Assembly: GCA_002069885.1 (NCBI GenBank)
Contig: MWCD01000006.1
Location: 1-64,000, forward strand
Length of the DNA stretch: 64,000 nucleotides
Direction of reading: 5' to 3'
DNA from: a bacterium ADurb.Bin236
Lineage (GTDB): Bacteria > UBP15 > UBA6099
Positions within the stretch are counted from its first letter, which is position 1, and each line of letters begins with the position of its first letter. The notes beneath the pieces are model-generated. The model made no database searches, was not told the DNA's origin, and saw only the letters and a list, made by a program, of their open reading frames with translations. Both the position numbers and the translations under genes were made by a program. Positions 1-64,000 of this stretch are shown piece after piece.

Positions 1-154
1 TGTTTTGTCTCCTAACCTTACAATCAGGAAGACCATGACCTTTTTTGCTATTTACACACTTTTCGGGATTTTATCACTTTCCATCTTCGTGCCTCCGTGC
101 CTTTGTGGTTAATTCCATTACCCGCGCATTATTTCCCTATCTTGCCCAATGAAC

Positions 155-246
155 ACGCGCCAAAGGCGGAGGCATGAAAGATTTAGGAAAGGGGCTTGGG
201 GAACAACCCTTTTCAAAGGGTTTTCCCCAACCGCCGCAGGCGGCTA
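155..246 (-). repeat. Modular hairpin repeat, partial copy (family X)
   Basis: Reverse-oriented partial copy of the interspersed family whose fullest copies lie at 21491-21682 and 21708-21890. Visible parts are a short GCC/GGC mini-hairpin at the 3' side (about 231-244), the main hairpin with AACCCTTTTCAAAGGG at its centre, and a stub of the second hairpin (GCGCCAAAG). The third hairpin is missing. The next copy begins about 50 bp further on, in the same orientation. Confidence 0.8.
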
Positions 247-298
247 CATCACTTCCCCTGCTTTTTTCTTTCTCCTTTTTTTCTTCTATATTTTTCCA

Positions 299-414
299 TA
301 ACACGCGCCAAAGGCGGAGGCGCAGCCCCGACATTGGCGCTAGCAGGAAAAATTTAGGAAAGGGGTTTGGGGAACAACCCTTTTCAAAGGGTTTTCCCCA
401 ACCGCCGCAGGCGG
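299..414 (-). repeat. Modular hairpin repeat, partial copy (family X)
   Basis: Second reverse-oriented copy, in tandem with the copy at 155-246 and nearly identical in its main hairpin. It keeps a complete second hairpin (GCGCCAAAGG ... TTGGCGCT, about 303-343) enclosing the GGCGCAGCCCC core seen in other copies. The rest of positions 1-550 holds no gene I can support. Confidence 0.8.
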
Positions 415-514
415 CAAAACATTCCCCCTCTTTTTTCTGCTTCTTCGCTTTTCCTTCTTCTTTCTTTCCCCAACCGCTTCGCCGCGACTCTTCCGCGACC
501 GCAGCCCCCGGCGC

Positions 515-520
515 TATAAT
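515..520 (+). promoter_or_regulatory. -10 box before the 550-1173 membrane protein
   Basis: An exact TATAAT lies 30 bp upstream of the ATG at 550. I see no convincing -35 box at the right distance. A GGAGG-like ribosome site (GCCGGAGGGAAACC) follows just before the ATG. Confidence 0.45.
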
Positions 521-549
521 CAATTGACTCTTTTTGCCGGAGGGAAACC

Positions 550-1173
550 ATGAACAACCCGGAAGCAACCAAAGCCGCGCTCGATATCCTCAGAAGCGCC
601 GACACGTTCCAGTGGCACACCATCACCCTGCTCGCTCTCGTGGTCTATGTGTACACCAACGAAATCTCGAAGAAGAACTGGAAAGGCGTCGCCGCCGGGC
701 TGTCCCTTTACATGGTCCACTGGTTCTTTGAAATCGGCAACGCTCTGGTTCAACATTTCTCCGGCCACGCCCTTTGGACCGCCCCCGCCGGCACTTCCTT
801 CCTTATCCTCGTCGGCGTCAGCGTCGAACTTAGCCTCATGTTCTCCATCGCCGGACTCGCCCTGTCGAAACTGCTCCCGCCAGACCCCAAAGCGAAAGTT
901 CTCGGCGTCAACAACCGGCTGTTCTTCGCTATCTTCAACGCGGCCTTCTTCTCCGTGTTCGAAATCTTCTTGGCGAAAACGCCCTGCTTCGTATGGATTT
1001 ATCCGTGGTGGGGCGCGTTCCCCGTTTTCGTGACCGTTTACATCCCGTTCTTCGTCGTTTCCATGTTCTGCCACGACTGGCAACCCGCCACGCAACGCCG
1101 CTTCATCGGCGCAATGTTCGCCCTGAACGCCGCGATGTTCATCACGTTCGCAATCTTCCTGAGATGGATTTAA
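550..1173 (+). CDS. Polytopic membrane protein, unknown function
   Basis: 207 residues, mostly hydrophobic, with about six predicted membrane helices (roughly residues 20-38, 44-63, 78-102, 122-140, 146-170 and 184-204). An aromatic-rich stretch (WIYPWWGAF) lies near residue 150. The ATG is preceded by a clear GGAGG-type ribosome site. I recognise no family motif, so no function is offered. The gene stands alone: a repeat copy follows its stop codon within about 10 bp, and the mnmE promoter starts beyond that. The long reading frame on the opposite strand is a GC-skew shadow. Confidence 0.75.
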   Translation: MNNPEATKAALDILRSADTFQWHTITLLALVVYVYTNEISKKNWKGVAAGLSLYMVHWFFEIGNALVQHFSGHALWTAPAGTSFLILVGVSVELSLMFSIAGLALSKLLPPDPKAKVLGVNNRLFFAIFNAAFFSVFEIFLAKTPCFVWIYPWWGAFPVFVTVYIPFFVVSMFCHDWQPATQRRFIGAMFALNAAMFITFAIFLRWI

Positions 1174-1179
1174 TCCCTC

Positions 1180-1279
1180 CACGCCCGCGCATCGGCGATA
1201 ATGTGAAAAGTTTGGGAAAACGGGTTTGGGGAAACAACCCTTTTCAAAGGGTTTTTCCCCAATCGCCGAAGGCGAAAAA
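1180..1279 (-). repeat. Modular hairpin repeat (family X) after a stop codon
   Basis: Reverse-oriented copy directly downstream of the 550-1173 gene. It has the main hairpin (about 1225-1262), the AAAAGTTTGGGAAAA linker and the outer mini-hairpin CGCCGAAGGCG. The position would let the hairpin act as a transcription or mRNA 3' end, but it lacks a clean T-run like a classical intrinsic terminator. Confidence 0.8.
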
Positions 1280-1357
1280 ACCTTCTTTCCGTTTTCTCGC
1301 TTTTGGCTTTATGATCCGGATTCATTCCGCCCCGCCGCCGTCTCGCCATCCCCCGCA

Positions 1358-1386
1358 TTGTAAACACATTTTCCTGTCTATATAAT
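1358..1386 (+). promoter_or_regulatory. Promoter for mnmE-mnmG
   Basis: TTGTAA at 1358-1363, a 17-bp spacer, then TATAAT at 1381-1386. This is a good sigma70-type promoter about 65 bp before the mnmE start and the only plausible promoter for the mnmE-mnmG pair. Confidence 0.6.
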
Positions 1387-1448
1387 TAACCCTGCCGCGC
1401 GAGCCGCCGGCGCTGCACTCGCTCCGACTATTCCCGCCTCGCGCCAAT

Positions 1449-2882
1449 GTGAATACAATGCTTGACGCCGTCAACTCAAACATCTTCGACAAACGCTTCG
1501 GCGACCCCGACGACACCATCGCCGCCGTCGCCACCCCGCGAGGCTCAGGAGCCGTCGGCATCGTCAGAATCTCCGGCCCGGACGCCGTGTCAGTCGTCGC
1601 CAAGCTCTTTTCACCCGCGTCGCCCTCCGCCCCCTACCCTCCCCCTCCACGCTCACTCTCCCTCGGACTCATCTCAGATCCCGCGTCCGGCTCCGTCATC
1701 GACCAAGCCCTCGTCGCCTTCTTCCCCGCGCCTAATTCTTACACCGGAGACGACGTTCTCGAAATCTACTGTCACGGAGGCTCCCTCGTCACTCGTGAAA
1801 TACTTTCCGCCGCCGTCTCCGCCGGCGCTCGCCCCGCCCTCAACGGCGAATTCACCTGCCGCGCCTTCCTCAACGGAAAACTCGACCTCACTCAAGCCGA
1901 ATCCGTCAACGACATCATCTCTTCCCGCAACCGTCCTTTCCTCCTCTCTGCCGTCAACCAGCTCTCCGGCTTCTTTGGCAAAAAAATCAAAACCCTTCGA
2001 TCCCGTCTCGTTGACACCCTTGCCTCCATCGAAGTCGTTCTAGAATATCCCGAAGACAACATTGATAACCCCAACAGAACCGCGCTTCTGTCCGTTTTGC
2101 GCGATTCTGTTTCCGAATTACGCAACATTATGGGCTCCTCGGCGTCCGCTCACATATCTAATGAACCCTTTAATGTCGTATTAATAGGCAAACCGAACGT
2201 CGGAAAATCCAGCCTCCTCAACCGCATGCTCGACCGCGACCGCGCGATTGTAAGCGATATTCCCGGCACCACTAGAGATGTCGTCAGCGATCTTATCTCA
2301 ACACACGGCCTCGATTTTCTTATCTGTGATACCGCAGGCATAACAAAAACAAAGGATATTATAGAATCAATAGGTGTCAAAAAGACTATTCAAGCATCTC
2401 AACGGGCTGACGCTATTATCGCCGTCTTTGACGGCTCCTCTGATTTTGACGTTAATGACTCCGAAACTATCTCCATCGCTTCTATTGCCCCCTTCTCTAT
2501 CGCAGTCATCAATAAATCCGATCTTGCACAGTCTCTTAACACCGACTCTATCTATTCTGCATTTCCAAAACATAGGATTATCTCCGCCTCAGCTAAAACA
2601 GGAGACGGTATTCCAGCCGTCTATGAGGCTTTGCTCGCTCATTCAGAAGAACTCTTTTCTTTCTCCGCAGACGCTCCGATTATTAACGAAAGAAATAAAA
2701 TCTCTTTATTACAAAGCATTTCTTCTCTTGAAGACTGCCTATTGAACGTCGACTCCGCCCCGGATGACATCCTCTGTGTCGATTTGAGGGCCGCTATCGA
2801 ACAATTAGGTCTCATTACTGGCGAAAATGCCACTAATGACATTCTGGCGTCAGTGTTCGCCAACTTCTGCGTGGGAAAATGA
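1449..2882 (+). CDS. mnmE: tRNA-modification GTPase MnmE (TrmE)
   Basis: MnmE works with MnmG to build the (carboxymethyl)aminomethyl group at C5 of wobble uridine in certain tRNAs. Visible marks are the N-terminal folate-binding region with [20 protein letters not shown] (about residues 135-155), the G-domain with P-loop GKPNVGKSS, the DIPGTTRD loop, DTAG and NKSD, and the C-terminal CVGK that carries the conserved Cys. Length (477) is near normal for the family. The start is either GTG 1449 or ATG 1458; neither has a strong ribosome site. The stop overlaps the mnmG start by 4 bp (ATGA), which indicates translational coupling. Base composition drifts from very GC-rich in the first ~650 bp to AT-richer afterwards. 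Confidence 0.97.
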
Positions 2883-4756
2883 ATAAAGACAATAATTTTG
2901 ACGTTATCGTTGTCGGAGCCGGCCATGCAGGCGTCGAAGCCGCCCTCGCTGCCGCTAGACTCAATCTCGACACGCTGCTCCTTTCCATCAACCTCGATAC
3001 CATCGCCCTCATGCCCTGCAACCCTAGCATCGGCGGTCCCGGCAAAGGCCACATCGTCCGCGAGATCGATGCTCTCGGCGGCGAAATGGCTAGAAATATT
3101 GACGAGACTCATATCCATATTCGTTGGCTCAATACCAGCAAAGGGCCTGCCGTTCAAGCCCTCAGAGCGCAGGCAGATAAAAAACATTATTTGTCCAGAA
3201 TGAAACGCATTCTTGAATTACAAAACCACATATTTTTACGCCAAGGCATGGCTGAAAAACTCCTTACGCATGAAAATCATGCCTCTGGAGTTCAAATCGA
3301 AACAGGTGAATGCTTCTACTCAAAATCTGTCATTATTACCACAGGAACCTTTCTCAACGGCCTCATTCACATCGGCGAAAAAACCTTCCCCGCAGGCCGG
3401 CTCGGAGAGTTTGCTGCTGTCGGACTATCCCAATCTCTTCTTGATGCCGGCCTCGAACTGGGCCGTCTCAAGACCGGAACCGTCCCACGCTTGAATGCCA
3501 GACAAATCGATTTTAGCAGGTGCAGGGAGCAAAAACCATCTTTTGAACCCCTCGCCTTTTCCCACTTTTCTCCCCGCTCCGTCAGACCTAATCAGGTTTC
3601 ATGCTGGGCAACTCACACTACTTCCGAGACCCACGACATCATCCGGAGCAACTTCCACCGCGCCCCCCTGTTTTCCGGCCAAATTAAGGGAACGGGCGCA
3701 AGATACTGCCCTTCCATCGAAGATAAGGTTAACAAATTTCCCGACCGCAACCAACACCAAGTCTTTCTAGAACCTGAAGGTTTAGATACTAATGAGATAT
3801 ACGCGCAGGGCATTTCCACCAGTCTTCCCATCGATGTTCAGTTAAAGTATTTACGAACGATTCCCGGCCTCGAACAGGTTGATATCATGAGGCCCGGCTA
3901 TGCAATCGAATATGACTACGTTGACCCGATACAACTGAAGCCGACGCTTGAGACGAAAAAGGTGGCCGGATTATATCTCGCAGGCCAGATAAACGGCACC
4001 AGCGGCTACGAAGAAGCGGCCGCTCAGGGCATCGTGTCCGGTATAAATGCCGCCGCGTCCATTCTCGGACTCGATCCTCTCATTATTGGCAGGGATGAAG
4101 GCTATATCGGCATTCTCATAGACGACCTTATTACTAAAGGAACGGAAGAGCCGTACAGAATGTTCACGTCCCGGTCAGAGTACCGTTTGACCATAAGATT
4201 TGATAATTCGGACACGAGGCTGGCCCGCTACGGGCATAAATACGGCCTCATCTCAGACGAACAATACGAAAAGATTCAAAATGATAGAAAAACTATCGAT
4301 GAAGAAATTGAGAAATTGAAAAAGTTCCACGTGAAACACTTCGATACCCTTGAGACCGATGACCCCAATATCAACCTTTATTCAAAATTCTCAGGCAAGA
4401 CACTCCTCCATGCCCTGAAGTCTCCTCAAGTCAAATTGGTCGATTTGCCCGGCATGAATGATGGCTTTTCTCTTCCCACTGACGACGATATAAAACGGCG
4501 CGTTGAGATCGAAGTTAAATACGAGGGCTACATCTCCAAACAAGCGCGTCAAATTGAGGAGTTCAATAAATTCGATAAAATGCGTATCCCCGAACAGTTT
4601 GATTATAATTCGGTAAACGGGATTTCGACTGAGGCCCGGATAAAGCTTAATAAAGCCATTCCGATGACTGTCGGCCAAGCCACAAGAATCTCCGGCGTCA
4701 CGCCTGCGGATATCATGGTTCTCGCATACTACATCCGCCGCTCCGAAAAATCCTGA
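2879..4756 (+). CDS. mnmG: tRNA uridine-5-carboxymethylaminomethyl modification enzyme MnmG (GidA)
   Basis: FAD-dependent partner of MnmE. The N-terminal dinucleotide fold shows [12 protein letters not shown], followed by the family block [14 protein letters not shown] with a conserved Cys. The middle contains the second conserved Cys (YCPSIEDKV), and the flavin-binding stretch [18 protein letters not shown] is intact. The C-terminal helical region ([18 protein letters not shown] onwards) binds MnmE and tRNA. At 625 residues it is of normal length. It starts inside the mnmE stop (ATGA). A 16-bp parS-like palindrome sits within its coding sequence at 4323-4338. Confidence 0.98.
4323..4338. promoter_or_regulatory. 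parS-like ParB-binding site inside mnmG
   Basis: AGTTCCACGTGAAACA matches the Bacillus-type parS sequence TGTTCCACGTGAAACA at 15 of 16 positions, with an intact CACGTG core. It lies in the reading frame of mnmG (encoding ...FHVKH...). It is 1.3 kb from the perfect site at 5656-5677 and from the two parB genes downstream. Confidence 0.75.
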
Positions 4757-4788
4757 CTTCTTTCAACCTCTATATTATCTTTTTTATA

Positions 4789-4819
4789 TTGACTTCCTCA
4801 AACCGTTTTCTGATATAAT
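4789..4819 (+). promoter_or_regulatory. Promoter for rsmG
   Basis: TTGACT at 4789-4794 and an overlapping GATATAAT at 4812-4819 give a 17- to 19-bp spacer depending on the register. It lies in the 121-bp gap between mnmG and rsmG, so rsmG need not rely on read-through from mnmE-mnmG. Confidence 0.55.
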
Positions 4820-4877
4820 TCTCCTGAGGACGCTAAACTAAGCATCAGTATCGGCAAACCTTTGAGGAATCATTGAT

Positions 4878-5618
4878 ATGATTGATGAAAATATTCAGGA
4901 AAGAGACTTCATCGAAGCTTCTTTCACATCTTTTTTTGACCAATTCCCTGAAATCGGCAAATCAGCGCATGCCTTTTATGAATTCTATCTACTACTTAAA
5001 ACATGGAACAAAAAAATCAATCTTGTGTCCGATATTTCGCTTCACAATTTCGTGTTTAGACATGTTTTAGACTCTCTTTTCATACTGAAAACGAAAATTC
5101 TGCCTGAAAACCCTAAAATTGTTGATATCGGGTCGGGTGCTGGCTTTCCGGGGCTGTCATTAAAGATTGCTGTCACCGATATAAAACTGATATCTATTGA
5201 ATCCATCGGCAAGAAAACCCATTTCCAGTCAGATGTCGTCGAAAAACTATCCCTTTCCGACACATATATAATTAATGATAGAGCAGAAGCCGTTGCGAGA
5301 GACGAAAACTGCAGGGAACATGCTGATTTAGTTACCGCGAGAGCAGTTGCCTCAGTCTCCACTCTTGCCGAACTGGCTCTCCCATTTGTTAAAATATGTG
5401 GAAAAGCAGTTTTTTATAAGAATGCGGACATCGAACAAGAGCTTTCAGAGGGGAAAAAAGCTATAGAAACGTGCGGAGGAAAGGTATCTGACATCATTAA
5501 ATATAGAATAAATGACGACGATCCAGAAAGATGTCTCCTTATTTTAGAAAAAGTAGAGGCCACTCCGGATAAATATCCCCGCAAACCCGGCATGCCTGCT
5601 AAACGTCCTATTAGTTGA
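4878..5618 (+). CDS. rsmG: 16S rRNA (guanine527-N7)-methyltransferase RsmG (GidB)
   Basis: SAM-dependent methylation of G527 in 16S rRNA. Motifs seen are WNKKINLVSD (about residue 43), the SAM loop DIGSGAGFPG (about residues 84-93), the DLVTARAVA strand, and the family C-terminal signature TPDKYPRKPGMPAKRPI. Length (246) is slightly above the usual ~210-240. ATG 4878 follows a TTTGAGGAATC ribosome site. It completes the mnmE-mnmG-rsmG order common near bacterial origins and is followed by the parS palindrome rather than a parA gene. Confidence 0.97.
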   Translation: MIDENIQERDFIEASFTSFFDQFPEIGKSAHAFYEFYLLLKTWNKKINLVSDISLHNFVFRHVLDSLFILKTKILPENPKIVDIGSGAGFPGLSLKIAVTDIKLISIESIGKKTHFQSDVVEKLSLSDTYIINDRAEAVARDENCREHADLVTARAVASVSTLAELALPFVKICGKAVFYKNADIEQELSEGKKAIETCGGKVSDIIKYRINDDDPERCLLILEKVEATPDKYPRKPGMPAKRPIS

Positions 5619-5655
5619 AATAGTGAAATCCTGCTTATTTATCTAAAAGTTTTAT

Positions 5656-5677
5656 AATTGTTTCACGTGAAACAATT
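5656..5677. promoter_or_regulatory. parS site, perfect palindrome
   Basis: The core TGTTTCACGTGAAACA (5659-5674) is an exact symmetrical parS sequence, and perfect dyad symmetry extends over 22 bp. It lies in the AT-rich gap between rsmG and parB1, about 200 bp before the parB1 promoter. ParB proteins load at such sites and spread in a CTP-dependent manner to build the centromere complex. Confidence 0.93.
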
Positions 5678-5881
5678 TCTTCAGCAGAATTTAAGGTTCG
5701 GTTTTCATCATTACCTAGCCTATTCATATAATCACAGAAAAATATGCTTGTTATCAATTCATTATACTTTATAATTTTATCGTGATTTATCGGTTTCCTC
5801 ACAGCACTTAAAAATATGATGGTAGTAAATCCTTAATATAACTGTGCGTTGGTGTCTTTCAACTGCTTTATTTTTTCGATA

Positions 5882-5910
5882 TAGACTTTTTTTTCATGCT
5901 TTGATATACT
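5882..5910 (+). promoter_or_regulatory. Promoter for parB1-parB2
   Basis: TAGACT at 5882-5887, a 17-bp spacer, and TATACT at 5905-5910. The ATG of parB1 follows 35 bp later. The parS site 200 bp upstream could let spreading ParB repress this promoter, but that is inference. Confidence 0.5.
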
Positions 5911-5944
5911 TGCATCGCTACTCTTGAAGCATTCGGAGGAAAAA

Positions 5945-6772
5945 ATGGAAAGAGAAATTCAGTTAGTTGAAATAGAAAAAATTATCACTAATCCTTTTCA
6001 GCCTCGTAAGGATTTCGATAATGACGGTATCAAGGAGTTGAGTGAATCAATAAAAAAACATGGCGTCATTCAGCCGGTAATCGTGAGAAGAATCAACGAC
6101 GGTTTTCAGTTGATATCCGGAGAAAGAAGGATGCGCGCGTGCAAAGAAGCGGGATTGAGCGAAGTTCCAGCTATCATTATGAACATCGACGGGGTCGATG
6201 TCGCTGAAGTCAGCCTTATTGAAAATATGCAGCGAAAAGATTTGAACTGCATAGAGGAGGGCATCGCGTTTGCCATACTCAAAAAGAAATTCGGAATGAC
6301 GCAGGATGAGATAGCTGAGAAAATAGGCAAGAGCAGGCCCTATGTCACAAATACTATCCGTCTTCTTGAGTTGCCTGAAGAAGCGCGCAATCTTTTATTT
6401 GAGGGCAAGCTTAGCGCGGGCCACGGCCGCGCGCTACTTTCTCTACCCAATGTTGAGTTGATAAAAGAAGTGACCGTCAGGATACTGAGAGAATCAATGT
6501 CAGTTCGTCAGACAGAAAAACTGGTTCAAGGAATATTGAGCGGAGAAAAGATATCTAAGCCTCGCAAGCAGAAGCCGGTCAAAAACTTCAAAGACGCGCG
6601 TCTGTACTTCAACGCGGTTAAGAAAGCATTGAAGGATATAAAGTCCGCCGGAGGCAAGGCGGACATTATAGAAAGAGAGACTGAGGACTATCTTGAGATA
6701 GTCGTGAGGATCCCGCGCGGCGACACTATGGCGAACAGCCTAGTGTCTAAGGAAGTGGACAGTGTAGATTGA
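5945..6772 (+). CDS. ParB/Spo0J/Noc-family chromosome partitioning protein 1
   Basis: 275 residues. The N-terminal CTP-binding ParB domain has NPFQPRKDF, GERRMRACKEAG and the ENMQRKDLN box. A central HTH follows (MTQDEIAEKIGKSRPYVTNTIRLLELP), then GHGRALLSL, and a C-terminal part with charged linker and likely dimerisation region. ATG 5945 is chosen because GGAGG lies 5 bp upstream; an in-frame TTG seven codons earlier is less likely. The stop nearly abuts parB2. It probably acts on the two nearby parS sites. No ParA ATPase gene is adjacent, which is unusual for a chromosomal parB. Confidence 0.95.
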   Translation: MEREIQLVEIEKIITNPFQPRKDFDNDGIKELSESIKKHGVIQPVIVRRINDGFQLISGERRMRACKEAGLSEVPAIIMNIDGVDVAEVSLIENMQRKDLNCIEEGIAFAILKKKFGMTQDEIAEKIGKSRPYVTNTIRLLELPEEARNLLFEGKLSAGHGRALLSLPNVELIKEVTVRILRESMSVRQTEKLVQGILSGEKISKPRKQKPVKNFKDARLYFNAVKKALKDIKSAGGKADIIERETEDYLEIVVRIPRGDTMANSLVSKEVDSVD

Positions 6773-6780
6773 TTAGAATC

Positions 6781-7563
6781 ATGCTTAAATATATCGACAT
6801 AACCCTGATTGACCCGAATCCGTTCCAGCCGAGAACCTACTTCGACGCGGAGGCTATAGAGTCTCTGCGTTGTTCGATTGAGAAGCATGGAATACTCGAG
6901 CCGCTGATTTTAAGGGAGAGCGAAAACGGCCGGTATCAATTGATTGCCGGCGAGCGGAGATTCCGCGCCGCGCAGAAGGCCGGATTGAAGGAAGCTCCCG
7001 CGATTATCCGAAACAGCAAAGACGCTGAAATGCTCGAAATAGCGCTTATCGAAAATTTACACCGCGAAGACATGTCGCCCGTCGAAAAAGCGCTCGGCTT
7101 TAAAAGACTCCTCGAAGACTTCTGCTTCACGCAGAGCCAGATATCTCAAGTCATGGGCATGTCGAGATCTGCGGTTGCGAACACAATCAGACTTCTTGAT
7201 CTTCCTGAAAACATACTTGAATCCATCAACAAGAAGGAAATCACTGAAGGACACGCGCGGGCGATTCTTCAGATCAAGGATCCTGAAAAACGAGAAATGG
7301 CATTAAGTCGAATTATCAGCCGAAGCTTGACGGTCCGGGAGGCTGAAGAGCTTTCCAAGCTCATTTCAAAGTCTTGTGAAAATTCCGAAAATGGAAGAAA
7401 TGGGCGACAAGCTGAATATGAGATAAGGCTAATTGAGAGGTTACAGGAAATACTGGGAACAAAGGTACACTTGACCCACACAGGAAATATAGGAAAAATC
7501 GAGATAGAATTTTATGACGAAGAAGATTTAAACCGTATTGCCGAAATTCTCGACGTTGACTAA
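6781..7563 (+). CDS. ParB/Spo0J/Noc-family protein 2
   Basis: 260 residues, with the same domain order as the preceding gene: NPFQPRTYF near the N-terminus, GERRFRAAQKAG, ENLHREDMSPVEKA, an HTH (FTQSQISQVMGMSRSAVANTIRLLDLP) and GHARAIL. Sequence identity to ParB1 is moderate, so this is a diverged paralogue. One of the pair might be a Noc-like nucleoid-occlusion factor or bind a different site; sequence alone does not decide which. The start is ATG 6781, or TTG 6769, which would overlap the parB1 stop. The two genes are clearly co-transcribed. Confidence 0.93.
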   Translation: MLKYIDITLIDPNPFQPRTYFDAEAIESLRCSIEKHGILEPLILRESENGRYQLIAGERRFRAAQKAGLKEAPAIIRNSKDAEMLEIALIENLHREDMSPVEKALGFKRLLEDFCFTQSQISQVMGMSRSAVANTIRLLDLPENILESINKKEITEGHARAILQIKDPEKREMALSRIISRSLTVREAEELSKLISKSCENSENGRNGRQAEYEIRLIERLQEILGTKVHLTHTGNIGKIEIEFYDEEDLNRIAEILDVD

Positions 7564-7719
7564 ATTACGGCGAAATAATCTCAAAACATATTAATATTAC
7601 CTAAATTAAAGTAAATAATGAATAATTGGCGTTTTAATGCTGCGCAAGGTAACGGAATGTTTCGCAACAATACTGAATATTACAGATTAAATAGGTTTGT
7701 ATTAAAAACCGTGTGTTGC

Positions 7720-7743
7720 AAAACACGTTGATGCGTGTTTTTT
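7720..7743 (+). terminator. Rho-independent terminator-like hairpin
   Basis: AAAACACG and CGTGTTTT form a perfect 8-bp stem around TTGATG, with the T-run of the 3' arm continuing (six T in total). It lies about 155 bp after the parB2 stop and is the best candidate end for the parB transcript. Confidence 0.6.
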
Positions 7744-8370
7744 GAAATGCCGTTTTTTTGCTTTTTTATAATGTTATGGTATGCCTCTCTTTATTGCCAC
7801 ATCTAAAGCTTTGCGTTTTTCCTTACATCAATTTACTAAATGCTGCCTCGGATGTTGTGTTACCTATGTATCCGAACAACTATAACCATGTTTCCGGTCT
7901 ATACATTCGACGCTTCAACGCGAGCGATGCCAACATGCTGGGATATTATGCCACTCAAAACAAAACAACAATGGCTGTGAGGACAAAGACATAGGTATCA
8001 ATCGTGTGGTGTAGCGAAAAGAGGGTACAGGCATCGTAAAAGATGTGCGCTGCCAGTCCCCTTTTTTCGCAATTCGCGGCAGGAATCTGCGTTTCCATCC
8101 CTATGTGGGAGCCGGGAAACCTTAGCCTGATCGCACGCTTGATAATGGAGATTAAAAAATGGATATATCGCTACGCATCATAACGCGTCAAAGAATATCA
8201 CAAAGCGCGTTTCGTTAGTCGCTAATGTGTTTATTGTCGGTTTTGATGGACTTGCGATTTAATACGGCGGAAGGATTCTAAATTGCATTTCTATATGATA
8301 AAACATGTTTGTGTATATCGAAATGTTTTCGGATTAGATTATAATAAATATATTATTAAGGAGGTTGCTC
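7744..8370. other. Non-coding stretch before the CooT-like gene
   Basis: About 620 bp of AT-rich DNA without a convincing gene. A 78-codon frame at 7758-7994 begins with TTG and has no ribosome site. The stretch holds a lone copy of the third hairpin of repeat family X at 8014-8070. A TATAAT lies at 8340-8345, 26 bp before the next ATG. An undetected small RNA is possible but not demonstrable. Confidence 0.4.
8014..8070 (+). repeat. Stand-alone GCGAAAA hairpin (third module of family X)
   Basis: The 57-bp unit begins GCGAAAAGAGGG and ends CCCCTTTTTTCGC, forming a long stem. Matching units are at 18111-18166, 19997-20053 and, reversed, at 17655-17710 and 21627-21682. Here it occurs without the first two modules. 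Confidence 0.75.
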
Positions 8371-8562
8371 ATGTGCGAAGCTACGGCCTTTAAGGTATTG
8401 TCTGACACATCCGAAGAGAAGATAATGGAATCTGTCACCAAGATTCAGATTGAAGGCGAAAGGATTTTGATTGATGATCTTTTCGGAGACAGGAAGGAAA
8501 TCATAGGAGTTATCAAGGAAATCAACCTCGTCAAAAACAGAATAGATATAATTTCGGTCTGA
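8371..8562 (+). CDS. CooT-like small nickel-binding family protein
   Basis: 63 residues. It begins MCEATA, resembling the MC-x-A start of the CooT family, where the N-terminal Cys takes part in nickel binding. The rest fits the family pattern: a VTKIQIEGERILIDDLFGDRKEI core and a basic/hydrophobic end (KEINLVKNRIDI). ATG 8371 is chosen for the AAGGAGG site 6 bp upstream; an upstream in-frame TTG would leave no room for it. It stands alone between two non-coding stretches, with no CO-dehydrogenase or nickel-enzyme gene nearby, so its client is unknown. Confidence 0.75.
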   Translation: MCEATAFKVLSDTSEEKIMESVTKIQIEGERILIDDLFGDRKEIIGVIKEINLVKNRIDIISV

Positions 8563-9283
8563 TTTTCTAATATTTAGCTTTTTTAAATGGTTTTTTTACT
8601 GTTCTTGATGAAAACATTTCGCAAAAACAAGATTCTCAAAGTCATACCCTGAAAACGCATTCGTCAGTTTACAGCAAGCTTCGGTCAAATCGAAAAACGC
8701 TGACTCTTTTTCGCCCACCTAAAATTGTCGCATATTATCCGGCTTCGTCGCTAAAATCGACGAACCGGGGCGATTGTTCATAGCAGCGAACTGATTCGTT
8801 GCCACCTCTTTATTTTTTTCATAAACCGTAAGTTCTATTCGCTACAAAAATGCGCCTTGCTGTCCGCGTTTCATCCGCTCTGAAAATCGCTCTCGAATAC
8901 TAATGATGGATTGGGGGTTATATTTGGTCGAAGTCTGACGCTTCATTACTGTGCGAAAAGCCGGCATCTTCTTCGCTGAGTTGCGCGCTGCTACCCCCCG
9001 ATTTTCCCTGAGGTCGAGGATTAAGGTTCGACATAAAAAACGGCATTTAATTTGAGCCGCCGAATAGCTGTAATGGAATGAAGGAGGGCAGGGGAGTTAT
9101 TTCAGGTTTCAAATAGCCGGGCGCAACAAATGCATTTTTTCACAAACTATTGAACTGAGGGCTGGTTTTGAGAATAATTGACCTTGCCCGGTCGCGCGCG
9201 TTTGCGGCTCGCGCGGATTTCTGGGAGCGTCTATTTGGTTAAGATCGGTTAAATCCGAAAAAAATATTTGGGGAGGCAATCTT
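8563..9283. other. Non-coding stretch with a strong inverted repeat
   Basis: About 720 bp with no gene I can support on either strand. The clearest structure is at 8739-8768: TTCGTCG and CGACGAA around CTAAAAT, extended by CCGG on both sides. It has no T-run, so it is not an ordinary terminator. Confidence 0.5.
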
Positions 9284-9664
9284 ATGGCAGACCTGAGCAA
9301 TGTGAAGATGGAAGAACTCGTGAAAGGCCTAAGCAAGATCGCGAAGAAAGACGTCGAAGGGAAATATTCGTTCGACGTGACAGTGTTTGACGACGCCGGA
9401 AATGAATCCCTCAAGTGCGGAATCGTGTTTGACAACGGCGCGGTCGAAGTGCGCGACGGCGAGAGCGGCGAAGATGACGCCGTTCTGTTCCACATCAAAA
9501 AGGGCGGAGTCGAAACGATGAAGGCGATGCAGATCGACGGACTCGAAGCCGCCATGCGCTTCATGTTCGACGGCTCCATCTACACCACCAACCCGGCGGG
9601 AGCCGAGAAGTGGTTCCAGATTTTCGAGCTCGGCGAAGCGGCTCTGGAAAAAGCTCTGAGCTAA
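9284..9664 (+). CDS. SCP2-domain (sterol carrier protein 2-like) protein
   Basis: 126 residues covering a single SCP2 fold with no signal peptide, so probably cytoplasmic. Family-like features are the alternating strands around VEGKYSFDVTVFDD, the acidic/Gly turn DGESGEDDAVLFHIKKGG, and the AMRFMFDGSIYTTNPAGAEKW segment that closes the hydrophobic tunnel. SCP2 proteins bind lipids or acyl-CoAs. ATG 9284 is preceded by GGGGAGG. A strong intrinsic terminator follows. The converging neighbour is a GMC oxidoreductase of the long-chain-alcohol/sterol type, so a lipid role is plausible but inferred. Confidence 0.85.
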   Translation: MADLSNVKMEELVKGLSKIAKKDVEGKYSFDVTVFDDAGNESLKCGIVFDNGAVEVRDGESGEDDAVLFHIKKGGVETMKAMQIDGLEAAMRFMFDGSIYTTNPAGAEKWFQIFELGEAALEKALS

Positions 9665-9695
9665 TTTATCGCCCGCAAAAAAGCGTCAACTAAAG

Positions 9696-9726
9696 GCCGG
9701 AGGGAGAATCTCTCTCCGGCTTTTTT
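9696..9726 (+). terminator. Rho-independent terminator after the SCP2 gene
   Basis: GCCGGAG ... CTCTCCGGC forms a GC-rich stem (9696-9720) followed by six T. It lies 32 bp after the stop codon and is a textbook intrinsic terminator. Confidence 0.85.
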
Positions 9727-9930
9727 CATGTCGCATACGCCTGATATACGCTTTCGGAATGAAGTTATTAACATGTTTGCCGTTGGGGAGCTTAAGGGAA
9801 AACTTTTCATTGCGCGCGCCGAAGCGCGCGCGTTCGCGTCTCCGCTTCTCCACGCTCTTTAAAATGATATTGTAAAAGCGCCTGATTGGAATTTTGTTCA
9901 TATGCCAAAATCCCAATGACGGATTCATGT

Positions 9931-11376
9931 TTATTTTAGTTTTGAGGCGAGGATGCGGGCGGCGCGCATTGCGATTGCCATGATGGTTATCTGTGGATTG
10001 ACGCCGAGGGAGTCTGGGATGGCGGATGCGTCCATGACGTAGAGGCCCTTGACGTCGTGAGATTCGAGTTCGAAGTTGACGACGGAGCGTCGCGGGTCCG
10101 CGCCCATAGCGCAGGTTCCGAGGGGATGGAAGGCCATTACTTCGAGGTCGGAGGCTTTGAGCCGGACAGATTCGAGTTTGCGCAATGATTCCGGGCTGTT
10201 CACGACGGGGACAGGGTGGAATCCGGTGAAGATGCGTTTGGCTCCGGCGGCGAGGTAGATTTCCGCTATGCGGGCGACAGCGAAGCGGAGGTTTTGCGCG
10301 TCGCGAAGGTTGAGTTGGTAGAAAGCGTTGAAGGGGTATCCGAAGTGGCCGGGGATGACGCGTCCGGAGGAAGTGTCGGACACCATAGCGCCGAAGGCGG
10401 AGAGGCGGCGGTAGGCGGCGGCGAGGTCTTTGAGTTCGTGTCCGACGCCGGGGAGCGAAGTGGTCATGACGCCGGGATTGAGGAAGATGCCTTCGAGCGT
10501 GACGCCGCGCGAGGCCCATTTATCGATGAAAGCGCCCTGAGAGATTCCTATGTGGCCGTCGACGATTTCGTTCATTTCGGCGACGACTCGGCCGGCGGGG
10601 TGGATGCGAAGACCCTTTCCGACGCGGCGGGATGAATTGGCGAGTTTTTGTTTGAGCAGGAAGGCGGGAGTGCGCAACGCGCCCATAGCGACGACAACGG
10701 AGCGCGCGCGCGCCTCGAACGGGCCGTCAGGGCCTTCTCCGGCGACCCCTGCGGCGCGCCCGTTTTCGACGATGATCCGTTTGACGCTGTGTCCGGTCAA
10801 CAGAGTCGCCCCGGCGTCGACGGCGTCCGGCACAAATGTGACGTCCATGCTCTGTTTGGCGCCTTCGGGGCAGCCGAACGCGCAGCGCCCGCGCATCTTG
10901 CAGTCGCGGATATTGTGAACGAGCGGCCTGATTCCGACGCCGAGCGCGTCGCAGCCCCGTTTGAGCACGCGCCAATTGCCGCCCAGCAACTCGACATCCG
11001 CCGGCTTGGCGTTTATCCTTTGCTCGATCTCTTCGAACAGGGGAACGAACTCCTCGTAATCCGGGCCGCCCCACGCGGCCACTTTTTCACGCGGCGGCCT
11101 GAAACACGTGGAAGAGTTGATTGCGGTGGTTCCGCCGACAGCGCGGCCGACGGTGATGGACACCGGGGGCCTGCCGAGCGCGACTGTGGTGGCCCCGCTC
11201 AGATACATATCCGAGATGGCGTCCACAAAGCCGCCGAGGTCGGACGGCCTGAACAAGCGGCCCTCTTCTAGCATCAGCACATCGACGCCCGCGCGCGCCA
11301 GAGACGCTGCCGCGACCGAGCCGCCCGCGCCCGTGCCGATCACTATCGCGCCGCTGTCCCTCAGCCTGACCGTCAT
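9931..11376 (-). CDS. GMC-family FAD oxidoreductase (long-chain alcohol/sterol oxidase-like)
   Basis: 481 residues. FAD-binding VIGTGAGGSVAA lies at the N-terminus with an acidic strand end (LEEG). The GMC signature region AVGGTTAINSS is present, as is a Cys-rich segment (CKMRGRCAFGCPEG) typical of the fatty-alcohol-oxidase branch. The C-terminus has HPLGTCAMG and the second GMC block (MDASAIPDSLGVNPQITIMA). ATG 11376 has a GAGGAGGG ribosome site. A longer frame upstream is out of the upstream gene's phase and is not used. The start overlaps the stop of the upstream membrane gene (ATGA), so the two are probably partners. The substrate is unknown. Confidence 0.9.
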   Translation of the reverse strand: MTVRLRDSGAIVIGTGAGGSVAAASLARAGVDVLMLEEGRLFRPSDLGGFVDAISDMYLSGATTVALGRPPVSITVGRAVGGTTAINSSTCFRPPREKVAAWGGPDYEEFVPLFEEIEQRINAKPADVELLGGNWRVLKRGCDALGVGIRPLVHNIRDCKMRGRCAFGCPEGAKQSMDVTFVPDAVDAGATLLTGHSVKRIIVENGRAAGVAGEGPDGPFEARARSVVVAMGALRTPAFLLKQKLANSSRRVGKGLRIHPAGRVVAEMNEIVDGHIGISQGAFIDKWASRGVTLEGIFLNPGVMTTSLPGVGHELKDLAAAYRRLSAFGAMVSDTSSGRVIPGHFGYPFNAFYQLNLRDAQNLRFAVARIAEIYLAAGAKRIFTGFHPVPVVNSPESLRKLESVRLKASDLEVMAFHPLGTCAMGADPRRSVVNFELESHDVKGLYVMDASAIPDSLGVNPQITIMAIAMRAARILASKLK

Positions 11377-12275
11377 TCGCAACCCTCCTCGCGGATGAAG
11401 CCGACCGCGCGCGCCGCGCTTTCCCTGTTGAAGAAGGGCAGGGCGGCAAGGATTTTCACCGCGAACAACAGCAGACGCACTTCGGGCAGCCAATGGCTTT
11501 CCACTTTCTGCAGCGTCACAATCCGCCGCTCCCTCGGCAGCCTGCGCAGCGTGACCGGCCTGAACAGGATATACATCGGAGACAAGTCGAGCGCCCGGAT
11601 CATCACGCGGCAACCCAATCGCGACACCGGGTCCTGCGCCGCGAACATCTTGCGCGCGTCCGCCAGACACTCCTCTCTGAAATCGGAAAAGCCCAACTCG
11701 AACGCGCCGCCGGGAGGAAACAACGCGTCGCCTATCGCCGCCAGAGTGTCCTCCTCATCGCGGGAGATCAGCCTCGGGCCGGGAGCCGCGAAAAACCACA
11801 TCGCCGCCGTAAACAAAAACAACGGCCCGTCCGTCATGAACCCCACAAAGTGCGCAAGCTGCCCGTTCCCTATGAAAAACGCCAAATAGAACGCGGACGA
11901 ACAGAACTTCGACAGCAGCAACACCGGAACAAGAAAGGCGTTGCGGCGCAAGTCGAGGTATGCCGCGCGGCATATCCAAGTTATCATCGCCATCAGGGAA
12001 AGACTTAGAGCGAGCCAGAATTTGCCTTCCGGCCCTTCCGCCGGGAGAGGGTAGAGGGGCAAGGCGGGAAAAACCTTGGCAGATAACGCATTGACCGCCG
12101 GAGCTATTCCACTGCCGAGAACCAAAAAAAACAGTCCCGCCAACGCGTACATCCACGCGCTGATCAGCATCCATACCCTGAACGCCCGCTCCGCGCGAGT
12201 GTACTCCGGGCCGACCGGCGGCGCCGCGTCCAACTTCTCTGTCCCTAAACGACAAATCATTTCACCGCGCAACAT
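11373..12275 (-). CDS. Membrane protein with gluconate-dehydrogenase-subunit-3-like part, GMC partner
   Basis: About 300 residues. The N-terminal half has roughly five membrane helices (near WMLISAWMYALAGLFFLVLG, the LALSLSLMAMITW region, LVPVLLLSKF and the LFLFTAAMWFF region). The C-terminal soluble part begins RLISRDEEDTLAAIGDALFPPGG, which resembles the short subunit fused or paired with GMC alcohol oxidases. It is translated directly before the oxidoreductase with a 4-bp overlap. Inference: it anchors the FAD enzyme to the membrane or passes on its electrons. The start is uncertain (12275, 12260 or 12323); none has a strong ribosome site. Confidence 0.75.
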   Translation of the reverse strand: MLRGEMICRLGTEKLDAAPPVGPEYTRAERAFRVWMLISAWMYALAGLFFLVLGSGIAPAVNALSAKVFPALPLYPLPAEGPEGKFWLALSLSLMAMITWICRAAYLDLRRNAFLVPVLLLSKFCSSAFYLAFFIGNGQLAHFVGFMTDGPLFLFTAAMWFFAAPGPRLISRDEEDTLAAIGDALFPPGGAFELGFSDFREECLADARKMFAAQDPVSRLGCRVMIRALDLSPMYILFRPVTLRRLPRERRIVTLQKVESHWLPEVRLLLFAVKILAALPFFNRESAARAVGFIREEGCE

Positions 12276-12323
12276 ATCACCACCCGCCTCGCATGTCAAG
12301 GAATATAAACCCGAAAAAAACAT

Positions 12324-13185
12324 TAGAAAAAGTTTTCGCTTTTGGCGAACGTGGAAAAAACTTTTCCAATTTTGCGCGCATGTTCATTTTGTCCGCCGCG
12401 CCCCGTCTCGCTTTTTTCATCTTCCTCATCTCATGATGCGCGCAACCTCGCCGCATTCTGCCTCGCGCGTAGATTTCGTCACGGCCTTCGGTACGCGCAA
12501 AAGCCTTTGCCTTTTCTTAAGATGGTTGGCATACAATAATTAGCCCAGCCTGAACCGGCATTCCCGCCCCGTGCCGAAATACTCCTCCTTTTTCGCAAGA
12601 TTCTCACATGATTCATTTGGTCGCCGCGCATATTGCGGAATATGAAAACAGGATGTCAGTTGCAAAGCGGGTGCTCACTCTGGTTTGCAGCAATTCAATA
12701 CAACTCAAATCAACTCGAAGAAAATTTGAAAATGGTTGTTTTTTCCAAAATTCCATTTTCTGAAACCCTTTACGTCTTTTGCATCGTCATTGTTTCCATA
12801 ATGTGTTTATGGGCCCGTAGCATCTTTATGATGCTTTGTGATACTTGGAAGCCTGTCTTTTGTGTGTGCAAAAATCTGCTTATGCTGGCTTATTATTTAC
12901 TGCCGTGATGTAATATCATGATGAATTTCTACGATTGTAAATGATAGGCATTGGTTCGTAATGCTTAAATAAACAAAAACCACAAACGCAAATCAAGAGT
13001 TTTTAAAGCATTGGTGATCGGCAAGCGATCTTGTCTTAAAGCGTTCTACGGCGTGTTTTTATAGAACATTCTTTGTATTCGTGTTGTCGCATGAGATTCG
13101 TGTCCAACGTCATCAACAAGGCATTAAAACGCGTGAAACCATAATTTGCGCTGTAAACAAATATGTTTTTGGCGCGCGATTGCTG
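12324..13185. other. AT-rich intergenic region, no supported gene
   Basis: About 860 bp between the membrane partner and the 13186-14028 gene. The first 60 bp resemble a decayed family X copy (CGCTTTTGGCG mini-hairpin, then GGAAAAAACTTTTCC). Frames at 12342-12543 and 12633-12908 lack a ribosome site, and their products are low-complexity or hydrophobic without family resemblance. I see no tRNA or terminator. Confidence 0.4.
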
Positions 13186-14028
13186 TTATTTGTTCTGAAC
13201 GCTATAAGTCAAGTAAAAAGTTCGGTCTTTCGGCACATTTGAGCCGGTGGATGTCTGAAAAACAGTGAAACCGACAGATGAAAGACGACCGGTTTGTCTG
13301 GTAAGCCCGGCCCCGATTTTCACCTTATCCTTGTTGAGATAAGAAAAAGACTCAACGCGAGGCTGAGCCGTGCCGAGCGCGGTGTGAGCCGTTGAATAAC
13401 CATCCGTGCAGGAAATGCGGGAGACAAGCGCGCGGGCCAGCCATACGTCCGCGAACACCCGACCGATTTCGAGGTCGACTTCCAGTTCGTCCGGGGTCGA
13501 GCCTGTCCGAACCCTGTATATCGCGTCCGCGCTGTAATAGAAATTTCTTTCTCTGTAATATTCGCCGAAAGAAGCTCCAGCCTCGAAATCAAATGAGCCG
13601 TCTCCGGGAGAATTCAGGTACTGCTCGTCATAGCTTCCGGGTATGCGAACTCCGGCGATCAGAGCTATTGCCGAGTGTTTGTTGTGTATCTGCTTTTTAT
13701 ACCTTACGCTCAGGTCGGAAATCCCCCGTATCCTGTGCGAGGTTACGCCGGGGATAGGATCGCGGGATGAAGTTGTCGAATATCCGGCAAGCACGCTGAC
13801 ATCCGAATCATTGCCCAGTCCGGCGTTGTAGTAGGCGAGGAACTCAAGCCTGCGAGCGTGGTCGTCTAGGTCTTTCTCATTTCCGTCCGGGTTGAGATAG
13901 GTGTTGAAATGGGTATAGGCGGTGGTGAGAGCGAACTGAGAGCGGCCTTTTTCCTGAACCCACGGGCCTGCGGCGGCTACAGAACTGATGGCCGCTACGA
14001 ATATGAGAGCGGAGATAATTTTTTTCAT
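13186..14028 (-). CDS. Predicted outer-membrane beta-barrel protein
   Basis: 280 residues with a clean signal peptide (MKKIISALIFVAAISSVAAA, cut near residue 20). Alternating amphipathic strands follow, rich in Tyr, Gly and Ser, and the chain ends in strand-like TFYLTYSVQNK. The pattern fits a 10-14-stranded barrel; transporters of the phenol-degradation MetA/DUF3187 type look similar, but I cannot confirm the family. ATG 14028 is preceded by TGGAGGCGC. It diverges from dnaA and its 3' side faces non-coding DNA. It suggests a two-membrane cell envelope. Confidence 0.75.
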   Translation of the reverse strand: MKKIISALIFVAAISSVAAAGPWVQEKGRSQFALTTAYTHFNTYLNPDGNEKDLDDHARRLEFLAYYNAGLGNDSDVSVLAGYSTTSSRDPIPGVTSHRIRGISDLSVRYKKQIHNKHSAIALIAGVRIPGSYDEQYLNSPGDGSFDFEAGASFGEYYRERNFYYSADAIYRVRTGSTPDELEVDLEIGRVFADVWLARALVSRISCTDGYSTAHTALGTAQPRVESFSYLNKDKVKIGAGLTRQTGRLSSVGFTVFQTSTGSNVPKDRTFYLTYSVQNK

Positions 14029-14315
14029 TGCGCCTCCATAATAGCGCTGTTTGCGTCAGACGGTTTTTTTCCGTCGCCGTTGATGATAGATAATACATAA
14101 AAAAATAATTCCGGGCAATACGGAGGGGATAAAGCGCGGCGGGCCGACCGAATATCTTTTTGTATCACCTTCGGAGCCGCTTGCGGCGAAGATGAAAAAA
14201 ACATTATCAAAAACCTTTTTTTGCCTGAATTTCCACTTCTTTTAACCTTCTAAGACAAAGAATCTCGCTATGATAGGACAATAAAAACCGGCTCTTGGAT
14301 TATGTTCGAAACTCA

Positions 14316-14344
14316 TTGCTAAATGCGCGGCAATTTGTTATTAT
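14316..14344 (+). promoter_or_regulatory. Promoter for dnaA
   Basis: TTGCTA (14316-14321), a 17-bp spacer and TATTAT (14339-14344). The dnaA ATG follows 110 bp later, leaving a leader of roughly 100 nt. No consensus DnaA box is seen overlapping it. Confidence 0.5.
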
Positions 14345-14454
14345 ATCGTTCACCCTCGAAGGTTGTCACACAGACATGAAACAGACAAGAAACAGGGCGC
14401 GCGGCGGGGACACAGCGGGGGAAAGCCTTTTGGGCGAGAATCGAGTGTTGTAAA

Positions 14455-15810
14455 ATGTCTCTGGACGATATCTGGAAAAAAACCGTCGAGGCCCTCGAGT
14501 CGAAGATAAACCATTCGGTTTATATGCTTCTCATCAAGCAGATCGCTCCCGTGTCTCTCGATGAAAGCACGCTGTATCTTAAAATCCCCGGAACGATGTC
14601 GATGAGCTACCTTGCCGAGCACAAGGAAGAGATTGAAGAAGCGGTTTCCGAAATACTGGGCATCAAGATCGATGTTGTGGCGATACAGGACGAGTCGCCG
14701 GAAACAATCGACGCAAAAGCGTCTCGCAAGCAGTCTGCCGCGCTAGAAAAACCGGCCGAGCCGCCTCATCCGTCCCGCATCGGAGCCGCTCCCCATCTCA
14801 ATCCGAAGTACACCTTCGATAATTTTGTCAGAGGCTCTACAAATCAGATTGCATACAGCGCCGCCCGCGCCGTCGCCGAGGCTCCCGGCAACGTCTATAA
14901 CCCCCTATTTTTCTACGGCGGCGTCGGCATTGGCAAAACCCACCTCATGCAGGCTATCGGCCACTATATTGCTTCGACCCGCCCGAATCTGATTATTGCA
15001 TATAAAACGACAAATTGGTTCATCCATGAATTCACCACCAGCATCCGCGAAAATCGAATGCATGATTTCCGAAATCACTATCACAAAATAGATGTTCTTC
15101 TTCTCGACGATATTCAATTTATAGAGGGCAAAGAAGCCACTCAGGAAGAATTTCACCAGATTTTTAACGATTTTTATGAACGAAAGAAGCAGGTCGTTTT
15201 AACATGCGACCGCCCGCCGAAGGATCTGCCCAAAATCGAGGACAGGATAATCAGCCGCTTGAGTTGGGGTCTTGTTTGCGATATCCAGCAACCTGATTTT
15301 GAAACCCGCGTTTCGATTATCAGAAACAAGCTCGACATCGAAGGCAATTATCTTCCTGAAGACATCATTAATTACATCGCCGAATATATCAGGACCGATA
15401 TAAGGATGCTCGAAGGCGCGCTGAACAGGCTTTTCGCTTATTCTAAGGTATCAGGCAAGGAAATAAACCTCGAAAGCGCGGAAAGAATAATCAAGGATAT
15501 CTCTCCTGAAAGCAAAAAAGAAGCTGTGACAGTTCAGAAGATTGTTAAGATAGTGGCAAACCACTACAATCTTGACGCGGCGGCCGTACTTGGCAAAAGC
15601 AGAAAGAAAGAACTTGCTCTAGCCCGCTCTGTCGCTATGTATCTTGCTTATGACATAACAAAACTTCCCCAGAGTTCCATTGGAAACGAGTTCTCCGGGC
15701 GAGACCATTCGACCGTCATATATTCATTGGAAAAAATCAGGTCGGAGATGGAATCCGACCCGGAGTTCAAGAAAACCATACAATATTTAAAGGATAGAAT
15801 AACCGGTTGA
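14455..15810 (+). CDS. dnaA: Chromosomal replication initiator protein DnaA
   Basis: 451 residues. Domain I at the N-terminus (DDIWKKTVEALESKI) is followed by a short linker and the AAA+ core beginning at KYTFDNFVRGSTNQ. Walker A GGVGIGKTHL is near residue 160, Walker B VLLLDDIQF near residue 215, and arginine-finger and sensor regions are intact. The C-terminal DNA-binding domain has the DnaA signature SIGNEFSGRDHSTVIYSLEKI. No strong ribosome site precedes the ATG, which is common for dnaA. It is followed by dnaN, with an AT-rich gap between them that may hold the origin. Confidence 0.98.
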   Translation: MSLDDIWKKTVEALESKINHSVYMLLIKQIAPVSLDESTLYLKIPGTMSMSYLAEHKEEIEEAVSEILGIKIDVVAIQDESPETIDAKASRKQSAALEKPAEPPHPSRIGAAPHLNPKYTFDNFVRGSTNQIAYSAARAVAEAPGNVYNPLFFYGGVGIGKTHLMQAIGHYIASTRPNLIIAYKTTNWFIHEFTTSIRENRMHDFRNHYHKIDVLLLDDIQFIEGKEATQEEFHQIFNDFYERKKQVVLTCDRPPKDLPKIEDRIISRLSWGLVCDIQQPDFETRVSIIRNKLDIEGNYLPEDIINYIAEYIRTDIRMLEGALNRLFAYSKVSGKEINLESAERIIKDISPESKKEAVTVQKIVKIVANHYNLDAAAVLGKSRKKELALARSVAMYLAYDITKLPQSSIGNEFSGRDHSTVIYSLEKIRSEMESDPEFKKTIQYLKDRITG

Positions 15811-16047
15811 AAAGCCGTCAGTTGATGTTGAAATGAAAAGCGCCCTCACGCAAACTCGCGCAACCCCCGGTGAAATACACCACATTAATGCACTTTTCAT
15901 AAAATTATCAACACCTATTTTCAAAAGAATGCGCTTATATTAGAATATATTTTTAGTTTTACACAATTGCACTGCAATATTAATAATAATAAGTTAAAAT
16001 ATTTAAAAGAACTGACAAAGGAAAAAGCGGGTAAAGGAGTTAAAAAG
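15811..16047. other. AT-rich dnaA-dnaN gap, candidate oriC
   Basis: It contains TTATCAACA at 15905-15913 (one mismatch to TTATCCACA) and TTTTACACA at 15957-15965 (one mismatch to TTATACACA). Between them lies a strongly AT-rich stretch (TTATATTAGAATATATTTTTAG) of the kind that unwinds at origins. The dnaN ribosome site AAAGGAG ends the gap. This is suggestive only; two boxes are few for an origin. Confidence 0.4.
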
Positions 16048-17151
16048 ATGAAATTCTTCTGTTCGAGGGACAAGCTGATAAAGAACTTACAGATAGCGCA
16101 GAGGGCTGTCGACGCTAAGAGCCAAGCTGCTGTCTTGAGAAATGTTCTCATGGACGCGTCTGGCGGGAAACTGAACCTTGTCGGGTACGACCACCGAATG
16201 GGGATCAGGACAAGCATAGACTGTCAGATAGACACAGAGGGCAGCATTACCGTTCCATGCGCGCTCCTGATTGACATTTTAGGTGTCATGCAGGAGGAAC
16301 AGGTCTACTTCACTCTTGAAGACAGCTCAATGAAAGTGGAGTGCGGAAGATCGAAGTATAACCTTTCGTGCATTTCTGCGGACGATTTCCCTCCTTTCCC
16401 GAAAATTGAAGGAAAAGACACATTCGAGATGGAAGCCGGCGTGCTCGAAACAGGGATTCGCCAGACAATATTTGCCACCAACCCTGACGACCACAGGGCT
16501 TTCATGGGCGGAGTCCTTCTCAACCTTGAAAAAAATGAAATCAAATTCGTGTCCACTGACGGGCACAGGCTGGCGATGAGAAAGTTCGACGTTCCCGGCG
16601 GCGCGCTGCCGACGCAGAAAGTGATAATTCCGACAAGGACGCTCAACGAGCTTCTTAGGATTCTGCCGGACGCGGGCGAGGAAAAAGTAAAAGTCACCGT
16701 CGACGTGAAATCAATATCTTTCACGCTGGACGGCGTGTTCGTCACCTCCCGGCTCGTCGAAGCGGAATATCCCAAGTTCGAAAAAGTCATACCCACCCGC
16801 GCGGAAGGCCAGTGCAGAATCAATAGGACTCGCATGATAGGCTCCGTCAGAGGCGCTTCCATCATGGCCAGATCAAAGGAAAACAGGGACCTCATCGAGA
16901 TAAATGTCACCGACGACAGCATAAAATTCACTTCCAGCACGCAGGACGTGGGCAGCGCGAGCGAAGAACTCGAAGTCGTCAAGAAGGGCAAGGACATCCG
17001 CGTCGCTTTCAACTCGAAATACATACTTGATTTCCTCGGCGCGGTGGAAGAGGACGAAGTGGTGTTCGACTACACCGAAGAGCTTGATCCCGGCCTCTTC
17101 CACACCGATATGCCCGGATACACATACGTCCTGATGCCGATCAAGGTTTAA
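16048..17151 (+). CDS. dnaN: DNA polymerase III beta subunit (sliding clamp)
   Basis: 367 residues. It forms the ring that tethers polymerase III to DNA. The start MKFFCSRDKLIKNLQIAQRAV is typical, the three clamp domains repeat in order, and the final strand YTYVLMPIKV ends in the P(I/V)(R/K) pattern conserved in clamps. ATG 16048 is chosen because AAAGGAG lies 9 bp before it; an in-frame extension upstream lies in the AT-rich gap and lacks conservation. The stop TAA overlaps the ATG of the next gene (TAATG). Confidence 0.97.
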   Translation: MKFFCSRDKLIKNLQIAQRAVDAKSQAAVLRNVLMDASGGKLNLVGYDHRMGIRTSIDCQIDTEGSITVPCALLIDILGVMQEEQVYFTLEDSSMKVECGRSKYNLSCISADDFPPFPKIEGKDTFEMEAGVLETGIRQTIFATNPDDHRAFMGGVLLNLEKNEIKFVSTDGHRLAMRKFDVPGGALPTQKVIIPTRTLNELLRILPDAGEEKVKVTVDVKSISFTLDGVFVTSRLVEAEYPKFEKVIPTRAEGQCRINRTRMIGSVRGASIMARSKENRDLIEINVTDDSIKFTSSTQDVGSASEELEVVKKGKDIRVAFNSKYILDFLGAVEEDEVVFDYTEELDPGLFHTDMPGYTYVLMPIKV

Positions 17152-17498
17152 TGGCGGCTGAAAAACGCCCACAACTCAAGAAGTTCGGGTCTGTTCTGGA
17201 CTACATAAAAAAAGTCTACGGAATAGACGAGAAAATTGAGTTGCACGAAGCCGTCAAAGACTGGCAGAGCATAGCGGGAGCGGACTTGGCGAAACATTCC
17301 AAGCCGCTCTTCTTCCAGAATCGAATTCTCTATATCGGAATCGAAGGCTCCGCATGGGCGCAGGAAATCTCATTCCGCAAACGAATGATTATCGACGGGG
17401 TGAACAACCGCCTCGGCCGCCCACATGTCAAAGACATCCGAACTCAACGCCTCGACGATAAAAACAACCGCCCATCAGACCGGAAAACCAAAAGATAA
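17151..17498 (+). CDS. dciA: DciA-type (DUF721) replicative helicase loader
   Basis: 115 residues of the DUF721 family. The core shows AVKDWQSIAGADLAKHSKPLFF, then GIEGSAWAQEISFRKRMIIDGVN. The SxWAQEL-like motif and the W-x5-G-x3-A-xHS pattern are characteristic. DciA proteins help load the DnaB helicase in bacteria that lack DnaC/DnaI. The gene is coupled to dnaN (TAATG) and takes the place often held by recF or gyrB. The C-terminal tail is Lys/Arg-rich. A family X repeat follows within 25 bp of the stop. Confidence 0.88.
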   Translation: MAAEKRPQLKKFGSVLDYIKKVYGIDEKIELHEAVKDWQSIAGADLAKHSKPLFFQNRILYIGIEGSAWAQEISFRKRMIIDGVNNRLGRPHVKDIRTQRLDDKNNRPSDRKTKR

Positions 17499-17521
17499 CA
17501 GCTTCAAAAAGTCGAAAAACA

Positions 17522-17710
17522 GAGGTGGTTGGGGTAAACCCTTTGAAAAGGGTTGTTCCCCAAACCCCATTCCCAAACGTTTTACTCTAGCGGCAAAGCC
17601 GGGGCTGCGCCCCCGCCTTTGCCGCTAATAATAATAAGCGATGTCGAAAACCGAGCGAAAAAAGGGGATTGGCAGCGCGCGTCCCAGCGATGTCTGTACC
17701 CTCTTTTCGC
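17522..17710 (+). repeat. Modular hairpin repeat, full-length copy (family X)
   Basis: Forward copy 24 bp after the dciA stop. Main hairpin at about 17530-17561 (GGGTAAACCCTTTG / AAAAGGGTTGTTCCC), linker, second hairpin AGCGGCAAAG ... CTTTGCCGCT (17589-17627), and third hairpin GCGAAAAAAGGGG ... CTCTTTTCGC (17655-17710). Confidence 0.85.
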
Positions 17711-17742
17711 GAGCACGGAGAATAGACTTTGCGCGGCTCACA

Positions 17743-17775
17743 CCCCCAAAGCGAGTTTGGGGATGGCGCCCAAGC
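17743..17775. repeat. CCCCCAAA/TTTGGGG palindromic repeat
   Basis: CCCCCAAAGCGAGTTTGGGG followed by a GGCGCC tail. A close copy lies at 26117-26153. The related sequence GGTGGCGCC recurs inside the neighbouring 17804-17936 element. Confidence 0.7.
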
Positions 17776-17803
17776 ACAACAAACAGACCCTTTTATACTG
17801 CCA

Positions 17804-17936
17804 CTTAATAGAAATTAGTCATTACCGGTCTCAATGAGGGTGGCGCCTTCAAGCGTTTTTTGCTTGTGGGTGCATATCATTTGCCGTCACCCACAACATG
17901 GTTGTGGGTGCCACCCAGTGGCTAATTTCTATTAAG
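17804..17936. repeat. 133-bp MITE-like element with terminal inverted repeats
   Basis: The ends CTTAATAGAAATTAG (17804-17818) and CTAATTTCTATTAAG (17922-17936) are perfect inverted repeats, extending to 17 of 18 bp. Inside are nested inverted repeats: GGGTGGCGCC against GGTGCCACCC, and a CACCCACAAC/GTTGTGGGTG hairpin (17888-17910). No coding capacity and no clear target duplication. I infer a non-autonomous mobile element or structured RNA. Confidence 0.65.
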
Positions 17937-18000
17937 CGCTACGTTAATACTTCAATACACCTTATTTTCGCCCCGATAACGCGCGCAGCATTTCGCGCGC

Positions 18001-18053
18001 TTTGGACTGCGGCGATTCATCGCCGCTTTGCTTTTCCGGGAATTTGTTCCCGG
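18001..18053. repeat. Half copy of the 26215-26324 palindrome plus CCGGGAA hairpin
   Basis: Positions 18001-18026 match 25 of 26 bases of the left arm of the large palindrome at 26215-26324. The matching right arm is absent. It continues into a CCGGGAA/TTCCCGG hairpin ending at 18053. Confidence 0.65.
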
Positions 18054-18110
18054 CTTTCCCTCTCTCCCCCCGCTCACAAAACAACAAACGCCACCCTACC
18101 CAACACAACC

Positions 18111-18166
18111 CGAAAAGCGGGCACAGGCAGCCGCAGAAACCGCGTTGCCAGTCCCCGTTTTTCGCT
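18111..18166 (+). repeat. GCGAAAA hairpin (third module), left flank of the islet
   Basis: 56-bp unit that differs from the unit at 19998-20053 at only six positions, in the same orientation. The two direct repeats bracket the AT-rich gene pair at 18341-19956. Confidence 0.8.
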
Positions 18167-18183
18167 CAAAGAGCAACATTCAA

Positions 18184-18212
18184 TTGACAATAAGCCCGCC
18201 CGATATGATATA
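18184..18212 (+). promoter_or_regulatory. Promoter for the 18.2-19.9 kb islet
   Basis: Exact TTGACA (18184-18189), 17-bp spacer, GATATA (18207-18212). It begins 18 bp after the hairpin repeat, so the repeat may have brought the promoter or its boundary. Confidence 0.55.
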
Positions 18213-18220
18213 GTGGAGCC

Positions 18221-18334
18221 ATGCAGAGAACAGCAAGAATACCGGAGACGATGGCAGGCGGGTGGGTGTTTCTTGTTTTTCCTAACAAGGAAAAACAGTA
18301 TAACATGACATATTATCAAGAGTATGGCGGGTAG
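18221..18334 (+). CDS. Possible 37-residue upstream ORF
   Basis: ATG 18221 follows GTGGAGCC (GGAG, 5-bp spacing) and sits 9 bp after the promoter -10 box. It encodes 37 residues beginning MQRTARIPETMAGG, with a short hydrophobic run (WVFLVFP), and ends with TAG 6 bp before the next ATG. It could be a leader peptide coupling translation to the downstream membrane gene, or a chance ORF. No family resemblance. Confidence 0.3.
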   Translation: MQRTARIPETMAGGWVFLVFPNKEKQYNMTYYQEYGG

Positions 18335-18340
18335 TGTTGT

Positions 18341-19108
18341 ATGACTTATGCTTTGACCGACAAACAAAAAGCGTTGTTGCGATATGCAGCGTCAAAACAT
18401 GTTGTGTATAAAAGGATGCGCCGCGCCGCGTTGTTTGTTATGCTCATCGGGCTCGTGTTTTTATCATATTCTCTATTCAGTTTATTGGATTCCAAGAGCA
18501 ATTCAATCATTCTGGAGTTTTCTTATAAACATGAGTTGAAAAGGCATGTTTTCATGATGTTAATCTTGGTTATGTATTTGATCGGGATATTAGGCGGATA
18601 TATTCATCATTTAAGATTATGCAAGTTTTTCTTGGAAACGCGCGACATATTATATAAAAATGGCATAACAGCAAACAATATGCGCAATGGCAACGTTAGG
18701 AATGAAATGACGCTTGCCAAATCCGAAGCTGATTCTAACGACCCTTCTTTTTTGTCAAACAAGCAACTCTCTTCTAGCATTCTTATAGCAAATAAATCAT
18801 TAAAAAACGGAAGGGCATTTATTATTTGCTATGCCGTATTAATAACAGCTTCTTTCATCGTTTTAGTGTTTATCGTTAATCTGCTGCTGACAATGAAAAC
18901 CGATATGATTATAGAAGAAATCAAAAGGCTCTCGTTATTGAAAAATGCTATGCTATCTGTTCTCATGATAATAATCCCAATTTTAGCCTGTTGCTGGCAA
19001 GGCAGAGAAAACAGAATTTGCGGCGCGTTAAACATGATGACGAGCGCGCTCGATGAAATGGATAAGAATATTGACAGATTTAGAGACGAGAATCAAAGCG
19101 AGAAATGA
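18341..19108 (+). CDS. Four-helix membrane protein, unknown
   Basis: 255 residues in an AT-rich islet. Two hairpins of membrane helices lie at about residues 28-48, 65-87, 165-190 and 205-222, separated by a hydrophilic loop of about 75 residues, with a charged C-terminus. No motif I recognise. The stop overlaps the next gene's ATG (ATGA at 19105-19108), so the two products are made together. Codon use is clearly AT-richer than that of dnaN or the SDR gene on either side, which fits acquisition as an islet. Confidence 0.7.
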   Translation: MTYALTDKQKALLRYAASKHVVYKRMRRAALFVMLIGLVFLSYSLFSLLDSKSNSIILEFSYKHELKRHVFMMLILVMYLIGILGGYIHHLRLCKFFLETRDILYKNGITANNMRNGNVRNEMTLAKSEADSNDPSFLSNKQLSSSILIANKSLKNGRAFIICYAVLITASFIVLVFIVNLLLTMKTDMIIEEIKRLSLLKNAMLSVLMIIIPILACCWQGRENRICGALNMMTSALDEMDKNIDRFRDENQSEK

Positions 19109-19956
19109 AAATATTGCCTAACAGCATAAAAGTAAGGTGGCGGAATATGAAAATGCGAAATGCGGCATTGGCGTCGCTTATTGTTGCGTTGGCGATCGTT
19201 TGCGGTTGCAGATCCGGCGCTATCGGTTCTTCTGGCAAAGACATCAAGAAAAAAGCCACAACCGAAAAAGCGTCTTTCATTGAAGCGGATATCAAGAGCC
19301 ATATATCGTTGAAAAAAAATGGAGGGAAATTATTCAACCAATATTACATGCCCATGAGAGAATCGAGGAGTTTTCTAGAAGTAAAAACATCATGTGATAT
19401 TTATTATGACAGGGATGGCGACGATTATTGCTTAAATACAATTACTTTTCTTACCGAAAAAGACGGGGAGTATCTAAAAAAGTGGTCATACTCAGATATT
19501 GAAGGAAGCATGGTTAAATTAGACGAAACAAGAGACTACATTTATTTCTTCACACGGGGCTGTTGCGGAGCTCCCAACATCATAAAGATATACAATAGGG
19601 AAGGAGCCTATTTAGGCGAGGCATTAGGAGACATCGGTATCGGTGATTTAGAAACGATTTGGCATGTCAGAGAAAATAATAACAATTACGCAAGAAACGT
19701 ATTGCTCGGCGTTAACGACGATGAGTTATTCATGATTGAAAAGTATTCTGGTATTATTTACAAAAGCGCGTTGCCGGATGATATTACGCTCTTATTTCCA
19801 GTTGTGGAGTTTGCCGACAACGAAACGATATCGCTTTACACGTTTAATAAAGATGAATGCGAAGTCGAGGCTTGTTTTAAGATAAACAAAGAGAAGAAAG
19901 TTCTCACACACAAAGAGACGAAAGTTGTTTATTGCTCAGAAACAGATTCGAAATAA
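19105..19956 (+). CDS. Predicted lipoprotein, unknown
   Basis: 283 residues. After a short basic N-terminus comes a hydrophobic stretch ending in IVCGCRSG, a plausible lipobox with lipidated Cys; starting at ATG 19147 (MKMRNAAL) would give a more standard signal peptide. The mature part is hydrophilic with repeated aspartate-rich turns (YYDRDGDDY, GVNDDELF) and strand-like segments resembling a beta-propeller-type surface protein, but no family is evident. It is coupled to the membrane protein before it. The pair is bracketed by hairpin repeats. Confidence 0.65.
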   Translation: MKILPNSIKVRWRNMKMRNAALASLIVALAIVCGCRSGAIGSSGKDIKKKATTEKASFIEADIKSHISLKKNGGKLFNQYYMPMRESRSFLEVKTSCDIYYDRDGDDYCLNTITFLTEKDGEYLKKWSYSDIEGSMVKLDETRDYIYFFTRGCCGAPNIIKIYNREGAYLGEALGDIGIGDLETIWHVRENNNNYARNVLLGVNDDELFMIEKYSGIIYKSALPDDITLLFPVVEFADNETISLYTFNKDECEVEACFKINKEKKVLTHKETKVVYCSETDSK

Positions 19957-19996
19957 GCAGAGAAGCAGGGAACAGGAGAAAGCAATCTCATTCCCG

Positions 19997-20182
19997 GCGA
20001 AAAGCGGGTACTGGCAGCCGAAGAAGACGCGTTGCCAATCCCCGTTTTTCGCTATGCTTTGACATGATAAGCGCCAAAGACGGAGGCGCAGCCCCGGATT
20101 TAGCGCTTGAGTGAAAAGTTTGGGAAAAGGGGCATGGGGAAAGAACCCTTTTCAAAGGGTTTTTCCCCAAACGCTAGAGGCG
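19997..20182 (-). repeat. Modular hairpin repeat, full-length copy (family X)
   Basis: Reverse-oriented copy lying between the converging lipoprotein and SDR genes. It runs from the third hairpin (19997-20053) through the second (AAGCGCCAAAG ... TTTAGCGCTT, about 20070-20110) to the main hairpin (20137-20170) and mini-hairpin. It forms the right flank of the islet. Confidence 0.85.
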
Positions 20183-20239
20183 AAAACTCATCCCCAACTC
20201 TTTCATCTTTAAATCGTTTTCCCGATAATTCGCGTTCAA

Positions 20240-20968
20240 TCACATTTTCGAGTAGAGGAAGTCGGGCATGTGGCGAAGAGCGATGCCGACGGCGCGCCAT
20301 TTTGGAGGGATGTAGGCGATGGATTTGCCGCGAGCGACGGCGTCAACGATGTGTGTGGCGGCGATTCTGGAGGAGCACAGCCAGAACATGCCTTTCTGGC
20401 CTTCTGTCAGAGGCGTGTCCACGAAACCGGGTCGGATGTCGGTGACGAATATGGGGAGTTTTCTTTTGCGGGCGTTGAGGCGGAGCGATTCGAGGTAGAC
20501 GCTGGCGAACGCCTTGGTTGCGGGGTAAGCGGGGTTGCCCGGCTCGCCCCGGAGCGCGATCACGGAGGACACACCCGCGAGCTTTCCATAGCCCTGTTTC
20601 AGAAAATGCTTATAAGCAACATTGCACATGGCCGCGAACCCCGTCACGTTGATGTCGATGGTTTCTTTCTCAGGCTCCCAATCCAGATCCCTGTTGGGGC
20701 GGCCCGTGCCCGCGTTGATGACCGCGATGTCCATGCCGCCCATCTCAGCGATGAGGGCCTCGAACTCGGCCATCGCGCTCTCCGGCGCGGACGCGTCGAA
20801 CGCCCGCGTGTGGCATTCCCCGGACATGCAAGACCTGACGGTTTCGAGGTTATTGCTGTTGCGCGCGGTGATGCCGACGACGCAGCCGCGACGGCTGAAC
20901 TCGTCCGCGACGGCCGCGCCGATTCCTTGGCTGGCTCCTATTATGACGACTTTCTTTTTCTCGCTCAT
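20240..20968 (-). CDS. Short-chain dehydrogenase/reductase (SDR)
   Basis: 242 residues of the classical SDR fold. Cofactor motif GASQGIGAA is at residues 11-19, NAGTG sits after the third strand, and a catalytic Ser region (GVSSV) and the YPATK active-site motif follow. PGFVDTP matches the usual PG loop after the active site. The Arg-rich stretch near residue 36 (TARNSNN) suggests NADP rather than NAD, an inference. It reduces or oxidises an unidentified alcohol/ketone. It lies 33 bp downstream of the zinc-ribbon gene on the same strand. Confidence 0.9.
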   Translation of the reverse strand: MSEKKKVVIIGASQGIGAAVADEFSRRGCVVGITARNSNNLETVRSCMSGECHTRAFDASAPESAMAEFEALIAEMGGMDIAVINAGTGRPNRDLDWEPEKETIDINVTGFAAMCNVAYKHFLKQGYGKLAGVSSVIALRGEPGNPAYPATKAFASVYLESLRLNARKRKLPIFVTDIRPGFVDTPLTEGQKGMFWLCSSRIAATHIVDAVARGKSIAYIPPKWRAVGIALRHMPDFLYSKM

Positions 20969-21001
20969 TTTCGCGCGGTCTCCTTGTGGCGCGGCGTCGG
21001 T

Positions 21002-21385
21002 TCAGCCGGGCTGGCGTTTTGCCACTTCTTCGAGGAAGCGTATCGCAAACAGCATCGCGCCCATAAGGGCGGCGACGGCAAGAACGGCGCATCCCATCAT
21101 GAAGAACCGCATCTTCCCGCCCAGTTCCGGGTCGGTCAGGATGGAGTGGCTCTTTTTGGTCGACACTCGCTTCTTGAGGGCGTCGAACTGGGCCTCGAAG
21201 TCTTTGAGCGCGCGTTCTGATTGCGGAGAGGGCGGTTTCGGCGCGGCGTCGGATGCGGTGTCTATAGCTGCGGCGGGAACGCGCAGGGCGGCTGTGCCGC
21301 TCGTTGCGGCTCCGCATCCCGGACAAAACCTGAATCCGGGCGACAATTCCGCTCCGCATTGTGAACAATATCCCGGGCCGGTCAT
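21002..21385 (-). CDS. Zinc-ribbon single-pass membrane protein
   Basis: 127 residues. The N-terminal double-CxxC zinc ribbon reads YCSQCGAEL then FCPGCGA. A Pro/Ala-rich linker and a short coiled segment (DFEAQFDALKKRV) follow. One membrane helix lies near the C-terminus (about residues 93-116). Such small proteins are common and mostly uncharacterised. It is probably co-transcribed with the SDR gene. Two family X repeats separate it from the divergent methyltransferase gene. Confidence 0.75.
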   Translation of the reverse strand: MTGPGYCSQCGAELSPGFRFCPGCGAATSGTAALRVPAAAIDTASDAAPKPPSPQSERALKDFEAQFDALKKRVSTKKSHSILTDPELGGKMRFFMMGCAVLAVAALMGAMLFAIRFLEEVAKRQPG

Positions 21386-21490
21386 TCTGCGGCGTCCTCT
21401 CTCTTGGCTTCGGCTCGATTATACCGCCGGAGAGCGCGAGTGTAAAACGGGAAGGTTGAAGCAATTAAAAATGAAAGAGTTGGGGAGGAG

Positions 21491-21682
21491 TTTTTTCGCC
21501 TTCGGCGATTGGGGAAAAACCCTTTGAAAAGGGTTCTTTCCCCAAACCCCCTTTCCCAAACTTTTCACTCTGGCGCCAAAGCTGGAGCTGCGCTTCCATC
21601 TTTGGCGTTTATCATGTCAAAGCATTGCGATAAAAGGGGGACTGTCAACGCGTCACGCGCGGCTGTCTGTGCCCGGTTTTCG
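21491..21682 (+). repeat. Modular hairpin repeat, reference full-length copy (family X)
   Basis: All parts are visible in order: mini-hairpin CGCCTTCGGCG; main hairpin GGGGAAAAACCC/GGGTTCTTTCCCC around TTTGAAAA; AAACCCCCTTTCCCAAAC linker; second hairpin GGCGCCAAAG ... CTTTGGCG; TCATGTCAAAGCAT spacer; third hairpin GCGATAAAAGGGG ... CCGGTTTTCG. Confidence 0.88.
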
Positions 21683-21707
21683 ACAAAAACGAAAAAACCG
21701 AGAGTAG

Positions 21708-21890
21708 TTTTTTCGCCTTTGGCGATTGGGGAAAAACCCTTTGAAAAGGGTTCTTTCCTCATGCCCTTTTTTCCTAAACTTTTCACTCTAGCGCCAAAGT
21801 TGAAGCTGCGCTTCCAGCTTTGGCGCATATCATGGCAAAGCATTTCGAAAAAAGGGCGCTGGCAACGCGTCGCTCGCTTGCCCGCCCGGC
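21708..21890 (+). repeat. Modular hairpin repeat, tandem second copy (family X)
   Basis: Same orientation as the copy at 21491-21682 and starts 26 bp after it. Mini-hairpin CGCCTTTGGCG, main hairpin and second hairpin (AGCGCCAAAG ... CTTTGGCGC) are well kept; the third hairpin is degenerate. It ends about 45 bp before the methyltransferase start. Confidence 0.85.
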
Positions 21891-21934
21891 GCGCGCTGTG
21901 TACAATTCTTTCAAGTATTGCCGGAGGATATGTC

Positions 21935-22981
21935 ATGGACTGTCGAACGAGCTTAAAAACAGGCGCGGACATCACGTCCGCGATGAGGGCGCACCGGGTG
22001 GCGGACGCGATATCGGCGGGGGTGGAGCTTGGGGTGTTCGACGCGCTTGCCGCCGGAGGCCTGACCGCCTCGGCGACGGCCCGAAAGATAAAATGCTCCG
22101 CGCGCGGCTGCGAGATTCTCATGAACGCGCTCGCGGCGGTCGGACTGCTGAACAAAAAGGCGGACGCGTTCAGCCTGACTCCTCTTGCTAAAAAGCATCT
22201 TACGTCCGGCTCGCCGGAAACAATGGCGAGGATGATATCCCACTCGACGAACACGCGGCGGACGTGGATCGACCTGCAGGACGCGGTGAAGACGGGCAGG
22301 CCGGTTCCCAAGACGCCGGAGCGGATGAAGAAATCGCGCGAGCGGATGCAGGATGATTTCATACTGGCGATGCGGGACATGTCGCGCGGCCCGGCGGTCG
22401 ATCTGGCGGCGGCGCTCGACCTCTCCCGCGTCGAAAGCGTCCTCGATGTCGGCGGCGGGCCCGGCTCTTTCCTTTTCGCCATGATCCGTCGCAAGCCCTC
22501 CATCCGAGGCGTCATATTCGATCTGCCGCAGACCATCTCCATCGCTGACCGCGTCATCACACAGGAAGGCTTCTCCGGCTCCGTCGGCACGATGTCCGGC
22601 GACTACAATGTCGACGACTTCGGCGACGGCCTTTTCGACCTTGTCCTGATGTCCAGCATCATCCACATAAATTCGCCCGCGCAGAACAGGAAGCTGATAA
22701 AGAAGGGGTTCCGCGCGCTGCGCCCCGGCGGCTCGCTCGTCATTCGCGACTTCATGCTGGACGACACGAAAACGGCCCCGGCGGACTCCGCGCTTTTTTC
22801 GGTGAACATGCTGGTGAACACCGAAGGCGGAGCCTCGTATTCCAAGTCGGAGATACGCGGCTGGATGGTGTCGGCGGGGTTCGAGCGCGTCCGTTATTTC
22901 GAGCTGCCACAGCGCGCGGACATTTGCGTCGGCTTCCGCCCGGCGGCGAAGAAGTCGGCAAACCCGAAGAAAAAACGATAG
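21935..22981 (+). CDS. SAM-dependent O-methyltransferase-type enzyme
   Basis: 348 residues with the two-part build of small-molecule O-methyltransferases: an N-terminal winged-helix dimerisation domain (ADAISAGVELGVFDAL, ATARKIKCSARGCEILMNAL, then LTPLAKKHL) and a C-terminal Rossmann domain with SAM loop DVGGGPGSF near residue 170. ALRPGGSLVIRDFM and the GG-x-SYSKSEIRGWM region match the family. ATG 21935 has CCGGAGGAT upstream; a longer frame runs back through the repeats and is not real. It heads a same-strand series with the LUD and PFK genes. The substrate is unknown. Confidence 0.87.
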   Translation: MDCRTSLKTGADITSAMRAHRVADAISAGVELGVFDALAAGGLTASATARKIKCSARGCEILMNALAAVGLLNKKADAFSLTPLAKKHLTSGSPETMARMISHSTNTRRTWIDLQDAVKTGRPVPKTPERMKKSRERMQDDFILAMRDMSRGPAVDLAAALDLSRVESVLDVGGGPGSFLFAMIRRKPSIRGVIFDLPQTISIADRVITQEGFSGSVGTMSGDYNVDDFGDGLFDLVLMSSIIHINSPAQNRKLIKKGFRALRPGGSLVIRDFMLDDTKTAPADSALFSVNMLVNTEGGASYSKSEIRGWMVSAGFERVRYFELPQRADICVGFRPAAKKSANPKKKR

Positions 22982-23036
22982 CGGCGAAGGGCCGTCCCGA
23001 GCCGGACGACGGCCCCCTCCCGCCGAAGGAGCGGTT

Positions 23037-23687
23037 ATGAAGGAAAAAATTCTGGCGGACTTCCACCGCAAGCGCGCCGGGCGCGTCATCGAAAACATGA
23101 AGCGCAGGAACATAGACGGCGCGTACTTCCCGGACAGGCGCGGGGCTATCTCGCACATCTGCGGGCTGATCCCCGCCGGGTCCACCGTCGGGCTGGGCGG
23201 CTCCGTCACAATCGTCGAGTCCGGGCTGGTCGACGCCCTTCGCGGGCTGGACGCCAAGTTGCTGGACCGCTACAAAGACGGCGTCTCCCCCGAAGAGGTC
23301 TTCGAGATGCGCCGCCGCGGCATGACCGCCGACGTCTTCATAGCGAGCTGCAACGCCATTTCATACGACGGCAGGCTCGTCAATCAGGACGGCCTCGGCA
23401 ACCGCGTGGGCGGCATTATCTTCGGCCCGGAAAAAGTCATCCTGATGGCGGGCATGAACAAGCTCGTTCCCACCGTCGAGGACGGCGCGCGCCGCATCAA
23501 GGAATACGTCGCCCCGCTTAACAGCGTGCGTTTCGGCGCTGACACGCCTTGCGCGCGAACCGGGTTCTGCGACGACGCGGCGTGTTTTCCGCCGTCGAGA
23601 ATCTGCAATCAGTTGACGATCATCGAGGCGAGCGCGGCTCCCGGCCGCATCACTGTCGTTCTCGTAGGCGAGGAACTCGGATTCTGA
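23037..23687 (+). CDS. LUD-domain protein (LutC/YkgG-like)
   Basis: 216 residues of the LUD (DUF162) family. Visible are GLIPAGSTVGLGGSVTIVESG, the SCNAISYDGRLVNQDGLGNRVGG block, the MNKLVPTVEDGARRI stretch, and a Cys cluster (CARTGFCDDAACFPPSRIC) as found in stand-alone LUD proteins. Members include lactate-oxidation subunits, but single-domain forms like this have no proven reaction. ATG 23037 has AAGGAGCGG upstream. It sits 55 bp after the methyltransferase and 35 bp before phosphofructokinase. Confidence 0.85.
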   Translation: MKEKILADFHRKRAGRVIENMKRRNIDGAYFPDRRGAISHICGLIPAGSTVGLGGSVTIVESGLVDALRGLDAKLLDRYKDGVSPEEVFEMRRRGMTADVFIASCNAISYDGRLVNQDGLGNRVGGIIFGPEKVILMAGMNKLVPTVEDGARRIKEYVAPLNSVRFGADTPCARTGFCDDAACFPPSRICNQLTIIEASAAPGRITVVLVGEELGF

Positions 23688-23722
23688 CCATCCGTCCAAC
23701 CCCCTCAAAGGAGGCTTGCTTA

Positions 23723-24823
23723 ATGGCAACCACCAAGAAAATCAAAACGATAGGCGTCCTCACCGGAGGCGGAGACTGCCCCGGCCTAAACGCGGTCATC
23801 CGCGCCGTAGTGAAAACGGCCTACGGGCATTACGGCATGGAAGTCCTCGGCATCCGGGACGGCTTCGAGGGTCTCATACACGGCAAACAACACATAATGA
23901 AACTCACTCCGGACGCCGTGCGCGGGATCCTGCCGCGCGGCGGAACCATCCTCGGCACCACCAACAGGGGAAACCCCTTCGCGTTCGTACCCGCAGGCTC
24001 GAAGGCCAAACCGAAAAACATGTCCCGCGCCGCCATCGCGAACTTCAAGGAACTCGGACTCGACGCCCTAGTCGTTATCGGCGGCGACGGCTCTCTAGGC
24101 ATCGGCCTCGACTTCTTCAAACTCGGACTCCCCGTCGTCGGCATCCCGAAAACCATAGACAACGACCTGTCCGCCACCGACTACACATTCGGGTTCAACA
24201 CCGCCGTGAACACAGCCACCGAGGCCATAGACAAGCTGCACACCACCGCCGAAAGCCACCACCGCATCATGTTTCTCGAAGTGATGGGGCGCAACGCCGG
24301 CTGGATCGCGATGGAGTCCGGCATATCCGGCGGCGCGGACATCATCCTGATACCCGAAATCCCGTTTGACATCAAGACGGTCTGCCGCCGCGTCGAGGCC
24401 CGCAGCCGGCACGGAAGGATGTTCAGCATCGCCGTCGTCGCTGAAGGAGCCAAACCGCTAGGCGGCAAAGAGGTCTACGCGGACGAAACCGCGCGGCGGC
24501 TCGGCGGCATCAGCCACTCCATCGCCCGCGACGTCGCGAAACTAACCGGACATGAAACCCGCGTCACAGTGCTCGGACACGTGCAGCGCGGCGGCTCGCC
24601 GTCCGCGTTTGACCGCCTGCTGGGAACCCGTTTCGGAGCGGCCGCCGTCAAACTCGTCGCCGACCGGCAATTCGGCCGCATGGTCTGCCTGCGCGGCATG
24701 AACATCGAGTCCGTCACCCTCGAACAAGCCACCGGCGTTCTCAAAACCGTCCCGCCGGACGGCGAACTCGTCCGCGCCGCGCGCGACGTCGGCATCACTC
24801 TCGGAGACCCCGCCCGCGACTGA
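23723..24823 (+). CDS. pfkA: 6-phosphofructokinase, ATP-type by active-site residues
   Basis: 366 residues. It phosphorylates fructose 6-phosphate in glycolysis. Motifs: GGGDCPGLNAVIR at the N-terminus; GGDGS near residue 115, where Gly rather than Asp follows the GGD and points to ATP over pyrophosphate; PKTIDND with catalytic Asp; MGRNAGWIA; and GHVQRGG. The Lys in PKTIDND with Gly in GGDGS is the combination of the group III branch. ATG 23723 follows AAAGGAGG. A longer frame into the LUD gene is a shadow. Read together with glpK, it supports a working upper glycolysis. Confidence 0.93.
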   Translation: MATTKKIKTIGVLTGGGDCPGLNAVIRAVVKTAYGHYGMEVLGIRDGFEGLIHGKQHIMKLTPDAVRGILPRGGTILGTTNRGNPFAFVPAGSKAKPKNMSRAAIANFKELGLDALVVIGGDGSLGIGLDFFKLGLPVVGIPKTIDNDLSATDYTFGFNTAVNTATEAIDKLHTTAESHHRIMFLEVMGRNAGWIAMESGISGGADIILIPEIPFDIKTVCRRVEARSRHGRMFSIAVVAEGAKPLGGKEVYADETARRLGGISHSIARDVAKLTGHETRVTVLGHVQRGGSPSAFDRLLGTRFGAAAVKLVADRQFGRMVCLRGMNIESVTLEQATGVLKTVPPDGELVRAARDVGITLGDPARD

Positions 24824-24895
24824 GCGCCGCGCGCGCGACCGGGAGCGGAACGCCTTTGCGTTTTGCCTAACGGCGAATATTAAACATTGAAAGGA

Positions 24896-24949
24896 GCCGG
24901 TTTTGAGAGGAACGAAGTTCATCAAAACCGGCGCGCCGGGAGTTTTTTT
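24896..24949 (+). terminator. Hairpin after phosphofructokinase, terminator-like
   Basis: GCCGGTTTTGA (24896-24906) pairs with TCAAAACCGGC (24922-24932); seven T follow after a 10-bp gap. The T-run is displaced from the stem, so termination is likely but not certain. The gap to the next gene (24950-25097) shows nothing else. Confidence 0.45.
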
Positions 24950-25097
24950 CGGAAGGGGCGCGGGGAAACCTGTTTTTTGCAAAAAAATGGTTTCACCGCA
25001 AACACATGGAAAATTCTTTAAACATAATCATAATCAGCAAGCATAAGCGCCGCGCGCGGAGCGCCGCGCCGACAACCATCTCCGGAGGATTTGCGAA

Positions 25098-25844
25098 ATG
25101 ACTTTTCAGCACATTAAGATAGAGACGCGGGACGCTGTGGCCGTCGTCGTAATAGACAGGCACGAGAGGCGCAACGCCCTCGCCGAGCAGACCATAACCG
25201 AACTCGGAATCGCGTTCGACCAGTTCGCCGCGGACCCCGCTGTGTCCGCCGTTGTCATCACCGGCGCGGGAGACAAAGCGTTCTGTATGGGGGCCGACCT
25301 CGAAGAAGGGTTCGACGCAGCCGGAGACGTCAAAAGCATCGTGCTTGCCGGACAGGCCGTGTTCCAGAAAATCGAGCGGTTCCCCAAGCCGGTGGTCGCA
25401 GCGGTTAACGGATACGCGCTCGGCGGCGGGTTCGAGCTGATGCTCGCGTGCGACATGTCAGTCGTCGCGGACAACGCCCCTCTCGGACAACCCGAATGCG
25501 GTCGCGGAGTCATCCCCGGCTGGGGCGGCACACAGAAAATCCCCCGCATCTGCGGCAAAAACGCCGCCCTAGAACTCTTGCTGCTCGGACACCGCATCCG
25601 GCCAGAAAAAGCCCTTGAACTCGGCCTCATCAACCGCGTCGCCCCTAAAGAAAAAGTCCTCGAAGAAGCCGTCGCCCTCGCCGCCCGGCTCGGACGTCAG
25701 CCCGCCCACGCCGTCGCCCTCATCAAAGACGCCGTCTCCCGCGGACTCGAAACCTCCCTCGACAACGGCCTCGCCATCGAAGCCGATAACTTCGCCAAAG
25801 CCTACGCTCATATAAGCGCGGCAGCAAAAGACGTCAAAGGCTGA
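25098..25844 (+). CDS. Enoyl-CoA hydratase/isomerase family protein
   Basis: 248 residues of the crotonase fold. The oxyanion-hole segments GDKAFCMGADL and NGYALGGGFELMLACD are clear. Both glutamates used by enoyl-CoA hydratases are in place: GGGFE (about residue 117) and QPECGRGVIPGWGGTQ (about residue 137). It therefore probably hydrates trans-2-enoyl-CoAs, though substrate length is unknown. ATG 25098 has CCGGAGG upstream. It may supply the second beta-oxidation step for the acyl-CoA dehydrogenase encoded at 44.5 kb. A family X repeat follows the stop. Confidence 0.92.
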   Translation: MTFQHIKIETRDAVAVVVIDRHERRNALAEQTITELGIAFDQFAADPAVSAVVITGAGDKAFCMGADLEEGFDAAGDVKSIVLAGQAVFQKIERFPKPVVAAVNGYALGGGFELMLACDMSVVADNAPLGQPECGRGVIPGWGGTQKIPRICGKNAALELLLLGHRIRPEKALELGLINRVAPKEKVLEEAVALAARLGRQPAHAVALIKDAVSRGLETSLDNGLAIEADNFAKAYAHISAAAKDVKG

Positions 25845-25854
25845 TTTATAAAAA

Positions 25855-25970
25855 GAGCCTCCGGCGGCCAAAGGGAACCTTTTGAAAAAGGTTCTCTTTG
25901 GAATCTCTCCAAAACTTTTCGATGCGCGGCGAATGATGTCGCTGCGCGACTTCTAATCCGCCGCTCATGC
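25855..25970 (+). repeat. Modular hairpin repeat, intermediate type (family X)
   Basis: Starts 10 bp after the ECH stop. Mini-hairpin GCCTCCGGCGGC, then CCAAAGGGAACC/GGTTCTCTTTGG around TTTTGAAAAA, linker CTCCAAAACTTTTC, and a second GCGCGGCGAA ... CCGCCGC hairpin. The wording is intermediate between the compact and the long types. Confidence 0.75.
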
Positions 25971-26024
25971 GATAATAGTCTGTGAAGACACTTTCATTTG
26001 AAGAAGGCGTGATCTGAGCGAGAG

Positions 26025-26061
26025 TTATGCAAATCTAAAGTTGAACTTTGGATTTGCATAA
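26025..26061. repeat. Long perfect-loop palindrome (18-bp stem)
   Basis: TTATGCAAATCTAAAGTT and AACTTTGGATTTGCATAA pair at 17 of 18 positions around a single G. No T-run follows. It could be an operator, a small-RNA hairpin or a mobile-element remnant. Confidence 0.6.
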
Positions 26062-26116
26062 AATGGGGCGCGCGCGTAATCAGAGCAAAAGCTTTCGCGC
26101 AGGTTTATATACATTT

Positions 26117-26153
26117 ACAACACCCCCAAAGCAAGTTTGGGGGTGGCACCCGG
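26117..26153. repeat. CCCCCAAA/TTTGGGGG palindromic repeat
   Basis: CCCCCAAAGCAAGTTTGGGG and a GGTGGCACC tail; second copy of the unit at 17743-17775. Confidence 0.7.
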
Positions 26154-26214
26154 ACGTTCGTATCTTTTTCAACAGCGCCATTACCACGAATACTCAGCCA
26201 GTGAAAACGCACAA

Positions 26215-26324
26215 TTTGGAGTGCGGCGATTCATCGCCGCTCTGTAAACAGGCGATTTATCGCCTGTATTTGAAGCGACTGAAGTCGCTTCTATGAAAGC
26301 GGCGATGAATCGCCGCACTCCAAA
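26215..26324. repeat. 110-bp cloverleaf palindrome
   Basis: Outer arms 26215-26240 and 26299-26324 are a perfect 26-bp inverted repeat, each arm itself containing a GGCGATTCATCGCC-type palindrome. The interior holds two further perfect hairpins, ACAGGCGAT/ATCGCCTGT (26248-26267) and GAAGCGACT/AGTCGCTTC (26272-26291). No coding frame. A half copy is at 18001-18026. Confidence 0.85.
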
Positions 26325-26689
26325 ATTAGGCTTCATGCGCTAAATACTCATTAAACAAATATGCCGGCTGGACTAACTGAGTTTCAGGGATAATCAGGTT
26401 TTCTTTTTGCCGTAATTTCCGAAGCGAAAACCTTTTTTAATCCTTCTTTCTCTTTCCTTTTATCATGATCGCGGATTCATGTTAGATAATCGGGGTTTCC
26501 TGAAAGAGGGTTTAAAGCGTGTTTTATGTGGTTATTCAAAAGTCTTTTCTATGGCAATAATTTAAAGGAACATGGTGAGTCGATAAACATTCTGTGGCGG
26601 AGTCGTGCTTTTCTTGGAACCGAAAAGGTGGACAACGAGGTCTTTTTCGCAAAAGCGGGAAATGAAAACACGGAGCGCTTTGACTTTAA

Positions 26690-26840
26690 AAAGTGTTAAC
26701 AAGGGAGATGTTGAAAACTTGTCGGCATAATGACGCGCAAACTACCGTGATTATGAATTTTTTGCTGATAAAACGAAAAAATGTTGAAAATGCGTCTCAA
26801 CAGCGCCAGTTTATACACAACTTTTCAACATTTCCACAAA
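26690..26840. promoter_or_regulatory. Cluster of DnaA-box-like 9-mers
   Basis: TTATACACA (26811-26819, a recognised DnaA-box form), TTTTCAACA (26822-26830) and ATTTCCACA (26830-26838) lie head to tail in one orientation. TGTTGAAAA, the reverse complement of the middle unit, occurs at 26709-26717 and 26782-26790. The surrounding 26340-27160 stretch is AT-rich and has no gene I can support. Confidence 0.4.
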
Positions 26841-27176
26841 AAGGCATGTTTGTTTACAAAAAACTGCGTGTTAAAGTTCTATTCAAAAAACCTATACAAT
26901 CCCAATTTGTGAAGCACGGAAGCGCAGCGGGCCGCGTATGCGGCAAAGGGGTATTAAGCATACAAAAACTTTGAAAGCCGCGAAATCCGGCGCATTTTGA
27001 TTATCGCAAATAAACGCTTAAACAAGGGCCGCAAGCGTGTGTTTTTAGGGGCCGCAAAACACGGCAAATTAAATTTATAACGCAAAGACAAGCGCGGACG
27101 GATATTGTATTATTTTGTTGTACTGCAAAACTCAATATTTTGAAAACATGATTGTTGCGGCATGGAGGACGGCGAG

Positions 27177-29468
27177 ATGAAGGTAACCAAAGACAGATAC
27201 AGCTTAAAGATAGACGGGAAAAGAGTTTTTATATGGAGCGGAGCGCTTCATTATTACAGGCTGCCTGAGCCGGGGCAGTGGAAGAAGATTCTCAAGCTGA
27301 TGAAGGATGCGGGGCTGAACGCGGTGGATGTGTACTTTCCGTGGAACTATCACAGCGAAAAGGAGGGAAAGTACGATTTCACGGGGAACAGGGATGTTGA
27401 AAGGCTGATGGACGAGGTCGAGGAAGCGGGGTTGTATCTGATCGCGCGGCCGGGGCCGTATATATGTTCTGAGATAGACGCCGGGGGGTTGCCCGCGTGG
27501 CTGCTGGCGAAGCCGGCTCCTGTTCTGCGCTGCCGGGCGGACGGGAAAGTGGTTTATGACGAAATCTACATGCAATATGTGAGGGAATGGTGGGAGAGGA
27601 TAACGCCGAGGATAGCGCGCCGGAAGAACCTTATACTTTTTCAGGCTGAGAACGAGTTCAACCTGCTGCCGCATCTTAAGGGGCCGATGTCGACAATTGT
27701 GACGCAGATAAGGAAATACGATTCCTCGTTGTTGTTCAAGCTGGCGAATTCGGACGCGTTTAATTTCTTGAATTACAAGATTTTGCCCAAGCTGTCGCGC
27801 CAGACGTCGGAAAACTCGGAGCCGAATCCGTATATAGCGAAGCTTTGCGAATGGTCGAGGGAAATGGGCATCGAGGTTCCCATCTTTCATAACGACATAC
27901 TGAGTTGCGGAGAGAGGCAGACGGATGTCGATATGATGGCTATAGACGACTATCCGATAAACGATTTTTTCTCGGATTGGAGAGACAAGAGGCATATATT
28001 CGCGAAGACGGACATCATAGAGGAGGGACATGAGGCGTTTAAGAGGGACGAGCCTATCTTCGCCGCCGAATTTCAGTCGAGCTGGTTCGATTCTTGGGGA
28101 GGTCCGGGATACGACAGCGTAAGGGCGTTGCTGGGGACGGACCAGTTGGATTTGGCCACGAAGTCGGTTCTGGCCCAGAGGGCGACGCTGATCAACTATT
28201 TCTTATTCGCGGGCGGGGTCACATGGGGATATCTGGGCAGCCCGGACGTTTATACGTCGCATGACATGGCGGCTCCGATATCGGAATGCGGGCAGGCGAC
28301 GGAGCGGTGGCATGTCGTAAAATGGCTGATAGATGAAGTGACCGCGCTGGGCGAGGATTTCCTTGAAACGGAGACCGTGGAAGGGGTAGAGCATCGACCG
28401 TCGAGGGTTTTCTGCAAGGTTCGGAAATCCAAAAGATTCAAATATATATTCATTCGCAACACGGGAGGCCCGGATGCGCGCGTGAAAGTGTCAGGTTGCG
28501 AGGATTATTTCCGGCTGGGTCGCGCGGAGATGAAGATTATCGTGACGGATCATGCGGGGAGAGTGGTGAAGAAGATAGAGCCGTTTGACGCTGGGAGTGT
28601 TGCGGCGAGGGAGGCGGCGAGGCTTGAGTTGCCGGCGCTTGAGAAGTGGACGGTTTCGGGGGCGTCGCCGCAGCTTGATTTGACGTATGACGATTCGGGG
28701 TGGCAGCAGTTGGACGGGCGCAAGAGGCTCGACCTAGACGCGCTCGGCATTCACTACGGATACTGCTGGTTTAGAGGGACGTACAAGGGGCGTTTGTCGA
28801 AGATAGTGATAGACGTGAGGCATTGTTTCACGGTATATGTGAACGGCAAGCTGGCCGCGACGAGGGATAATTTCAGGAACACATCGGGTGTGGGCGACGA
28901 TGTGCCGGAGACGTTCGAGATACCGATACATCACGAATATCAGCAGGGCGGAAAGAATGTCATCGTGATAGTGGTGGAGAGTCTGGGCCACAACAAGGAT
29001 TTCGAGAACGACGCGCGCAACCCGCGAGGAATAGTGTCGCTCAAGTGTGTAGGGGCAAAGGTGGCATGGAGGTATCGTGGGGGGCTGCTTGAAGGTGAGG
29101 AGGGGCTATGCCCGGTTCTGCCGAAGAAGTCCTTCAGTTCCTGTAAACCGAAAGCAAAAATCGCGTTGCCGCATTTTTGGGAACCCGAAAACGAAGGCGT
29201 TGCGCTGTATGAAACGACATTTGACTTGAATATTGACGAGGCGGAACCTGCGCCTGTGTCTCTGGAGTTGCAGGAGGCGTTCAGCAAGGCGAATATCTAT
29301 GTGAACGGGTATCTGATGGGGAGGTACTGGCACGAGAAAGGGCCGCAGAAGAGGTTTTATCTGCCGTGGGGGATAATGAATCCGAAAGGGTCGAATCATA
29401 TCGCGATAGCGGTGTGGAAGAGGTGGGAAGCGGGCGGGCTAGGAAAGGTGTCGCTGGTTTGCTGTTGA
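27177..29468 (+). CDS. Glycoside hydrolase family 35 (beta-galactosidase-like)
   Basis: 763 residues. The N-terminal TIM barrel shows IWSGALHYYRLP, DAGLNAVDVYFPWNYH, RPGPYICSEIDAGGLPAWLL. The acid/base Glu is E160 in QAENEF, and the nucleophile is E298 in FAAEFQSSWFDSWGG, both in GH35 positions. C-terminal beta-sandwich domains follow, with carbohydrate-binding-like segments (NIYVNGYLMGRYW). There is no signal peptide, so it probably acts in the cytoplasm on imported oligosaccharides. ATG 27177 is preferred: GGAGG lies just before it, whereas ATG 27162 would include the ribosome site. Confidence 0.92.
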   Translation: MKVTKDRYSLKIDGKRVFIWSGALHYYRLPEPGQWKKILKLMKDAGLNAVDVYFPWNYHSEKEGKYDFTGNRDVERLMDEVEEAGLYLIARPGPYICSEIDAGGLPAWLLAKPAPVLRCRADGKVVYDEIYMQYVREWWERITPRIARRKNLILFQAENEFNLLPHLKGPMSTIVTQIRKYDSSLLFKLANSDAFNFLNYKILPKLSRQTSENSEPNPYIAKLCEWSREMGIEVPIFHNDILSCGERQTDVDMMAIDDYPINDFFSDWRDKRHIFAKTDIIEEGHEAFKRDEPIFAAEFQSSWFDSWGGPGYDSVRALLGTDQLDLATKSVLAQRATLINYFLFAGGVTWGYLGSPDVYTSHDMAAPISECGQATERWHVVKWLIDEVTALGEDFLETETVEGVEHRPSRVFCKVRKSKRFKYIFIRNTGGPDARVKVSGCEDYFRLGRAEMKIIVTDHAGRVVKKIEPFDAGSVAAREAARLELPALEKWTVSGASPQLDLTYDDSGWQQLDGRKRLDLDALGIHYGYCWFRGTYKGRLSKIVIDVRHCFTVYVNGKLAATRDNFRNTSGVGDDVPETFEIPIHHEYQQGGKNVIVIVVESLGHNKDFENDARNPRGIVSLKCVGAKVAWRYRGGLLEGEEGLCPVLPKKSFSSCKPKAKIALPHFWEPENEGVALYETTFDLNIDEAEPAPVSLELQEAFSKANIYVNGYLMGRYWHEKGPQKRFYLPWGIMNPKGSNHIAIAVWKRWEAGGLGKVSLVCC

Positions 29469-29587
29469 GAGGCGAATGCGCGCGGGGGATGTTTTTACCA
29501 CAAAGATACGAAGACACAAAGAAGAAAGAGGGAAGATGAAAGAGCGGGAAATATGGATTGGAGATGAAACGCGGGGGCTTGTTCGGT

Positions 29588-29593
29588 TATAAT
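29588..29593 (+). promoter_or_regulatory. -10 box before the MerR-like gene
   Basis: Exact TATAAT about 90 bp upstream of ATG 29682. No clear -35 box at 17 bp. Confidence 0.35.
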
Positions 29594-29681
29594 ACACGAC
29601 ATCTCAATAGAGGCGCGCGGAGGCCTGACAAGCGGAACGCGGCGGGGGCGGGCCGGGGCGCGCGAACGGAGTGTAATCGGT

Positions 29682-30680
29682 ATGTCCGGCGGACAGGATT
29701 TATTCACACTTAAAGATATAGCACAGAGGTTGAATCTTCCGGAGAGCACGCTCAGGAAGTACAGGGACGCGTATCCGCAGTTCATACCGTATGTCGGCTC
29801 GGGGCGCGAAAAGAGGTACAGGGCGGAGGCCGAAGAGGTGTTCAAGGCTATCCGGGAGCGGAGGGTGGACAGGCATCTTTCTTGGGAGGACACCGAGAGC
29901 GAGCTGGCGGACATTTTTCCGATGAATCCGGATGAGCTTGTGAAGAGGGCAGCGGTGAGCGAGGAGGAGGCGAACATCTTCATCGAGAAGATGGATAGAG
30001 CGGTGGCCAAGTTGTCCGAGCAGGCGCAGAGGCAGGAGTTTATCGTGACGACGCTGGCGAATGAATTGATAAGGATAAGGGAAATAGTGGAGAAGCTGGC
30101 GCCTGCCGCCGACGATATCAAACAGACGCGAAAGATGACATATAGTTTCAACGAGTCGGCGTTGAGGATGCTGAAGCAGGGACAGGACGGGATGGCGAAG
30201 GCACTGGATATGCTGGAGAGGACGCAGGGGGCGATATATTACATTCCGGGAGAGGTCGCGTCCCGGCTTGAGAAGATGTCGGGGCAGGGCGGGGCGGCGA
30301 AGCCGTCGCTGCGGGCGCCGGAACCGAGGCGTCCGGACATAGAGATAAATCCCGCGCCGGCGGCACCGGTTCTGGAACCGTCCGCAATCGCGCCTCCGGC
30401 CTCGGCCATCGGCGGCCTCAAGGATGAGTTGCGAAAAAGGGACGAGGAGTTGAGGAAAAAAGACGAGGAGGCAGCGAGGTTCAGGGAGTTGTACGTGCGC
30501 GCGAAACGCGAGGCGGAGAAGTTGAAGGATGATCTCCGAAAGAAGACCGTGGGGGATATTTACGGCAAGGCGGAGCCGAAGAAGTCCGCCGCGTCCGCGC
30601 CGCCCGCAATCGAGCCCGCAGACAGCGAAAAGGGCGGCAAGTTTTTCTTCAAAGGCCGCAAGAAAAAAGGCGATGTTTAA
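29682..30680 (+). CDS. MerR-like DNA-binding protein with coiled coil
   Basis: 332 residues. The N-terminal MerR-type HTH reads LFTLKDIAQRLNLPESTLRKYRD and continues with a wing (GSGREKRYRAEAEEVFKAI). A helical middle (about residues 100-190) follows, then a Pro/Ala linker and a strongly charged coiled coil (about 245-290, repeated KDEE/RKRDEEL). The end is basic (FFKGRKKKGDV). No effector domain is seen. The build resembles nucleoid or chromosome-anchoring proteins such as RacA more than metal-sensing MerR proteins; this is inference from architecture. It lies alone on its strand, with a long-form repeat 50 bp after its stop. Confidence 0.75.
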   Translation: MSGGQDLFTLKDIAQRLNLPESTLRKYRDAYPQFIPYVGSGREKRYRAEAEEVFKAIRERRVDRHLSWEDTESELADIFPMNPDELVKRAAVSEEEANIFIEKMDRAVAKLSEQAQRQEFIVTTLANELIRIREIVEKLAPAADDIKQTRKMTYSFNESALRMLKQGQDGMAKALDMLERTQGAIYYIPGEVASRLEKMSGQGGAAKPSLRAPEPRRPDIEINPAPAAPVLEPSAIAPPASAIGGLKDELRKRDEELRKKDEEAARFRELYVRAKREAEKLKDDLRKKTVGDIYGKAEPKKSAASAPPAIEPADSEKGGKFFFKGRKKKGDV

Positions 30681-30728
30681 GGCGTTTTAGAGGCGGGGAA
30701 AGAGAAGAAGAAGGAAGGGGAGGGGGAG

Positions 30729-31010
30729 TTAAGAGAAAACTTTTGAAAAAGTTTTCCCTTAAAATCCCTTTCAAAACGTTTCAATGCGCGCGGCGAAGCA
30801 GGCGCGTTCGCGCCTGCGCTTCGCCGCGCTTATGTGAAAAGATATTGCGAAAAGGTTTTCAAAGGATTCTAGTTCATAAATGACTTTATATGGGACGTCG
30901 GGATGGAAGCGCGTTGGCGATTCTATCCCGACGGCCAGTGAAACGTTTTGAAGAGAATCCAAAGAGAAACTTTTTTAAAAGTTTCTCTTTGGCTGCAGGA
31001 GGCGCTGCTG
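30729..31010 (+). repeat. Long-form repeat with terminal inverted repeats (family X, long type)
   Basis: Best uninterrupted long copy, about 280 bp. The left end GAGAAAACTTTTGAAAAAGT...CCCTTTCAAAACGTTTC is mirrored at the right by GAAACGTTTTGAAGAGAATCC and CAAAGAGAAACTTTTT...AAGTTTCTCTTTGG, giving imperfect inverted ends of about 55 bp. The middle has a GC-rich hairpin (GCGCGGCGAAGC ... GCTTCGCCGCGC) and a CGTCGGGA/TCCCGACG hairpin. Confidence 0.8.
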
Positions 31011-31043
31011 AAACGGCTATGTTTGATGATGCTTCCGATGTCG

Positions 31044-32024
31044 TTATTTCAAATCGAGGAACTCTTTGACGATGTTGTTGAATGTTTCGGGTTGTTCTTC
31101 CTGAGGGCAGTGTCCGCACTTGGGGATGATGACGAGTTTCGAGCCGGGGAGTTTGCGGGCGAAGACGGAGGCGATGGCGGAGCTTATAAGGCGGTCTTTC
31201 TCGCCCCAGATGATAAGGACGGGGGCTTTCACGCGGGAGAAATCATCGTCAGTAAAGGCCGTGATGTTGTTAATCGTCGTTGCCGCGGCGCGCGTTTGGC
31301 CGACCGTCCGGAACGGCAGCATGTACATCTGGGCTTTTTCCGATGATGCGACGGATTTGTCGTGGAATATCATTCGCTTGAGTATGAATTTCACTGTCGC
31401 CGGGTTGTTGAGGCTGGACATCAGGCTGTTCACGCCGGGGGTGGAAATGAGTTTGAAGCCCCAGAAGTGGTCGCTTTTCACGCCCGCGCTGTCGACGAGG
31501 ACGATTTTATCCACTCGGTCGGGGTAGTCTGCGGCGAACCGGATAGCCACGCCGCCGCCCATCGAGTTGCCGATCAGCGTCGCGCGCCGGACGCCTTTCT
31601 TGTCCAGCAACTGGAGCATGGAGGAGGCGAACAAGGGATAGCCGTAGTCGGCGTCTGCGGGTTTATCGCTGAAGCCGAAGCCGGGGAGGTCGGGAACGAT
31701 GACGCGCCGGCTCTTTGAAAGTTCGGGGACGTTGCCGTTCCACGTGTAGCCCCACGCGGCGAAGCCGTGTATCAGAAGCAGGGCAGGCTCCCCTTTGCCC
31801 GTTTCTTGAACGCGCAGGGTCAGGCCGTTGTCGAGCGCCACGAATTCGCCGAATGGAGCGGCTTCGCGCGGCTGAAGCTTTTCAGTTTTATGGACTAGCG
31901 GAAATATGAGCGCGAACAGCAGAAGCGCCAGAGCGGCGGCGGCGCATATCTTGACTGTTTTCTTCGCTTTTGACAAGAAACCGCCGGAGTTGGATTTTTT
32001 GCCCTTCTTTTTTTTCGCCGCCAT
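31044..32024 (-). CDS. Membrane-anchored alpha/beta hydrolase
   Basis: 326 residues. A Lys-rich start (AAKKKKGKK) precedes one membrane helix (about residues 26-45), then an alpha/beta-hydrolase fold. LLIHGFAAWGYTW carries the oxyanion loop, GNSMGGG the nucleophile Ser, WGEKDRL the acid, and CGHCPQEEQP the His. Relatives include esterases and C-C hydrolases, so the substrate is open. It probably faces the periplasm. It lies 102 bp downstream of the NCS2 permease on the same strand. Confidence 0.87.
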   Translation of the reverse strand: MAAKKKKGKKSNSGGFLSKAKKTVKICAAAALALLLFALIFPLVHKTEKLQPREAAPFGEFVALDNGLTLRVQETGKGEPALLLIHGFAAWGYTWNGNVPELSKSRRVIVPDLPGFGFSDKPADADYGYPLFASSMLQLLDKKGVRRATLIGNSMGGGVAIRFAADYPDRVDKIVLVDSAGVKSDHFWGFKLISTPGVNSLMSSLNNPATVKFILKRMIFHDKSVASSEKAQMYMLPFRTVGQTRAAATTINNITAFTDDDFSRVKAPVLIIWGEKDRLISSAIASVFARKLPGSKLVIIPKCGHCPQEEQPETFNNIVKEFLDLK

Positions 32025-32125
32025 CTTTGTTGGTCGCCTCTTTCAGAATTTCCCCGCGAGGTCCGGCTGGAATGTCCGCCGGAGTGACGCGGAGGGAGCG
32101 CGCCGCGCGCGCCGTTTCGCCTATT

Positions 32126-33493
32126 CTACGCTCCAAGCCCTGAAAGCGCGACTATGTGGAAAATAAAAAGCGCTGCGAGGGCGTACGCTATCCAGTGAAG
32201 CTTGCGCCAAGAGCCTGAGACTATCATCAGGAAAGCGTATGAGATGAAGCCGAAGGCGATGCCGTCGGCGATGCTCATGGTGAGCGGGATTCCGGCGATG
32301 ATAAGGAATGAAGGGATGGACTCGCGGTAGTCGTCCCAGTTGACGCGAACGGCTCCGCCGCACATCATGACGCCCACAAGAATGAGGACAGGCGCGGTGA
32401 TGGCGGAGCAGCCGGTGACCATGCGCATGAGCGGCTCGATGAACATGGCAAGAAGGAAGAGGACGCCGACAACCGCGGCGGTGAGTCCGGTGCGGCCGCC
32501 GTGCTGGATGCCCGCCGCGCTCTCCACATAGCTGGTGACGGTGGAGGTTCCGGCGAGCGCGCCCGCGACAGTCGACACGGAGTCCGCTACGAGCGCCCGC
32601 CCTATCCTCGGCATATTCCCTTTCTCGTCCATCAGGTTAGCCTGTCTGGCTACCCCGACGAACGTGCCCACCGAGTCGAAAAAGTCCATTATCACGAAGA
32701 CGGCTATGATCGCGCCGAGGCCGACCTTTAGCGCGCCGAGTATGTCCAGCTTGAAAGCGACGTTCCCAAGCGCGGCGAAATCGGGGACGCTGAACGCGCC
32801 GGAGAAGCTTGTTTTGCCGAGCAGGAGGGCGGTGGCTGCCGCCGCCGCTATGCCGGCTATAAGCCCGCCGCTGATTCGTCGAGCGAGGAAGAGACCCGCG
32901 ACCGCCAGCCCGACCAACGCTATGGCGGCGTCGGGCGTCGTCATGTCCCCCATCTTCACAAGAGCGCCGGGAGAGGGATGCTTGACTATGAATCCCGCGC
33001 TCGAAAGCCCGATGGTGGCTATTAGCAGGCCGATGCCGACCGCGATGGCGCTTTTTAGCGAATCAGGAATGGAGTTAACGACTGCTTCGCGGATCCGCAA
33101 CATGGATATGATTGTGCAGATGACTCCGGAAATAAAGATGACTCCGAGCGCGGCCTGCCAGCTCACAGCCGTCCCGACCGAAATGAAACCCGCCACGATG
33201 AGGCCGTAGAAAAAGTTTTCGCCCATCCCGGGGGCGAGCGCTATGGGGTAGTTGGCGACAAACGCCATGAAAAAACAGGCGAACGCGGAAGCGATGCATG
33301 TCGCCAGCATCACCCCGGTTTTGTCCATGAATTCAACGCCGGGCGGTTTGCCGGGGCCGAGAAACTCTCCGCTCAGCACTGCGGGCTGCACGAAAATTAT
33401 GTAAGCCATAGTGAAGAAAGTCGTGAGTCCCGCGACAATTTCCACTCCGGCCCTCGTGTTGTTTTGATTGAGCTTGAAAATCCGGTCTAGCAT
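32126..33493 (-). CDS. NCS2-type purine permease (AzgA-like adenine/guanine/hypoxanthine transporter)
   Basis: 455 residues with about 12-14 membrane segments. Family marks are the N-terminal NTRAGVEIVAGLTTFFTMAYIIFVQP, then YPIALAPGMGENFF, the DFFDSVGTFVGVARQANLMDE block and the TVTSYVESAAGIQHGGRTGLTA block. These are characteristic of the AzgA/GhxP subgroup, which imports purine bases with protons. ATG 33493 is chosen for the AAGGAGG site upstream; 33 extra codons upstream are unconserved. No purine-catabolic genes are adjacent and no purine riboswitch is evident in its leader. Confidence 0.93.
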   Translation of the reverse strand: MLDRIFKLNQNNTRAGVEIVAGLTTFFTMAYIIFVQPAVLSGEFLGPGKPPGVEFMDKTGVMLATCIASAFACFFMAFVANYPIALAPGMGENFFYGLIVAGFISVGTAVSWQAALGVIFISGVICTIISMLRIREAVVNSIPDSLKSAIAVGIGLLIATIGLSSAGFIVKHPSPGALVKMGDMTTPDAAIALVGLAVAGLFLARRISGGLIAGIAAAAATALLLGKTSFSGAFSVPDFAALGNVAFKLDILGALKVGLGAIIAVFVIMDFFDSVGTFVGVARQANLMDEKGNMPRIGRALVADSVSTVAGALAGTSTVTSYVESAAGIQHGGRTGLTAAVVGVLFLLAMFIEPLMRMVTGCSAITAPVLILVGVMMCGGAVRVNWDDYRESIPSFLIIAGIPLTMSIADGIAFGFISYAFLMIVSGSWRKLHWIAYALAALFIFHIVALSGLGA

Positions 33494-33643
33494 GGCGTCG
33501 GCCTCCTTGAGGACGGCCCGCGCCGGGAACCGCGCGAGAAGCGGCTTCCGCCGCGGCGACTCCATTCTAGTTCTCTGAAAACGCCGGGTCAAGCCGAGAG
33601 CGCTGTCGCCGCGCCCGTCGAAACCCGCTTAGCGATATTCGCA

Positions 33644-34258
33644 TTACTCGCTGGCCGTTTCGGCTATCTTTAAAAGTTCGCTCTGCATGCGCAGCCGCGT
33701 TCTGTTGTCGGCGTAATGAGCCATCTTGTGGTGATGCGCGCACAACACGGAGAGGTTCCATATCGCGTCCTCCCCGTTCTTGTATAGAGGCACGATGTGG
33801 TGGACTTCTATATAATACGAGCCGTCGTTCTTCCGAAAAGTGTTTCCGCAACTATCCATCATGCAGGCATGGCCGTATTTTTCTTTGGCAAGTTTGGCCC
33901 ATCCCACATCTCTGACGTAAGTTTCGACAAGGTATTCCCTCTTGTCGGGAGGCGCGGATTTGATGTGTTCGATCAACGCGCTCTCGTCCGGAAGCTCACC
34001 GCTTAGGATGTCGTGCCCGCGCAGCGTGTATGTGCCTCTGTTGTCGACGAAAGTCAAATGCCCATCGTCCCTGAGAACCTGCAACTGTTGCCGCACCTTC
34101 GCGGCGGCGTTTCTGTTGGACGGCCTGAACTCTTCTATCTCCCGCAGGTTGTCGCTCAAAAAATCCTGATACCGGAAAGTTCTCAACGTCCTCTTATCGC
34201 AGTAATCGACAACGAGCTGCAGCACGAAATCATTCCATGTCATATTCTTTTCGCTCAT
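33644..34258 (-). CDS. HNH endonuclease with winged-helix domain, orphan restriction-type enzyme
   Basis: 204 residues. The N-terminal half reads FRYQDFLSDNLREIEEFRPSN then AAAKVRQQLQVLRDDGHLTF, the winged-helix module found at the C-terminus of DpnI and related restriction enzymes. The C-terminal half is an HNH nuclease: CMMDSCGNTF, then YIEVHHIVPLYKNGEDAIWNLSVLCAHHHKMAH, with Zn-binding Cys residues and the catalytic His pair. No methyltransferase gene is adjacent. It could cleave modified DNA as DpnI does, or be a remnant of an R-M system. It is preceded by its own short leader with GGAGGAACC. Confidence 0.85.
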   Translation of the reverse strand: MSEKNMTWNDFVLQLVVDYCDKRTLRTFRYQDFLSDNLREIEEFRPSNRNAAAKVRQQLQVLRDDGHLTFVDNRGTYTLRGHDILSGELPDESALIEHIKSAPPDKREYLVETYVRDVGWAKLAKEKYGHACMMDSCGNTFRKNDGSYYIEVHHIVPLYKNGEDAIWNLSVLCAHHHKMAHYADNRTRLRMQSELLKIAETASE

Positions 34259-34429
34259 CGCGGTTCCTCCGGTTCGCTAAAAAACAAGGCAAAATGTTGA
34301 AGCGTCAGGCTACGGTTCCAACATTATAACTTATCGGCATTAATGTCAAAGAGGCGGATATAGCTGAATAACAACTATCATCGCGGCGGAAAACGGCGTC
34401 GCTCGAGGTTCGCGAAAGAGGTGGGAGAA

Positions 34430-35494
34430 TCATTTATCGATGAAAGATGAAAGCTTGAGAATTTTAGCGGCGAGGGCGGACGCGGCGTCGGCCGCCGGGA
34501 CGCGGGCGGCGTATTCGCCCCCAATGTAAAGCGCGGCGGTTTTTCCTCTGCCTAGTATAATCGCGGCGTCGGCCCCCTCGCTTTCTCCGTGGCCGTTCAC
34601 TTCGCAACCCATCACCGCGGCTTTAAGCGGAGCGGTCACGCGGGATGTCGCGCGCGCGACTTCGGCCGCGATCTTTCCCACTTCCGCGCGCGTTCTCGAA
34701 CATCCCGGACATGAAACGACCTCGACTCCCCTGCGTCGCAGTCCGAGCGAGCGGAGTATCTCCCACGCCGCGCGTATTTCCGCTTCCGGCGGGGCGGACA
34801 ACGACACTCGTACTGTGTCCCCGATTCCTTCCGAGAGAAGGACGCCGATGCCGACGGCGGACCTGACGGCTCCCGCGAAGCGGTCTCCGGCCTCCGTCAC
34901 CCCGATGTGCAACGGGACGTCCGAGCGGCTCGCCATCAGCCTGTTCGCCTCGATTGTTTCAAGCGGGTCGCTGGATTTGAGCGACACTTTATACTCCGTC
35001 AGTTTCGTTTTCTCCGCCGATTCCATAAAGATGAGAGCGGATTCAACGAGCTTTTCCGGAGCGGAGAGGCGGGAGTTTTTCTTGACAGGAGGATACAGCG
35101 ATCCGGAGTTGACGCCTATGCGGACGGAGCGGCCGAGGTTGCGGGCGGCGGCGGCGACCCGCCTGAATTCTCCGCGCCCGCCGATGTTGCCGGGGTTTAC
35201 TCTCACACAGTCCGCGCCCGCTTCAAGCGCTCCTATGGCGATGTCCGCGCTGAAGTGGACATCGGCGACGACGGGAATAGGGGAGGCCGCCATAATCACC
35301 GCGAACGCGCCGAGAGCGCCCGCGCCGGGAACCGCCACGCGCGCTATCTCGCAACCGACCTCGGCCATGCGCCTAATCTGCGCCGCCGTGGCCCTGACGT
35401 CTTCCGTCTGAGTTTTCGTCATTGACTGAACAGCAACAGGCGCTCCCCCGCCCACCGGGACGTTCCCCACCATTATCCTTCGCGTTTTTTTCAT
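34430..35494 (-). CDS. ispG: 4-hydroxy-3-methylbut-2-enyl diphosphate synthase IspG (GcpE)
   Basis: 354 residues. It catalyses the penultimate MEP-pathway step toward isoprenoids using a [4Fe-4S] cluster. The TIM barrel begins KKTRRIMVGNVPVGGGAPVAVQSMT; DCVRVNPGNIGG and GVNSGS are conserved. The cluster ligands are in SCPGCSRT and GCEVNGHGE. The length matches the two-domain bacterial form without the plant-type insert. It starts 7 bp after the stop of the glycosyltransferase gene and is probably co-transcribed with it. The window also ends with a B12-type radical SAM gene, but no other MEP genes are present. Confidence 0.96.
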   Translation of the reverse strand: MKKTRRIMVGNVPVGGGAPVAVQSMTKTQTEDVRATAAQIRRMAEVGCEIARVAVPGAGALGAFAVIMAASPIPVVADVHFSADIAIGALEAGADCVRVNPGNIGGRGEFRRVAAAARNLGRSVRIGVNSGSLYPPVKKNSRLSAPEKLVESALIFMESAEKTKLTEYKVSLKSSDPLETIEANRLMASRSDVPLHIGVTEAGDRFAGAVRSAVGIGVLLSEGIGDTVRVSLSAPPEAEIRAAWEILRSLGLRRRGVEVVSCPGCSRTRAEVGKIAAEVARATSRVTAPLKAAVMGCEVNGHGESEGADAAIILGRGKTAALYIGGEYAARVPAADAASALAAKILKLSSFIDK

Positions 35495-35501
35495 TCGCGG
35501 C

Positions 35502-36416
35502 TCATTTCTTTCCGAGCAGGCGCTTGATGCGTTTCGCCTTCACGCGCCGCCTTCCGCTTTTCGCGCTGAGTCTAGTCAGCGCCGGAGCGGCGAGCGCCAG
35601 AGCGTTTGCCGCCGCCCATATCAGCCAGTTAAGCGGCTGGAAGGTTTTGCGTTTGTAATGCTTGCTGTGGAATGTCCACATGGTTCTATAAAACTCGCGT
35701 TTGGCGAATCCGGGCGCGCTCGCCGCGCACACGCCTTTTTCGTGCGTCGCCTCCGCTCCCGGATAGTAATAAACCTTCATCCCCGCCGCCTTCGCGCGAT
35801 AGCAGAAATCTAGATCTTCCGCGTACAGAAAATAATCTTCGTCGAACCCTTCGAGGCTGTCGAACGCCGAGCGGCGGATCATCATGAACGAGCCTGACAC
35901 CGCGTCCACCTCGGATATTTCGTTCTCGTCGAGATATGTCATGTTATATCCGGCGAGCAGTTTGCTGCGGGGAAACACGAAGCTAAGGCCGGAAAGCCTG
36001 CAGAAGGCGACCCACGGCGATGGGAACCCGCGCCTGCAAGCAAGTTGAAGGGAGCCGTCGGGCTCTAGCACTTTGCCCCCGGCGACGCCCGCGTCAGGGC
36101 GCTCCGCCATGAACGACTCCAGCGCGCGCAGCGCGCCGTCGGCGAGAACGGCGTCTGGGTTCAGCAGGAGAATGTAATCCGATGCGATCGCGGCCACGCC
36201 CTGATTGACGGCTCGGGCAAACCCGCGATTGTCCATGTTGGATATGGCTGTGATTTTCCCCGCCAGAGGAGCCAGCCGTTCGAAACTGTCGTCCATTGAC
36301 GCGTTGTCGACAACCACTAGAGAGTCGGCAGGCCCCATTTGAGGCAGCGCCGAATCCGCCATGCGGCGAAGGCACGCCCCGGAATTGTAGTTTACAGTGA
36401 CGATAGAAACGCTCAT
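35502..36416 (-). CDS. Family 2 glycosyltransferase (rhamnosyltransferase-like)
   Basis: 304 residues. GT-A fold with SIVTVNYNSG at the N-terminus, VVVDNASMDDS, and the metal-binding-type LLLNPDAVLAD. The acceptor-site region VDAVSGSFMMIRRSAFDSLEGFDEDYFLYAEDLDFCYRAKAAG is typical of rhamnosyl- and related transferases. A weak C-terminal membrane helix (NWLIWAAANALALAAPA) and basic tail suggest membrane attachment. It likely builds surface polysaccharide or glycolipid. It leads a two-gene unit with ispG. Confidence 0.9.
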   Translation of the reverse strand: MSVSIVTVNYNSGACLRRMADSALPQMGPADSLVVVDNASMDDSFERLAPLAGKITAISNMDNRGFARAVNQGVAAIASDYILLLNPDAVLADGALRALESFMAERPDAGVAGGKVLEPDGSLQLACRRGFPSPWVAFCRLSGLSFVFPRSKLLAGYNMTYLDENEISEVDAVSGSFMMIRRSAFDSLEGFDEDYFLYAEDLDFCYRAKAAGMKVYYYPGAEATHEKGVCAASAPGFAKREFYRTMWTFHSKHYKRKTFQPLNWLIWAAANALALAAPALTRLSAKSGRRRVKAKRIKRLLGKK

Positions 36417-36667
36417 AGCCGCCCGTCCGCGCCCTCTTTCCCGCTCTTACACTCCCCGCCCGACCGATCTCAAACAAGCTTCAGGTTGAAAGCTTGCGCA
36501 AAAACAATTATCGCTGCGCGTTTCGGAGCGTGTCAACACGCGAGAGCTTAAGCTAATTTTTTCCGATATGGCGGACGGGCGGGCGTTGTGCTAAAATTGT
36601 GCGATGAAATTCAGCCGGAGACGGCGATAAAGGAATGTCTACTAACTATTCTAACTGGAGAAACAGT

Positions 36668-39600
36668 ATGAGAATCAGGACAACGGCGCTCTTCGCGGCG
36701 TCGCTAGCGGTATTGATGTGCGTGGCGCAGCCGCCGCAGGCCGCTTTCGCGCAATCGGAAACGCCCGCTCAGGAAGAGACAGTCGTCACGGAGACGGCTG
36801 GCGCGGCGGAAGAGGCGGCGCAGACACAGGCCGCCGAAGAAGCTTCCGAACAGACCGAGGCCCCCCCGGATCTGATCGAGCTTGGAGACATTAAGCTCAG
36901 CGGTTACAGAAAGGTCAAATGGCGCGACTACAGTTCGTCTGGCGACTTCGAGATGTTCAGGTCGGCAAACGGATTCAGCTACCGTGACGCCAGATTCGAG
37001 CAGACGTCGTTCATCATGCTCAAGGGCGATCTGCCGAGGAATCTCAAGATCGACGGGACGTTCTCGGAGATGCCGTATCAGGACAGGACGCTGTTGCTGA
37101 ACGTGACGGGGAACAACGGCCGGGCGCGGCTGGGCGACTTCTCGACCAGTTTCCCCGGAGGCTCTCTCGTTTCATTCCACAAGAACATCCGGGGCATAGA
37201 CTACGTTTACGACACCGGCTCTCTGCGCGTCAGCGCCATTATGTCCAAAGAGAAAAGCAAAACCGAAACGATAACATTCAAAGGCCAGAACAAACGCGGT
37301 CCGTACACATTGAACGCATTCCAGATAGTGGAAGGGACAGAGCAGGTGAAGATAGACGGCGCGCCGGTTTCCACCGGACAGTATTACATAGACTATTTCA
37401 GAGGGGACATAACCTTCGGATTCGTCGTCAACGCCGCGCAGACGGTGGAGATAACGTATGAATCGACTCTTCTGTTGAGCATGAAAACGGGGAACATGAA
37501 CGCGTTCGGAGTCGAATACACTCCGCTCAGCAAGAAGTTCACCGTCGGCGGCTCGTTCATGTCTGAAGGGGCAAACGCCGTTTCGCAGTCGGTCCTTATA
37601 TACAATTCAATAGATTTCGAGGTCGGGCCGTTCAACATAGACGAGACACGCTCGCTGTTCGCCGGATCGATGAAATCTCCGTACGCCTTTATCGAGAAGG
37701 ATACCGAGCTTGTGTTGAGGAACGGGACGCCGCTGCTGCGGAACACGGATTACTTAATCGACTACGTGAGCGGCGAGCTGGACTTCATCGCGCCGATGGC
37801 CTCCTCGACGGTGTCGGTGAGGTATCACTACTTCAACCCCAAGCACATCGGGCGGCAGAGGGACTATCTCTCAGAGCCGGCCATGTCCCGTTTCACGCTT
37901 TCCAAGAGCGCGGTGTACAGTGGCACGGAGACAGTGTGGTGGTGTGAGACATACGGAGAAGGCCCGCACACAGACGAGAACATCACCTGCTTGGAAATGA
38001 TGACCCCATGCTCGGACGTGAAGTACGGAGCCGCGCAGACGACATGCGAGGAAGGCTCGGACTATTTCATCGACGAGGTGGCCAACCAGATAATAATCCT
38101 AAATCCGAGCTATATCCCCGACCACAACCACGTTATCAGGGCGCAATACGACTTCGTCCAGAAGACCGCCGCCGAGGAAAAGGCGTCGGATAAAAAGATT
38201 GTGGATGTGTATTTCATGACCAAGCTGTTCGACAAGCTGAGCGTGGAGGCGGAAGTCTCGACTACGGACGCCGACATGTCGAACAGGCGGATAAAAGTTC
38301 TGGAAGAGTATGTGGCGACCGTGATCGTCCCGACGCAGAGAGAATACTGTCTGCAGCGAGACCCGGCGACGGCCGCGGAGGTCGAGATTTTCTTCGACGA
38401 CCTCGTGACGTCCCGAGGCAGGAAGAGCTATCCGGGAGACTTCACTATTGAGACCGACGCGGGCAATGCCTGCCCCGGCGACAAGATTCTTGTGTTCAAA
38501 TACGACATCCCAGCCGGGACGACCATCATCGCCAATTACAGCGTGGCTCCCGACCTCGGAACGGACACCACGAAGTCCGCCTCGGCGGTCAGGACCAAAA
38601 TCGGCTACTCCGGCAAGAAGGCCTCTTTAAACATCGAGACCATTAGCAAGGACATGGCTTTCTCTCCCCTGAACGACTACAGCAACAACGAGGAGAAAAG
38701 ACTATCCGGAGACGTCAAGCTGAATCTCATGGACAATCTGACTCTGTTCGGCGACTATCTGACGTACGACAACATGCACAACTTCAACACTACGGACAAG
38801 GACGACTATGACCGAATAGGCGCGGGAGCCACTTTCCGCAAAGGGCGCATCAAGGAAATAACTCTCAAGAAAACCAGATTCGACGCGAGCGACAACCTGA
38901 ATGTTTCCAAACTGGACAACACCAGAACAGTGGACGAACTTTTCTTCAAGTGGGATCCGAGAGGAAAGAACGTCTTCACCGTGAACGCGGAACTGTCGAA
39001 CTCCGAGTTCGAGGACAACACGGGCGCGTTAACAGACAAGGACACGGACAGGAGACTTGTCGGATTCGGATACACGCCGAGCGGCAAACTCAACGTGAGA
39101 GGATATCTGGAGTTGACGGACACAGACGTGATCGCGCCGGCGGGATTCGGCGCGGACGCGAGCTTCGGAACCAAGACATTCGCCAAGAACCTCGACGCTA
39201 GCTGGACGCCGGACGATATTTGGTCCTTCAACAGCAGGATATTGCTGCAGAAGAAGACGCATAGCCGGGCCGACTATGACGACGAGAACTGGGACTCGAT
39301 AATGCTGGGGGCGGCCGCGAGGCCATTCGGAAGAATAACTTTTGTGAACATCTCGGCGTACCGCCGCGACCTGCCGAACAACATAACCGGCAGCGCCCGA
39401 ACAGACACCGCCAACGCTTCCTTCGGATACAAGGCGGCTCCTATGTGGGTCGTCGAGCCTTCCATCGACAAGGTCAAAGCCGCCGTCGGGGAGACTTCCA
39501 GCAACAAGTCGGACGGCTACGGGCTTTCTTTCCTTTACGATCCTGACAACAGGAGCAAGTGGGACGGACGCTTCTCTTGGAAGACCACGGACAAGACCAA

Positions 39601-39988
39601 CAGCACGCAGACTGCCTCAACCGATTCCGAAGAGAACCAGTACATACTCAAACTGGGATATGTCGCGTCTGAAAGGATCGAGTGCGCGATGTCATACGAC
39701 GTCAGAAGGACATCGCCGACGCCCTCCGACACGGACATACTCGGATTTGAAGTCAGGCACAAAACTTCCAAACGGATGAACAGCAAAATCGGTTTCGCGC
39801 GCACGGAGAGATCGTCAGCGACGACTGAGACGACGCGAGACGAATACATCGCCGAAGCGGTCTATACGATTAACAGGACATTTTCTGTGACGATGAACAT
39901 AAAGAAGGACAAGTATTCCGCCGGAGCGGCGGCGGCTAACGACTATTCGGGCACGGTGGGCAGCCTAGAGGTGACCGCGAACTTCTGA
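36668..39988 (+). CDS. Large outer-membrane beta-barrel-type protein with repeated strand modules
   Basis: 1106 residues. The signal peptide MRIRTTALFAASLAVLMCVA... is cut near AFA-QSE. A low-complexity Glu/Ala/Thr stretch follows, then a conserved opening (LGDIKLSGYRKVKWRDYSS). At least two related modules pair an IDG/RNG turn with a YYIDYFRGDITF or YLIDYVSGELDF strand (about residues 225-265 and 350-385), and a third FIDEVANQIIIL appears further on. The last ~450 residues are alternating strands ending in SLEVTANF, like a barrel C-terminus. Function is unknown; a channel or surface assembly role is possible. ATG 36668 is chosen over 36635 because of the signal peptide and the CTGGAGAAA site. 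Confidence 0.8.
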   Translation: MRIRTTALFAASLAVLMCVAQPPQAAFAQSETPAQEETVVTETAGAAEEAAQTQAAEEASEQTEAPPDLIELGDIKLSGYRKVKWRDYSSSGDFEMFRSANGFSYRDARFEQTSFIMLKGDLPRNLKIDGTFSEMPYQDRTLLLNVTGNNGRARLGDFSTSFPGGSLVSFHKNIRGIDYVYDTGSLRVSAIMSKEKSKTETITFKGQNKRGPYTLNAFQIVEGTEQVKIDGAPVSTGQYYIDYFRGDITFGFVVNAAQTVEITYESTLLLSMKTGNMNAFGVEYTPLSKKFTVGGSFMSEGANAVSQSVLIYNSIDFEVGPFNIDETRSLFAGSMKSPYAFIEKDTELVLRNGTPLLRNTDYLIDYVSGELDFIAPMASSTVSVRYHYFNPKHIGRQRDYLSEPAMSRFTLSKSAVYSGTETVWWCETYGEGPHTDENITCLEMMTPCSDVKYGAAQTTCEEGSDYFIDEVANQIIILNPSYIPDHNHVIRAQYDFVQKTAAEEKASDKKIVDVYFMTKLFDKLSVEAEVSTTDADMSNRRIKVLEEYVATVIVPTQREYCLQRDPATAAEVEIFFDDLVTSRGRKSYPGDFTIETDAGNACPGDKILVFKYDIPAGTTIIANYSVAPDLGTDTTKSASAVRTKIGYSGKKASLNIETISKDMAFSPLNDYSNNEEKRLSGDVKLNLMDNLTLFGDYLTYDNMHNFNTTDKDDYDRIGAGATFRKGRIKEITLKKTRFDASDNLNVSKLDNTRTVDELFFKWDPRGKNVFTVNAELSNSEFEDNTGALTDKDTDRRLVGFGYTPSGKLNVRGYLELTDTDVIAPAGFGADASFGTKTFAKNLDASWTPDDIWSFNSRILLQKKTHSRADYDDENWDSIMLGAAARPFGRITFVNISAYRRDLPNNITGSARTDTANASFGYKAAPMWVVEPSIDKVKAAVGETSSNKSDGYGLSFLYDPDNRSKWDGRFSWKTTDKTNSTQTASTDSEENQYILKLGYVASERIECAMSYDVRRTSPTPSDTDILGFEVRHKTSKRMNSKIGFARTERSSATTETTRDEYIAEAVYTINRTFSVTMNIKKDKYSAGAAAANDYSGTVGSLEVTANF

Positions 39989-40010
39989 TTTTAACGAAAG
40001 CGCTGGAGAG

Positions 40011-40598
40011 ATGGCGGTAGAAGAGAAAACAGAAGGGGCGGCGCCGGGCGGGCTGGAGATGTTGGACCGCATGGCGACCCTCTTCCTGTACTCGCGGTTC
40101 CGCAACCCGGTTTTCGACGCGCTGATGCCTGTTTTGTCCGTCGGGGCGAACAAGGGGATAGTGTACATCGCGGCAAGCGTGGCGATGATGATTTTCGGAG
40201 AGCCGAGGGTCAAAGCGGCGGGACTGGTGATGCTCGCCGGGGCGGGCGCGGCCGGCGTCATCGCGGAGATGACGGTCAAGATGTTCTGGAAACGCAAGCG
40301 CCCCTTCATGGTGATGCCTGAGATAACTCCCAAAGTGCCGCACCGCAGGCTGCTCAAGAGGCCGTCGTTTCCGTCGGGACATTCGGCGGGGTATTTCGCC
40401 GCCGCGATGTCGCTTGCGGTGTTCTTCCCGTCGATGGCGGCCCCTCTTGCGGTCGTGGCCGCGCTCGGCGCTTATTCCAGAATCTACAACGGCGTTCATT
40501 TCCTCTCCGATGTGGTAGTCGGCTCGATTGTCGGCATCGCGTTCTCAGGGCTTATGGCGTGGCTGCTCGCCGAGCGCGCGGTCGGCCTGTTTTCATAA
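40011..40598 (+). CDS. PAP2-family membrane phosphatase
   Basis: 195 residues, membrane-embedded. All three PAP2 motifs are visible: KRKRPF (K-x-RP type, about residue 88), PSFPSGHSAG (about residue 121) and SRIYNGVHFLSDVV (about residue 155), with catalytic His in the last two. Such enzymes dephosphorylate phosphatidic acid, undecaprenyl diphosphate or similar lipids. It starts 22 bp after the outer-membrane protein gene, which suggests co-transcription and an envelope role. Confidence 0.92.
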   Translation: MAVEEKTEGAAPGGLEMLDRMATLFLYSRFRNPVFDALMPVLSVGANKGIVYIAASVAMMIFGEPRVKAAGLVMLAGAGAAGVIAEMTVKMFWKRKRPFMVMPEITPKVPHRRLLKRPSFPSGHSAGYFAAAMSLAVFFPSMAAPLAVVAALGAYSRIYNGVHFLSDVVVGSIVGIAFSGLMAWLLAERAVGLFS

Positions 40599-40653
40599 AA
40601 AGCGCCGCGCTCCCGGCATGCTTGAAGGGTGTTTTCCAAGAAAGGCGGACATC

Positions 40654-41067
40654 ATGGACGACAATATCGAAGAATCGATTAAATACGCTAGGGAAACGGT
40701 GGGCGGAGACCCGCTCGCGCGGCATCTGGGCATCGTCATTGAGGAAGTGTCCGAAGGGTTTGCCAGAGTGTCGCTAGAAGCGAAGCCTGAATATATGAAC
40801 GCGGTGGGAAGGGCGCACGGGGCGGCGGTGTACGCAGTCATCGACCAGTCGCTGGCGGTGGCCGCTAACTCTCGCGGCGTCCGAGCAGTCACTCTCGACG
40901 TGAACGCCAGATATCACTCCGGCGCGCCCGGCGGCGACGTTCTGGTGGCCGAAGCGTCTCCCATCGAAATCAAGAAAAGAATAAGCGTGTGGAAGGTGGA
41001 AGTGCGCGCCAGAAGCGCGGGCTCACTTGTGGCAACGGCGGTCGCCACCGCATACCATCAAGCCTGA
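40654..41067 (+). CDS. PaaI-type hotdog thioesterase
   Basis: 137 residues of the hotdog fold. The central helix follows NAVGRAHGAAVYAVIDQSLAVAAN, where His-Gly and the downstream Asp occupy PaaI-like active-site positions. VTLDVNARYHSGAPGGDVLVAEA matches the family strands. It would hydrolyse acyl- or aryl-CoA thioesters. ATG 40654 is used; a start 12 codons earlier is possible. It is the third gene of the rightward series. Confidence 0.88.
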   Translation: MDDNIEESIKYARETVGGDPLARHLGIVIEEVSEGFARVSLEAKPEYMNAVGRAHGAAVYAVIDQSLAVAANSRGVRAVTLDVNARYHSGAPGGDVLVAEASPIEIKKRISVWKVEVRARSAGSLVATAVATAYHQA

Positions 41068-41124
41068 ATCTCTTTTCTGAATATGCAGCGCGCTCTATTG
41101 AGCGGCGGAAATGGGGTTTTAACT

Positions 41125-42048
41125 ATGAAATCAAACACTAAGCGCGTCGAAATCGAAGGGGGAATTTTTAGCAGGCGCGATGTCGCTCGGTTTATGCTGG
41201 CGCTCGCGTGCGCGGCGTTTGTCGTCTCGGCGGGACGCGCAATGGCTGATTGGCCCGGCGTCGCAGTGTCAGAGGACGGAACTCCCATCGCTTACGAGGT
41301 TTGGGGAGAGGGAGAGCCGACTCTAATCTTCGTTCACGGATGGAGCTGCGATTCCAGATACTGGCGGGAGCAGATCGGGCATTTCTCCCGAAAACGCCGC
41401 GTAATAGTCCTCGATATGGCCGGACACGGAAACTCCGGCATGGCGAGAGAGATATACACCATGAAGGCTTTTGGCGAAGATGTGCGCGCAGCAGCGGACG
41501 CCGCGGGCGCGCAGAAGATAATTCTCATAGGCCATTCTATGGGCGGCCCGGTGATAGCGGAAGCGGCGGCTCTGATGCCGGGGCGCGTGATCGGGCTTGT
41601 AGGCGTCGACACGTTTGAAGACGTGGAATACAAGTTGACGAACGAGGAAATGGAACGGATGCTCGGCCCGCTAGAGGCGGATTTCAAAGCCGGGGCGCGC
41701 GCGTTCGTAAACTCCATGATGCGGCCCGGAGAGGACGCCGCTCTCAACGAGTGGATTCTTGCGGACATGTCGTCCGCTCCCCCGACCGTAGCCATGAGCG
41801 CGATCAGGGAAATGCTGAATCAGTACATAACGGGCGAAACCGCCTCCGTTTTCGATCGCGCACGGATTCCAGTCTTGACGGTTAACGCCGACATGTGGCC
41901 GATCAACTTCGAGTCGAACCGCAAACACATGTTGTCGTTCGACGCCATCGTGCTGAAAGACGCGGACCATTTTCTAATGATGAACAAGCCGGATGAATTC
42001 AACGCGGCGCTCGAAAAGGCGATAGACATGCTGATGGGCAATCAATAA
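41125..42048 (+). CDS. Secreted alpha/beta hydrolase
   Basis: 307 residues. After SRRDVARFMLALACAAFVVSAGRA, a signal with a near-Tat twin Arg, the hydrolase fold starts at GTPIAYEVWGEGEPTLIFVHGW. The nucleophile Ser is in IGHSMGG and the His in DADHFLMMNKP. It resembles peroxidase/esterase-type hydrolases; the substrate is unknown. Two starts are possible (41083 or 41125); the second gives a more compact signal sequence. It lies between the thioesterase and the MmgE/PrpD gene on the same strand. Confidence 0.86.
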   Translation: MKSNTKRVEIEGGIFSRRDVARFMLALACAAFVVSAGRAMADWPGVAVSEDGTPIAYEVWGEGEPTLIFVHGWSCDSRYWREQIGHFSRKRRVIVLDMAGHGNSGMAREIYTMKAFGEDVRAAADAAGAQKIILIGHSMGGPVIAEAAALMPGRVIGLVGVDTFEDVEYKLTNEEMERMLGPLEADFKAGARAFVNSMMRPGEDAALNEWILADMSSAPPTVAMSAIREMLNQYITGETASVFDRARIPVLTVNADMWPINFESNRKHMLSFDAIVLKDADHFLMMNKPDEFNAALEKAIDMLMGNQ

Positions 42049-42181
42049 AAGGCGAAGAACCGGACATGGCTGTAGCGGCGTAGAAGCTTCCTGCCGCAAG
42101 GCTATTGTGATAGACTATCGTAAGTTCGCGGAAGGGCGGAACGCGGAGACGCGGCCCGCGCCCCGCGCAGAGGTGATGGGC

Positions 42182-43810
42182 ATGGCGGAGAAGAAAAGGC
42201 GTTACACCAGAGAGATGACCGAATGGGCGGCGGGTTTGACGTTCGGCGACATTCCCGCGCGGGTGGTCGAGCAGGCGAAGATGCAGACGATGAGCGTTCT
42301 GGCGGCGATATTCGCCGGATCGCGAATGTCCTCAGGCGGAAAGACGATAGCCGCGGCGCTGCGCGGGTCCGACCCCGGCCCGGCGAGGCTCATTCCATCC
42401 GGCGAACGCGTCACAGTAAAGGACGCTCTAGCGGCGGCATCCTCGCTCTCGATGGCGCTGGACTACGACGACTACACGTTCGCGGGGCATCCCGGACATT
42501 CGGCGGCGCTCGTGCCGCTCATGATGGCGGCCCGCGAAGATATTTCGGGCGAACAGATATTGCTCGCTCAGACGGTTGCCAACGAGATAGAGTCTCGCAT
42601 CGGCGGCTCTGTGATGGTCGGGCCGCTGAACGGTCAGATGTGGTCGTTCATCCACGCCGCCGGCGCGGCCTGCGCCGCAGGAAAAATCTACGGGCTGGAC
42701 TCCGACAGGATGGCGTCAGCCCTCGGAATGGCTCTTTCGCAACCCGCTTCCCCTCTCGCCCCCGGTTTCATGGGCGCGGACTCGAAGCTCCTGACGGCAT
42801 CAGCGGGAATCTCCTCGGGACTGCTCGCGGCTCAGCTCGCAGCCGAGGGCCTCAAAGGGCCTCAGGACATACTCGAAGCGGAAGACGGTTTCTGCGAGAC
42901 TCTCTCATTCGTTCCCATCTACCCGATGCTCACAAGGCTCGGCTCATGCTGGCTCTCTGACACCATGTCCGTAAAGCTGTATCCGGGATGCGCGTATATC
43001 AGCGCGACGATGGACGGCGTTTTTGAGATAATGCGAAACAAGGAAATAAACCCCGACGACATATTCAAGATCGACGTTCACGCGTCCATCGCGACAGTGA
43101 AAATGGACGAGATGTCGCGCCCGCTGGTGACGCACCAGAACACGCACCCGGTGACGCTGAACTTCTACACGCCGTACAACGTGGCGGCGGGCGTTCTCGA
43201 CGGGAAGCTTGGCCCGGAACAGTTCGAGCCGGAGCGGGTGAGAGACCCGAAGGTGTGGGAGCTGGCGAGGCGGGTGCGCGTGCATCATGACATGTCGCTC
43301 ACCAGCAACCTTATCGATTCGGCGACTGACCTGATAGACATCCGGTATCTGTTGAGCCGGATGCGGGCCGGCTCCCTCGGATCGATGCTCAAGAGGCTCG
43401 GGCCGGCGTCGCCGTTGTTGTGGCTGGCCGGCGGGCGGGAGATAACCGGCCTGATGTCGGAAGGCCGGCGCGCCCTCGAAAAAGTCTTCGGCGCTCCCGG
43501 CGACGACGACGCGGAACGGCGGCTGGCTCCCTCGGCTGAAAATTTCCGCATGGCTTTCGGGTCGCGCGTCGTGTTCGACATGAAATCGAAGGACGCGGTG
43601 TACGAGTTCGAGCAGAAGATACCGTTCGGCGCGGCCGGCTGGCCGCTGGAAGACCGCCGAAGCGACGCGTGCGGCAAGTTCGAGAAAGAGGCTCTGGCAA
43701 CTCTGACGCCGGAAGCCGCGACGGCCGCGCTCGACGCGGTGTCGAAACTGGAAAGGCTAGACAACGCGGGTGTCCGCTCCCTGCTCGACCTGTGCTGTTC
43801 GAAAAAATAG
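42182..43810 (+). CDS. MmgE/PrpD-family protein
   Basis: 542 residues. The helical N-terminal domain (TREMTEWAAGLTF ... RVVEQAKMQTMSVLAAIFAGSR) is followed by family blocks ALDYDDYTFAGHPGHSAALVP and AAGAACAAGKIYGLDSDRMASALGMAL. The C-terminal domain has the KLYPGCAYISATMDGV strand. The family includes 2-methylcitrate dehydratase, cis-aconitate decarboxylase and iminodisuccinate epimerase, so the exact reaction is open. ATG 42182 is preferred because AGAGGTG lies 8 bp upstream; a GTG at 42107 would add 25 residues. It leads into the XRE-cupin, ACAD and PLP genes. Confidence 0.88.
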   Translation: MAEKKRRYTREMTEWAAGLTFGDIPARVVEQAKMQTMSVLAAIFAGSRMSSGGKTIAAALRGSDPGPARLIPSGERVTVKDALAAASSLSMALDYDDYTFAGHPGHSAALVPLMMAAREDISGEQILLAQTVANEIESRIGGSVMVGPLNGQMWSFIHAAGAACAAGKIYGLDSDRMASALGMALSQPASPLAPGFMGADSKLLTASAGISSGLLAAQLAAEGLKGPQDILEAEDGFCETLSFVPIYPMLTRLGSCWLSDTMSVKLYPGCAYISATMDGVFEIMRNKEINPDDIFKIDVHASIATVKMDEMSRPLVTHQNTHPVTLNFYTPYNVAAGVLDGKLGPEQFEPERVRDPKVWELARRVRVHHDMSLTSNLIDSATDLIDIRYLLSRMRAGSLGSMLKRLGPASPLLWLAGGREITGLMSEGRRALEKVFGAPGDDDAERRLAPSAENFRMAFGSRVVFDMKSKDAVYEFEQKIPFGAAGWPLEDRRSDACGKFEKEALATLTPEAATAALDAVSKLERLDNAGVRSLLDLCCSKK

Positions 43811-43870
43811 CCCGCCCTCCACGCCGGAGGTTTGGGAACAAATTAATTTAATGCGAAGAGGTCCGTCAAA

Positions 43871-44416
43871 ATGGCAAAAGCAAAAAGCGTTCCCGATTTT
43901 TCAGACAAGATGAAGCGTCTGCGCAAAAAGAATGGAATAACGCTCGAGGCGCTCGCCGCCGCGACCGGGATGTCCGCCGACTACCTCGAAAAAATCGAGA
44001 ACGGCGAGACCATGCCTCCTGTGTCGAACATCATCCAGATAAGCGCCGCGCTCACCGTCGACTCCGGCAAGTTCCTGTCCTCGGAAGGAGCCGCGAAGGA
44101 AAAGAAGGCGGAGAGCTTCAAGAAGCGCGCGGACGCGTACTATTACAAGACGCTAACGCCCGACGCCGAGCACAAGCACATGAAGGGATTCCATGTTTCA
44201 ATCCCCTCGAAGTCGGAACACGCTGGAGTGCAGTACAAACACGAGGGCGAGGAGTTCGTCTATGTGCTCGACGGAGTTCTCGACATTCAGGTCGGCGCAA
44301 AGAAACACAAACTTAAAAAAGGCCAGTCCCTCCACTTCGACTCCAACCACACGCACAAGCTGAGCAATCCGGGATCGAAGCAGACGGAACTGTTAGTGGT
44401 CGTGTACACGCCCTGA
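43871..44416 (+). CDS. XRE-family regulator with C-terminal cupin domain
   Basis: 181 residues. The HTH is MKRLRKKNGITLEALAAATGMSADYLEKIENGETMPPVSNI at the N-terminus. The C-terminal cupin barrel shows EEFVYVLDGVLDIQVGAKKHKLKKGQSLHFDSNHTHKLSN, with His/Glu at cupin positions. This class usually senses a small metabolite and controls nearby catabolic genes. It lies between MmgE/PrpD and acyl-CoA dehydrogenase, so it is a good candidate for their local regulator. ATG 43871 has GAAGAGGTCC upstream. Confidence 0.92.
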   Translation: MAKAKSVPDFSDKMKRLRKKNGITLEALAAATGMSADYLEKIENGETMPPVSNIIQISAALTVDSGKFLSSEGAAKEKKAESFKKRADAYYYKTLTPDAEHKHMKGFHVSIPSKSEHAGVQYKHEGEEFVYVLDGVLDIQVGAKKHKLKKGQSLHFDSNHTHKLSNPGSKQTELLVVVYTP

Positions 44417-44488
44417 GTGTCGACGGCGACAGAGGCGTTCCGCGTCCCGAACACTACCCGCGCCACCGGCGCGATTGGAGCATCCATT

Positions 44489-45625
44489 ATGGCTATACCC
44501 CTCACGGAAGAGCAACACATGGTGCAGTTGATGGTGCGCGACTTCGCGCGCCGCGAGATAGAGCCGGTCGCGGCAAAAAACGCCTCCGCGAAAAAGTTTC
44601 CAGCCGACATCATTAAAAAAATGGGCGGCCTCGGACTCATGGGTATGATGGTTCCAGAAGAATACGGCGGCTCGGCTGCGGGAGCAGTATCTTACGTTCT
44701 CGCGATTCAGGAGGTCGCCTTCTCCTGCGCGTCCACAGCCGTGACGATGTCGGTGAACAACCTGTCATGCGGCCCCATACTCTCTCACGGAAACGAGGAA
44801 CAGAAGAAAAAATATCTCGCGCCGCTGGCGTCAGGCAGACAGCTCGGCGCGTTCGCCATCACCGAACCGGAGGCAGGCTCGGACGCCGCTTCCGTTTCCA
44901 CTCGCGCCGTCAAAAAGGGCGACTCCTACATAATCAACGGAAGCAAAAGCTTCATCACAAACGGCAGCTACGCGGACACGTTCATAGTGATAGCGCGCAC
45001 GGGCAGCGAGCCGCGCGGGCGCGGCATGTCGGCGTTCATCGTCGAGCGCGGCGTTCCCGGCTTCGAGATCGGACGCGAAGAAGACAAGATGGGCCTCACC
45101 GCCTCCAGCACAGTCTCGCTTTCTTTCGACGATTGCAAGGTTCCTGCCCGCAACCTGCTGGGCGCGGAAGGGCAGGGCTTCGAGATAGCAATGACCGCCC
45201 TCGACAGCGGGCGCATAGGCATCGCCTCGCAGGGCGTCGGCATGGCGCGCGCCGCTCTCGCCGAAGCGGTCTCGTACGCGAACGCCCGAAAACAGTTCGG
45301 ACGCGCTCTCGCCCGCAATCAGGCCATCCAGTGGATGATCGCGGACGCCGCGCGCGACATTGAGGCCGCCCACCTGCTCACCCTCAGCGCCGCCACCTCA
45401 AAAGACCGGGGCGAGCCTTTCACCATCGAGGCCTCCATCGCCAAGCTGTTCGCCACCGAGGCGGCCAACCGCATCGCCTATGACGCCCTCCAGATTCACG
45501 GCGGCTACGGATACACCAAAGAATACAAAATCGAGCGCATCTACCGCGACGCGCGCGTCTCCACCATATACGAGGGAACGTCCGAAGTGCAGCGCATGGT
45601 TATCGCGCGCGACGCGTTGCAGTAG
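44489..45625 (+). CDS. Acyl-CoA dehydrogenase
   Basis: 378 residues, the normal length. It oxidises acyl-CoA to enoyl-CoA using FAD. The ACAD signatures ITEPEAGSDAAS (residues about 128-139) and QIHGGYGYTKEYKIERIYRDARVSTIYEGTSEVQRM (C-terminal) are intact, including the catalytic-base Glu of YEGTSE at the position used by short- and medium-chain enzymes. ATG 44489 has a GGAG site; the in-frame extension upstream is unconserved. An electron-transfer flavoprotein would be needed and is not in this window. Confidence 0.95.
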   Translation: MAIPLTEEQHMVQLMVRDFARREIEPVAAKNASAKKFPADIIKKMGGLGLMGMMVPEEYGGSAAGAVSYVLAIQEVAFSCASTAVTMSVNNLSCGPILSHGNEEQKKKYLAPLASGRQLGAFAITEPEAGSDAASVSTRAVKKGDSYIINGSKSFITNGSYADTFIVIARTGSEPRGRGMSAFIVERGVPGFEIGREEDKMGLTASSTVSLSFDDCKVPARNLLGAEGQGFEIAMTALDSGRIGIASQGVGMARAALAEAVSYANARKQFGRALARNQAIQWMIADAARDIEAAHLLTLSAATSKDRGEPFTIEASIAKLFATEAANRIAYDALQIHGGYGYTKEYKIERIYRDARVSTIYEGTSEVQRMVIARDALQ

Positions 45626-45656
45626 CTCCAGACGCGACCTCTGACCGGAGGCGGCC

Positions 45657-46871
45657 ATGAGCGCCATCGAGCTGACATACGAAGACTGCAAAAGAATCCT
45701 CGCGCAAGAACGGCTTCCGAGAGCGTTCGTCAATCTGGACGCTTTCGACTCCAACGCCCGCAAGATGTTTTCTATTCTCGAAGGAACAGGAAAAACGATG
45801 CGGATCGCGTCAAAATCGTTGCGTTGCGCCGACCTGTTGGGGCGCGCGTTTGAACTGGGCGGAGCCGCCGCCAAGGGCGTGATGTCATTCACCGTCGAGG
45901 AAGCCTATTTCCTCGTCAGGCGCGGATTCGACGACATACTGGTCGCTTACCCCACCGCGCGCGCGAAGGATTTCGAGATTCTTTGCGCGCTTGCCGCGCG
46001 CGGCGCGGACGTTTCCGTCGTGTGCGACAGCGAGGAGAACGCGCGGGCGCTCAGCGAGGCGGGCCGCGCGGCGGGCGTCGTTATCCAGCTTGTGGTCGAG
46101 GTGGACATGAGCCTGAGACCGGCGGGCGGAGCCGCACATCTCGGCGTCAGGCGCTCGACTGTTAGAACCGGCGCGGACGCCCTGCGAGTCGCGCGCGCCG
46201 CCGAAAAAGCGGGCGGCGCGGCCGTCATCGGCATCATGGGCTACGAGGCTCAAATCGCCGGCATGGCGGACGAAAATCCGTTCTCCCGCGCTCTCAATCC
46301 CGCTCGAAAACTCATACGCGAAATGTCCAAACCCGACGTCAAACGGCGCAGGGAAAGCGTAGTTTCTTTCTTGAGGAAAAACGGCGTTAATTTGCGCATT
46401 GTCAACGGCGGCGGAACGGGCAGTTTGGACTTCACTTCCCGCGACGACTCCTGCACAGAGACCACCGCAGGCTCCGGCTTCTACTGCCCGCACCTGTTTT
46501 CTTATTACTCGAATCTGGCCCTGACCCCGGCGGCGTTTTTCGCGCTTCAGGCGTCGCGGTTCCCCGCGCGCCGAATGGTCGCCTGCAACGGAGGCGGCTA
46601 TGTCGCCTCGGGCGAGGCGGGCGAGGACAGGCTTCCCCTGCCGTGGCTGCCCAAGGGCGCGAGGCTGACCAAGCTCGAAGGCGCGGGTGAAGTCCAGACC
46701 CCTGTCGAAATCCCCGCTGGCGTTTCACTCTCTCCGGGCGACCCGGTCATATTCCGCCACGCCAAAGCCGGAGAACTGACCGAGCGCTTCAACGAGCTGT
46801 TGTTGATAAGCGACAAAACCGCCGTCGGCTCCGTCCCCACCTACAGGGGAGAGGGCTTCTGCTTCCTTTGA
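45657..46871 (+). CDS. Fold-type III PLP enzyme (D-threonine aldolase/amino-acid deaminase-like)
   Basis: 404 residues with an alanine-racemase-type TIM barrel carrying the PLP lysine in RIASKSLR (K53) and a C-terminal beta domain. GIMGYEAQIAGMAD, VNGGGTGSLDF and CNGGGYVASGEAG are conserved blocks of the amino-acid deaminase/aldolase branch. The end shows GDPVIFRHAKAGELTERFNEL, where His may bind a metal as in D-threonine aldolase. Substrate is unproven. It starts 31 bp after the acyl-CoA dehydrogenase and probably belongs to the same operon. Confidence 0.85.
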   Translation: MSAIELTYEDCKRILAQERLPRAFVNLDAFDSNARKMFSILEGTGKTMRIASKSLRCADLLGRAFELGGAAAKGVMSFTVEEAYFLVRRGFDDILVAYPTARAKDFEILCALAARGADVSVVCDSEENARALSEAGRAAGVVIQLVVEVDMSLRPAGGAAHLGVRRSTVRTGADALRVARAAEKAGGAAVIGIMGYEAQIAGMADENPFSRALNPARKLIREMSKPDVKRRRESVVSFLRKNGVNLRIVNGGGTGSLDFTSRDDSCTETTAGSGFYCPHLFSYYSNLALTPAAFFALQASRFPARRMVACNGGGYVASGEAGEDRLPLPWLPKGARLTKLEGAGEVQTPVEIPAGVSLSPGDPVIFRHAKAGELTERFNELLLISDKTAVGSVPTYRGEGFCFL

Positions 46872-47099
46872 GCCGCGCGCGGCGCCCGTTTTTCCGAACG
46901 CAACTTCCACATTTAACGTTCTTTTAAGTGAGCAACAAAAGCGGGAAAAATCGGATATTTATTAATGTGCGGCAAGGGAGAGCCGAAGCGGGGCGCCGAA
47001 CAAAGGTGGGGGCAGTCGTGAAATGCCCATCTAATAATAAAAGGCGCGGCCGGACCCGTTGAAGGCGAAAGAGAGGTTCCGGCGCGAAAGAGCGGCAGA

Positions 47100-47693
47100 A
47101 TGGAAGCGATGGAGAAAGAACTGACGGCCTTGAGGCCGTACACGAGGCAGGAGTTCCAGACAGCGCTGGGCGGCGGGCCGCCGTCCGGCATGTCGGCGGA
47201 AAGATACCGCGTCAGCGTGTTCGACTTCGAGAGGTCTCCGCACATCGAGAGGCGCGGGCTGAACGAGGCTAGGATGATTGTGCTGTCCACGCCGAGGGAA
47301 GCGTACCCCGACTCTGACATGTTCCTTTTCGCCTGCCTCCAGCGCGTGGAGACGTTCCTTTATGAGTGTTTCAAACCCGAAGGGCTTGGCTGCGGCGGAG
47401 GCGACGAGCGCAGCCTGATGTTTAAATCCGGAGTAAGGAAGGTTGCGCGGGCGGTCGCGGAAAAGCTCTCCGCGCCGAAGGCCGGGATATGGGCGGCGCG
47501 GCGCGAGGCTCTCGACGACATACAGAACGAACTGTGGCGCATCGAGCTGGGCCTCGAATCCGGCGACGGAAAGGGCGCGCGAACCGCCGAGCTGGCCCGC
47601 GCGGCTGAAACCCTTCTTTCCATCTCTCCCATCGAAATGAGCGAGTTCGACGAACCCGAAGCGCTATTGCGCCGTCTCAACGACCGAGCCTGA
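47100..47693 (+). CDS. Hypothetical protein
   Basis: 197 residues, soluble and charged, mostly helical, with no signal peptide or membrane segment. A Gly/Cys stretch (GLGCGGGDERS) interrupts the middle. I recognise no family. Codon use matches the neighbouring GC-rich genes and the start follows AAAGAGCGG, so it is probably real. It lies 228 bp after the PLP gene and before a small membrane protein; nothing else is visible in the gap. Confidence 0.55.
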   Translation: MEAMEKELTALRPYTRQEFQTALGGGPPSGMSAERYRVSVFDFERSPHIERRGLNEARMIVLSTPREAYPDSDMFLFACLQRVETFLYECFKPEGLGCGGGDERSLMFKSGVRKVARAVAEKLSAPKAGIWAARREALDDIQNELWRIELGLESGDGKGARTAELARAAETLLSISPIEMSEFDEPEALLRRLNDRA

Positions 47694-47821
47694 ACCGGGA
47701 CGCGCGACCGACGCTCGCGGCATAAACATAATCCTAAAACGCATTCACCAAACGGCAAATTGCGCGCCATGCGCTTTTGTTTTTGAGACCGATCAAAAAA
47801 TAATTGCGGAGAGGCGGAATC

Positions 47822-48322
47822 ATGACGGAAAACGAAAAACCTTTCAATCGCTCCGCGAAAACTGCGAACCGGGCCGCTCTCGGAGGCTATGTCGGCATAG
47901 TTGTCGGCTCCATGGGGTGGCTTATCGGGTTTGCGGTCGTGTGTTTAACAAGCGGGAACGGCGCGGCGCTCGCCCGGTTCGCCGCTCCCGCCACAGCCGT
48001 CAGCTTGGGCGTCGCCTTCCTTGTGATTATCTGCTGCGATTACGCTGTCAAACTGCGCGGATACGGCGGCATGTTCCAGCTTGCTCTATACGGAGGGATG
48101 GCTTGGGGAATGGGCCTGCTGCTGTTGCTGATTAACTACTGGATCGCTCCCCTGATAGACTCTTCTCCGGCTATGGCGAAGACCATGCGCGATATGAACG
48201 CGGTCTACCGCGTAGACGACCTCTGGGCGATCCTCATGCTGTCCGCCGGAGCGATCATGCTCGGAATCTTTGCTTTTATGGCGGTCAGGGTTTCCGGCGC
48301 AAAGGTAAAACCGGGAGAATGA
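47822..48322 (+). CDS. Four-helix membrane protein, unknown
   Basis: 166 residues. Four membrane helices at about residues 21-42, 54-72, 85-103 and 138-157. A short Lys/Glu-rich N-terminus faces the cytoplasm. ATG 47822 has GGAGAGGCGG upstream; an earlier TTG is not used. No family recognised. Confidence 0.65.
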   Translation: MTENEKPFNRSAKTANRAALGGYVGIVVGSMGWLIGFAVVCLTSGNGAALARFAAPATAVSLGVAFLVIICCDYAVKLRGYGGMFQLALYGGMAWGMGLLLLLINYWIAPLIDSSPAMAKTMRDMNAVYRVDDLWAILMLSAGAIMLGIFAFMAVRVSGAKVKPGE

Positions 48323-48469
48323 CGCGAGCGGCTTGCGGCGCTTGAGAGATAAAAGAAAGAGGGAAAACCGGGCGAATAAGCCGTCTGCGGCGGTTGCAAT
48401 GGAACAAAGGGAATCCTATGTTAAAATGGTGTCACTGCAAACTTATGGAAAAAAGCATTTAAGCGGCGG

Positions 48470-48475
48470 TATAAT
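48470..48475 (+). promoter_or_regulatory. -10 box for hicBA
   Basis: Exact TATAAT 20 bp before the hicB ATG (48496), which leaves only a short leader. Such operons are usually repressed by HicB binding over the promoter; no operator is resolved here. Confidence 0.5.
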
Positions 48476-48495
48476 AATAGAAAACGGAGCGCGAT

Positions 48496-48708
48496 ATGAA
48501 ATTCAAAGCTGTTATCAGAAAAGGAGAAGATTTCGGATATGTCGCCGAAGTCCCTTCCCTGCCGGGTTGCGTATCACAGGGCGACAGCATTCGAAAAGCC
48601 ATCGCCAACATAAAGGAAGCGATAGGTCTGTACATCGAAGACATGAAACCGGAAGAAATCAAGAAAGCGGCTGATTCAAAAACAGAACTATACGAGATAG
48701 CGGTCTGA
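48496..48708 (+). CDS. hicB: HicB-family antitoxin
   Basis: 70 residues with the partially degraded RNase-H fold of HicB: GYVAEVPSLPGCVSQGDSIRKAIANIKEAIGLYI. The usual C-terminal HTH/RHH is absent or very short. It neutralises HicA and normally autoregulates. The stop overlaps the hicA ATG (TGATG). Order is antitoxin first, one of the two orders found in hic loci. Confidence 0.9.
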   Translation: MKFKAVIRKGEDFGYVAEVPSLPGCVSQGDSIRKAIANIKEAIGLYIEDMKPEEIKKAADSKTELYEIAV

Positions 48709-48938
48709 TGACGCCAGCACTCCCGATAATCACAAGCAAAGAAGCAATAAAGGTTTTTCTCAAAGATGGATGGACGGAAAAAAGCCGCAAAGGCAGCCAT
48801 ATCAAACTTGAGAAGGCCGGGCATCCGAATCCGATTATCATTCCGTCACACAGCGGAAAGAACCTAGATCGCGGGACGCTGTCTTCAATAATCAAGCATT
48901 CCGGCATGACAGTTTCAGAATTCATAGATCTGTTGTAA
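48708..48938 (+). CDS. hicA: HicA-family mRNA interferase toxin
   Basis: 76 residues. The dsRBD-like fold carries the catalytic His in GSHIKL (H31), with the typical C-terminal half GKNLDRGTLSSIIKHSGMTVSEF. It cleaves mRNA when freed from HicB. It is coupled to hicB by TGATG. Together with the AT-rich 48953-49621 gene it forms a probable acquired patch. Confidence 0.9.
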   Translation: MTPALPIITSKEAIKVFLKDGWTEKSRKGSHIKLEKAGHPNPIIIPSHSGKNLDRGTLSSIIKHSGMTVSEFIDLL

Positions 48939-48952
48939 AAAACGCGCAGATG

Positions 48953-49621
48953 CTACTCTGAATATATGAAAACAAAATCTTCCTTTTGATTGTTTTCGGA
49001 AAAAGCTTTCCACCCGGCGATTATTAAGACACTACAACCATCTTCAGATTCATCTAAAGCTTTTTGCGCAAATACTTTATACCCAACATAAATCGGCGAT
49101 GTTGTTGAGGTTCTTCTCATAACTATGAAACCATTCATCGGATCATCTATAAAGAGTGGCAATTTGCCGTTGCAATAAAATGACAACCTAACGCTTTTTA
49201 CTTCATCCGCGACATCAATAACAATATCTTTACGAGATCCATTTTCTCGTAATAAGCCATTTTGCCTTGAGAGCGCTTTGATATCAGATGTGACAGTCGC
49301 CATGTGTTTTCCCCGCCAATCCTTGAGGGGAGATGTTCGTAATGGATTGGTTCGAGGGGAATCATGACAAACTACGTGGACTTGCCCGGATTCATGAAAT
49401 GAAAGCTTTGCGTATCCTGTGCCTTCATGTTGAGTTTTATAATCGAAAACATTTTCAATCTCATCAGCAGCTAATATTTCATTGCCATAGAAGAAATGGC
49501 CTTTCTGGCCACAAGGAAAAAAATACAAGCTTGCATCGTTATTAGAGAAAGCAAGTTTTACCATCTTCTTGACGGTTCCTCGATGTCTAATATGAAAACG
49601 AGCTGATTTTATTGTTCCCAT
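48953..49621 (-). CDS. Hypothetical protein in AT-rich patch
   Basis: 222 residues, soluble, no signal peptide. It contains FSNNDASLYFFPCGQKGHFFYGNE and several strand-rich segments, and an AKLSFHESGQVHV stretch. No family recognised. It is AT-richer than glpK next to it and converges with hicBA, so it may have arrived with that module. It is encoded on the opposite strand from hicBA and is not part of its operon. Confidence 0.6.
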   Translation of the reverse strand: MGTIKSARFHIRHRGTVKKMVKLAFSNNDASLYFFPCGQKGHFFYGNEILAADEIENVFDYKTQHEGTGYAKLSFHESGQVHVVCHDSPRTNPLRTSPLKDWRGKHMATVTSDIKALSRQNGLLRENGSRKDIVIDVADEVKSVRLSFYCNGKLPLFIDDPMNGFIVMRRTSTTSPIYVGYKVFAQKALDESEDGCSVLIIAGWKAFSENNQKEDFVFIYSE

Positions 49622-49655
49622 AAAATAGAGAAGGTAAAAAAATTTCTTTTGCTCT

Positions 49656-51161
49656 CTAGCAGTCCGGTTGTTCCCAGCGGGAGGCGCGTTCGACGGCGCG
49701 GCGCCAGCCGGAGTAAAGCCTGTCGCGTTCGGCCTGTTTCATAGCGGGCTTGAACAGTCGGTCGGTCTCGCGGGCTTTTTCCAGTTCCTTGAGGTTTTTC
49801 CATATTCCGACGCCGAGTCCGGCGAGGAAAGCGCTGCCGAGCGCTGTGGTCTCTATCATCTTCGGCCTGTCCACGGGAGCGCGGAGGATGTCCGCCTGAA
49901 ACTGCATGAGCAGGTTGTTAGCGACAGCTCCTCCGTCGACAAATAGCGACTTGAGGGGTATGCCCGAGTCTTTTGCCATTGCGTCAACGATATCGCGCGT
50001 CTGGTAGCACATTGCTTCGAGAGCGGCGCGGGCGAGGTGGGCGGACGTGGCTCCGCGGGTGAGTCCGAGGACGGCTCCGCGCGCGTACATGTCCCAGTGC
50101 GGCGCTCCAAGCCCGACGAGCGCCGGCACGAAATACACTCCTCCGTTGTCGGACACGGAGGCGGCGAGTTTTTCGCTCTCGGCGGCGGTCTTGATTATCT
50201 TTAATCCGTCGCGCAGCCATTGGATGGCGGCTCCGCAGATGAAGGCGCTGCCTTCGAGCGCGTACGTTGTTTTCCCGCCTGTCTTCCAGCCGATGGTGGT
50301 CACTAGGCCGGAGTGGGACTCGACGGGTTTCTCTCCTGTGTTCATTAGCAGGAACGAGCCGGTCCCGTATGTGCATTTCGAGGTTCCGGGGGCGAAACAT
50401 GTCTGGCCGAACAGGGCGGCCTGTTGGTCTCCGGCGACGCCGGAAATAGGGATTCCGTCGGGGAGTCCGGGTACGTTTTTCGTGCGCCCGATGATTCCGC
50501 TGGACTCGACCACTTCGGGCAGAATTGAGACGGGGATGTCGAGAGCTTTCAGGATGTCGGCGTCCCATTCGAGTTTTTTGATGTTGTAGAGCATGGTGCG
50601 GGAGGCGTTGGATATCTCGATGACGTGAGAGCCGCCAGCGGTGAGCCTGTCGATCAGCCATGAGTCTATCGTGCCGAACTTGAGGAATCCTTTTGAGGCG
50701 GCGGCGCGCGCGCCTTTCACATTGTCCAGCAGCCATTTGACTTTCGTGCCTGAAAAATACGCGTCCACCACGAGGCCGGTCTTTTTCCTGATGGTTTTTT
50801 CCATTCCGGCCTTTTTGAGGCCGTCGCAGATGTTTGCCGTCCGGCGACATTGCCAGACGATTGCGTTGTGGATGGGTTTGCCGTCCCGCCTGTCCCACAT
50901 CACGGTGGTCTCTCTCTGGTTGGTGATGCCGATGGCTTGTATGAGGGCGGGCTTGACGCCTGATTTCTTTGTCGCTTCCCCTATCGTCTTTACCGCGCTT
51001 GCCCAGATTTCCATAGGGTCGTGCTCTACCCATCCGGGTTTCGGAAAATATTGCGTGAACTCCCTGTTGACTTTGGCGAGCGCGCGACCGTCCGGGCCGA
51101 ACACCATCGCGGTTGTTCCGGTCGTCCCTTGGTCTATGGCGAGTATATAGGGTTTGGGCAT
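49656..51161 (-). CDS. glpK: Glycerol kinase
   Basis: 501 residues, normal length. ATP-dependent phosphorylation of glycerol to sn-glycerol 3-phosphate. FGGY marks: LAIDQGTTGTTAMVF at the N-terminus, GWVEHDPMEIW, GITNQRETTVMWDR, VAGDQQAALFGQ and the C-terminal FVDGGAVANNLLMQFQAD. ATG 51161 is chosen because 39 upstream residues are unconserved and basic; AAAGATG upstream offers a weak ribosome site with GGCCGAAAAG. No glycerol facilitator or dehydrogenase is adjacent. Confidence 0.96.
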   Translation of the reverse strand: MPKPYILAIDQGTTGTTAMVFGPDGRALAKVNREFTQYFPKPGWVEHDPMEIWASAVKTIGEATKKSGVKPALIQAIGITNQRETTVMWDRRDGKPIHNAIVWQCRRTANICDGLKKAGMEKTIRKKTGLVVDAYFSGTKVKWLLDNVKGARAAASKGFLKFGTIDSWLIDRLTAGGSHVIEISNASRTMLYNIKKLEWDADILKALDIPVSILPEVVESSGIIGRTKNVPGLPDGIPISGVAGDQQAALFGQTCFAPGTSKCTYGTGSFLLMNTGEKPVESHSGLVTTIGWKTGGKTTYALEGSAFICGAAIQWLRDGLKIIKTAAESEKLAASVSDNGGVYFVPALVGLGAPHWDMYARGAVLGLTRGATSAHLARAALEAMCYQTRDIVDAMAKDSGIPLKSLFVDGGAVANNLLMQFQADILRAPVDRPKMIETTALGSAFLAGLGVGIWKNLKELEKARETDRLFKPAMKQAERDRLYSGWRRAVERASRWEQPDC

Positions 51162-51286
51162 CTTTTCGGCCTCCGTATAGTTGTGACGGGACGGCGAGCG
51201 CCGCCCGCGCGAAATTTTATCACATGCCCGCCCACGGGTCAAAATCGAGCGCGGGAGGATGGCAGAGGAAGTTATCAAAGGAAGCG

Positions 51287-51492
51287 TTAAGGGAAAACTT
51301 TTTCAAAAGTTTTCCCTCAAAAGCCCTTCAAAACTTCTCCTTGCGCGCGGCGAAGCGGGCGCGTTCGCGCCTCCGTCTTCGGCGCGTGTCATGGGAAAAG
51401 ATATTGGGAAAGGGTTTTCAGTGGAAGCTTGTTCATAAATGATTTTACAAGGGGCGTCGGGAGGGAAGCGAGTCAGCCGATAGACGCCCCAA
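51287..51492 (+). repeat. Long-form repeat, right end missing (family X, long type)
   Basis: Between the divergent glpK and prfC genes. It begins AAGGGAAAACTTTTTC and keeps the GCGCGGCGAAGCGGGCGCG hairpin and the AAAGATATTGGGAAAGGG block, but ends after GGGGCGTCGGGAGG without the right inverted end. Confidence 0.78.
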
Positions 51493-51827
51493 TATTGAAT
51501 TATCGTCAAAAAGAAGCTATAAACATAGCCAATGGAGATGTGACAATAGTAAATTGAAAAGAGTGTGGATAGGGAAGCATTCCCGCTTGAGCGTCCTTCA
51601 ATGAATATTTCATGGCAGCAGTGGCAGGATAGCAAGGCGGTTCCATCGGGTTTTCCCTCGAATTACCAGCGAATATAATCGTTTCGCAGGCTCCACAGAA
51701 AGATTGCGACTGTCTTTTTTCCGCACGCGGCAGCGCACAGAAAAATAATTGGCCCGGATTTGTGAACAATGCGGGTTCGGCGCGTATTTCTGCGCGATGC
51801 ATAGAGGCTGAAAACAATATCGAAGAC

Positions 51828-53435
51828 ATGAACACAAAAACGGAGCAAATCAACAAGGCTCACAAATCGGAAGTGAACAGCCGGCGCACGTTCGGCATTA
51901 TCAGCCACCCGGACGCCGGCAAGACCACCCTGACTGAAAAGCTGCTGCTGTTCGGAGGGGCCATACAAGTTGCGGGATCGGTCAAGGCCCGCAAAGCGAC
52001 GCGCCATGCCACCAGCGACTGGATGCCGTTCGAGAAAGAGTCCGGCATCTCGGTCACCAGTTCCGTGATGTCGTTTAACTACAAGGATTATAAAATCAAT
52101 CTGCTCGACACGCCCGGACACCGGGATTTTTCCGAGGACACATACCGTGTGCTGACCGCCGCAGACAGCGCTATCATGGTGATTGATAGCGTCAAGGGCG
52201 TGGAGACCCAGACACGGAAGCTGATGGAAGTCTGCCGGATGCGAAACACGCCGATCCTCACATTTATAAACAAGCTGGACCGCGAGGGCATGGCTCCTCT
52301 CGATTTAATGAATGATATCGAAAGCACCCTGAAGATTGAATGCGCGCCGCTTACATGGCCCATCGGCATGGGCAAGAGCTTCAAGGGATCCTACAACCTC
52401 TACCGCAAGGAGCTTGCCCTGTTCACCCCCGGCAAGGAGCGAGTGACTGATGACGCCATAACCATAAGAGATTTAGAGGATCCTCTTATGGATGAAATTA
52501 TCGGCAGCCAAGCCGGAGAACTGCGAGAGGATTTGGCTCTGCTGGAAGGCGCTGCGGCCCCATTCGACATTCAGGCTTTCCTCAAAGGCGCGCAGACGCC
52601 TGTTTTTTTCGGCAGCGCCATCAACAATTTCGGCGTGCAGGAACTGCTCGACACGTTTGTGGAAATAGCTCCATCTCCACAGCCCCGGCCGTCCGCCACG
52701 CGAATGGTGTTGCCGGAGGAAGAAAGCTTTTCCGGGTTTGTTTTTAAGATACAGGCAAACATGGATCCCGCGCACCATGATCGAATCGCTTTTCTGCGCG
52801 TCTGTTCGGGACGCTTTCTTCGCGGCATGAGGATTCGCCATCACCGCATCGGCAAAGATATCCAAGTCTCCAATCCGATAATCTTCATGGCGCAAGACCG
52901 CGCGTCTGTGGAAGAGGCATGGCCGGGCGACATAATCGGAATCCACAACCACGGCGCCATTCGGATCGGCGACACCTTCACGGAAAAGGAGCCCCTTAGT
53001 TTCGTCGGGATTCCGAATTTCGCTCCCGAGCATTTTCGCCGGGTGCGGCTGAAATCTCCTCTCAAAAGAAAACAACTACATAAAGGGGCGCTCCAGTTGG
53101 TCGAGGAAGGCGCGGTGCAGTTGTTTACGCCTTTGACGGGAAACGATCTGATCTTGGGGGCTGTGGGCGTGCTGCAATTCGAGGTTACCATGGCTCGGCT
53201 TATGTCCGAATACGGCGTCGATGCCACTTATGAAAATATGAATTATTCCACTGCCCGATGGATACGCTGCGATGACAGGAAAAAGCTATCCGACTTCGAA
53301 AGGCGCCACCATCCCAACATGGCGCGGGATTCGGAAGGCAATTTGGTCTACATGGACGAAAGCGAATGGGCGATGAAATACACAGAGGAGAAATGGCCGG
53401 ATATACAGTTTCTTAAAATTCTCGAACGTCAATAA
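51828..53435 (+). CDS. prfC: Peptide chain release factor 3 (RF3)
   Basis: 535 residues. GTPase that recycles RF1/RF2 after termination. G1 is [12 protein letters not shown]2 lies in SSVMSF, G3 is [14 protein letters not shown] and G4 is NKLDREG. Domains II and III follow with family blocks such as [22 protein letters not shown] and [13 protein letters not shown]. The start at 51828 is chosen over 51762 because conservation begins with the [16 protein letters not shown] region. It is a single-gene unit. Confidence 0.97.
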
Positions 53436-53605
53436 TTAGCTCTCTTATTTTGATTTTTCTTCACCCCCCGCTCGTTTCCTAGCCTTATGAAAGACGCCGA
53501 CTCATGATAGGGCGCGGATTAGCCAATAAGCAATACGGCTCCGTAAATTACGCCGAGAGCGCCGCCACGTTCTCAACATTGACCAAACAGAAAGACGCAA
53601 AAAAT

Positions 53606-53900
53606 TAGGCAAAAGCGCGTCATGTGAAAAGATATTGGGAAAGAGTTTTCAGTGGAATCTGTTTCTATACATGTTATTAGTTGATTCAACCCACTACCAA
53701 GTGTGCCACGCATAAAGCTTTTTCCTTTATGCATGATGTATCCCCCCAAATAGTTAATGGGAACTTTCATTTAATTCTTCGTATAAATGATTTTTCATGG
53801 GGCGTCAGGAAAAGACGCGTTTTGCGTGTCTCTTCCCGACGACGATTGAAACGTTTTGAAGAAATACAAAGAGAAACTTTTTCAAAAGTTTCTCTTTGGC
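53606..53900 (+). repeat. Long-form repeat with internal insertion, left end missing
   Basis: Keeps the GTGAAAAGATATTGGGAAAG block, the ATAAATGATTTTTCATGGGGCG segment and the right inverted end (CAAAGAGAAACTTTTTC, 53867 on). About 118 bp (53668-53785) inserted in the middle include a GCATAAAG/CTTTATGC hairpin. The left main hairpin is gone. It ends 30 bp before the stop of the thymidylate-synthase-like gene. Confidence 0.7.
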
Positions 53901-53931
53901 TTCTTTCTTCTTTTTATTATCTTTGCCGTTT

Positions 53932-54756
53932 TTACTTCTGCTCGGCGGCGACGCGGTCGCGGCCGATCTGGAAGAAAGGCTCGGCGTAGGCGCTGTTCCA
54001 CGTGCGGGCTTCGAAGGAGCGGTTTTTCACCAGATTTTGGAATCCCTCGAACTCCTTGAAATAGGAGCCGTAGATGTGGAAGCTATCGGAGATATCGACG
54101 TAGCGGCCGACGGCGACCGGGGCGCCGATTTTTTCAGCCACGCGGTTTGCTATGACCCGCATTAGGTCAGTTAGAGCGAATATGTTCATGAAAGCGGCTT
54201 TGTAAGCGTCTCGCGAGCGCCAGTGCGTGTTCATGTTGAGGATGTACGAGCGTGAGCCGGGAGCGGTCTCGGTCAGCCTGAACCAGAGGCGTTGGAGGCA
54301 GGGCGGGTCGTCGGTGGGAGCGTCAAGCAGCGGGTTCCACGTTATCGCCTGAGCGCGCCTTGTTATCGGACTGGCCGCCAAGCGATCCACCGAGTACGCT
54401 ATCTGGTCCACATGCTTGCCCTCGATTTCGTAGTCGAAGAGGCGTTTGTGATAGGTGTAGGTCCATTTGCCGGCGGCCGGGTCGATCCAGTGGTCATGCA
54501 CGCCGTCCACCACTTCGAGGCGGTACACTTCAAGCTCTTCGAGTCCGGCGGGGAAAGCGCGGTGGATGCGCGGCTCGGCGAACGGGTCCTCGACGACCAT
54601 CATCATGGTGCAGTCGCGGCTAGGCGGGTCGCCCGGCCTGTCGTACTCGGTGTGTATTTCAATGCCGTTTTCCCAAGCGGCAATGACAGATTTCTCCCAT
54701 GCTTCCGGCAGAGTGGCTCCGGTTACAGCCAGCGCCGGCACGTTTCCCGTTTTCAT
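53932..54756 (-). CDS. Thymidylate synthase-like protein
   Basis: 274 residues. Family marks: DDPPCLQRLWFRL with the nucleophile Cys at residue 153, NTHWRSRDAYKAAFMNIFALTDLMRVIA (RS-x-D and the Asn that binds the uracil ring in TS), and DSFHIYGSYF (H-x-Y). The Asn points to dUMP rather than dCMP as substrate, by analogy. Length and N-terminal half differ from classical ThyA, so it is a divergent branch. It follows pheA by 40 bp on the same strand. No DHFR gene is adjacent. Confidence 0.75.
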   Translation of the reverse strand: MKTGNVPALAVTGATLPEAWEKSVIAAWENGIEIHTEYDRPGDPPSRDCTMMMVVEDPFAEPRIHRAFPAGLEELEVYRLEVVDGVHDHWIDPAAGKWTYTYHKRLFDYEIEGKHVDQIAYSVDRLAASPITRRAQAITWNPLLDAPTDDPPCLQRLWFRLTETAPGSRSYILNMNTHWRSRDAYKAAFMNIFALTDLMRVIANRVAEKIGAPVAVGRYVDISDSFHIYGSYFKEFEGFQNLVKNRSFEARTWNSAYAEPFFQIGRDRVAAEQK

Positions 54757-54796
54757 TGATTTCCGCCTCCGTTCCCGCGCGGTTTTCCCGCGCGCG

Positions 54797-55852
54797 TCAC
54801 GCTTTTTCTTTCGGGTAAGACCCGATGGCCTTCAGAACAATCGTCTCGCGCCGCATGTCCTTGAGGGCCGCCTTCACGTTTTCGTCGCTCTCGTGTCCTT
54901 CCAAGTCGACGAAGAACATATATTCCCAGCGGCCCGTCGGGGACGGGCGGGAGAGCATCATCGTGAGGTTCAGGTTGTGTTTTTCGAACGACTTGAGCGC
55001 GCGGTACAGAGTGCCCGGCTCGTGCCGCACGGAGAACAGCGCGGACGTCTTGTCGTCGCCGGACGGCAGGTTTTTTTCCCTGCCCATGACGAGGAATCTG
55101 GTTTTGTTGTCGCGGTGGTCCTCGATGCGCGGGCGGATGATTTTAAGTCCGTAGATATCCGCCGCCAGCTCGCCCGCCACCGCCGCCGCGCTCTTGAACC
55201 TAGCGGCCCGCTGCGCCGCGACGGCCGTGCTGCTCACCTGTTCGATCTCTTTGCCGCGCGCGTTGCGTTTCAGCCATTCGGCGCACTGTTCCAGCGCCTT
55301 CGGGTGCGTGTATATCTTTTTTATTTCCTTGAAGTTGTCGTGTTTGGCCATCAGGTTGAGGGAGATTTCGCTGTAAATCTCGCCCACCGCCGCCAGCGGA
55401 GTTGTCGCCAGCCTGTCGAGGGTGTTGTTGACCGCGCCCTCGTTCGAGTTCTCGAACGGGACCACCCCGTAGTCGGCCAAGCCCTTTTCGACGTCGTCGA
55501 ACACCATAGAGATGTCCTCGCAGGGGCGTTCGATTACGTTGGAGCCGAATTTTTTCAGAGCGGCGGCGTGGGAAAACGTCGCGCGCGGGCCGAGAAACGC
55601 CACCGTCGGGAGCTTCTGCAGACCCCGGCAGGCGGAAAGAATCTCGCGCCAGACCGCCTCGATGCGCGCCTCGTCCAGCGGCCCTTCGTTAAGCTCCGCA
55701 AGACGCGCGATGATTTTTTTCTCTCTAGCCGGGTCGTAATTCGTTCTCTTGAACCGGGCCGTCTTCAGGGCAAGCTCCGCCCGCTCAGACAGCAGTTTCA
55801 GAATCTTCTCGTCGACGGCGTCTATCTGCCGCCTGATATCCGACTTGCCCAT
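54797..55852 (-). CDS. pheA: Bifunctional chorismate mutase/prephenate dehydratase (P-protein)
   Basis: 351 residues. An AroQ-type mutase (IRRQIDAVDEKILKLLSERAEL) lies in the first ~85 residues, then a dehydratase with VAFLGPRATFSHAAA, VPFENSNEGAVNNTLD, and the catalytic Thr in NKTRFLVMG, then an ACT domain (SALFSVRHEPGTLYRAL). The Phe-binding ESRP motif reads LSRP here, so feedback inhibition by phenylalanine may be altered (inference). ATG 55852 has GGAGGG 6 bp upstream; 46 upstream residues are unconserved. Confidence 0.95.
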   Translation of the reverse strand: MGKSDIRRQIDAVDEKILKLLSERAELALKTARFKRTNYDPAREKKIIARLAELNEGPLDEARIEAVWREILSACRGLQKLPTVAFLGPRATFSHAAALKKFGSNVIERPCEDISMVFDDVEKGLADYGVVPFENSNEGAVNNTLDRLATTPLAAVGEIYSEISLNLMAKHDNFKEIKKIYTHPKALEQCAEWLKRNARGKEIEQVSSTAVAAQRAARFKSAAAVAGELAADIYGLKIIRPRIEDHRDNKTRFLVMGREKNLPSGDDKTSALFSVRHEPGTLYRALKSFEKHNLNLTMMLSRPSPTGRWEYMFFVDLEGHESDENVKAALKDMRRETIVLKAIGSYPKEKA

Positions 55853-56110
55853 TTGGCCCTCCAGCCGCGCCGCCCGTTGCGCGTCGATCCGGTTTCCGTC
55901 CCGTCCGCTTCCGCGCGCAGCTTCCAAAGATTCTAGCAATTCCCGCCCCACGTGTAAACGCGCCGCATAGACAGCCTTTTGCGCTCGCATACAGCCGCCA
56001 TCGCTGATGGAACGTTCCCGGATTTCTCATGTTGACAATGTGAGAACCTCTGCGCTAATGTAGTATTTAGAATATTTAAGTTAGACAAATACGCAGGAGC
56101 TTCTAATCCA

Positions 56111-57229
56111 ATGAGCGGCGAATATCCGCAAAAATCCTTGTCTATCGAGCGCAGCCCTCTTCAGGCAATGAGAGATGGAGCGCCTTTCATTGCCGTTTAC
56201 ATGTGTTTATACGCTGCGGCAAGATTCCTTTCAAACAAATCGTTCTTGGAATATTTTGGCATAAAACAAACGGTCTCATATTCTTTAGTCGCTATGGCGC
56301 TGTCCTTGTTCATAGCTTTTTATCTTGCCTGCATTCTTGTCGCTTTGTTTGCGCGAATGACAAATACGCCTATGGCGCGAGGTTTTTTCAGGAGCGGCTG
56401 GCAAGTTTTTCCTCAAATGATTTTCGCGCAGCTCTGCATTTTCATTATCGGGCTGTTCCTGCTGTTTCCTGCCTATGTTGCGACTTTGGCGTTGTCGGGG
56501 CTTCGCGGCGCTGTTCCACCTGATGTATTCGACAAAGACAGTATATGGTTGCCGTTCAGTATCGCGTATTTGCTGGGCATATACATGGATTCAATGATTG
56601 TGATTTCGAGAAACCATCCGGTCGGCGAGTATTATTATATTAAAGCATGGTTTATCGACGGCCCAAGATTTCTTCTAAAGAACTTAAAAAAATCATCCGG
56701 TTTGATAATCCTTAGCGCGGCTATTACGGCGATAGGCATGCTGACCAAGAGAATTCTGCCTCTATCTGAGCAGATGTTTGCCACTATCGCGATATGGGTG
56801 TTCTTAGATTTTCTGTTTATATATATCAAACTCTCCGCGATAAGCATTCTAATCAAAAGCTGTTGGAATCCCTTTGCGGAGCATCCATTTCAAATGGAGT
56901 TGGCTTATGAAACATCCGACCCTGAAGAAGCGCGAATAGCGGCGCGGGCGCTGGATGAAGAACGGATATTTTACAAAACATATCCCGGCTTCGAAAACGC
57001 CGCCGTTGGGCTTGAACAAAAGTTATTTGACAAAGCGGGATTCTACGTGAAGTTGGACGGCTCAATCATAACAGCTTCGGATTTGATAGATAACGGGTTG
57101 AGAGAAGCGCGCGGCGAAAAACTTTCTCCCGAACAACAAGTTGAGAGATCGGAAAACACTCGTTTGATGATCGAACAATTGAGGGAGAAGCGAGGTTCGA
57201 TTCGGCAAAGAAATAGAAAGAAACGATAG
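56111..57229 (+). CDS. Multi-helix membrane protein with soluble C-terminal domain
   Basis: 372 residues. About five membrane helices in the first ~250 residues (near 25-45, 58-82, 105-130, 148-165, 195-215 and a sixth near 225-245), then a soluble tail. The tail begins MELAYETSDPEEARIAARALDEERIFY, like the DUF2007-type repeat that follows many bacterial membrane proteins. Its end is strongly basic (RGSIRQRNRKKR). No family recognised with confidence. It diverges from pheA. Confidence 0.7.
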   Translation: MSGEYPQKSLSIERSPLQAMRDGAPFIAVYMCLYAAARFLSNKSFLEYFGIKQTVSYSLVAMALSLFIAFYLACILVALFARMTNTPMARGFFRSGWQVFPQMIFAQLCIFIIGLFLLFPAYVATLALSGLRGAVPPDVFDKDSIWLPFSIAYLLGIYMDSMIVISRNHPVGEYYYIKAWFIDGPRFLLKNLKKSSGLIILSAAITAIGMLTKRILPLSEQMFATIAIWVFLDFLFIYIKLSAISILIKSCWNPFAEHPFQMELAYETSDPEEARIAARALDEERIFYKTYPGFENAAVGLEQKLFDKAGFYVKLDGSIITASDLIDNGLREARGEKLSPEQQVERSENTRLMIEQLREKRGSIRQRNRKKR

Positions 57230-57244
57230 GCAATAGACGCGCGT

Positions 57245-57568
57245 TCAGCCTTTTGGTTGTCTGCTTTCGAGGTCGGCTTTCCGGACGGCGTCCGTTTTTT
57301 CGGAGCGTTCAGCGTTAATGCGGTCGCGTTCGCCTTGAAGCTGAGCCTCAAGCTCGGGGATCAGTTGCCGTATCTCTTCCTGAGAGAACTGGGACTCGGC
57401 CTCTCGCAGCCGGGCGGACACTTTCAGCTCGATCTCCGCAATGAGGGCGTCGTACTCCCTGTTTATGTCGCGTATCTGCTGTTTAGCTTCTTTCGAAAGC
57501 TCGGTCGGGTCGTCTTGAGGGACGATGTCCTTTGTTTTTTCGAGAGCCAGTTCGAGAGCGGATTTCAT
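57245..57568 (-). CDS. Small charged coiled-coil protein
   Basis: 107 residues, entirely helical and charged. Coiled coil at about residues 20-95 (REYDALIAEIELKVSARLREAESQF and the following Glu/Gln/Arg stretches). ATG 57568 has GGGAGG 8 bp upstream. No family recognised. It is the last gene of a leftward set with the secreted protein and the GH84 enzyme. Confidence 0.7.
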   Translation of the reverse strand: MKSALELALEKTKDIVPQDDPTELSKEAKQQIRDINREYDALIAEIELKVSARLREAESQFSQEEIRQLIPELEAQLQGERDRINAERSEKTDAVRKADLESRQPKG

Positions 57569-57653
57569 AATCGGGCCTCCCGCCGGTGAGCGTTTCCCGG
57601 CGCACATAAGTTTATGAACTTTTCTGCAAAACGACAACGACTTCGCCGATGTT

Positions 57654-58610
57654 TCACCTGCCGCCGAAAACGGCCCCGCCGAAGTAGAGTATGGCGTAAG
57701 GAGTGGAGTCGGCGAGGGTGAGGTCGCGGTTGGAAGGGGCGATGCCGCCGGTTCCGCAGAATATTTTCAGCCCGCGTTCGGGCTTGGGCGTCAGCTTGTC
57801 TATCGCGGCGGACATACAGATTCTGCGTCCGGCGATCTTAACTTCAGCTTCTCCGGCGGCGGCTCCCTCGTTGGCCAGCTTGTCCAGAGTGTAAAGCCCG
57901 CTGAGGTTGAGCGCGGGCAGGTGCGCCATAAATCCAGAAGTGTTGTCGATGGAGCTTCTGCTGGGCCTAAAGCGAACGTCGTCGGGAATATAACCGACGA
58001 TTAACGCGGCGGCCCCGATGTTGGTGAAAGACTGGAAGACGGCGCGGGTCTCTCCGCAAACCATCAGAGAGGAGCCGTTGTGTCCGGCCTCCGCCCCCAA
58101 GATGTCCAACGAGGCGGGGATATCGAGATCCTCGCCGTCGGAGGTTATCGGAGTCAGAAGCGCGGGTCGGAAGTCATCGAGTTTGGGAAGCTGTATGACC
58201 TCGTTGCCGACCTCGTCTGACGCGCGGATGAAGAATTCGGCCTCGCCCGCCGGGATGGAATCTGCGACAACGGTCCACCAAAGCGACCTTGAGGGGTCGG
58301 GAGACATCGGGATGTCCGCCGGTTTCAGTTCGCCGCCCGCGCGGATAGCGAACACCCGCGCGGATTTGACTTTGAACTTGCTGATCTCCGGGTCGACCCA
58401 TATCTTGGCGGATATGACCGCCGAGCCGGGGGCGGTTCCGGGAGAAAGAGAGACGTCTAAGATGTCGGGCGGGACGTCCTGAAGGTTGTTCCCGAACGCT
58501 TGAGGGATGTTGTTGAAGATGGAGTCGGGCATCTGCTGGGCGCAGGCCGCCGAGGCTGTCAGAGCCGCCGCCGCAACGGCGGACATGATGGTTTTCGTCA
58601 GTTTTTTCAT
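57654..58610 (-). CDS. Secreted protein, unknown, coupled to GH84
   Basis: 318 residues with a signal peptide cut near ACA-QQMPD. The mature part holds an Ig-like beta-sandwich (PDPSRSLWWTVVADSIPAGEAEFFIRASDEVGNEV) and a C-terminal domain with two Cys. The ATG overlaps the stop of the GH84 gene (ATGA), so the two are coupled. It may be a partner or chaperone of the enzyme; this is inference from coupling. Confidence 0.7.
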   Translation of the reverse strand: MKKLTKTIMSAVAAAALTASAACAQQMPDSIFNNIPQAFGNNLQDVPPDILDVSLSPGTAPGSAVISAKIWVDPEISKFKVKSARVFAIRAGGELKPADIPMSPDPSRSLWWTVVADSIPAGEAEFFIRASDEVGNEVIQLPKLDDFRPALLTPITSDGEDLDIPASLDILGAEAGHNGSSLMVCGETRAVFQSFTNIGAAALIVGYIPDDVRFRPSRSSIDNTSGFMAHLPALNLSGLYTLDKLANEGAAAGEAEVKIAGRRICMSAAIDKLTPKPERGLKIFCGTGGIAPSNRDLTLADSTPYAILYFGGAVFGGR

Positions 58611-60313
58611 TTTTTCAGTCCGAGTATTTTTTTGATTTGGTCGACGCTCGCGGAGTCCGCCGGGAGAGACATTGAAGCGAGCGCGGCGGACGCGCGGGAG
58701 AAAGCGTCCAGCCCTTTTTCAAGCGCCGGAGCGACTTCCGCCGCGAACATGGGCGACAGTTCCGCCGCCGGGAGCGCTGATGAATAGCTGTTCAGCAACT
58801 CACGCAGGCTCGCGGCCGAGCCAGCGGCTTTCGAGGCGTCGGACAGCGATTCGAGCAGAGCGGGAATATGCGCGATGTTAGCCGGAGAAACCTTCTCTCC
58901 CTTTATCAACAGGGCCAGCAGAAGCGCGTCTCCCGCCGGCTGCCCGCCAGCGATTATTTCCGACGCGCGGCGGATAGACCGCGCCGGGTCGTAAGCTTCC
59001 GGGTTCCACCCGTAGTCCGCGACTGTGGAATCGACGAAGCGGGACATCTTGGCGCGGGAGTCGTCGGCGAATCCGTAAGGGTTGTTCAGATAGCTTGAAG
59101 TCAGCTTGTAGATGTCGGGGTCGCGCCGTTCGACCGGGCCGAGAGGAGACCAGTTGTCGCCGATGGCGGGCGGCCGCCCAACCAACTTGATGAACTCTCT
59201 TACGTCGTCGGCGGGAATGGAGTTTGACACTATGTCTCGGCCCGTCCAGCCGATGTCGATGTCCGGGTGAAGCTTTTCGCGAACGATGCGCATGTAGTCC
59301 GTCGGCGTCCAGCCCCAGTACTGGTTGGGCACGAAGAAGAGCTTCACATCACGGTCGCGCTCGCGCAGCGCGTCGAGAAGCTTGTTCGTCACTTCCACTT
59401 CCGCTTCCGCTATGTTCTTGTACGCCGCCCTGTCTGCGGGCGTCGAAAGGTAGGGTAGCACGTCGTCGAAGAATATGCCGAACCGCCTGACGCCGATTTC
59501 CTGCATCCGGGCGTACTTAGCTGCGAGGACCTCAAACTCCGCCGGGTCGGAATACTCCATAGACATGGCGGGGGAAAGAGAATAGGCGAATTCCACATGG
59601 TTGCGGGCGCTCGCTTCGACGTACTGCTTGAACCATTCCATCTCTTCGTCGGGATGGGGGGCGCGCCACCTGCGCCTGAAGTACATGCCTTCCTTCGGCG
59701 CGTATATAAAGGAGTTCATTTTCATCTTGCCAGTCCACTCGATGATGGCGAGGCGTTTTTCATGCGACCACACGCTGTAGCCGCCTTCGAGAACTCCCCT
59801 GTACGAGAAAGCCGGGAAATCAATCACTTCGCCCGCCGCGAGTTTCGCGCCGCCTTTGGCGATAAGCTGCTCCAGCGTCAGCGCCGCGTAGAAAAAACCC
59901 GCCCCTGTCCGGGCAGATATCTTTATCTCCGCCCTGTCTCCCGCCGAGACTTCAATACGGTATCCCTCTTGCCGGAAAACGGTCTCGTGTTCCGGGCCGC
60001 CGAATTCGAAGGAGATAAGCCCCGCGCCGTCTTCCGGAGACGCTGACATTCCTTTTTTGCCGAGCGCTTCCGCGAGGTAGTCGAGCGCCTGAGAGCCGAC
60101 AAGCCTCTCGTCTGCGTCGATCTCGAAAGACGCGGGCGCGGATATCCAGCCCGTCAGGCACGCCTGTTGAGGAGCCGGGTAAATGACAGCCGCGGCGTCT
60201 ATGGCGCATTCCGCCGCCGCAGTCGCGCTCGAGGGCGCCGATGTAATCGCCGTAGCGATGGCAATCGCCGCGACCAAAGCGATTCTTGTTGCGTTCTGTT
60301 TTACTTTTATCAT
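58607..60313 (-). CDS. GH84-type beta-N-acetylhexosaminidase
   Basis: 568 residues. The signal peptide (IALVAAIAIATAITSAPSSATAAA) is cut near residue 35. An N-terminal GH20b-like domain precedes the catalytic barrel: RGVLEGGYSVWSHEKRLAIIEW, then MNSFIYAPKEGMYFRRRWRAPHP. The catalytic Asp pair is D283/D284 in FFDDVLPYL. WTGRDIVSNSIPADDVREF and the DNWSPLG loop are GH84-like. It removes GlcNAc from glycans or O-GlcNAc from proteins; secreted forms often serve mucin breakdown. ATG 60313 is chosen for the signal peptide; a longer frame has a poor N-terminus. Confidence 0.9.
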   Translation of the reverse strand: MIKVKQNATRIALVAAIAIATAITSAPSSATAAAECAIDAAAVIYPAPQQACLTGWISAPASFEIDADERLVGSQALDYLAEALGKKGMSASPEDGAGLISFEFGGPEHETVFRQEGYRIEVSAGDRAEIKISARTGAGFFYAALTLEQLIAKGGAKLAAGEVIDFPAFSYRGVLEGGYSVWSHEKRLAIIEWTGKMKMNSFIYAPKEGMYFRRRWRAPHPDEEMEWFKQYVEASARNHVEFAYSLSPAMSMEYSDPAEFEVLAAKYARMQEIGVRRFGIFFDDVLPYLSTPADRAAYKNIAEAEVEVTNKLLDALRERDRDVKLFFVPNQYWGWTPTDYMRIVREKLHPDIDIGWTGRDIVSNSIPADDVREFIKLVGRPPAIGDNWSPLGPVERRDPDIYKLTSSYLNNPYGFADDSRAKMSRFVDSTVADYGWNPEAYDPARSIRRASEIIAGGQPAGDALLLALLIKGEKVSPANIAHIPALLESLSDASKAAGSAASLRELLNSYSSALPAAELSPMFAAEVAPALEKGLDAFSRASAALASMSLPADSASVDQIKKILGLKK

Positions 60314-60472
60314 GATGATTTCTCTGCCCCGCCGAGGTTTCTTCTGCCGATGAAACCCGCTGATGTCTAAAAAAGCCAATCAATAAGATAGGTTGAAGCC
60401 CGCCGGTGTGTCAAATAATTTGCTCGGCAAGCGTTTTGACTTTTATGGAAAGTCCGTATATTATTTTTTCTC

Positions 60473-61291
60473 ATGAAAATTAAGAGCCTATTGATTGTGT
60501 TGACGGTTGCATTTTTTGCGGCGGCTTCCTTTGCGACGGCTGAGAGCGCCGAAGCGCCGGGAGCATCTGTATTCATAGACGATTCATCGATAATCAAGAA
60601 TCTTGTCATACTGTGCGACGGCGGGGGAATGCGGTTTTCGCTCGCCGCAGCGGCCCCGCAGGGCGTGCGCAGACTCGAACTTCTATCCGGCAGTTCCATC
60701 GTCGCCGCAAAGGAATGCTACGGCTCTGAAATGTGCAGGATGGCTGGCTTCGCAGGATTGGCCTCTCTGTCGAGCGGTGTCATCACCGCCGTCGCAAGCG
60801 ATAAATCCGGGCGCGAGCAGCGCGAGCGCGTCCGCCTCAACGTCGAAAATAGCGACCCCAAAGTTTACATGATAACCTCGATGCCGATGATGGAAGGCTT
60901 TGCGCCCGCTATCATGGCCGAAGGAGAGCAAGAGGGCGGGAACGCCCCTGAAGCCGCAAAACCCGACGAGAAACGGCCTCCGGCTATTTCAGGCGAGCTT
61001 TCCTCCGCCGTCAAAGGTCCGGACATGTCAGCGACCATCAAAAAGAACGGCGCCAACGACTACACCATTTCGATATTCGCGCGCGACGACTCCGGCGTGA
61101 ACTTCATCCAGATACTTGAAAACGGCTCTTTCTACGATGTGGAGAGATGTGAAGACAAGAAGGAATGCGGTTTCACAAAAAACGTTAAAAGCAGAAAACC
61201 CGGAAGAAATTCCTATCTTATAAAATCGATGAACAGCAAAGGCGCGCTCTCGTTTCAGGAAGAATTTCTGGTGTTTACAGCCGCCGAATGA
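60473..61291 (+). CDS. Secreted protein with three Cys pairs, unknown
   Basis: 272 residues. The signal peptide MKIKSLLIVLTVAFFAAASFATA is cut near AES. Six Cys occur in three close sets (ILCDGG, KECYGSEMC, ERCEDKKECG), suggesting disulfides. The mature part is strand-rich with two Ig-like halves. It diverges from GH84 with a 160-bp gap. A long-form repeat starts 10 bp after its stop. No family recognised. Confidence 0.7.
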   Translation: MKIKSLLIVLTVAFFAAASFATAESAEAPGASVFIDDSSIIKNLVILCDGGGMRFSLAAAAPQGVRRLELLSGSSIVAAKECYGSEMCRMAGFAGLASLSSGVITAVASDKSGREQRERVRLNVENSDPKVYMITSMPMMEGFAPAIMAEGEQEGGNAPEAAKPDEKRPPAISGELSSAVKGPDMSATIKKNGANDYTISIFARDDSGVNFIQILENGSFYDVERCEDKKECGFTKNVKSRKPGRNSYLIKSMNSKGALSFQEEFLVFTAAE

Positions 61292-61300
61292 CGCGATGTT

Positions 61301-61677
61301 TAAGGGAAAACTTTTGAAAAAGTTTTCCCTTAAAATCCCTTTCAAAACGTTTCCTTGCGCGCGGCGAAGCGGGCGCGTTCGCGCCTGCGCTCCGCCGCGC
61401 TCATGTGAAAAGATATTGGGAAAGGGTTTTCAGTGGGATCCTATTCATAAATGATTTCACATCATGCGTTGCGCAACCACAACCGTAGGGGCGACCCTTG
61501 CGGTCGCCCGAAATGTTAAAAGGGCGGGGGCAAGCCCCGCCCCTACGATTACGATTTTAAATGGGGCGTCGGGAGGAGAAGCGCGTCAGCGATTCGCTCC
61601 CGACGGCCAGTGAAACGTTTTGAAGAGAATCCAAAGAGAAACTTTTTCAAAAGTTTCTCTTTGGCCGCCGGAGGCGC
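61301..61677 (+). repeat. Long-form repeat with a nested palindromic insertion
   Basis: Both inverted ends are present: AAGGGAAAACTTTTGAAAAA at the left and CAAAGAGAAACTTTTTC at the right. An insertion of about 95 bp (61463-61559) splits it. It fills the space between the stop codons of the converging 60473-61291 and MBL-fold genes, ending 2 bp before the latter. Confidence 0.85.
61484..61547. repeat. Nested 64-bp cloverleaf palindrome
   Basis: Outer stem CGTAGGGGCG/CGCCCCTACG, and inside GCGACC/GGTCGC and GGGCGGGG/CCCCGCCC hairpins. It interrupts the long-form repeat, so it was inserted later. Confidence 0.8.
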
Positions 61678-61679
61678 TT

Positions 61680-62489
61680 TCATCGGCTGAGAGCGCCGCC
61701 GAGTCTTGCGGCCAAGGGCATGATGTGGCTGTAAACGGCAGACGCGTTGCGCCAGTGTCCGCGGCGAAGATTTTTTTGCAGCAGCTTGAACGCTTTCCGG
61801 CCCAAGGGTTTCGAAAACGGTTGCATTAGACAGGCGAGAAACGGGTCTCCCATCCACAAGTGTTTATGTCCGGGCAACAGAATGTCGAAGTCGATGTCCG
61901 CGAGCGTTTCTAGAGAGCCGCGCCAATCGTCGTAGTCGCTCATTATGCGAGAACTGCCGGGCACAAGGCAGTCGCCAGTGAATAGGATGGTTTTGCCCGA
62001 GACCTCGACCCGGACACAGACTGAGCCGGGAGTATGGCCGGGGGTATGAATGCATTCGAAGGTCAAGCCGGCTATGTCGAGACTTTGCCGCGAGGACATC
62101 AGGATATCTACGCGCTGCGGAGAAATCCTCTCGCCGAAAAACCAGCCCGCGCAGGTGCGTTCGCTGTCGGCTGTTTCAACAGGAGCCGCATCAGCCTCAT
62201 GCAGCGCGAGCGGCAGAGCGGGATTCTCCTTGCGGAGTCGTTCGATTCCGGCGATATGGTCGTAGTGGCAGTGCGTGCCGAGCACGACGGCGATGTTCTC
62301 CGGTCTCGCGCCGAGCGAGGCGAGGACGCCGAGCAGCTTATTGTGCGCCTTGCCGCTGCCGCAGTCGACAAGCGCCGGAGCGTCGCCCATCACCAGATAA
62401 GCCGAACTGTCGTAATGATGCGTCAGTTCCGAATCAGCGACTCGATATACGTTTTCATGCATTCTTTCATATGCGGGTTCTTTTTTCAT
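61680..62489 (-). CDS. MBL-fold metallohydrolase
   Basis: 269 residues. The metal-binding THCHYDHIAG motif lies near residue 83, GHTPGSVCV near residue 155, TGDCLVPG supplies the bridging Asp, and PGHKHLW the last His. It resembles glyoxalase II/RNase-Z-type hydrolases. N-terminal charged residues (MKKEPAYERMHENVY) and no signal peptide suggest a cytoplasmic location. ATG 62489 suits the AGAGGA site better than the ATG one codon upstream. Substrate unknown. Confidence 0.88.
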   Translation of the reverse strand: MKKEPAYERMHENVYRVADSELTHHYDSSAYLVMGDAPALVDCGSGKAHNKLLGVLASLGARPENIAVVLGTHCHYDHIAGIERLRKENPALPLALHEADAAPVETADSERTCAGWFFGERISPQRVDILMSSRQSLDIAGLTFECIHTPGHTPGSVCVRVEVSGKTILFTGDCLVPGSSRIMSDYDDWRGSLETLADIDFDILLPGHKHLWMGDPFLACLMQPFSKPLGRKAFKLLQKNLRRGHWRNASAVYSHIMPLAARLGGALSR

Positions 62490-62596
62490 CATTCCTCTTA
62501 TCGGCTTTCGCCGAAAATTTTACACCAATCGCGGTCGCAATAAACAACCTTTCCTCAAACATTTGTTCACAGTGCGAAGTTGCCGTCCGCTGCTGT

Positions 62597-62602
62597 TATA
62601 AT
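62597..62602 (+). promoter_or_regulatory. -10 box abutting the radical SAM start codon
   Basis: TATAAT ends 7 bp before ATG 62610, so transcription would begin at or next to the start codon. AGGCGG lies between them at too short a spacing for a normal ribosome site. Confidence 0.35.
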
Positions 62603-62609
62603 AGGCGGC

Positions 62610-64000
62610 ATGAAAGCGATGTTCGTGTGCATGGGAGCCGAGAACCTCGGTGTTGAATATCTTGCGGCAGAAGCGAGGGCCGCCGGCCACGAGGTTTCTC
62701 TGGCGTTCGACCCGGCGGTATTCGGCGGCCAGCTAATGTGGGACATCCCGACGCTGGCCCGGCGGTTGGACTTGAGGAAAAAAATCGCCGCGCGCGCGGC
62801 GTCGGAAAAACCGGATGTAGCGGCCTTTTCATGTCTGTCCGGAAACTACGCTTGGGCGCTGGCGGCGGCGGGCGACGTGAAGGAGGCCTCGCCTTCGACG
62901 AAGATATTTCTGGGCGGGCCGCACCCGACGGCTGTTCCGGAGAGGGCTGCCTCCGAGCCTGTGGCAGACGCGATAGCGGTCGGCGAGGCGGACTCGACGT
63001 TCGCGATGATGCTGCAGCGGGCCGGGGAAGGCCCGCGAGCCGTCGGCGACCCTCCGCCGGGCGTGTGGGAAAAACTTCCGGGCGGCGGGATCGCGACCGG
63101 CGGCCCGCCGCGCCTTGTCTCCGATTTGGATTCCCTGCCGTTCCCAGCGAAGGACTTGTTCTACGAGCGCGTCCCTTCCCTCCAGAGCCACTACATGATA
63201 ATGTCCGCGCGGGGATGCCCGTACAACTGTTCGTACTGCTACAAAAGCCTAGAGGCGCACTGCGCGCCCGGCTCCAACCCCGTGCGCCGAAGATCTCCGG
63301 AAAACACCCTGCAAGAGTTGCGCGAGGCGAAAGCTCGCTGGCGACTCCGCATGGTCGTCTTCAGGGACGACGTGTTTACGCTCAACCGCAAGTGGCTGGA
63401 GCGGTTCACCGAGGGATACCGTCGGGACGTCGCGCTGCCGTACTTCTGTTACACGCATCCCGCCGCGCTCGACGCCGGGACCGCCGACCTGATAAAAGAA
63501 GGCGGGTGCTCGTTCGTCACCATCGGAGTGCAGTCCGTGGACGAAGCACAGAGGCGCGAAATCCTCAACAGAAAATACACCAACGACCAAGCGAGACGCG
63601 CGGTGGCCCTGCTCAAGGAGCGAGGCATAACGGTGTCGGTAGACCATATAGCGGGCATCCCCGGAGACACGGAGGAAAAGCTGATGGACGCCGCCCGGTT
63701 CTATAATGAAATGAGACCGGACAGGCTGCTCACGTTCTGGCTGACATACTATCCGGGCACGCGAATCATGAAGACGGCGCTCGAAACGGGCGCGATAACG
63801 GAAAAGGACAAAGAAAGGATAGAATCCGGCGGCGCTGGACACAGATACAGCGGGGGCGGCGCGGGCGGCTTGACACCGGCAATGAAGAGGATGCCCGCCG
63901 TCATGGCTCTTGCCTCCATACTGCCCAAGCGGATGGCGGCGCGGTTTCTCGACAGCCCGCTGCGGCGGCTAGTCCCGGCATCGTTCGCCGCGCACAACAT
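62610..64000 (+). CDS. B12-binding-domain radical SAM protein, truncated by window edge
   Basis: At least 463 residues with no stop before the window ends. The N-terminal part looks like a cobalamin-binding Rossmann domain (AENLGVEYLAAEARAAGH, FLGGPHPTAVPERAA). The radical SAM centre is ARGCPYNCSYCYKS with the C-x3-C-x2-C iron-sulfur ligands (about residues 205-212). FVTIGVQSVDEAQRREILNR and VDHIAGIPGDTEEKL continue the barrel. Members modify lipids, cofactors or secondary metabolites; the product is unknown. Confidence 0.9.
   Translation, partial: MKAMFVCMGAENLGVEYLAAEARAAGHEVSLAFDPAVFGGQLMWDIPTLARRLDLRKKIAARAASEKPDVAAFSCLSGNYAWALAAAGDVKEASPSTKIFLGGPHPTAVPERAASEPVADAIAVGEADSTFAMMLQRAGEGPRAVGDPPPGVWEKLPGGGIATGGPPRLVSDLDSLPFPAKDLFYERVPSLQSHYMIMSARGCPYNCSYCYKSLEAHCAPGSNPVRRRSPENTLQELREAKARWRLRMVVFRDDVFTLNRKWLERFTEGYRRDVALPYFCYTHPAALDAGTADLIKEGGCSFVTIGVQSVDEAQRREILNRKYTNDQARRAVALLKERGITVSVDHIAGIPGDTEEKLMDAARFYNEMRPDRLLTFWLTYYPGTRIMKTALETGAITEKDKERIESGGAGHRYSGGGAGGLTPAMKRMPAVMALASILPKRMAARFLDSPLRRLVPASFAAHN

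Follow-up and report, generated by a model that had tools for sequence, protein, structure and literature searches.

We found that the two-gene, AT-rich islet between dciA and a short-chain dehydrogenase gene in the window (the whole 64,000-nucleotide stretch of DNA analysed) is replaced by other DNA in related genomes, and that the left edge of the variable segment is homologous to the 5′ end of a gene for a REP-associated tyrosine transposase (RAYT). The islet appears to be one allele of a variable gene slot. Its left constant edge is a RAYT relic made of a putative transposase promoter and the first codons, the rest of the gene having gone; on the right, the constant edge is a hairpin unit from a family of repeats found alongside RAYT genes in this bacterial order. 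Between these edges, the AT-rich genes differ among species of the genus. In our preferred reading, to which we give a probability of roughly 0.55, this is an exchangeable slot whose genes use the promoter of a dead transposase and whose content is replaced through recombination in or close to dispersed repeats. Transcription of the slot genes would start at the former transposase promoter, and related strains would trade alleles by recombination, homologous or illegitimate, with breakpoints at or near those repeats. We infer the activity of the relic promoter, the mechanism of recombination, and any benefit to the host from the DNA sequences compared below.

A variable gene slot next to dciA

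The genes dnaA, dnaN, and dciA, identified by Pfam, lie upstream of the islet, and the short-chain dehydrogenase gene and a zinc-ribbon gene lie downstream on the other strand; the dnaN protein is 99% identical to the metagenome-assembled genome (MAG) records JAKQBV010000032.1 and JAKQPS010000093.1. The locus of the window genome (denoted G000) was compared with that of three sister genomes, G001, G002, and G003. The entire locus is on one contig in G001; in G002, it is on two contigs, with the slot contig linked to the dnaN–dciA contig by flank similarity only; in G003, it is present from inside the slot rightwards only, the slot being cut by the contig end.

Homology between the window and both G001 and G002 extends to about positions 18240–18248 and returns at 19995–20092, with unrelated DNA between. 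The slot in G001 and G002 contains about 600 bp of AT-rich DNA (36–37% GC) with a 142-aa membrane ORF that was found in these two genomes only (2 of 41 genomes), and G003 has yet another sequence to the left of a shortened right unit. The comparison of strains that had been proposed in the initial annotation of this DNA thus shows that the gene pair is accessory and that the slot content differs among sister genomes. That annotation had also anticipated an allele lacking the pair and retaining a single 56-bp repeat, which was not seen at the slot: G001 and G002 carry the 142-aa ORF, and G002 has both 56-bp units with this different gene between them. No empty site of the dciA–dehydrogenase slot was found among G001, G002, and G003, the last of which is cut by the contig end. 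The placement of the islet edge at the left 56-bp unit had to be revised, as the variable segment starts about 75–90 bp inside the left unit, past the RAYT-derived segment, and G001 is missing the left unit but has kept the relic.

In G002, the left unit is located between two similar 15-bp stretches (L060:505–600), and in G001 a single stretch of this kind is present and the unit is absent (L058:5505–5530), as judged by eye. Therefore, either a gain or a precise loss of the left unit is possible, and the 15-bp stretches may be a target duplication or a deletion scar.

The dnaA gene of the window (14455–15810) is 96.6% identical to that of G002 and 86.7% to that of G001, whereas dnaN and dciA are about 95% identical to both; this pattern indicates recombination within dnaA. 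The short-chain dehydrogenase gene is 96.6% identical to that of G001 and 94.2% to that of G002; because dnaA is nearer to G002 and the dehydrogenase gene is nearer to G001, recombination near the slot is plausible.

The two genes of the islet

The islet had been described as AT-rich and unlike its flanks, and this was borne out by a GC content of 0.380 at positions 18261–19990, in comparison to 0.542 for the window. None of 623 sliding tiles of equal size in the window had a GC content as low, and so no other 1.7 kb of the window is as AT-rich as that of the two islet genes. Both of the ORFs that had been recognized are present on the forward strand. The first (18341–19108) encodes a protein of 255 aa with four predicted hydrophobic segments and no confident family, and the second (19105–19956) encodes a protein of 283 aa, or one starting at 19147 by the likelier start, also of no family. 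The hydrophobic N terminus of the second protein fits a lipobox pattern, and we take the protein to be a putative lipoprotein. The two genes had been called coupled: the 4-bp ATGA overlap is present, but the ATG at 19147 has the better ribosome-binding site by eye, and coupling is therefore uncertain.

A search of 98 genomes gave credible matches (E of 0.01 or better) of each gene in G000 only. A universally conserved pair of normal composition, which had been named initially as the counter-evidence to a cassette, was not observed. Beyond its own genome, gene 1 had a single weak match of 15.5 bits in G008, in a frame with a stop, and gene 2 had two weak matches of 18.2 and 18.3 bits. There was no match of gene 1 in phages, of gene 2 in plasmids or in the named genome collection, or of either gene in viral contigs. 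The protein family libraries gave no confident match for either gene; the best Pfam match of gene 1 was DUF2207_C (E of 0.0016), at 18.6 bits under a cut-off of 33. The structure model of the gene 1 protein was mostly helical (pLDDT of 66) and had no match in the PDB at an E of 0.001 or better, and that of the gene 2 protein had a pLDDT of 36. The position of a four-helix membrane protein beside a lipoprotein suggests, if only as a hint, an envelope role for the pair.

The RAYT relic at the left edge

The left constant edge consists of 62 bp (18180–18241, forward strand) that contain a putative promoter and the first codons of a RAYT gene. The putative promoter is composed of TTGACA at 18184–18189, a 19-nt spacer, and TATAGT at 18209–18214 with an upstream TG, and is followed by an ATG at 18221, which begins seven codons reading MQRTARI in a broken 37-codon frame that ends at 18334. 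A 75-nt match (18167–18241, 79% identity, E of 5.2e-11) links the edge to the upstream region and first codons of the RAYT gene in G002:C1, which reads MPRTARI at the corresponding codons. This gene has an intact frame of 226 aa and matched PF01797 with 45.2 bits (cut-off of 23) and the REP-associated tyrosine transposase model NF047646 with 67.6 bits, under the cut-off of 80. An ordinary promoter was considered for the left relic and rejected, because the match runs on through the first RAYT codons. A promoter scan that accepts spacers of 16–18 nt did not list the relic promoter, as the 19-nt spacer falls outside that range.

A model of the relic (R2), which matched the window relic with an E of 2.5e-19 by construction, gave sites with E < 1e-10 at three places in G000, three in G001, two in G002 (one of which is the intact RAYT), and one in G003. 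In addition to the slot, the relic was found upstream of an NfeD-like gene (Pfam match under the cut-off) in G000:C2 and G001:C98, of a SnoaL_2 gene in G000:C60 and G001:C139, and of a 318-aa ORF in G003:C21. At every one of the four separate relic loci, which together have five different genes downstream, the next gene is co-directional, four loci being few. In G002, a contig ends within the site orthologous to the ftsY relic locus, and the contigs of the relatives stop at the ftsY and SnoaL loci or are without the region. The promoter columns were invariant at 13 of 14 positions, compared to 17 of 50 in the rest of the relic (Fisher p of 0.0001), but we give this little weight because the rows were gathered with the relic stretch of the window as bait.

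Past the codons, several relics have DNA that is similar to the RAYT 3′ end, as expected for an internally deleted element, but the window copy does not. The shuffle fractions against the RAYT 3′ end were 0, 0.002, 0, 0.01, and 0.038 for five of seven relics and 0.55 (the window copy) and 0.78 for the other two; in an earlier run against nearly the whole RAYT, the values for five relics were 9, 11, 7, 39, and 111 shuffles of 300. The 5′ homology to a full element and the occurrence at four distinct loci besides the intact RAYT are as expected of a RAYT-derived MITE. The relic resembles MITEs (internally deleted transposons) in keeping the 5′ end and in having several copies with a RAYT 3′-like stretch; unlike in MITEs, neither terminal inverted repeats nor target duplications could be established, and any mobility of the relic is putative. 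A separate case, in which the internal deletion is directly legible, is a RAYT in G005:C112 (L089:1486–2864) that has kept its start and C-terminal end and adjoins a PIN-domain gene and a small partner gene, a toxin–antitoxin-like pair.

Mobile or reused promoters have reportedly been described in work on promoter propagation in prokaryotes. The relic is similar to these in being a promoter-bearing repeat (the promoter being putative here) that recurs upstream of unrelated genes, and differs in that it comes from a transposase gene and lies at the edge of an exchangeable slot. Among the titles and abstract openings of a partial literature library, we found none on a RAYT promoter relic reused by other genes. 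If the hairpin units mark the edges of exchangeable slots and the relic promoter drives the downstream DNA, the decay of a transposase would supply expression-ready landing sites, and this idea, if true, bears on how orphan genes gain expression.

The 56-bp hairpin family

RAYT-linked repeats are usually treated as selfish or regulatory DNA. The left unit at the slot (18111–18166, forward strand) was found by the repeat search and by a covariance model, R1, built from 20 copies of the 56-bp unit, and is at the same place in G002. In G000, G001, and G002 alike, the slot ends on the right at the right unit (19998–20053, forward strand), which is shortened in G003. The single-strand DNA folds of the two units had z values of −3.51 (left) and −3.6 (right), each better than 200 of 200 shuffles. 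The identity of the two units that had been noted initially was confirmed, at 50 of 56 positions. Their direct orientation holds in that both are on the forward strand, but the unit is a near-palindrome, so that "direct" is a weak statement; similarly, both units are present as the bounding pair that had been described, but the pair is not private, the units belonging to a dispersed hairpin family of about 30 copies. Two further units of the family are on the reverse strand, one to the left of the slot (17655–17709; R1 E of 1.6e-12, and repeat search) and one 1.6 kb to its right (21627–21682; R1 E of 4.0e-9).

Model R1 gave 30 matches in G000, 57, 25, and 24 in three genomes of the same genus, 25 and 34 in two other genomes of the same order, and none in one other genome of the same family, these counts being rough in that 150 candidates were scored per genome and some matches are the opposite strand of one unit. 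The units are short imperfect palindromes with many dispersed copies, as in REP-type sequences, and are physically associated with RAYT genes: the intact RAYT in G002:C1 has two of them upstream, and the internally deleted RAYT in G005:C112 has one. Of the 11 sites listed for model R2, 6 have a unit upstream of the start of the relic or RAYT, at a distance of up to about 110 bp. The GTAG tag was absent from both slot units, including 10 bp on each side, and the single CGTC string is on the minus strand of the unit at 19998, internal and not at the hairpin foot (position by eye). As the slot units are without GTAG, the term RAYT-associated hairpins is used here, REP in its strict sense being avoided.

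PMC3733652 describes two arrangements: REPtrons, in which REP sequences accompany RAYT transposases, and TIRtrons, in which terminal inverted repeats flank the RAYT gene. The units described here are similar to what is set out there in being dispersed imperfect palindromes of moderate copy number beside RAYT genes. They differ in that the two units tested are without the GTAG tag and in that the RAYT gene at the slot is a 5′ relic only, with other genes replacing the rest. The REPINs of PMC3116915 are close pairs of inverted REPs with no genes between; the units share with them RAYT-linked hairpin repeats and presence/absence evidence, whereas here the units are 1.9 kb apart with a gene-bearing slot between.

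Homology breakpoints at the units

Homology breakpoints were located in 53 further stretches around R1 units, chosen by us (13 from G000, 21 from G001, 9 from G002, and 10 from G003) and set against the slot loci, with the exclusion of blocks of less than 300 bp, of pairs with less than 900 bp of collinear homology, and of five stretch pairs (two rearranged and three duplicating the window locus or a neighbour). The stretches were picked around units, and loci without a homolog in the compared set never enter. The 31 orthologous stretch pairs gave 45 breakpoints, or 90 breakpoint sides. It was found that 40 of the 90 sides are within 100 bp of a unit, whereas 2000 random draws from the intergenic positions of the stretches gave 19.7 on average and never more than 32, and draws of any position gave 5.9; these counts are not independent, as one locus enters several genome pairs and the draws ignore the repeated use of a locus. 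A unit lies within 100 bp in either genome at 28 of the 45 breakpoints. Breakpoints therefore cluster at the units, and several are far from any unit, such as those of L120–L132 and the outer ends of L114–L159 and L119–L124.

At G000:C52, G000:C47, G001:C88, and G000:C27 (compared to G003:C26), edges are 0–25 bp from units. The variable segment at G000:C52 is 0.93 kb and ends exactly at a unit, in place of about 0.11 kb in G001 and G003. In the comparison of G000:C55 and G002:C249, the sequences diverge from the unit onwards.

These numbers bear on the strongest alternative, that of ordinary intergenic turnover, in which accessory genes come and go and the units and relic are old debris with no role. 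Consistent with it, several hairpin families crowd the intergenic regions of the slot, 64 of the 90 breakpoint sides are intergenic, and the left intergenic stretch of G001 is wholly unlike the others; however, units are closer to the breakpoints than to intergenic positions drawn at random (40 sides of 90, compared to a mean of 19.7), and edges coincide with units to within 25 bp at several loci. We consider this alternative unlikely, though it retains some weight.

Two lipoprotein genes of G001, in C138 and C5, have in common a 325-bp 5′ end (90% identity) and a 176-bp unit end (94%) with unlike middles, as if the gene bodies had been swapped between constant ends. This one pair of loci repeats the design of the dciA slot, constant ends with a variable body. 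The genes (L134:3919–5478 and L124:3490–5661) encode 370 and 524 aa, and the 176-bp 3′ end contains the 56-bp unit. A wider proposal would be that a dead transposon gave rise to a genus-wide gene-exchange platform, integron-like but without an integrase, in which gene bodies are swapped between constant ends: on the 5′ side, RAYT promoter relics or, in other slots, a promoter together with a signal-peptide end, and on the 3′ side, the RAYT-linked units; this is speculative, and we judge it improbable. The slot resembles integron gene cassettes in having a constant promoter edge (the promoter here being putative), interchangeable genes, and hairpin repeats. The two slot units differ from those of integrons in lacking attC core motifs, as no GTTRRRY or RYYYAAC boxes were found in the units and 10 bp on each side, on both strands.

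Transposase mobility, deletion, and assembly

A RAYT acting in trans could instead move unit-bounded DNA together with a gene, in which case islets would be passenger cassettes. The units adjoin RAYT genes and relics, the RAYT of G002 has its 226-aa frame intact, and there are unit-edged inserts at other loci. Matches to Y1_Tnp numbered two in G002, three in G003, one in G004, six in G005, and four in G006, but none was found in G000 or G001, the assemblies of which are 93% and 97% complete. Furthermore, no islet was present at two loci of one genome among the compared stretches, the nearest case sharing its ends only, and the two tested units are without the GTAG tag. We consider RAYT-driven movement of the islets improbable.

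It had been proposed initially that the two 56-bp units recombine and delete the pair cleanly, as with a cassette, leaving one unit. Two direct units do flank the pair, and a comparable state was found at G001:C138, where a 2.1-kb insert is edged by units and G002:C604 has one unit and 14 bp in its place. This single-unit state was not seen at the slot in three relatives, G002 having both units with the other gene between; the longest identical run between the slot units is 15 bp, which we judge short for RecA-dependent recombination; and at G001:C138 the two units are inverted, with the left break 284 bp from the nearest unit. We consider deletion between the units very unlikely as the explanation of the slot.

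A misjoin of metagenome contigs at repeats, placing a foreign 1.7-kb piece in the slot, is very unlikely, since, although the G000 assembly is in 169 contigs and G002 contigs end at these repeats, the islet joins a G000-specific version of the relic (86% to G001) and two other assemblies independently place a gene here.

Other repeats of the window

An Rfam search of the window gave no match. A second dispersed hairpin family, with a AACCCTTTTCAAAGGGTT core and many copies, adjoins the slot at 20130–20175 (fold z of −4.06). The short-chain dehydrogenase and zinc-ribbon genes are enclosed by inverted composite repeats of 147 nt (20040–20186 and 21493–21639) that are 87% complementary. A further composite repeat family, which has AAAACTTTT...AAAAGTTTT hairpins together with a CG-rich palindrome, is present in both orientations at positions 30729–31006, 51289–51473, 53615–53913, and 61300–61678 of the window.

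Follow-up and report, generated by a model that had tools for sequence, protein, structure and literature searches.

Dispersed head-out palindromic repeats in a UBP15 bacterium: a REP/BIME-like family that recurs across phyla, with a proposed role at transcript 3' ends

The window analyzed here, a stretch of 64,000 nucleotides from the UBP15 genome designated G000, holds 14 full-length main hairpins according to a covariance model built on ten of its own copies, and the elements to which they belong are listed in Table 1. The units follow a plan in which a GC tag or mini-hairpin is succeeded by a perfect main hairpin, a linker and a GC-rich second hairpin. The tag is a 12-bp GC-rich near-palindrome, GCCTCCGGCGGC or a variant of it, and is absent in some units. 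Aligned units start with GCCTCCGGCGGC or straight with the stem, and CGTC occurs only within the stem of the second hairpin. The linker in the unit ends in CAAAACTTTT or CAAAACGTTTC, and the second GC-rich hairpin is flanked by imperfectly complementary linkers. The main stem measures approximately 15 bp, the core 65 nt and the full unit approximately 150 nt. Three half-unit types with this common plan are present in the window, the linker ending in AAACTTTT or AAACGTTTC: the A-type, with stem and tip TTGGGGAAAACCC-TTTGAAAA-GGGTT, the L-type, the main hairpin of which carries GCCTCCGGCGGCCAAAGAGAAACTTTTGAAAAAGTTTCTCTTTGG, and the R-type, which carries TTAAGGGAAAACTTTTGAAAAAGTTTTCCCTTAA in its main hairpin and is without the mini-hairpin. 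A fourth type, L2 (GCCTCCGGCGGTTCAAGGAAACTTTGAAAAGTTTCCTTG), is present elsewhere in the genome. Many composites of approximately 275 bp occur genome-wide, in which two half-units are joined head-out, most commonly L with R. The composite folds as a cloverleaf with two outer hairpins, in which the two linkers pair together around two inner hairpins.

Table 1. Repeat elements of the 64-kb window, with strand and covariance-model score where given
Position	Strand	Element	Score (bits)
150..246	-	A-type, shortened: mini-hairpin, main hairpin 176-241, linker, second-hairpin remnant	78.4
296..422	-	A-type: mini-hairpin, main hairpin 347-412, linker, GC-rich second hairpin	80.8
1185..1285	-	A-type, main hairpin 1205-1273, degenerate second hairpin; gene stop 32 bp before	
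17518..17720	+	A-type with second and third hairpins, main hairpin 17518-17583; gene stop 20 bp before	
19997..20190	-	A-type, complete module set, main hairpin 20113-20181	
21491..21690	+	A-type, complete module set, main hairpin 21498-21566	
21708..21895	+	A-type, in tandem with the 21491..21690 unit, main hairpin 21715-21784	
25855..25990	+	L-type, solo, main hairpin 25857-25920; gene stop 13 bp before; closely similar to Desulfovibrio copies	
30726..31003		Composite: R half 30726-30782 (+) facing L half 30940-31003 (-); flanked by convergent genes	
51282..51450	+	R-type, solo half-unit	
53606..53904		Composite: left half without main hairpin, intact L half 53848-53904 (-)	
61297..61675		Composite: R half 61297-61353 (+), nested GTAGGGGCGACC... 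module at ~61484-61562, L half 61612-61675 (-)	

Further repeats are associated with the elements. A second repeat, GTAGGGGCGACC...GGTCGCCC...GCCCCTACG, is nested at one interior position of several composites, the sites being 61484-61562 in the window and C30:11289-11661, C18:48515-48896 and C9:7999-8372 in G000. A module of ~120 bp with the hairpin TGCGCAAAGC-TTTTTCC-TTTGCGCA is recurrent in or beside elements, at ~53666-53795 in the window, where it is nested in the 53606..53904 composite, and in the stretches L222, L191 and L195.

A first-pass annotation of this DNA had described twelve copies sharing a single order of modules. Inspection of the sequence confirms the repeats at the positions given there, with TTTGAAAA or TTTTGAAAAA at the tip, a conserved linker and a GC-rich second hairpin. 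The common plan holds, but several copies deviate from the order. The mini-hairpin ascribed to every copy is missing from the R-type units at 30729, 51287 and 61301, the copies at 155 and 1180 end early after the main hairpin instead of showing the full order, and the third GCGAAAA hairpin is found in some A-type units only (17522, 19997 and 21491, degenerate at 21708) and not in the other copies. The copy at 53606, which had been taken for a unit of its own, has no main hairpin; it is a right-half remnant whose partner hairpin lies at 53848-53904 on the minus strand. The annotation had described half-units; the partners in inverted orientation, at 30940-31003 and at 61612-61675, were overlooked, so that 30729 and 61301 were not recognized as halves of composites.

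The composite at 30724-31006, treated as single-stranded DNA, folds below its shuffles with z = -11.5, and the single strand of 21491-21690 does so with z = -5.2. In 29 aligned L and L2 units, standard pairs make up 94.7% of cells, and changes on both sides are observed in 12 of the 24 pairs. Doubly changed cells number 52 compared with 11.9 in shuffles that ignore the relatedness of copies, and none of the 500 shuffles reaches the observed value on four of five measures. The paired stem changes reported in the first-pass annotation are borne out by these aligned copies, and the comparison with shuffles reveals pairing beyond chance. Because the shuffles are blind to relatedness, and since templated repair of palindromes also gives paired changes, the covariation indicates conserved pairing and is not proof of action as RNA. 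No known Rfam family, the kind of match that the annotation had set against its own reading, was found, either in the window at the gathering threshold or among representative copies at E 0.1 (0 matches each).

A genome-wide scan with a covariance model, as the annotation had proposed, gave matches across the own genome and its relatives. At least 144 were obtained in G000, corresponding to at least about 120 distinct places after removal of opposite-strand duplicates, with the best 150 of 3846 candidates scored. Three genomes of the same genus and one of the same family each gave at least 136-149 matches (best 150 candidates scored), and a genome from another family of the same order gave 4.

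Sites alignable to relatives, the flanks of which are mostly 88-95% identical, are nearly all occupied in both genomes, and those at 30726..31003 and 61297..61675 are also occupied in the relative G003. A half-unit of 151 bp has been gained or lost between C75 of G000 and G003, interior modules have been exchanged between C9 of G000 and C13 of G003 with matching ends, and the relative G001 retains one copy of the tandem pair 21491/21708. When window 1185-1285 is compared with L183, it can be observed that G001 has an R-type unit instead of the A-type, followed by a gene of ~1.5 kb that is missing from the window. A candidate for a clean empty site at C32:13574 of G003 was rejected, the entire spacer being replaced in G000 with no boundary readable. 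Since no clean empty site was found, the case for mobility consists of copy number, patchiness, and the gain and loss of modules. Between species, identity is 96.1% for the main hairpin, 93.1% for spacer, 92.8% for coding sequence and 86.3% for the element interior, the main hairpin differing from spacer with p = 9e-4 and from coding sequence with p = 3e-5. Among paralogs, the main hairpin and linker are ~95% identical and the second hairpin 76%. These sequence comparisons suggest that the outer hairpin, which changes slowly at sites that are old and fixed, is under selection or subject to gene conversion.

The family had been regarded as specific to this lineage. That view is not sustained, as the combination of tag, hairpin and tail is multicopy in Desulfovibrionales, Aminicenantes, Bacillota, an alphaproteobacterial MAG and SAR324. 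When GTDB genomes were scanned for tag, stem and AATC together, at least 116 stretches matched; among the matches listed, the lineages are Desulfovibrionales, Oscillibacter, Selenomonadaceae, other Bacillota, an alphaproteobacterial MAG, Lentisphaeria, Aminicenantes, SAR324 and UBP15. With at most 2 mismatches allowed, tag plus stem occurs 5 to 164 times in each carrier genome, compared with 0-2 times for the reversed control. Of 17 carrier genomes, 15 are matched by the window model, with full-length matches at E values of about 1e-17 to 1e-12 in Desulfovibrionales, Aminicenantes and a Bacillota isolate, among others. The best E values are 8.7e-17 in Solidesulfovibrio aerotolerans and 1.2e-16 in an Aminicenantes MAG, which gave 132 model matches; Bacterium D16-76 has a match at 3e-13. 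Cross-phylum matches span the tag, hairpin and tail, and the arms vary by lineage yet remain complementary. Across 24 unrelated control genomes, the model gave 9 matches in G029, which is a carrier as well, and a single weak match among the others. In a sample of 290 genomes, mostly from unrelated families, repeated exact tag-and-stem matches were found in G004 and G029 only; the distribution is therefore patchy, and this patchy spread is probably horizontal. Contamination of MAGs is ruled out as an explanation because several carriers are isolates. Phages or plasmids as carriers were rejected on the basis of no match in phage records, near-absence from viral contigs (7 of 2.9 million) and only a partial match in each of three Novosphingobium megaplasmids. 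A literature search with the tag or its complement returned unrelated human and viral papers only.

The placement of elements relative to genes was analyzed with a purpose-built simple codon-usage gene finder, on stretches that for G000 were picked around elements. In UBP15, 27 of the 51 spacers with an element are convergent, compared with 28 of the 262 that have none (Fisher p = 1e-10), and elements lie a median of 34 nt from an adjoining gene stop and 152 nt from an adjoining start. Of 25 solo units in UBP15, 21 turn the hairpin side toward a gene 3' end, which implies that in composites both convergent genes read tag, hairpin and linker in one direction. Element clusters lie inside called genes in 10 of 69 cases, probably in part through gene-calling error. 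Outside UBP15, divergent spacers account for 3 of the 49 with both neighbors called, and orientation to genes is mixed; with Pfam, some antisense neighbors prove real and others miscalled. The linker AATCTCTTCAAAAC after the main hairpin is weakly U-rich, with no canonical U-tract. Replacement of canonical terminators by the element was considered and rejected, as U-tract hairpins occur no less often at ends with an element (8/61) than at other convergent ends (10/87). Some units lie beyond a canonical terminator. The tag in reverse was also rejected as a ribosome-binding site of the downstream gene, the 7 of 116 tags in question falling inside the range of shifted controls.

The designation as REP/MITE-like in the first-pass annotation is apt insofar as the elements are short, dispersed, palindromic, mostly intergenic, biased to 3' ends and paired head-out; they are neither REPs of the RAYT type nor MITEs bearing target-site duplications. 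GTAG/CGTC REPs are 20-40 bp long and have an unpaired GTAG or CGTC tetranucleotide at one palindrome end, the stems of CGTC REPs being 8-9 bp with loops of 4-5 nt, and CGTC REPs are without a dedicated transposase (PMC3733652). The UBP15 units have no such end tag and fall outside that size, and they are REP-like in the broad sense of many dispersed intergenic palindromes with 3'-end bias. Their likeness to REP/BIME (PMC3733652) lies in the many dispersed palindromes, head-out pairs and intergenic, mostly gene-downstream positions, including convergent spacers, but they are larger, with stems of ~15 bp, several hairpins, a 12-bp GC palindromic tag and an A/T-rich tail. As in REPINs (PMC3116915), two inverted palindromes form one unit with no evident target-site duplication; unlike in the REPIN/RAYT system, the own genome and several high-copy carriers have no Y1 transposase. 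The elements also resemble bacterial MITEs of DDE insertion sequences in being short and non-coding, with inverted ends and nested insertions, but their ends are whole hairpins, a full-length parent was not found in the part of the genome read, and target-site duplication is not observed, flanking repeats of at least 4 bp occurring in 1 of 33 composites versus 1.04 by chance. In kind, they resemble the families of repeated intergenic stem-loops, of unknown role, that a survey of 40 genomes described (PMC2267715).

With regard to the mobilizer, PF01797 (Y1_Tnp) was not found in G000 (93% complete), G001 (97%) or G029 (100%), and Y1 transposase was not found in the carriers G032-G036, G040, G042-G044 and G046, among which G033, G034, G035 and G042 are high-copy; some other carriers do have it. 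RAYT/Y1 was rejected as the mobilizer on account of its absence from the own genome and several high-copy carriers. Candidates for an autonomous parent were rejected as well. In C13 of G003 (L205 ~16853-18221), the element orthologous to that at window 53848 has its second hairpin interrupted by an IS630-type transposase gene; the extra 1 kb at this site is an IS630-type insertion with its own ends inside the repeat and not a parent. The larger composite at C65:7020-8651 has no convincing gene. The stretch C12:26879-30556 (L199 6879-10556) contains, flanked by one L and one R half-unit, an acetyltransferase and an RloA/RloB-like pair (named by eye from the sequence; probable defense genes), and no transposase.

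We favor, with a probability of roughly 0.55, a REP/BIME-like dispersed palindromic family that was spread horizontally without Y1/RAYT and is retained for a two-sided role at transcript 3' ends. As non-autonomous mobile DNA, the family would have passed from one lineage to another by a route other than Y1/RAYT transposition. Copies would be retained where the outer hairpin serves as a two-sided 3'-end element, and this hairpin may terminate or protect the mRNA of each gene in a convergent pair. The weak U-tract and the mixed orientation outside UBP15 speak against a 3'-end element, and gene conversion could account for the slower change of the outer hairpin. More tentatively, the repeats may form a cross-phylum superfamily, defined by the tag GCCTCCGGCGGC, the hairpin and a AAAACTTTT tail, that moves horizontally through a non-RAYT mobilizer and gives its hosts two-sided 3' ends.

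The main rival is a selfish origin in which gene conversion acts on the ends. The elements would then be purely selfish non-autonomous mobile DNA that piles up at 3' ends since other insertions are harmful, and they would have no host function. Patchy high copy number across phyla, nested insertions and the gain and loss of half-units are in keeping with this, as is the avoidance of genes and promoter regions, which is typical of REPs (PMC3733652). Nevertheless, an outer hairpin that changes more slowly than spacer and coding sequence, at sites nearly all common to the species, would be unexpected unless gene conversion operates, and we regard a purely selfish family as somewhat doubtful. Mobilization of a REP/REPIN by a RAYT (Y1) transposase would account for palindromic head-out pairs that are intergenic, 3'-end-biased and without target-site duplication; it is largely refuted by the absence of the transposase (no Y1_Tnp in G000, G001, G029, G033, G034, G035 and G042), the unpaired GTAG/CGTC end tag is missing too, and it is accordingly rated very improbable.

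The remaining alternatives concern the transcript. The annotation had also offered a structured RNA, and a cis-acting one, a 3'-UTR regulatory RNA or small RNA kept for its fold, agrees with the covarying stems and the mostly sense position of UBP15 solo units. It is nonetheless unlikely: composites can be read from either strand, units outside UBP15 commonly occur in both orientations, Rfam gives no match even at E 0.1, and DNA palindromes under templated repair would covary equally. Ordinary intrinsic terminators that became alike by convergence are scarcely credible. A stable hairpin shortly past stop codons would fit them, and some units are terminator-like (30992, minus strand), but convergence does not predict tag, linker and tail sequences common to several phyla, there is no strong U-tract past the stem, and some units are situated beyond a canonical terminator.

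Repeats of this type are as a rule associated with a single lineage or with a RAYT transposase of the host. In the present case, approximately the same 65-nt core recurs in several phyla, isolates included, in genomes without a RAYT transposase, so that the spread of palindromic repeats could be tested in culturable members of the Desulfovibrionales. Should the hairpins define transcript ends, the family would represent a mobile source of gene-end signals suited to convergent pairs. In Desulfovibrionales-type contigs, tandem GCCTCCGGCGGC tags are spaced 25-28 bp apart (L092 1098-1179 and L143 3600-3625), suggesting local amplification of a short unit.
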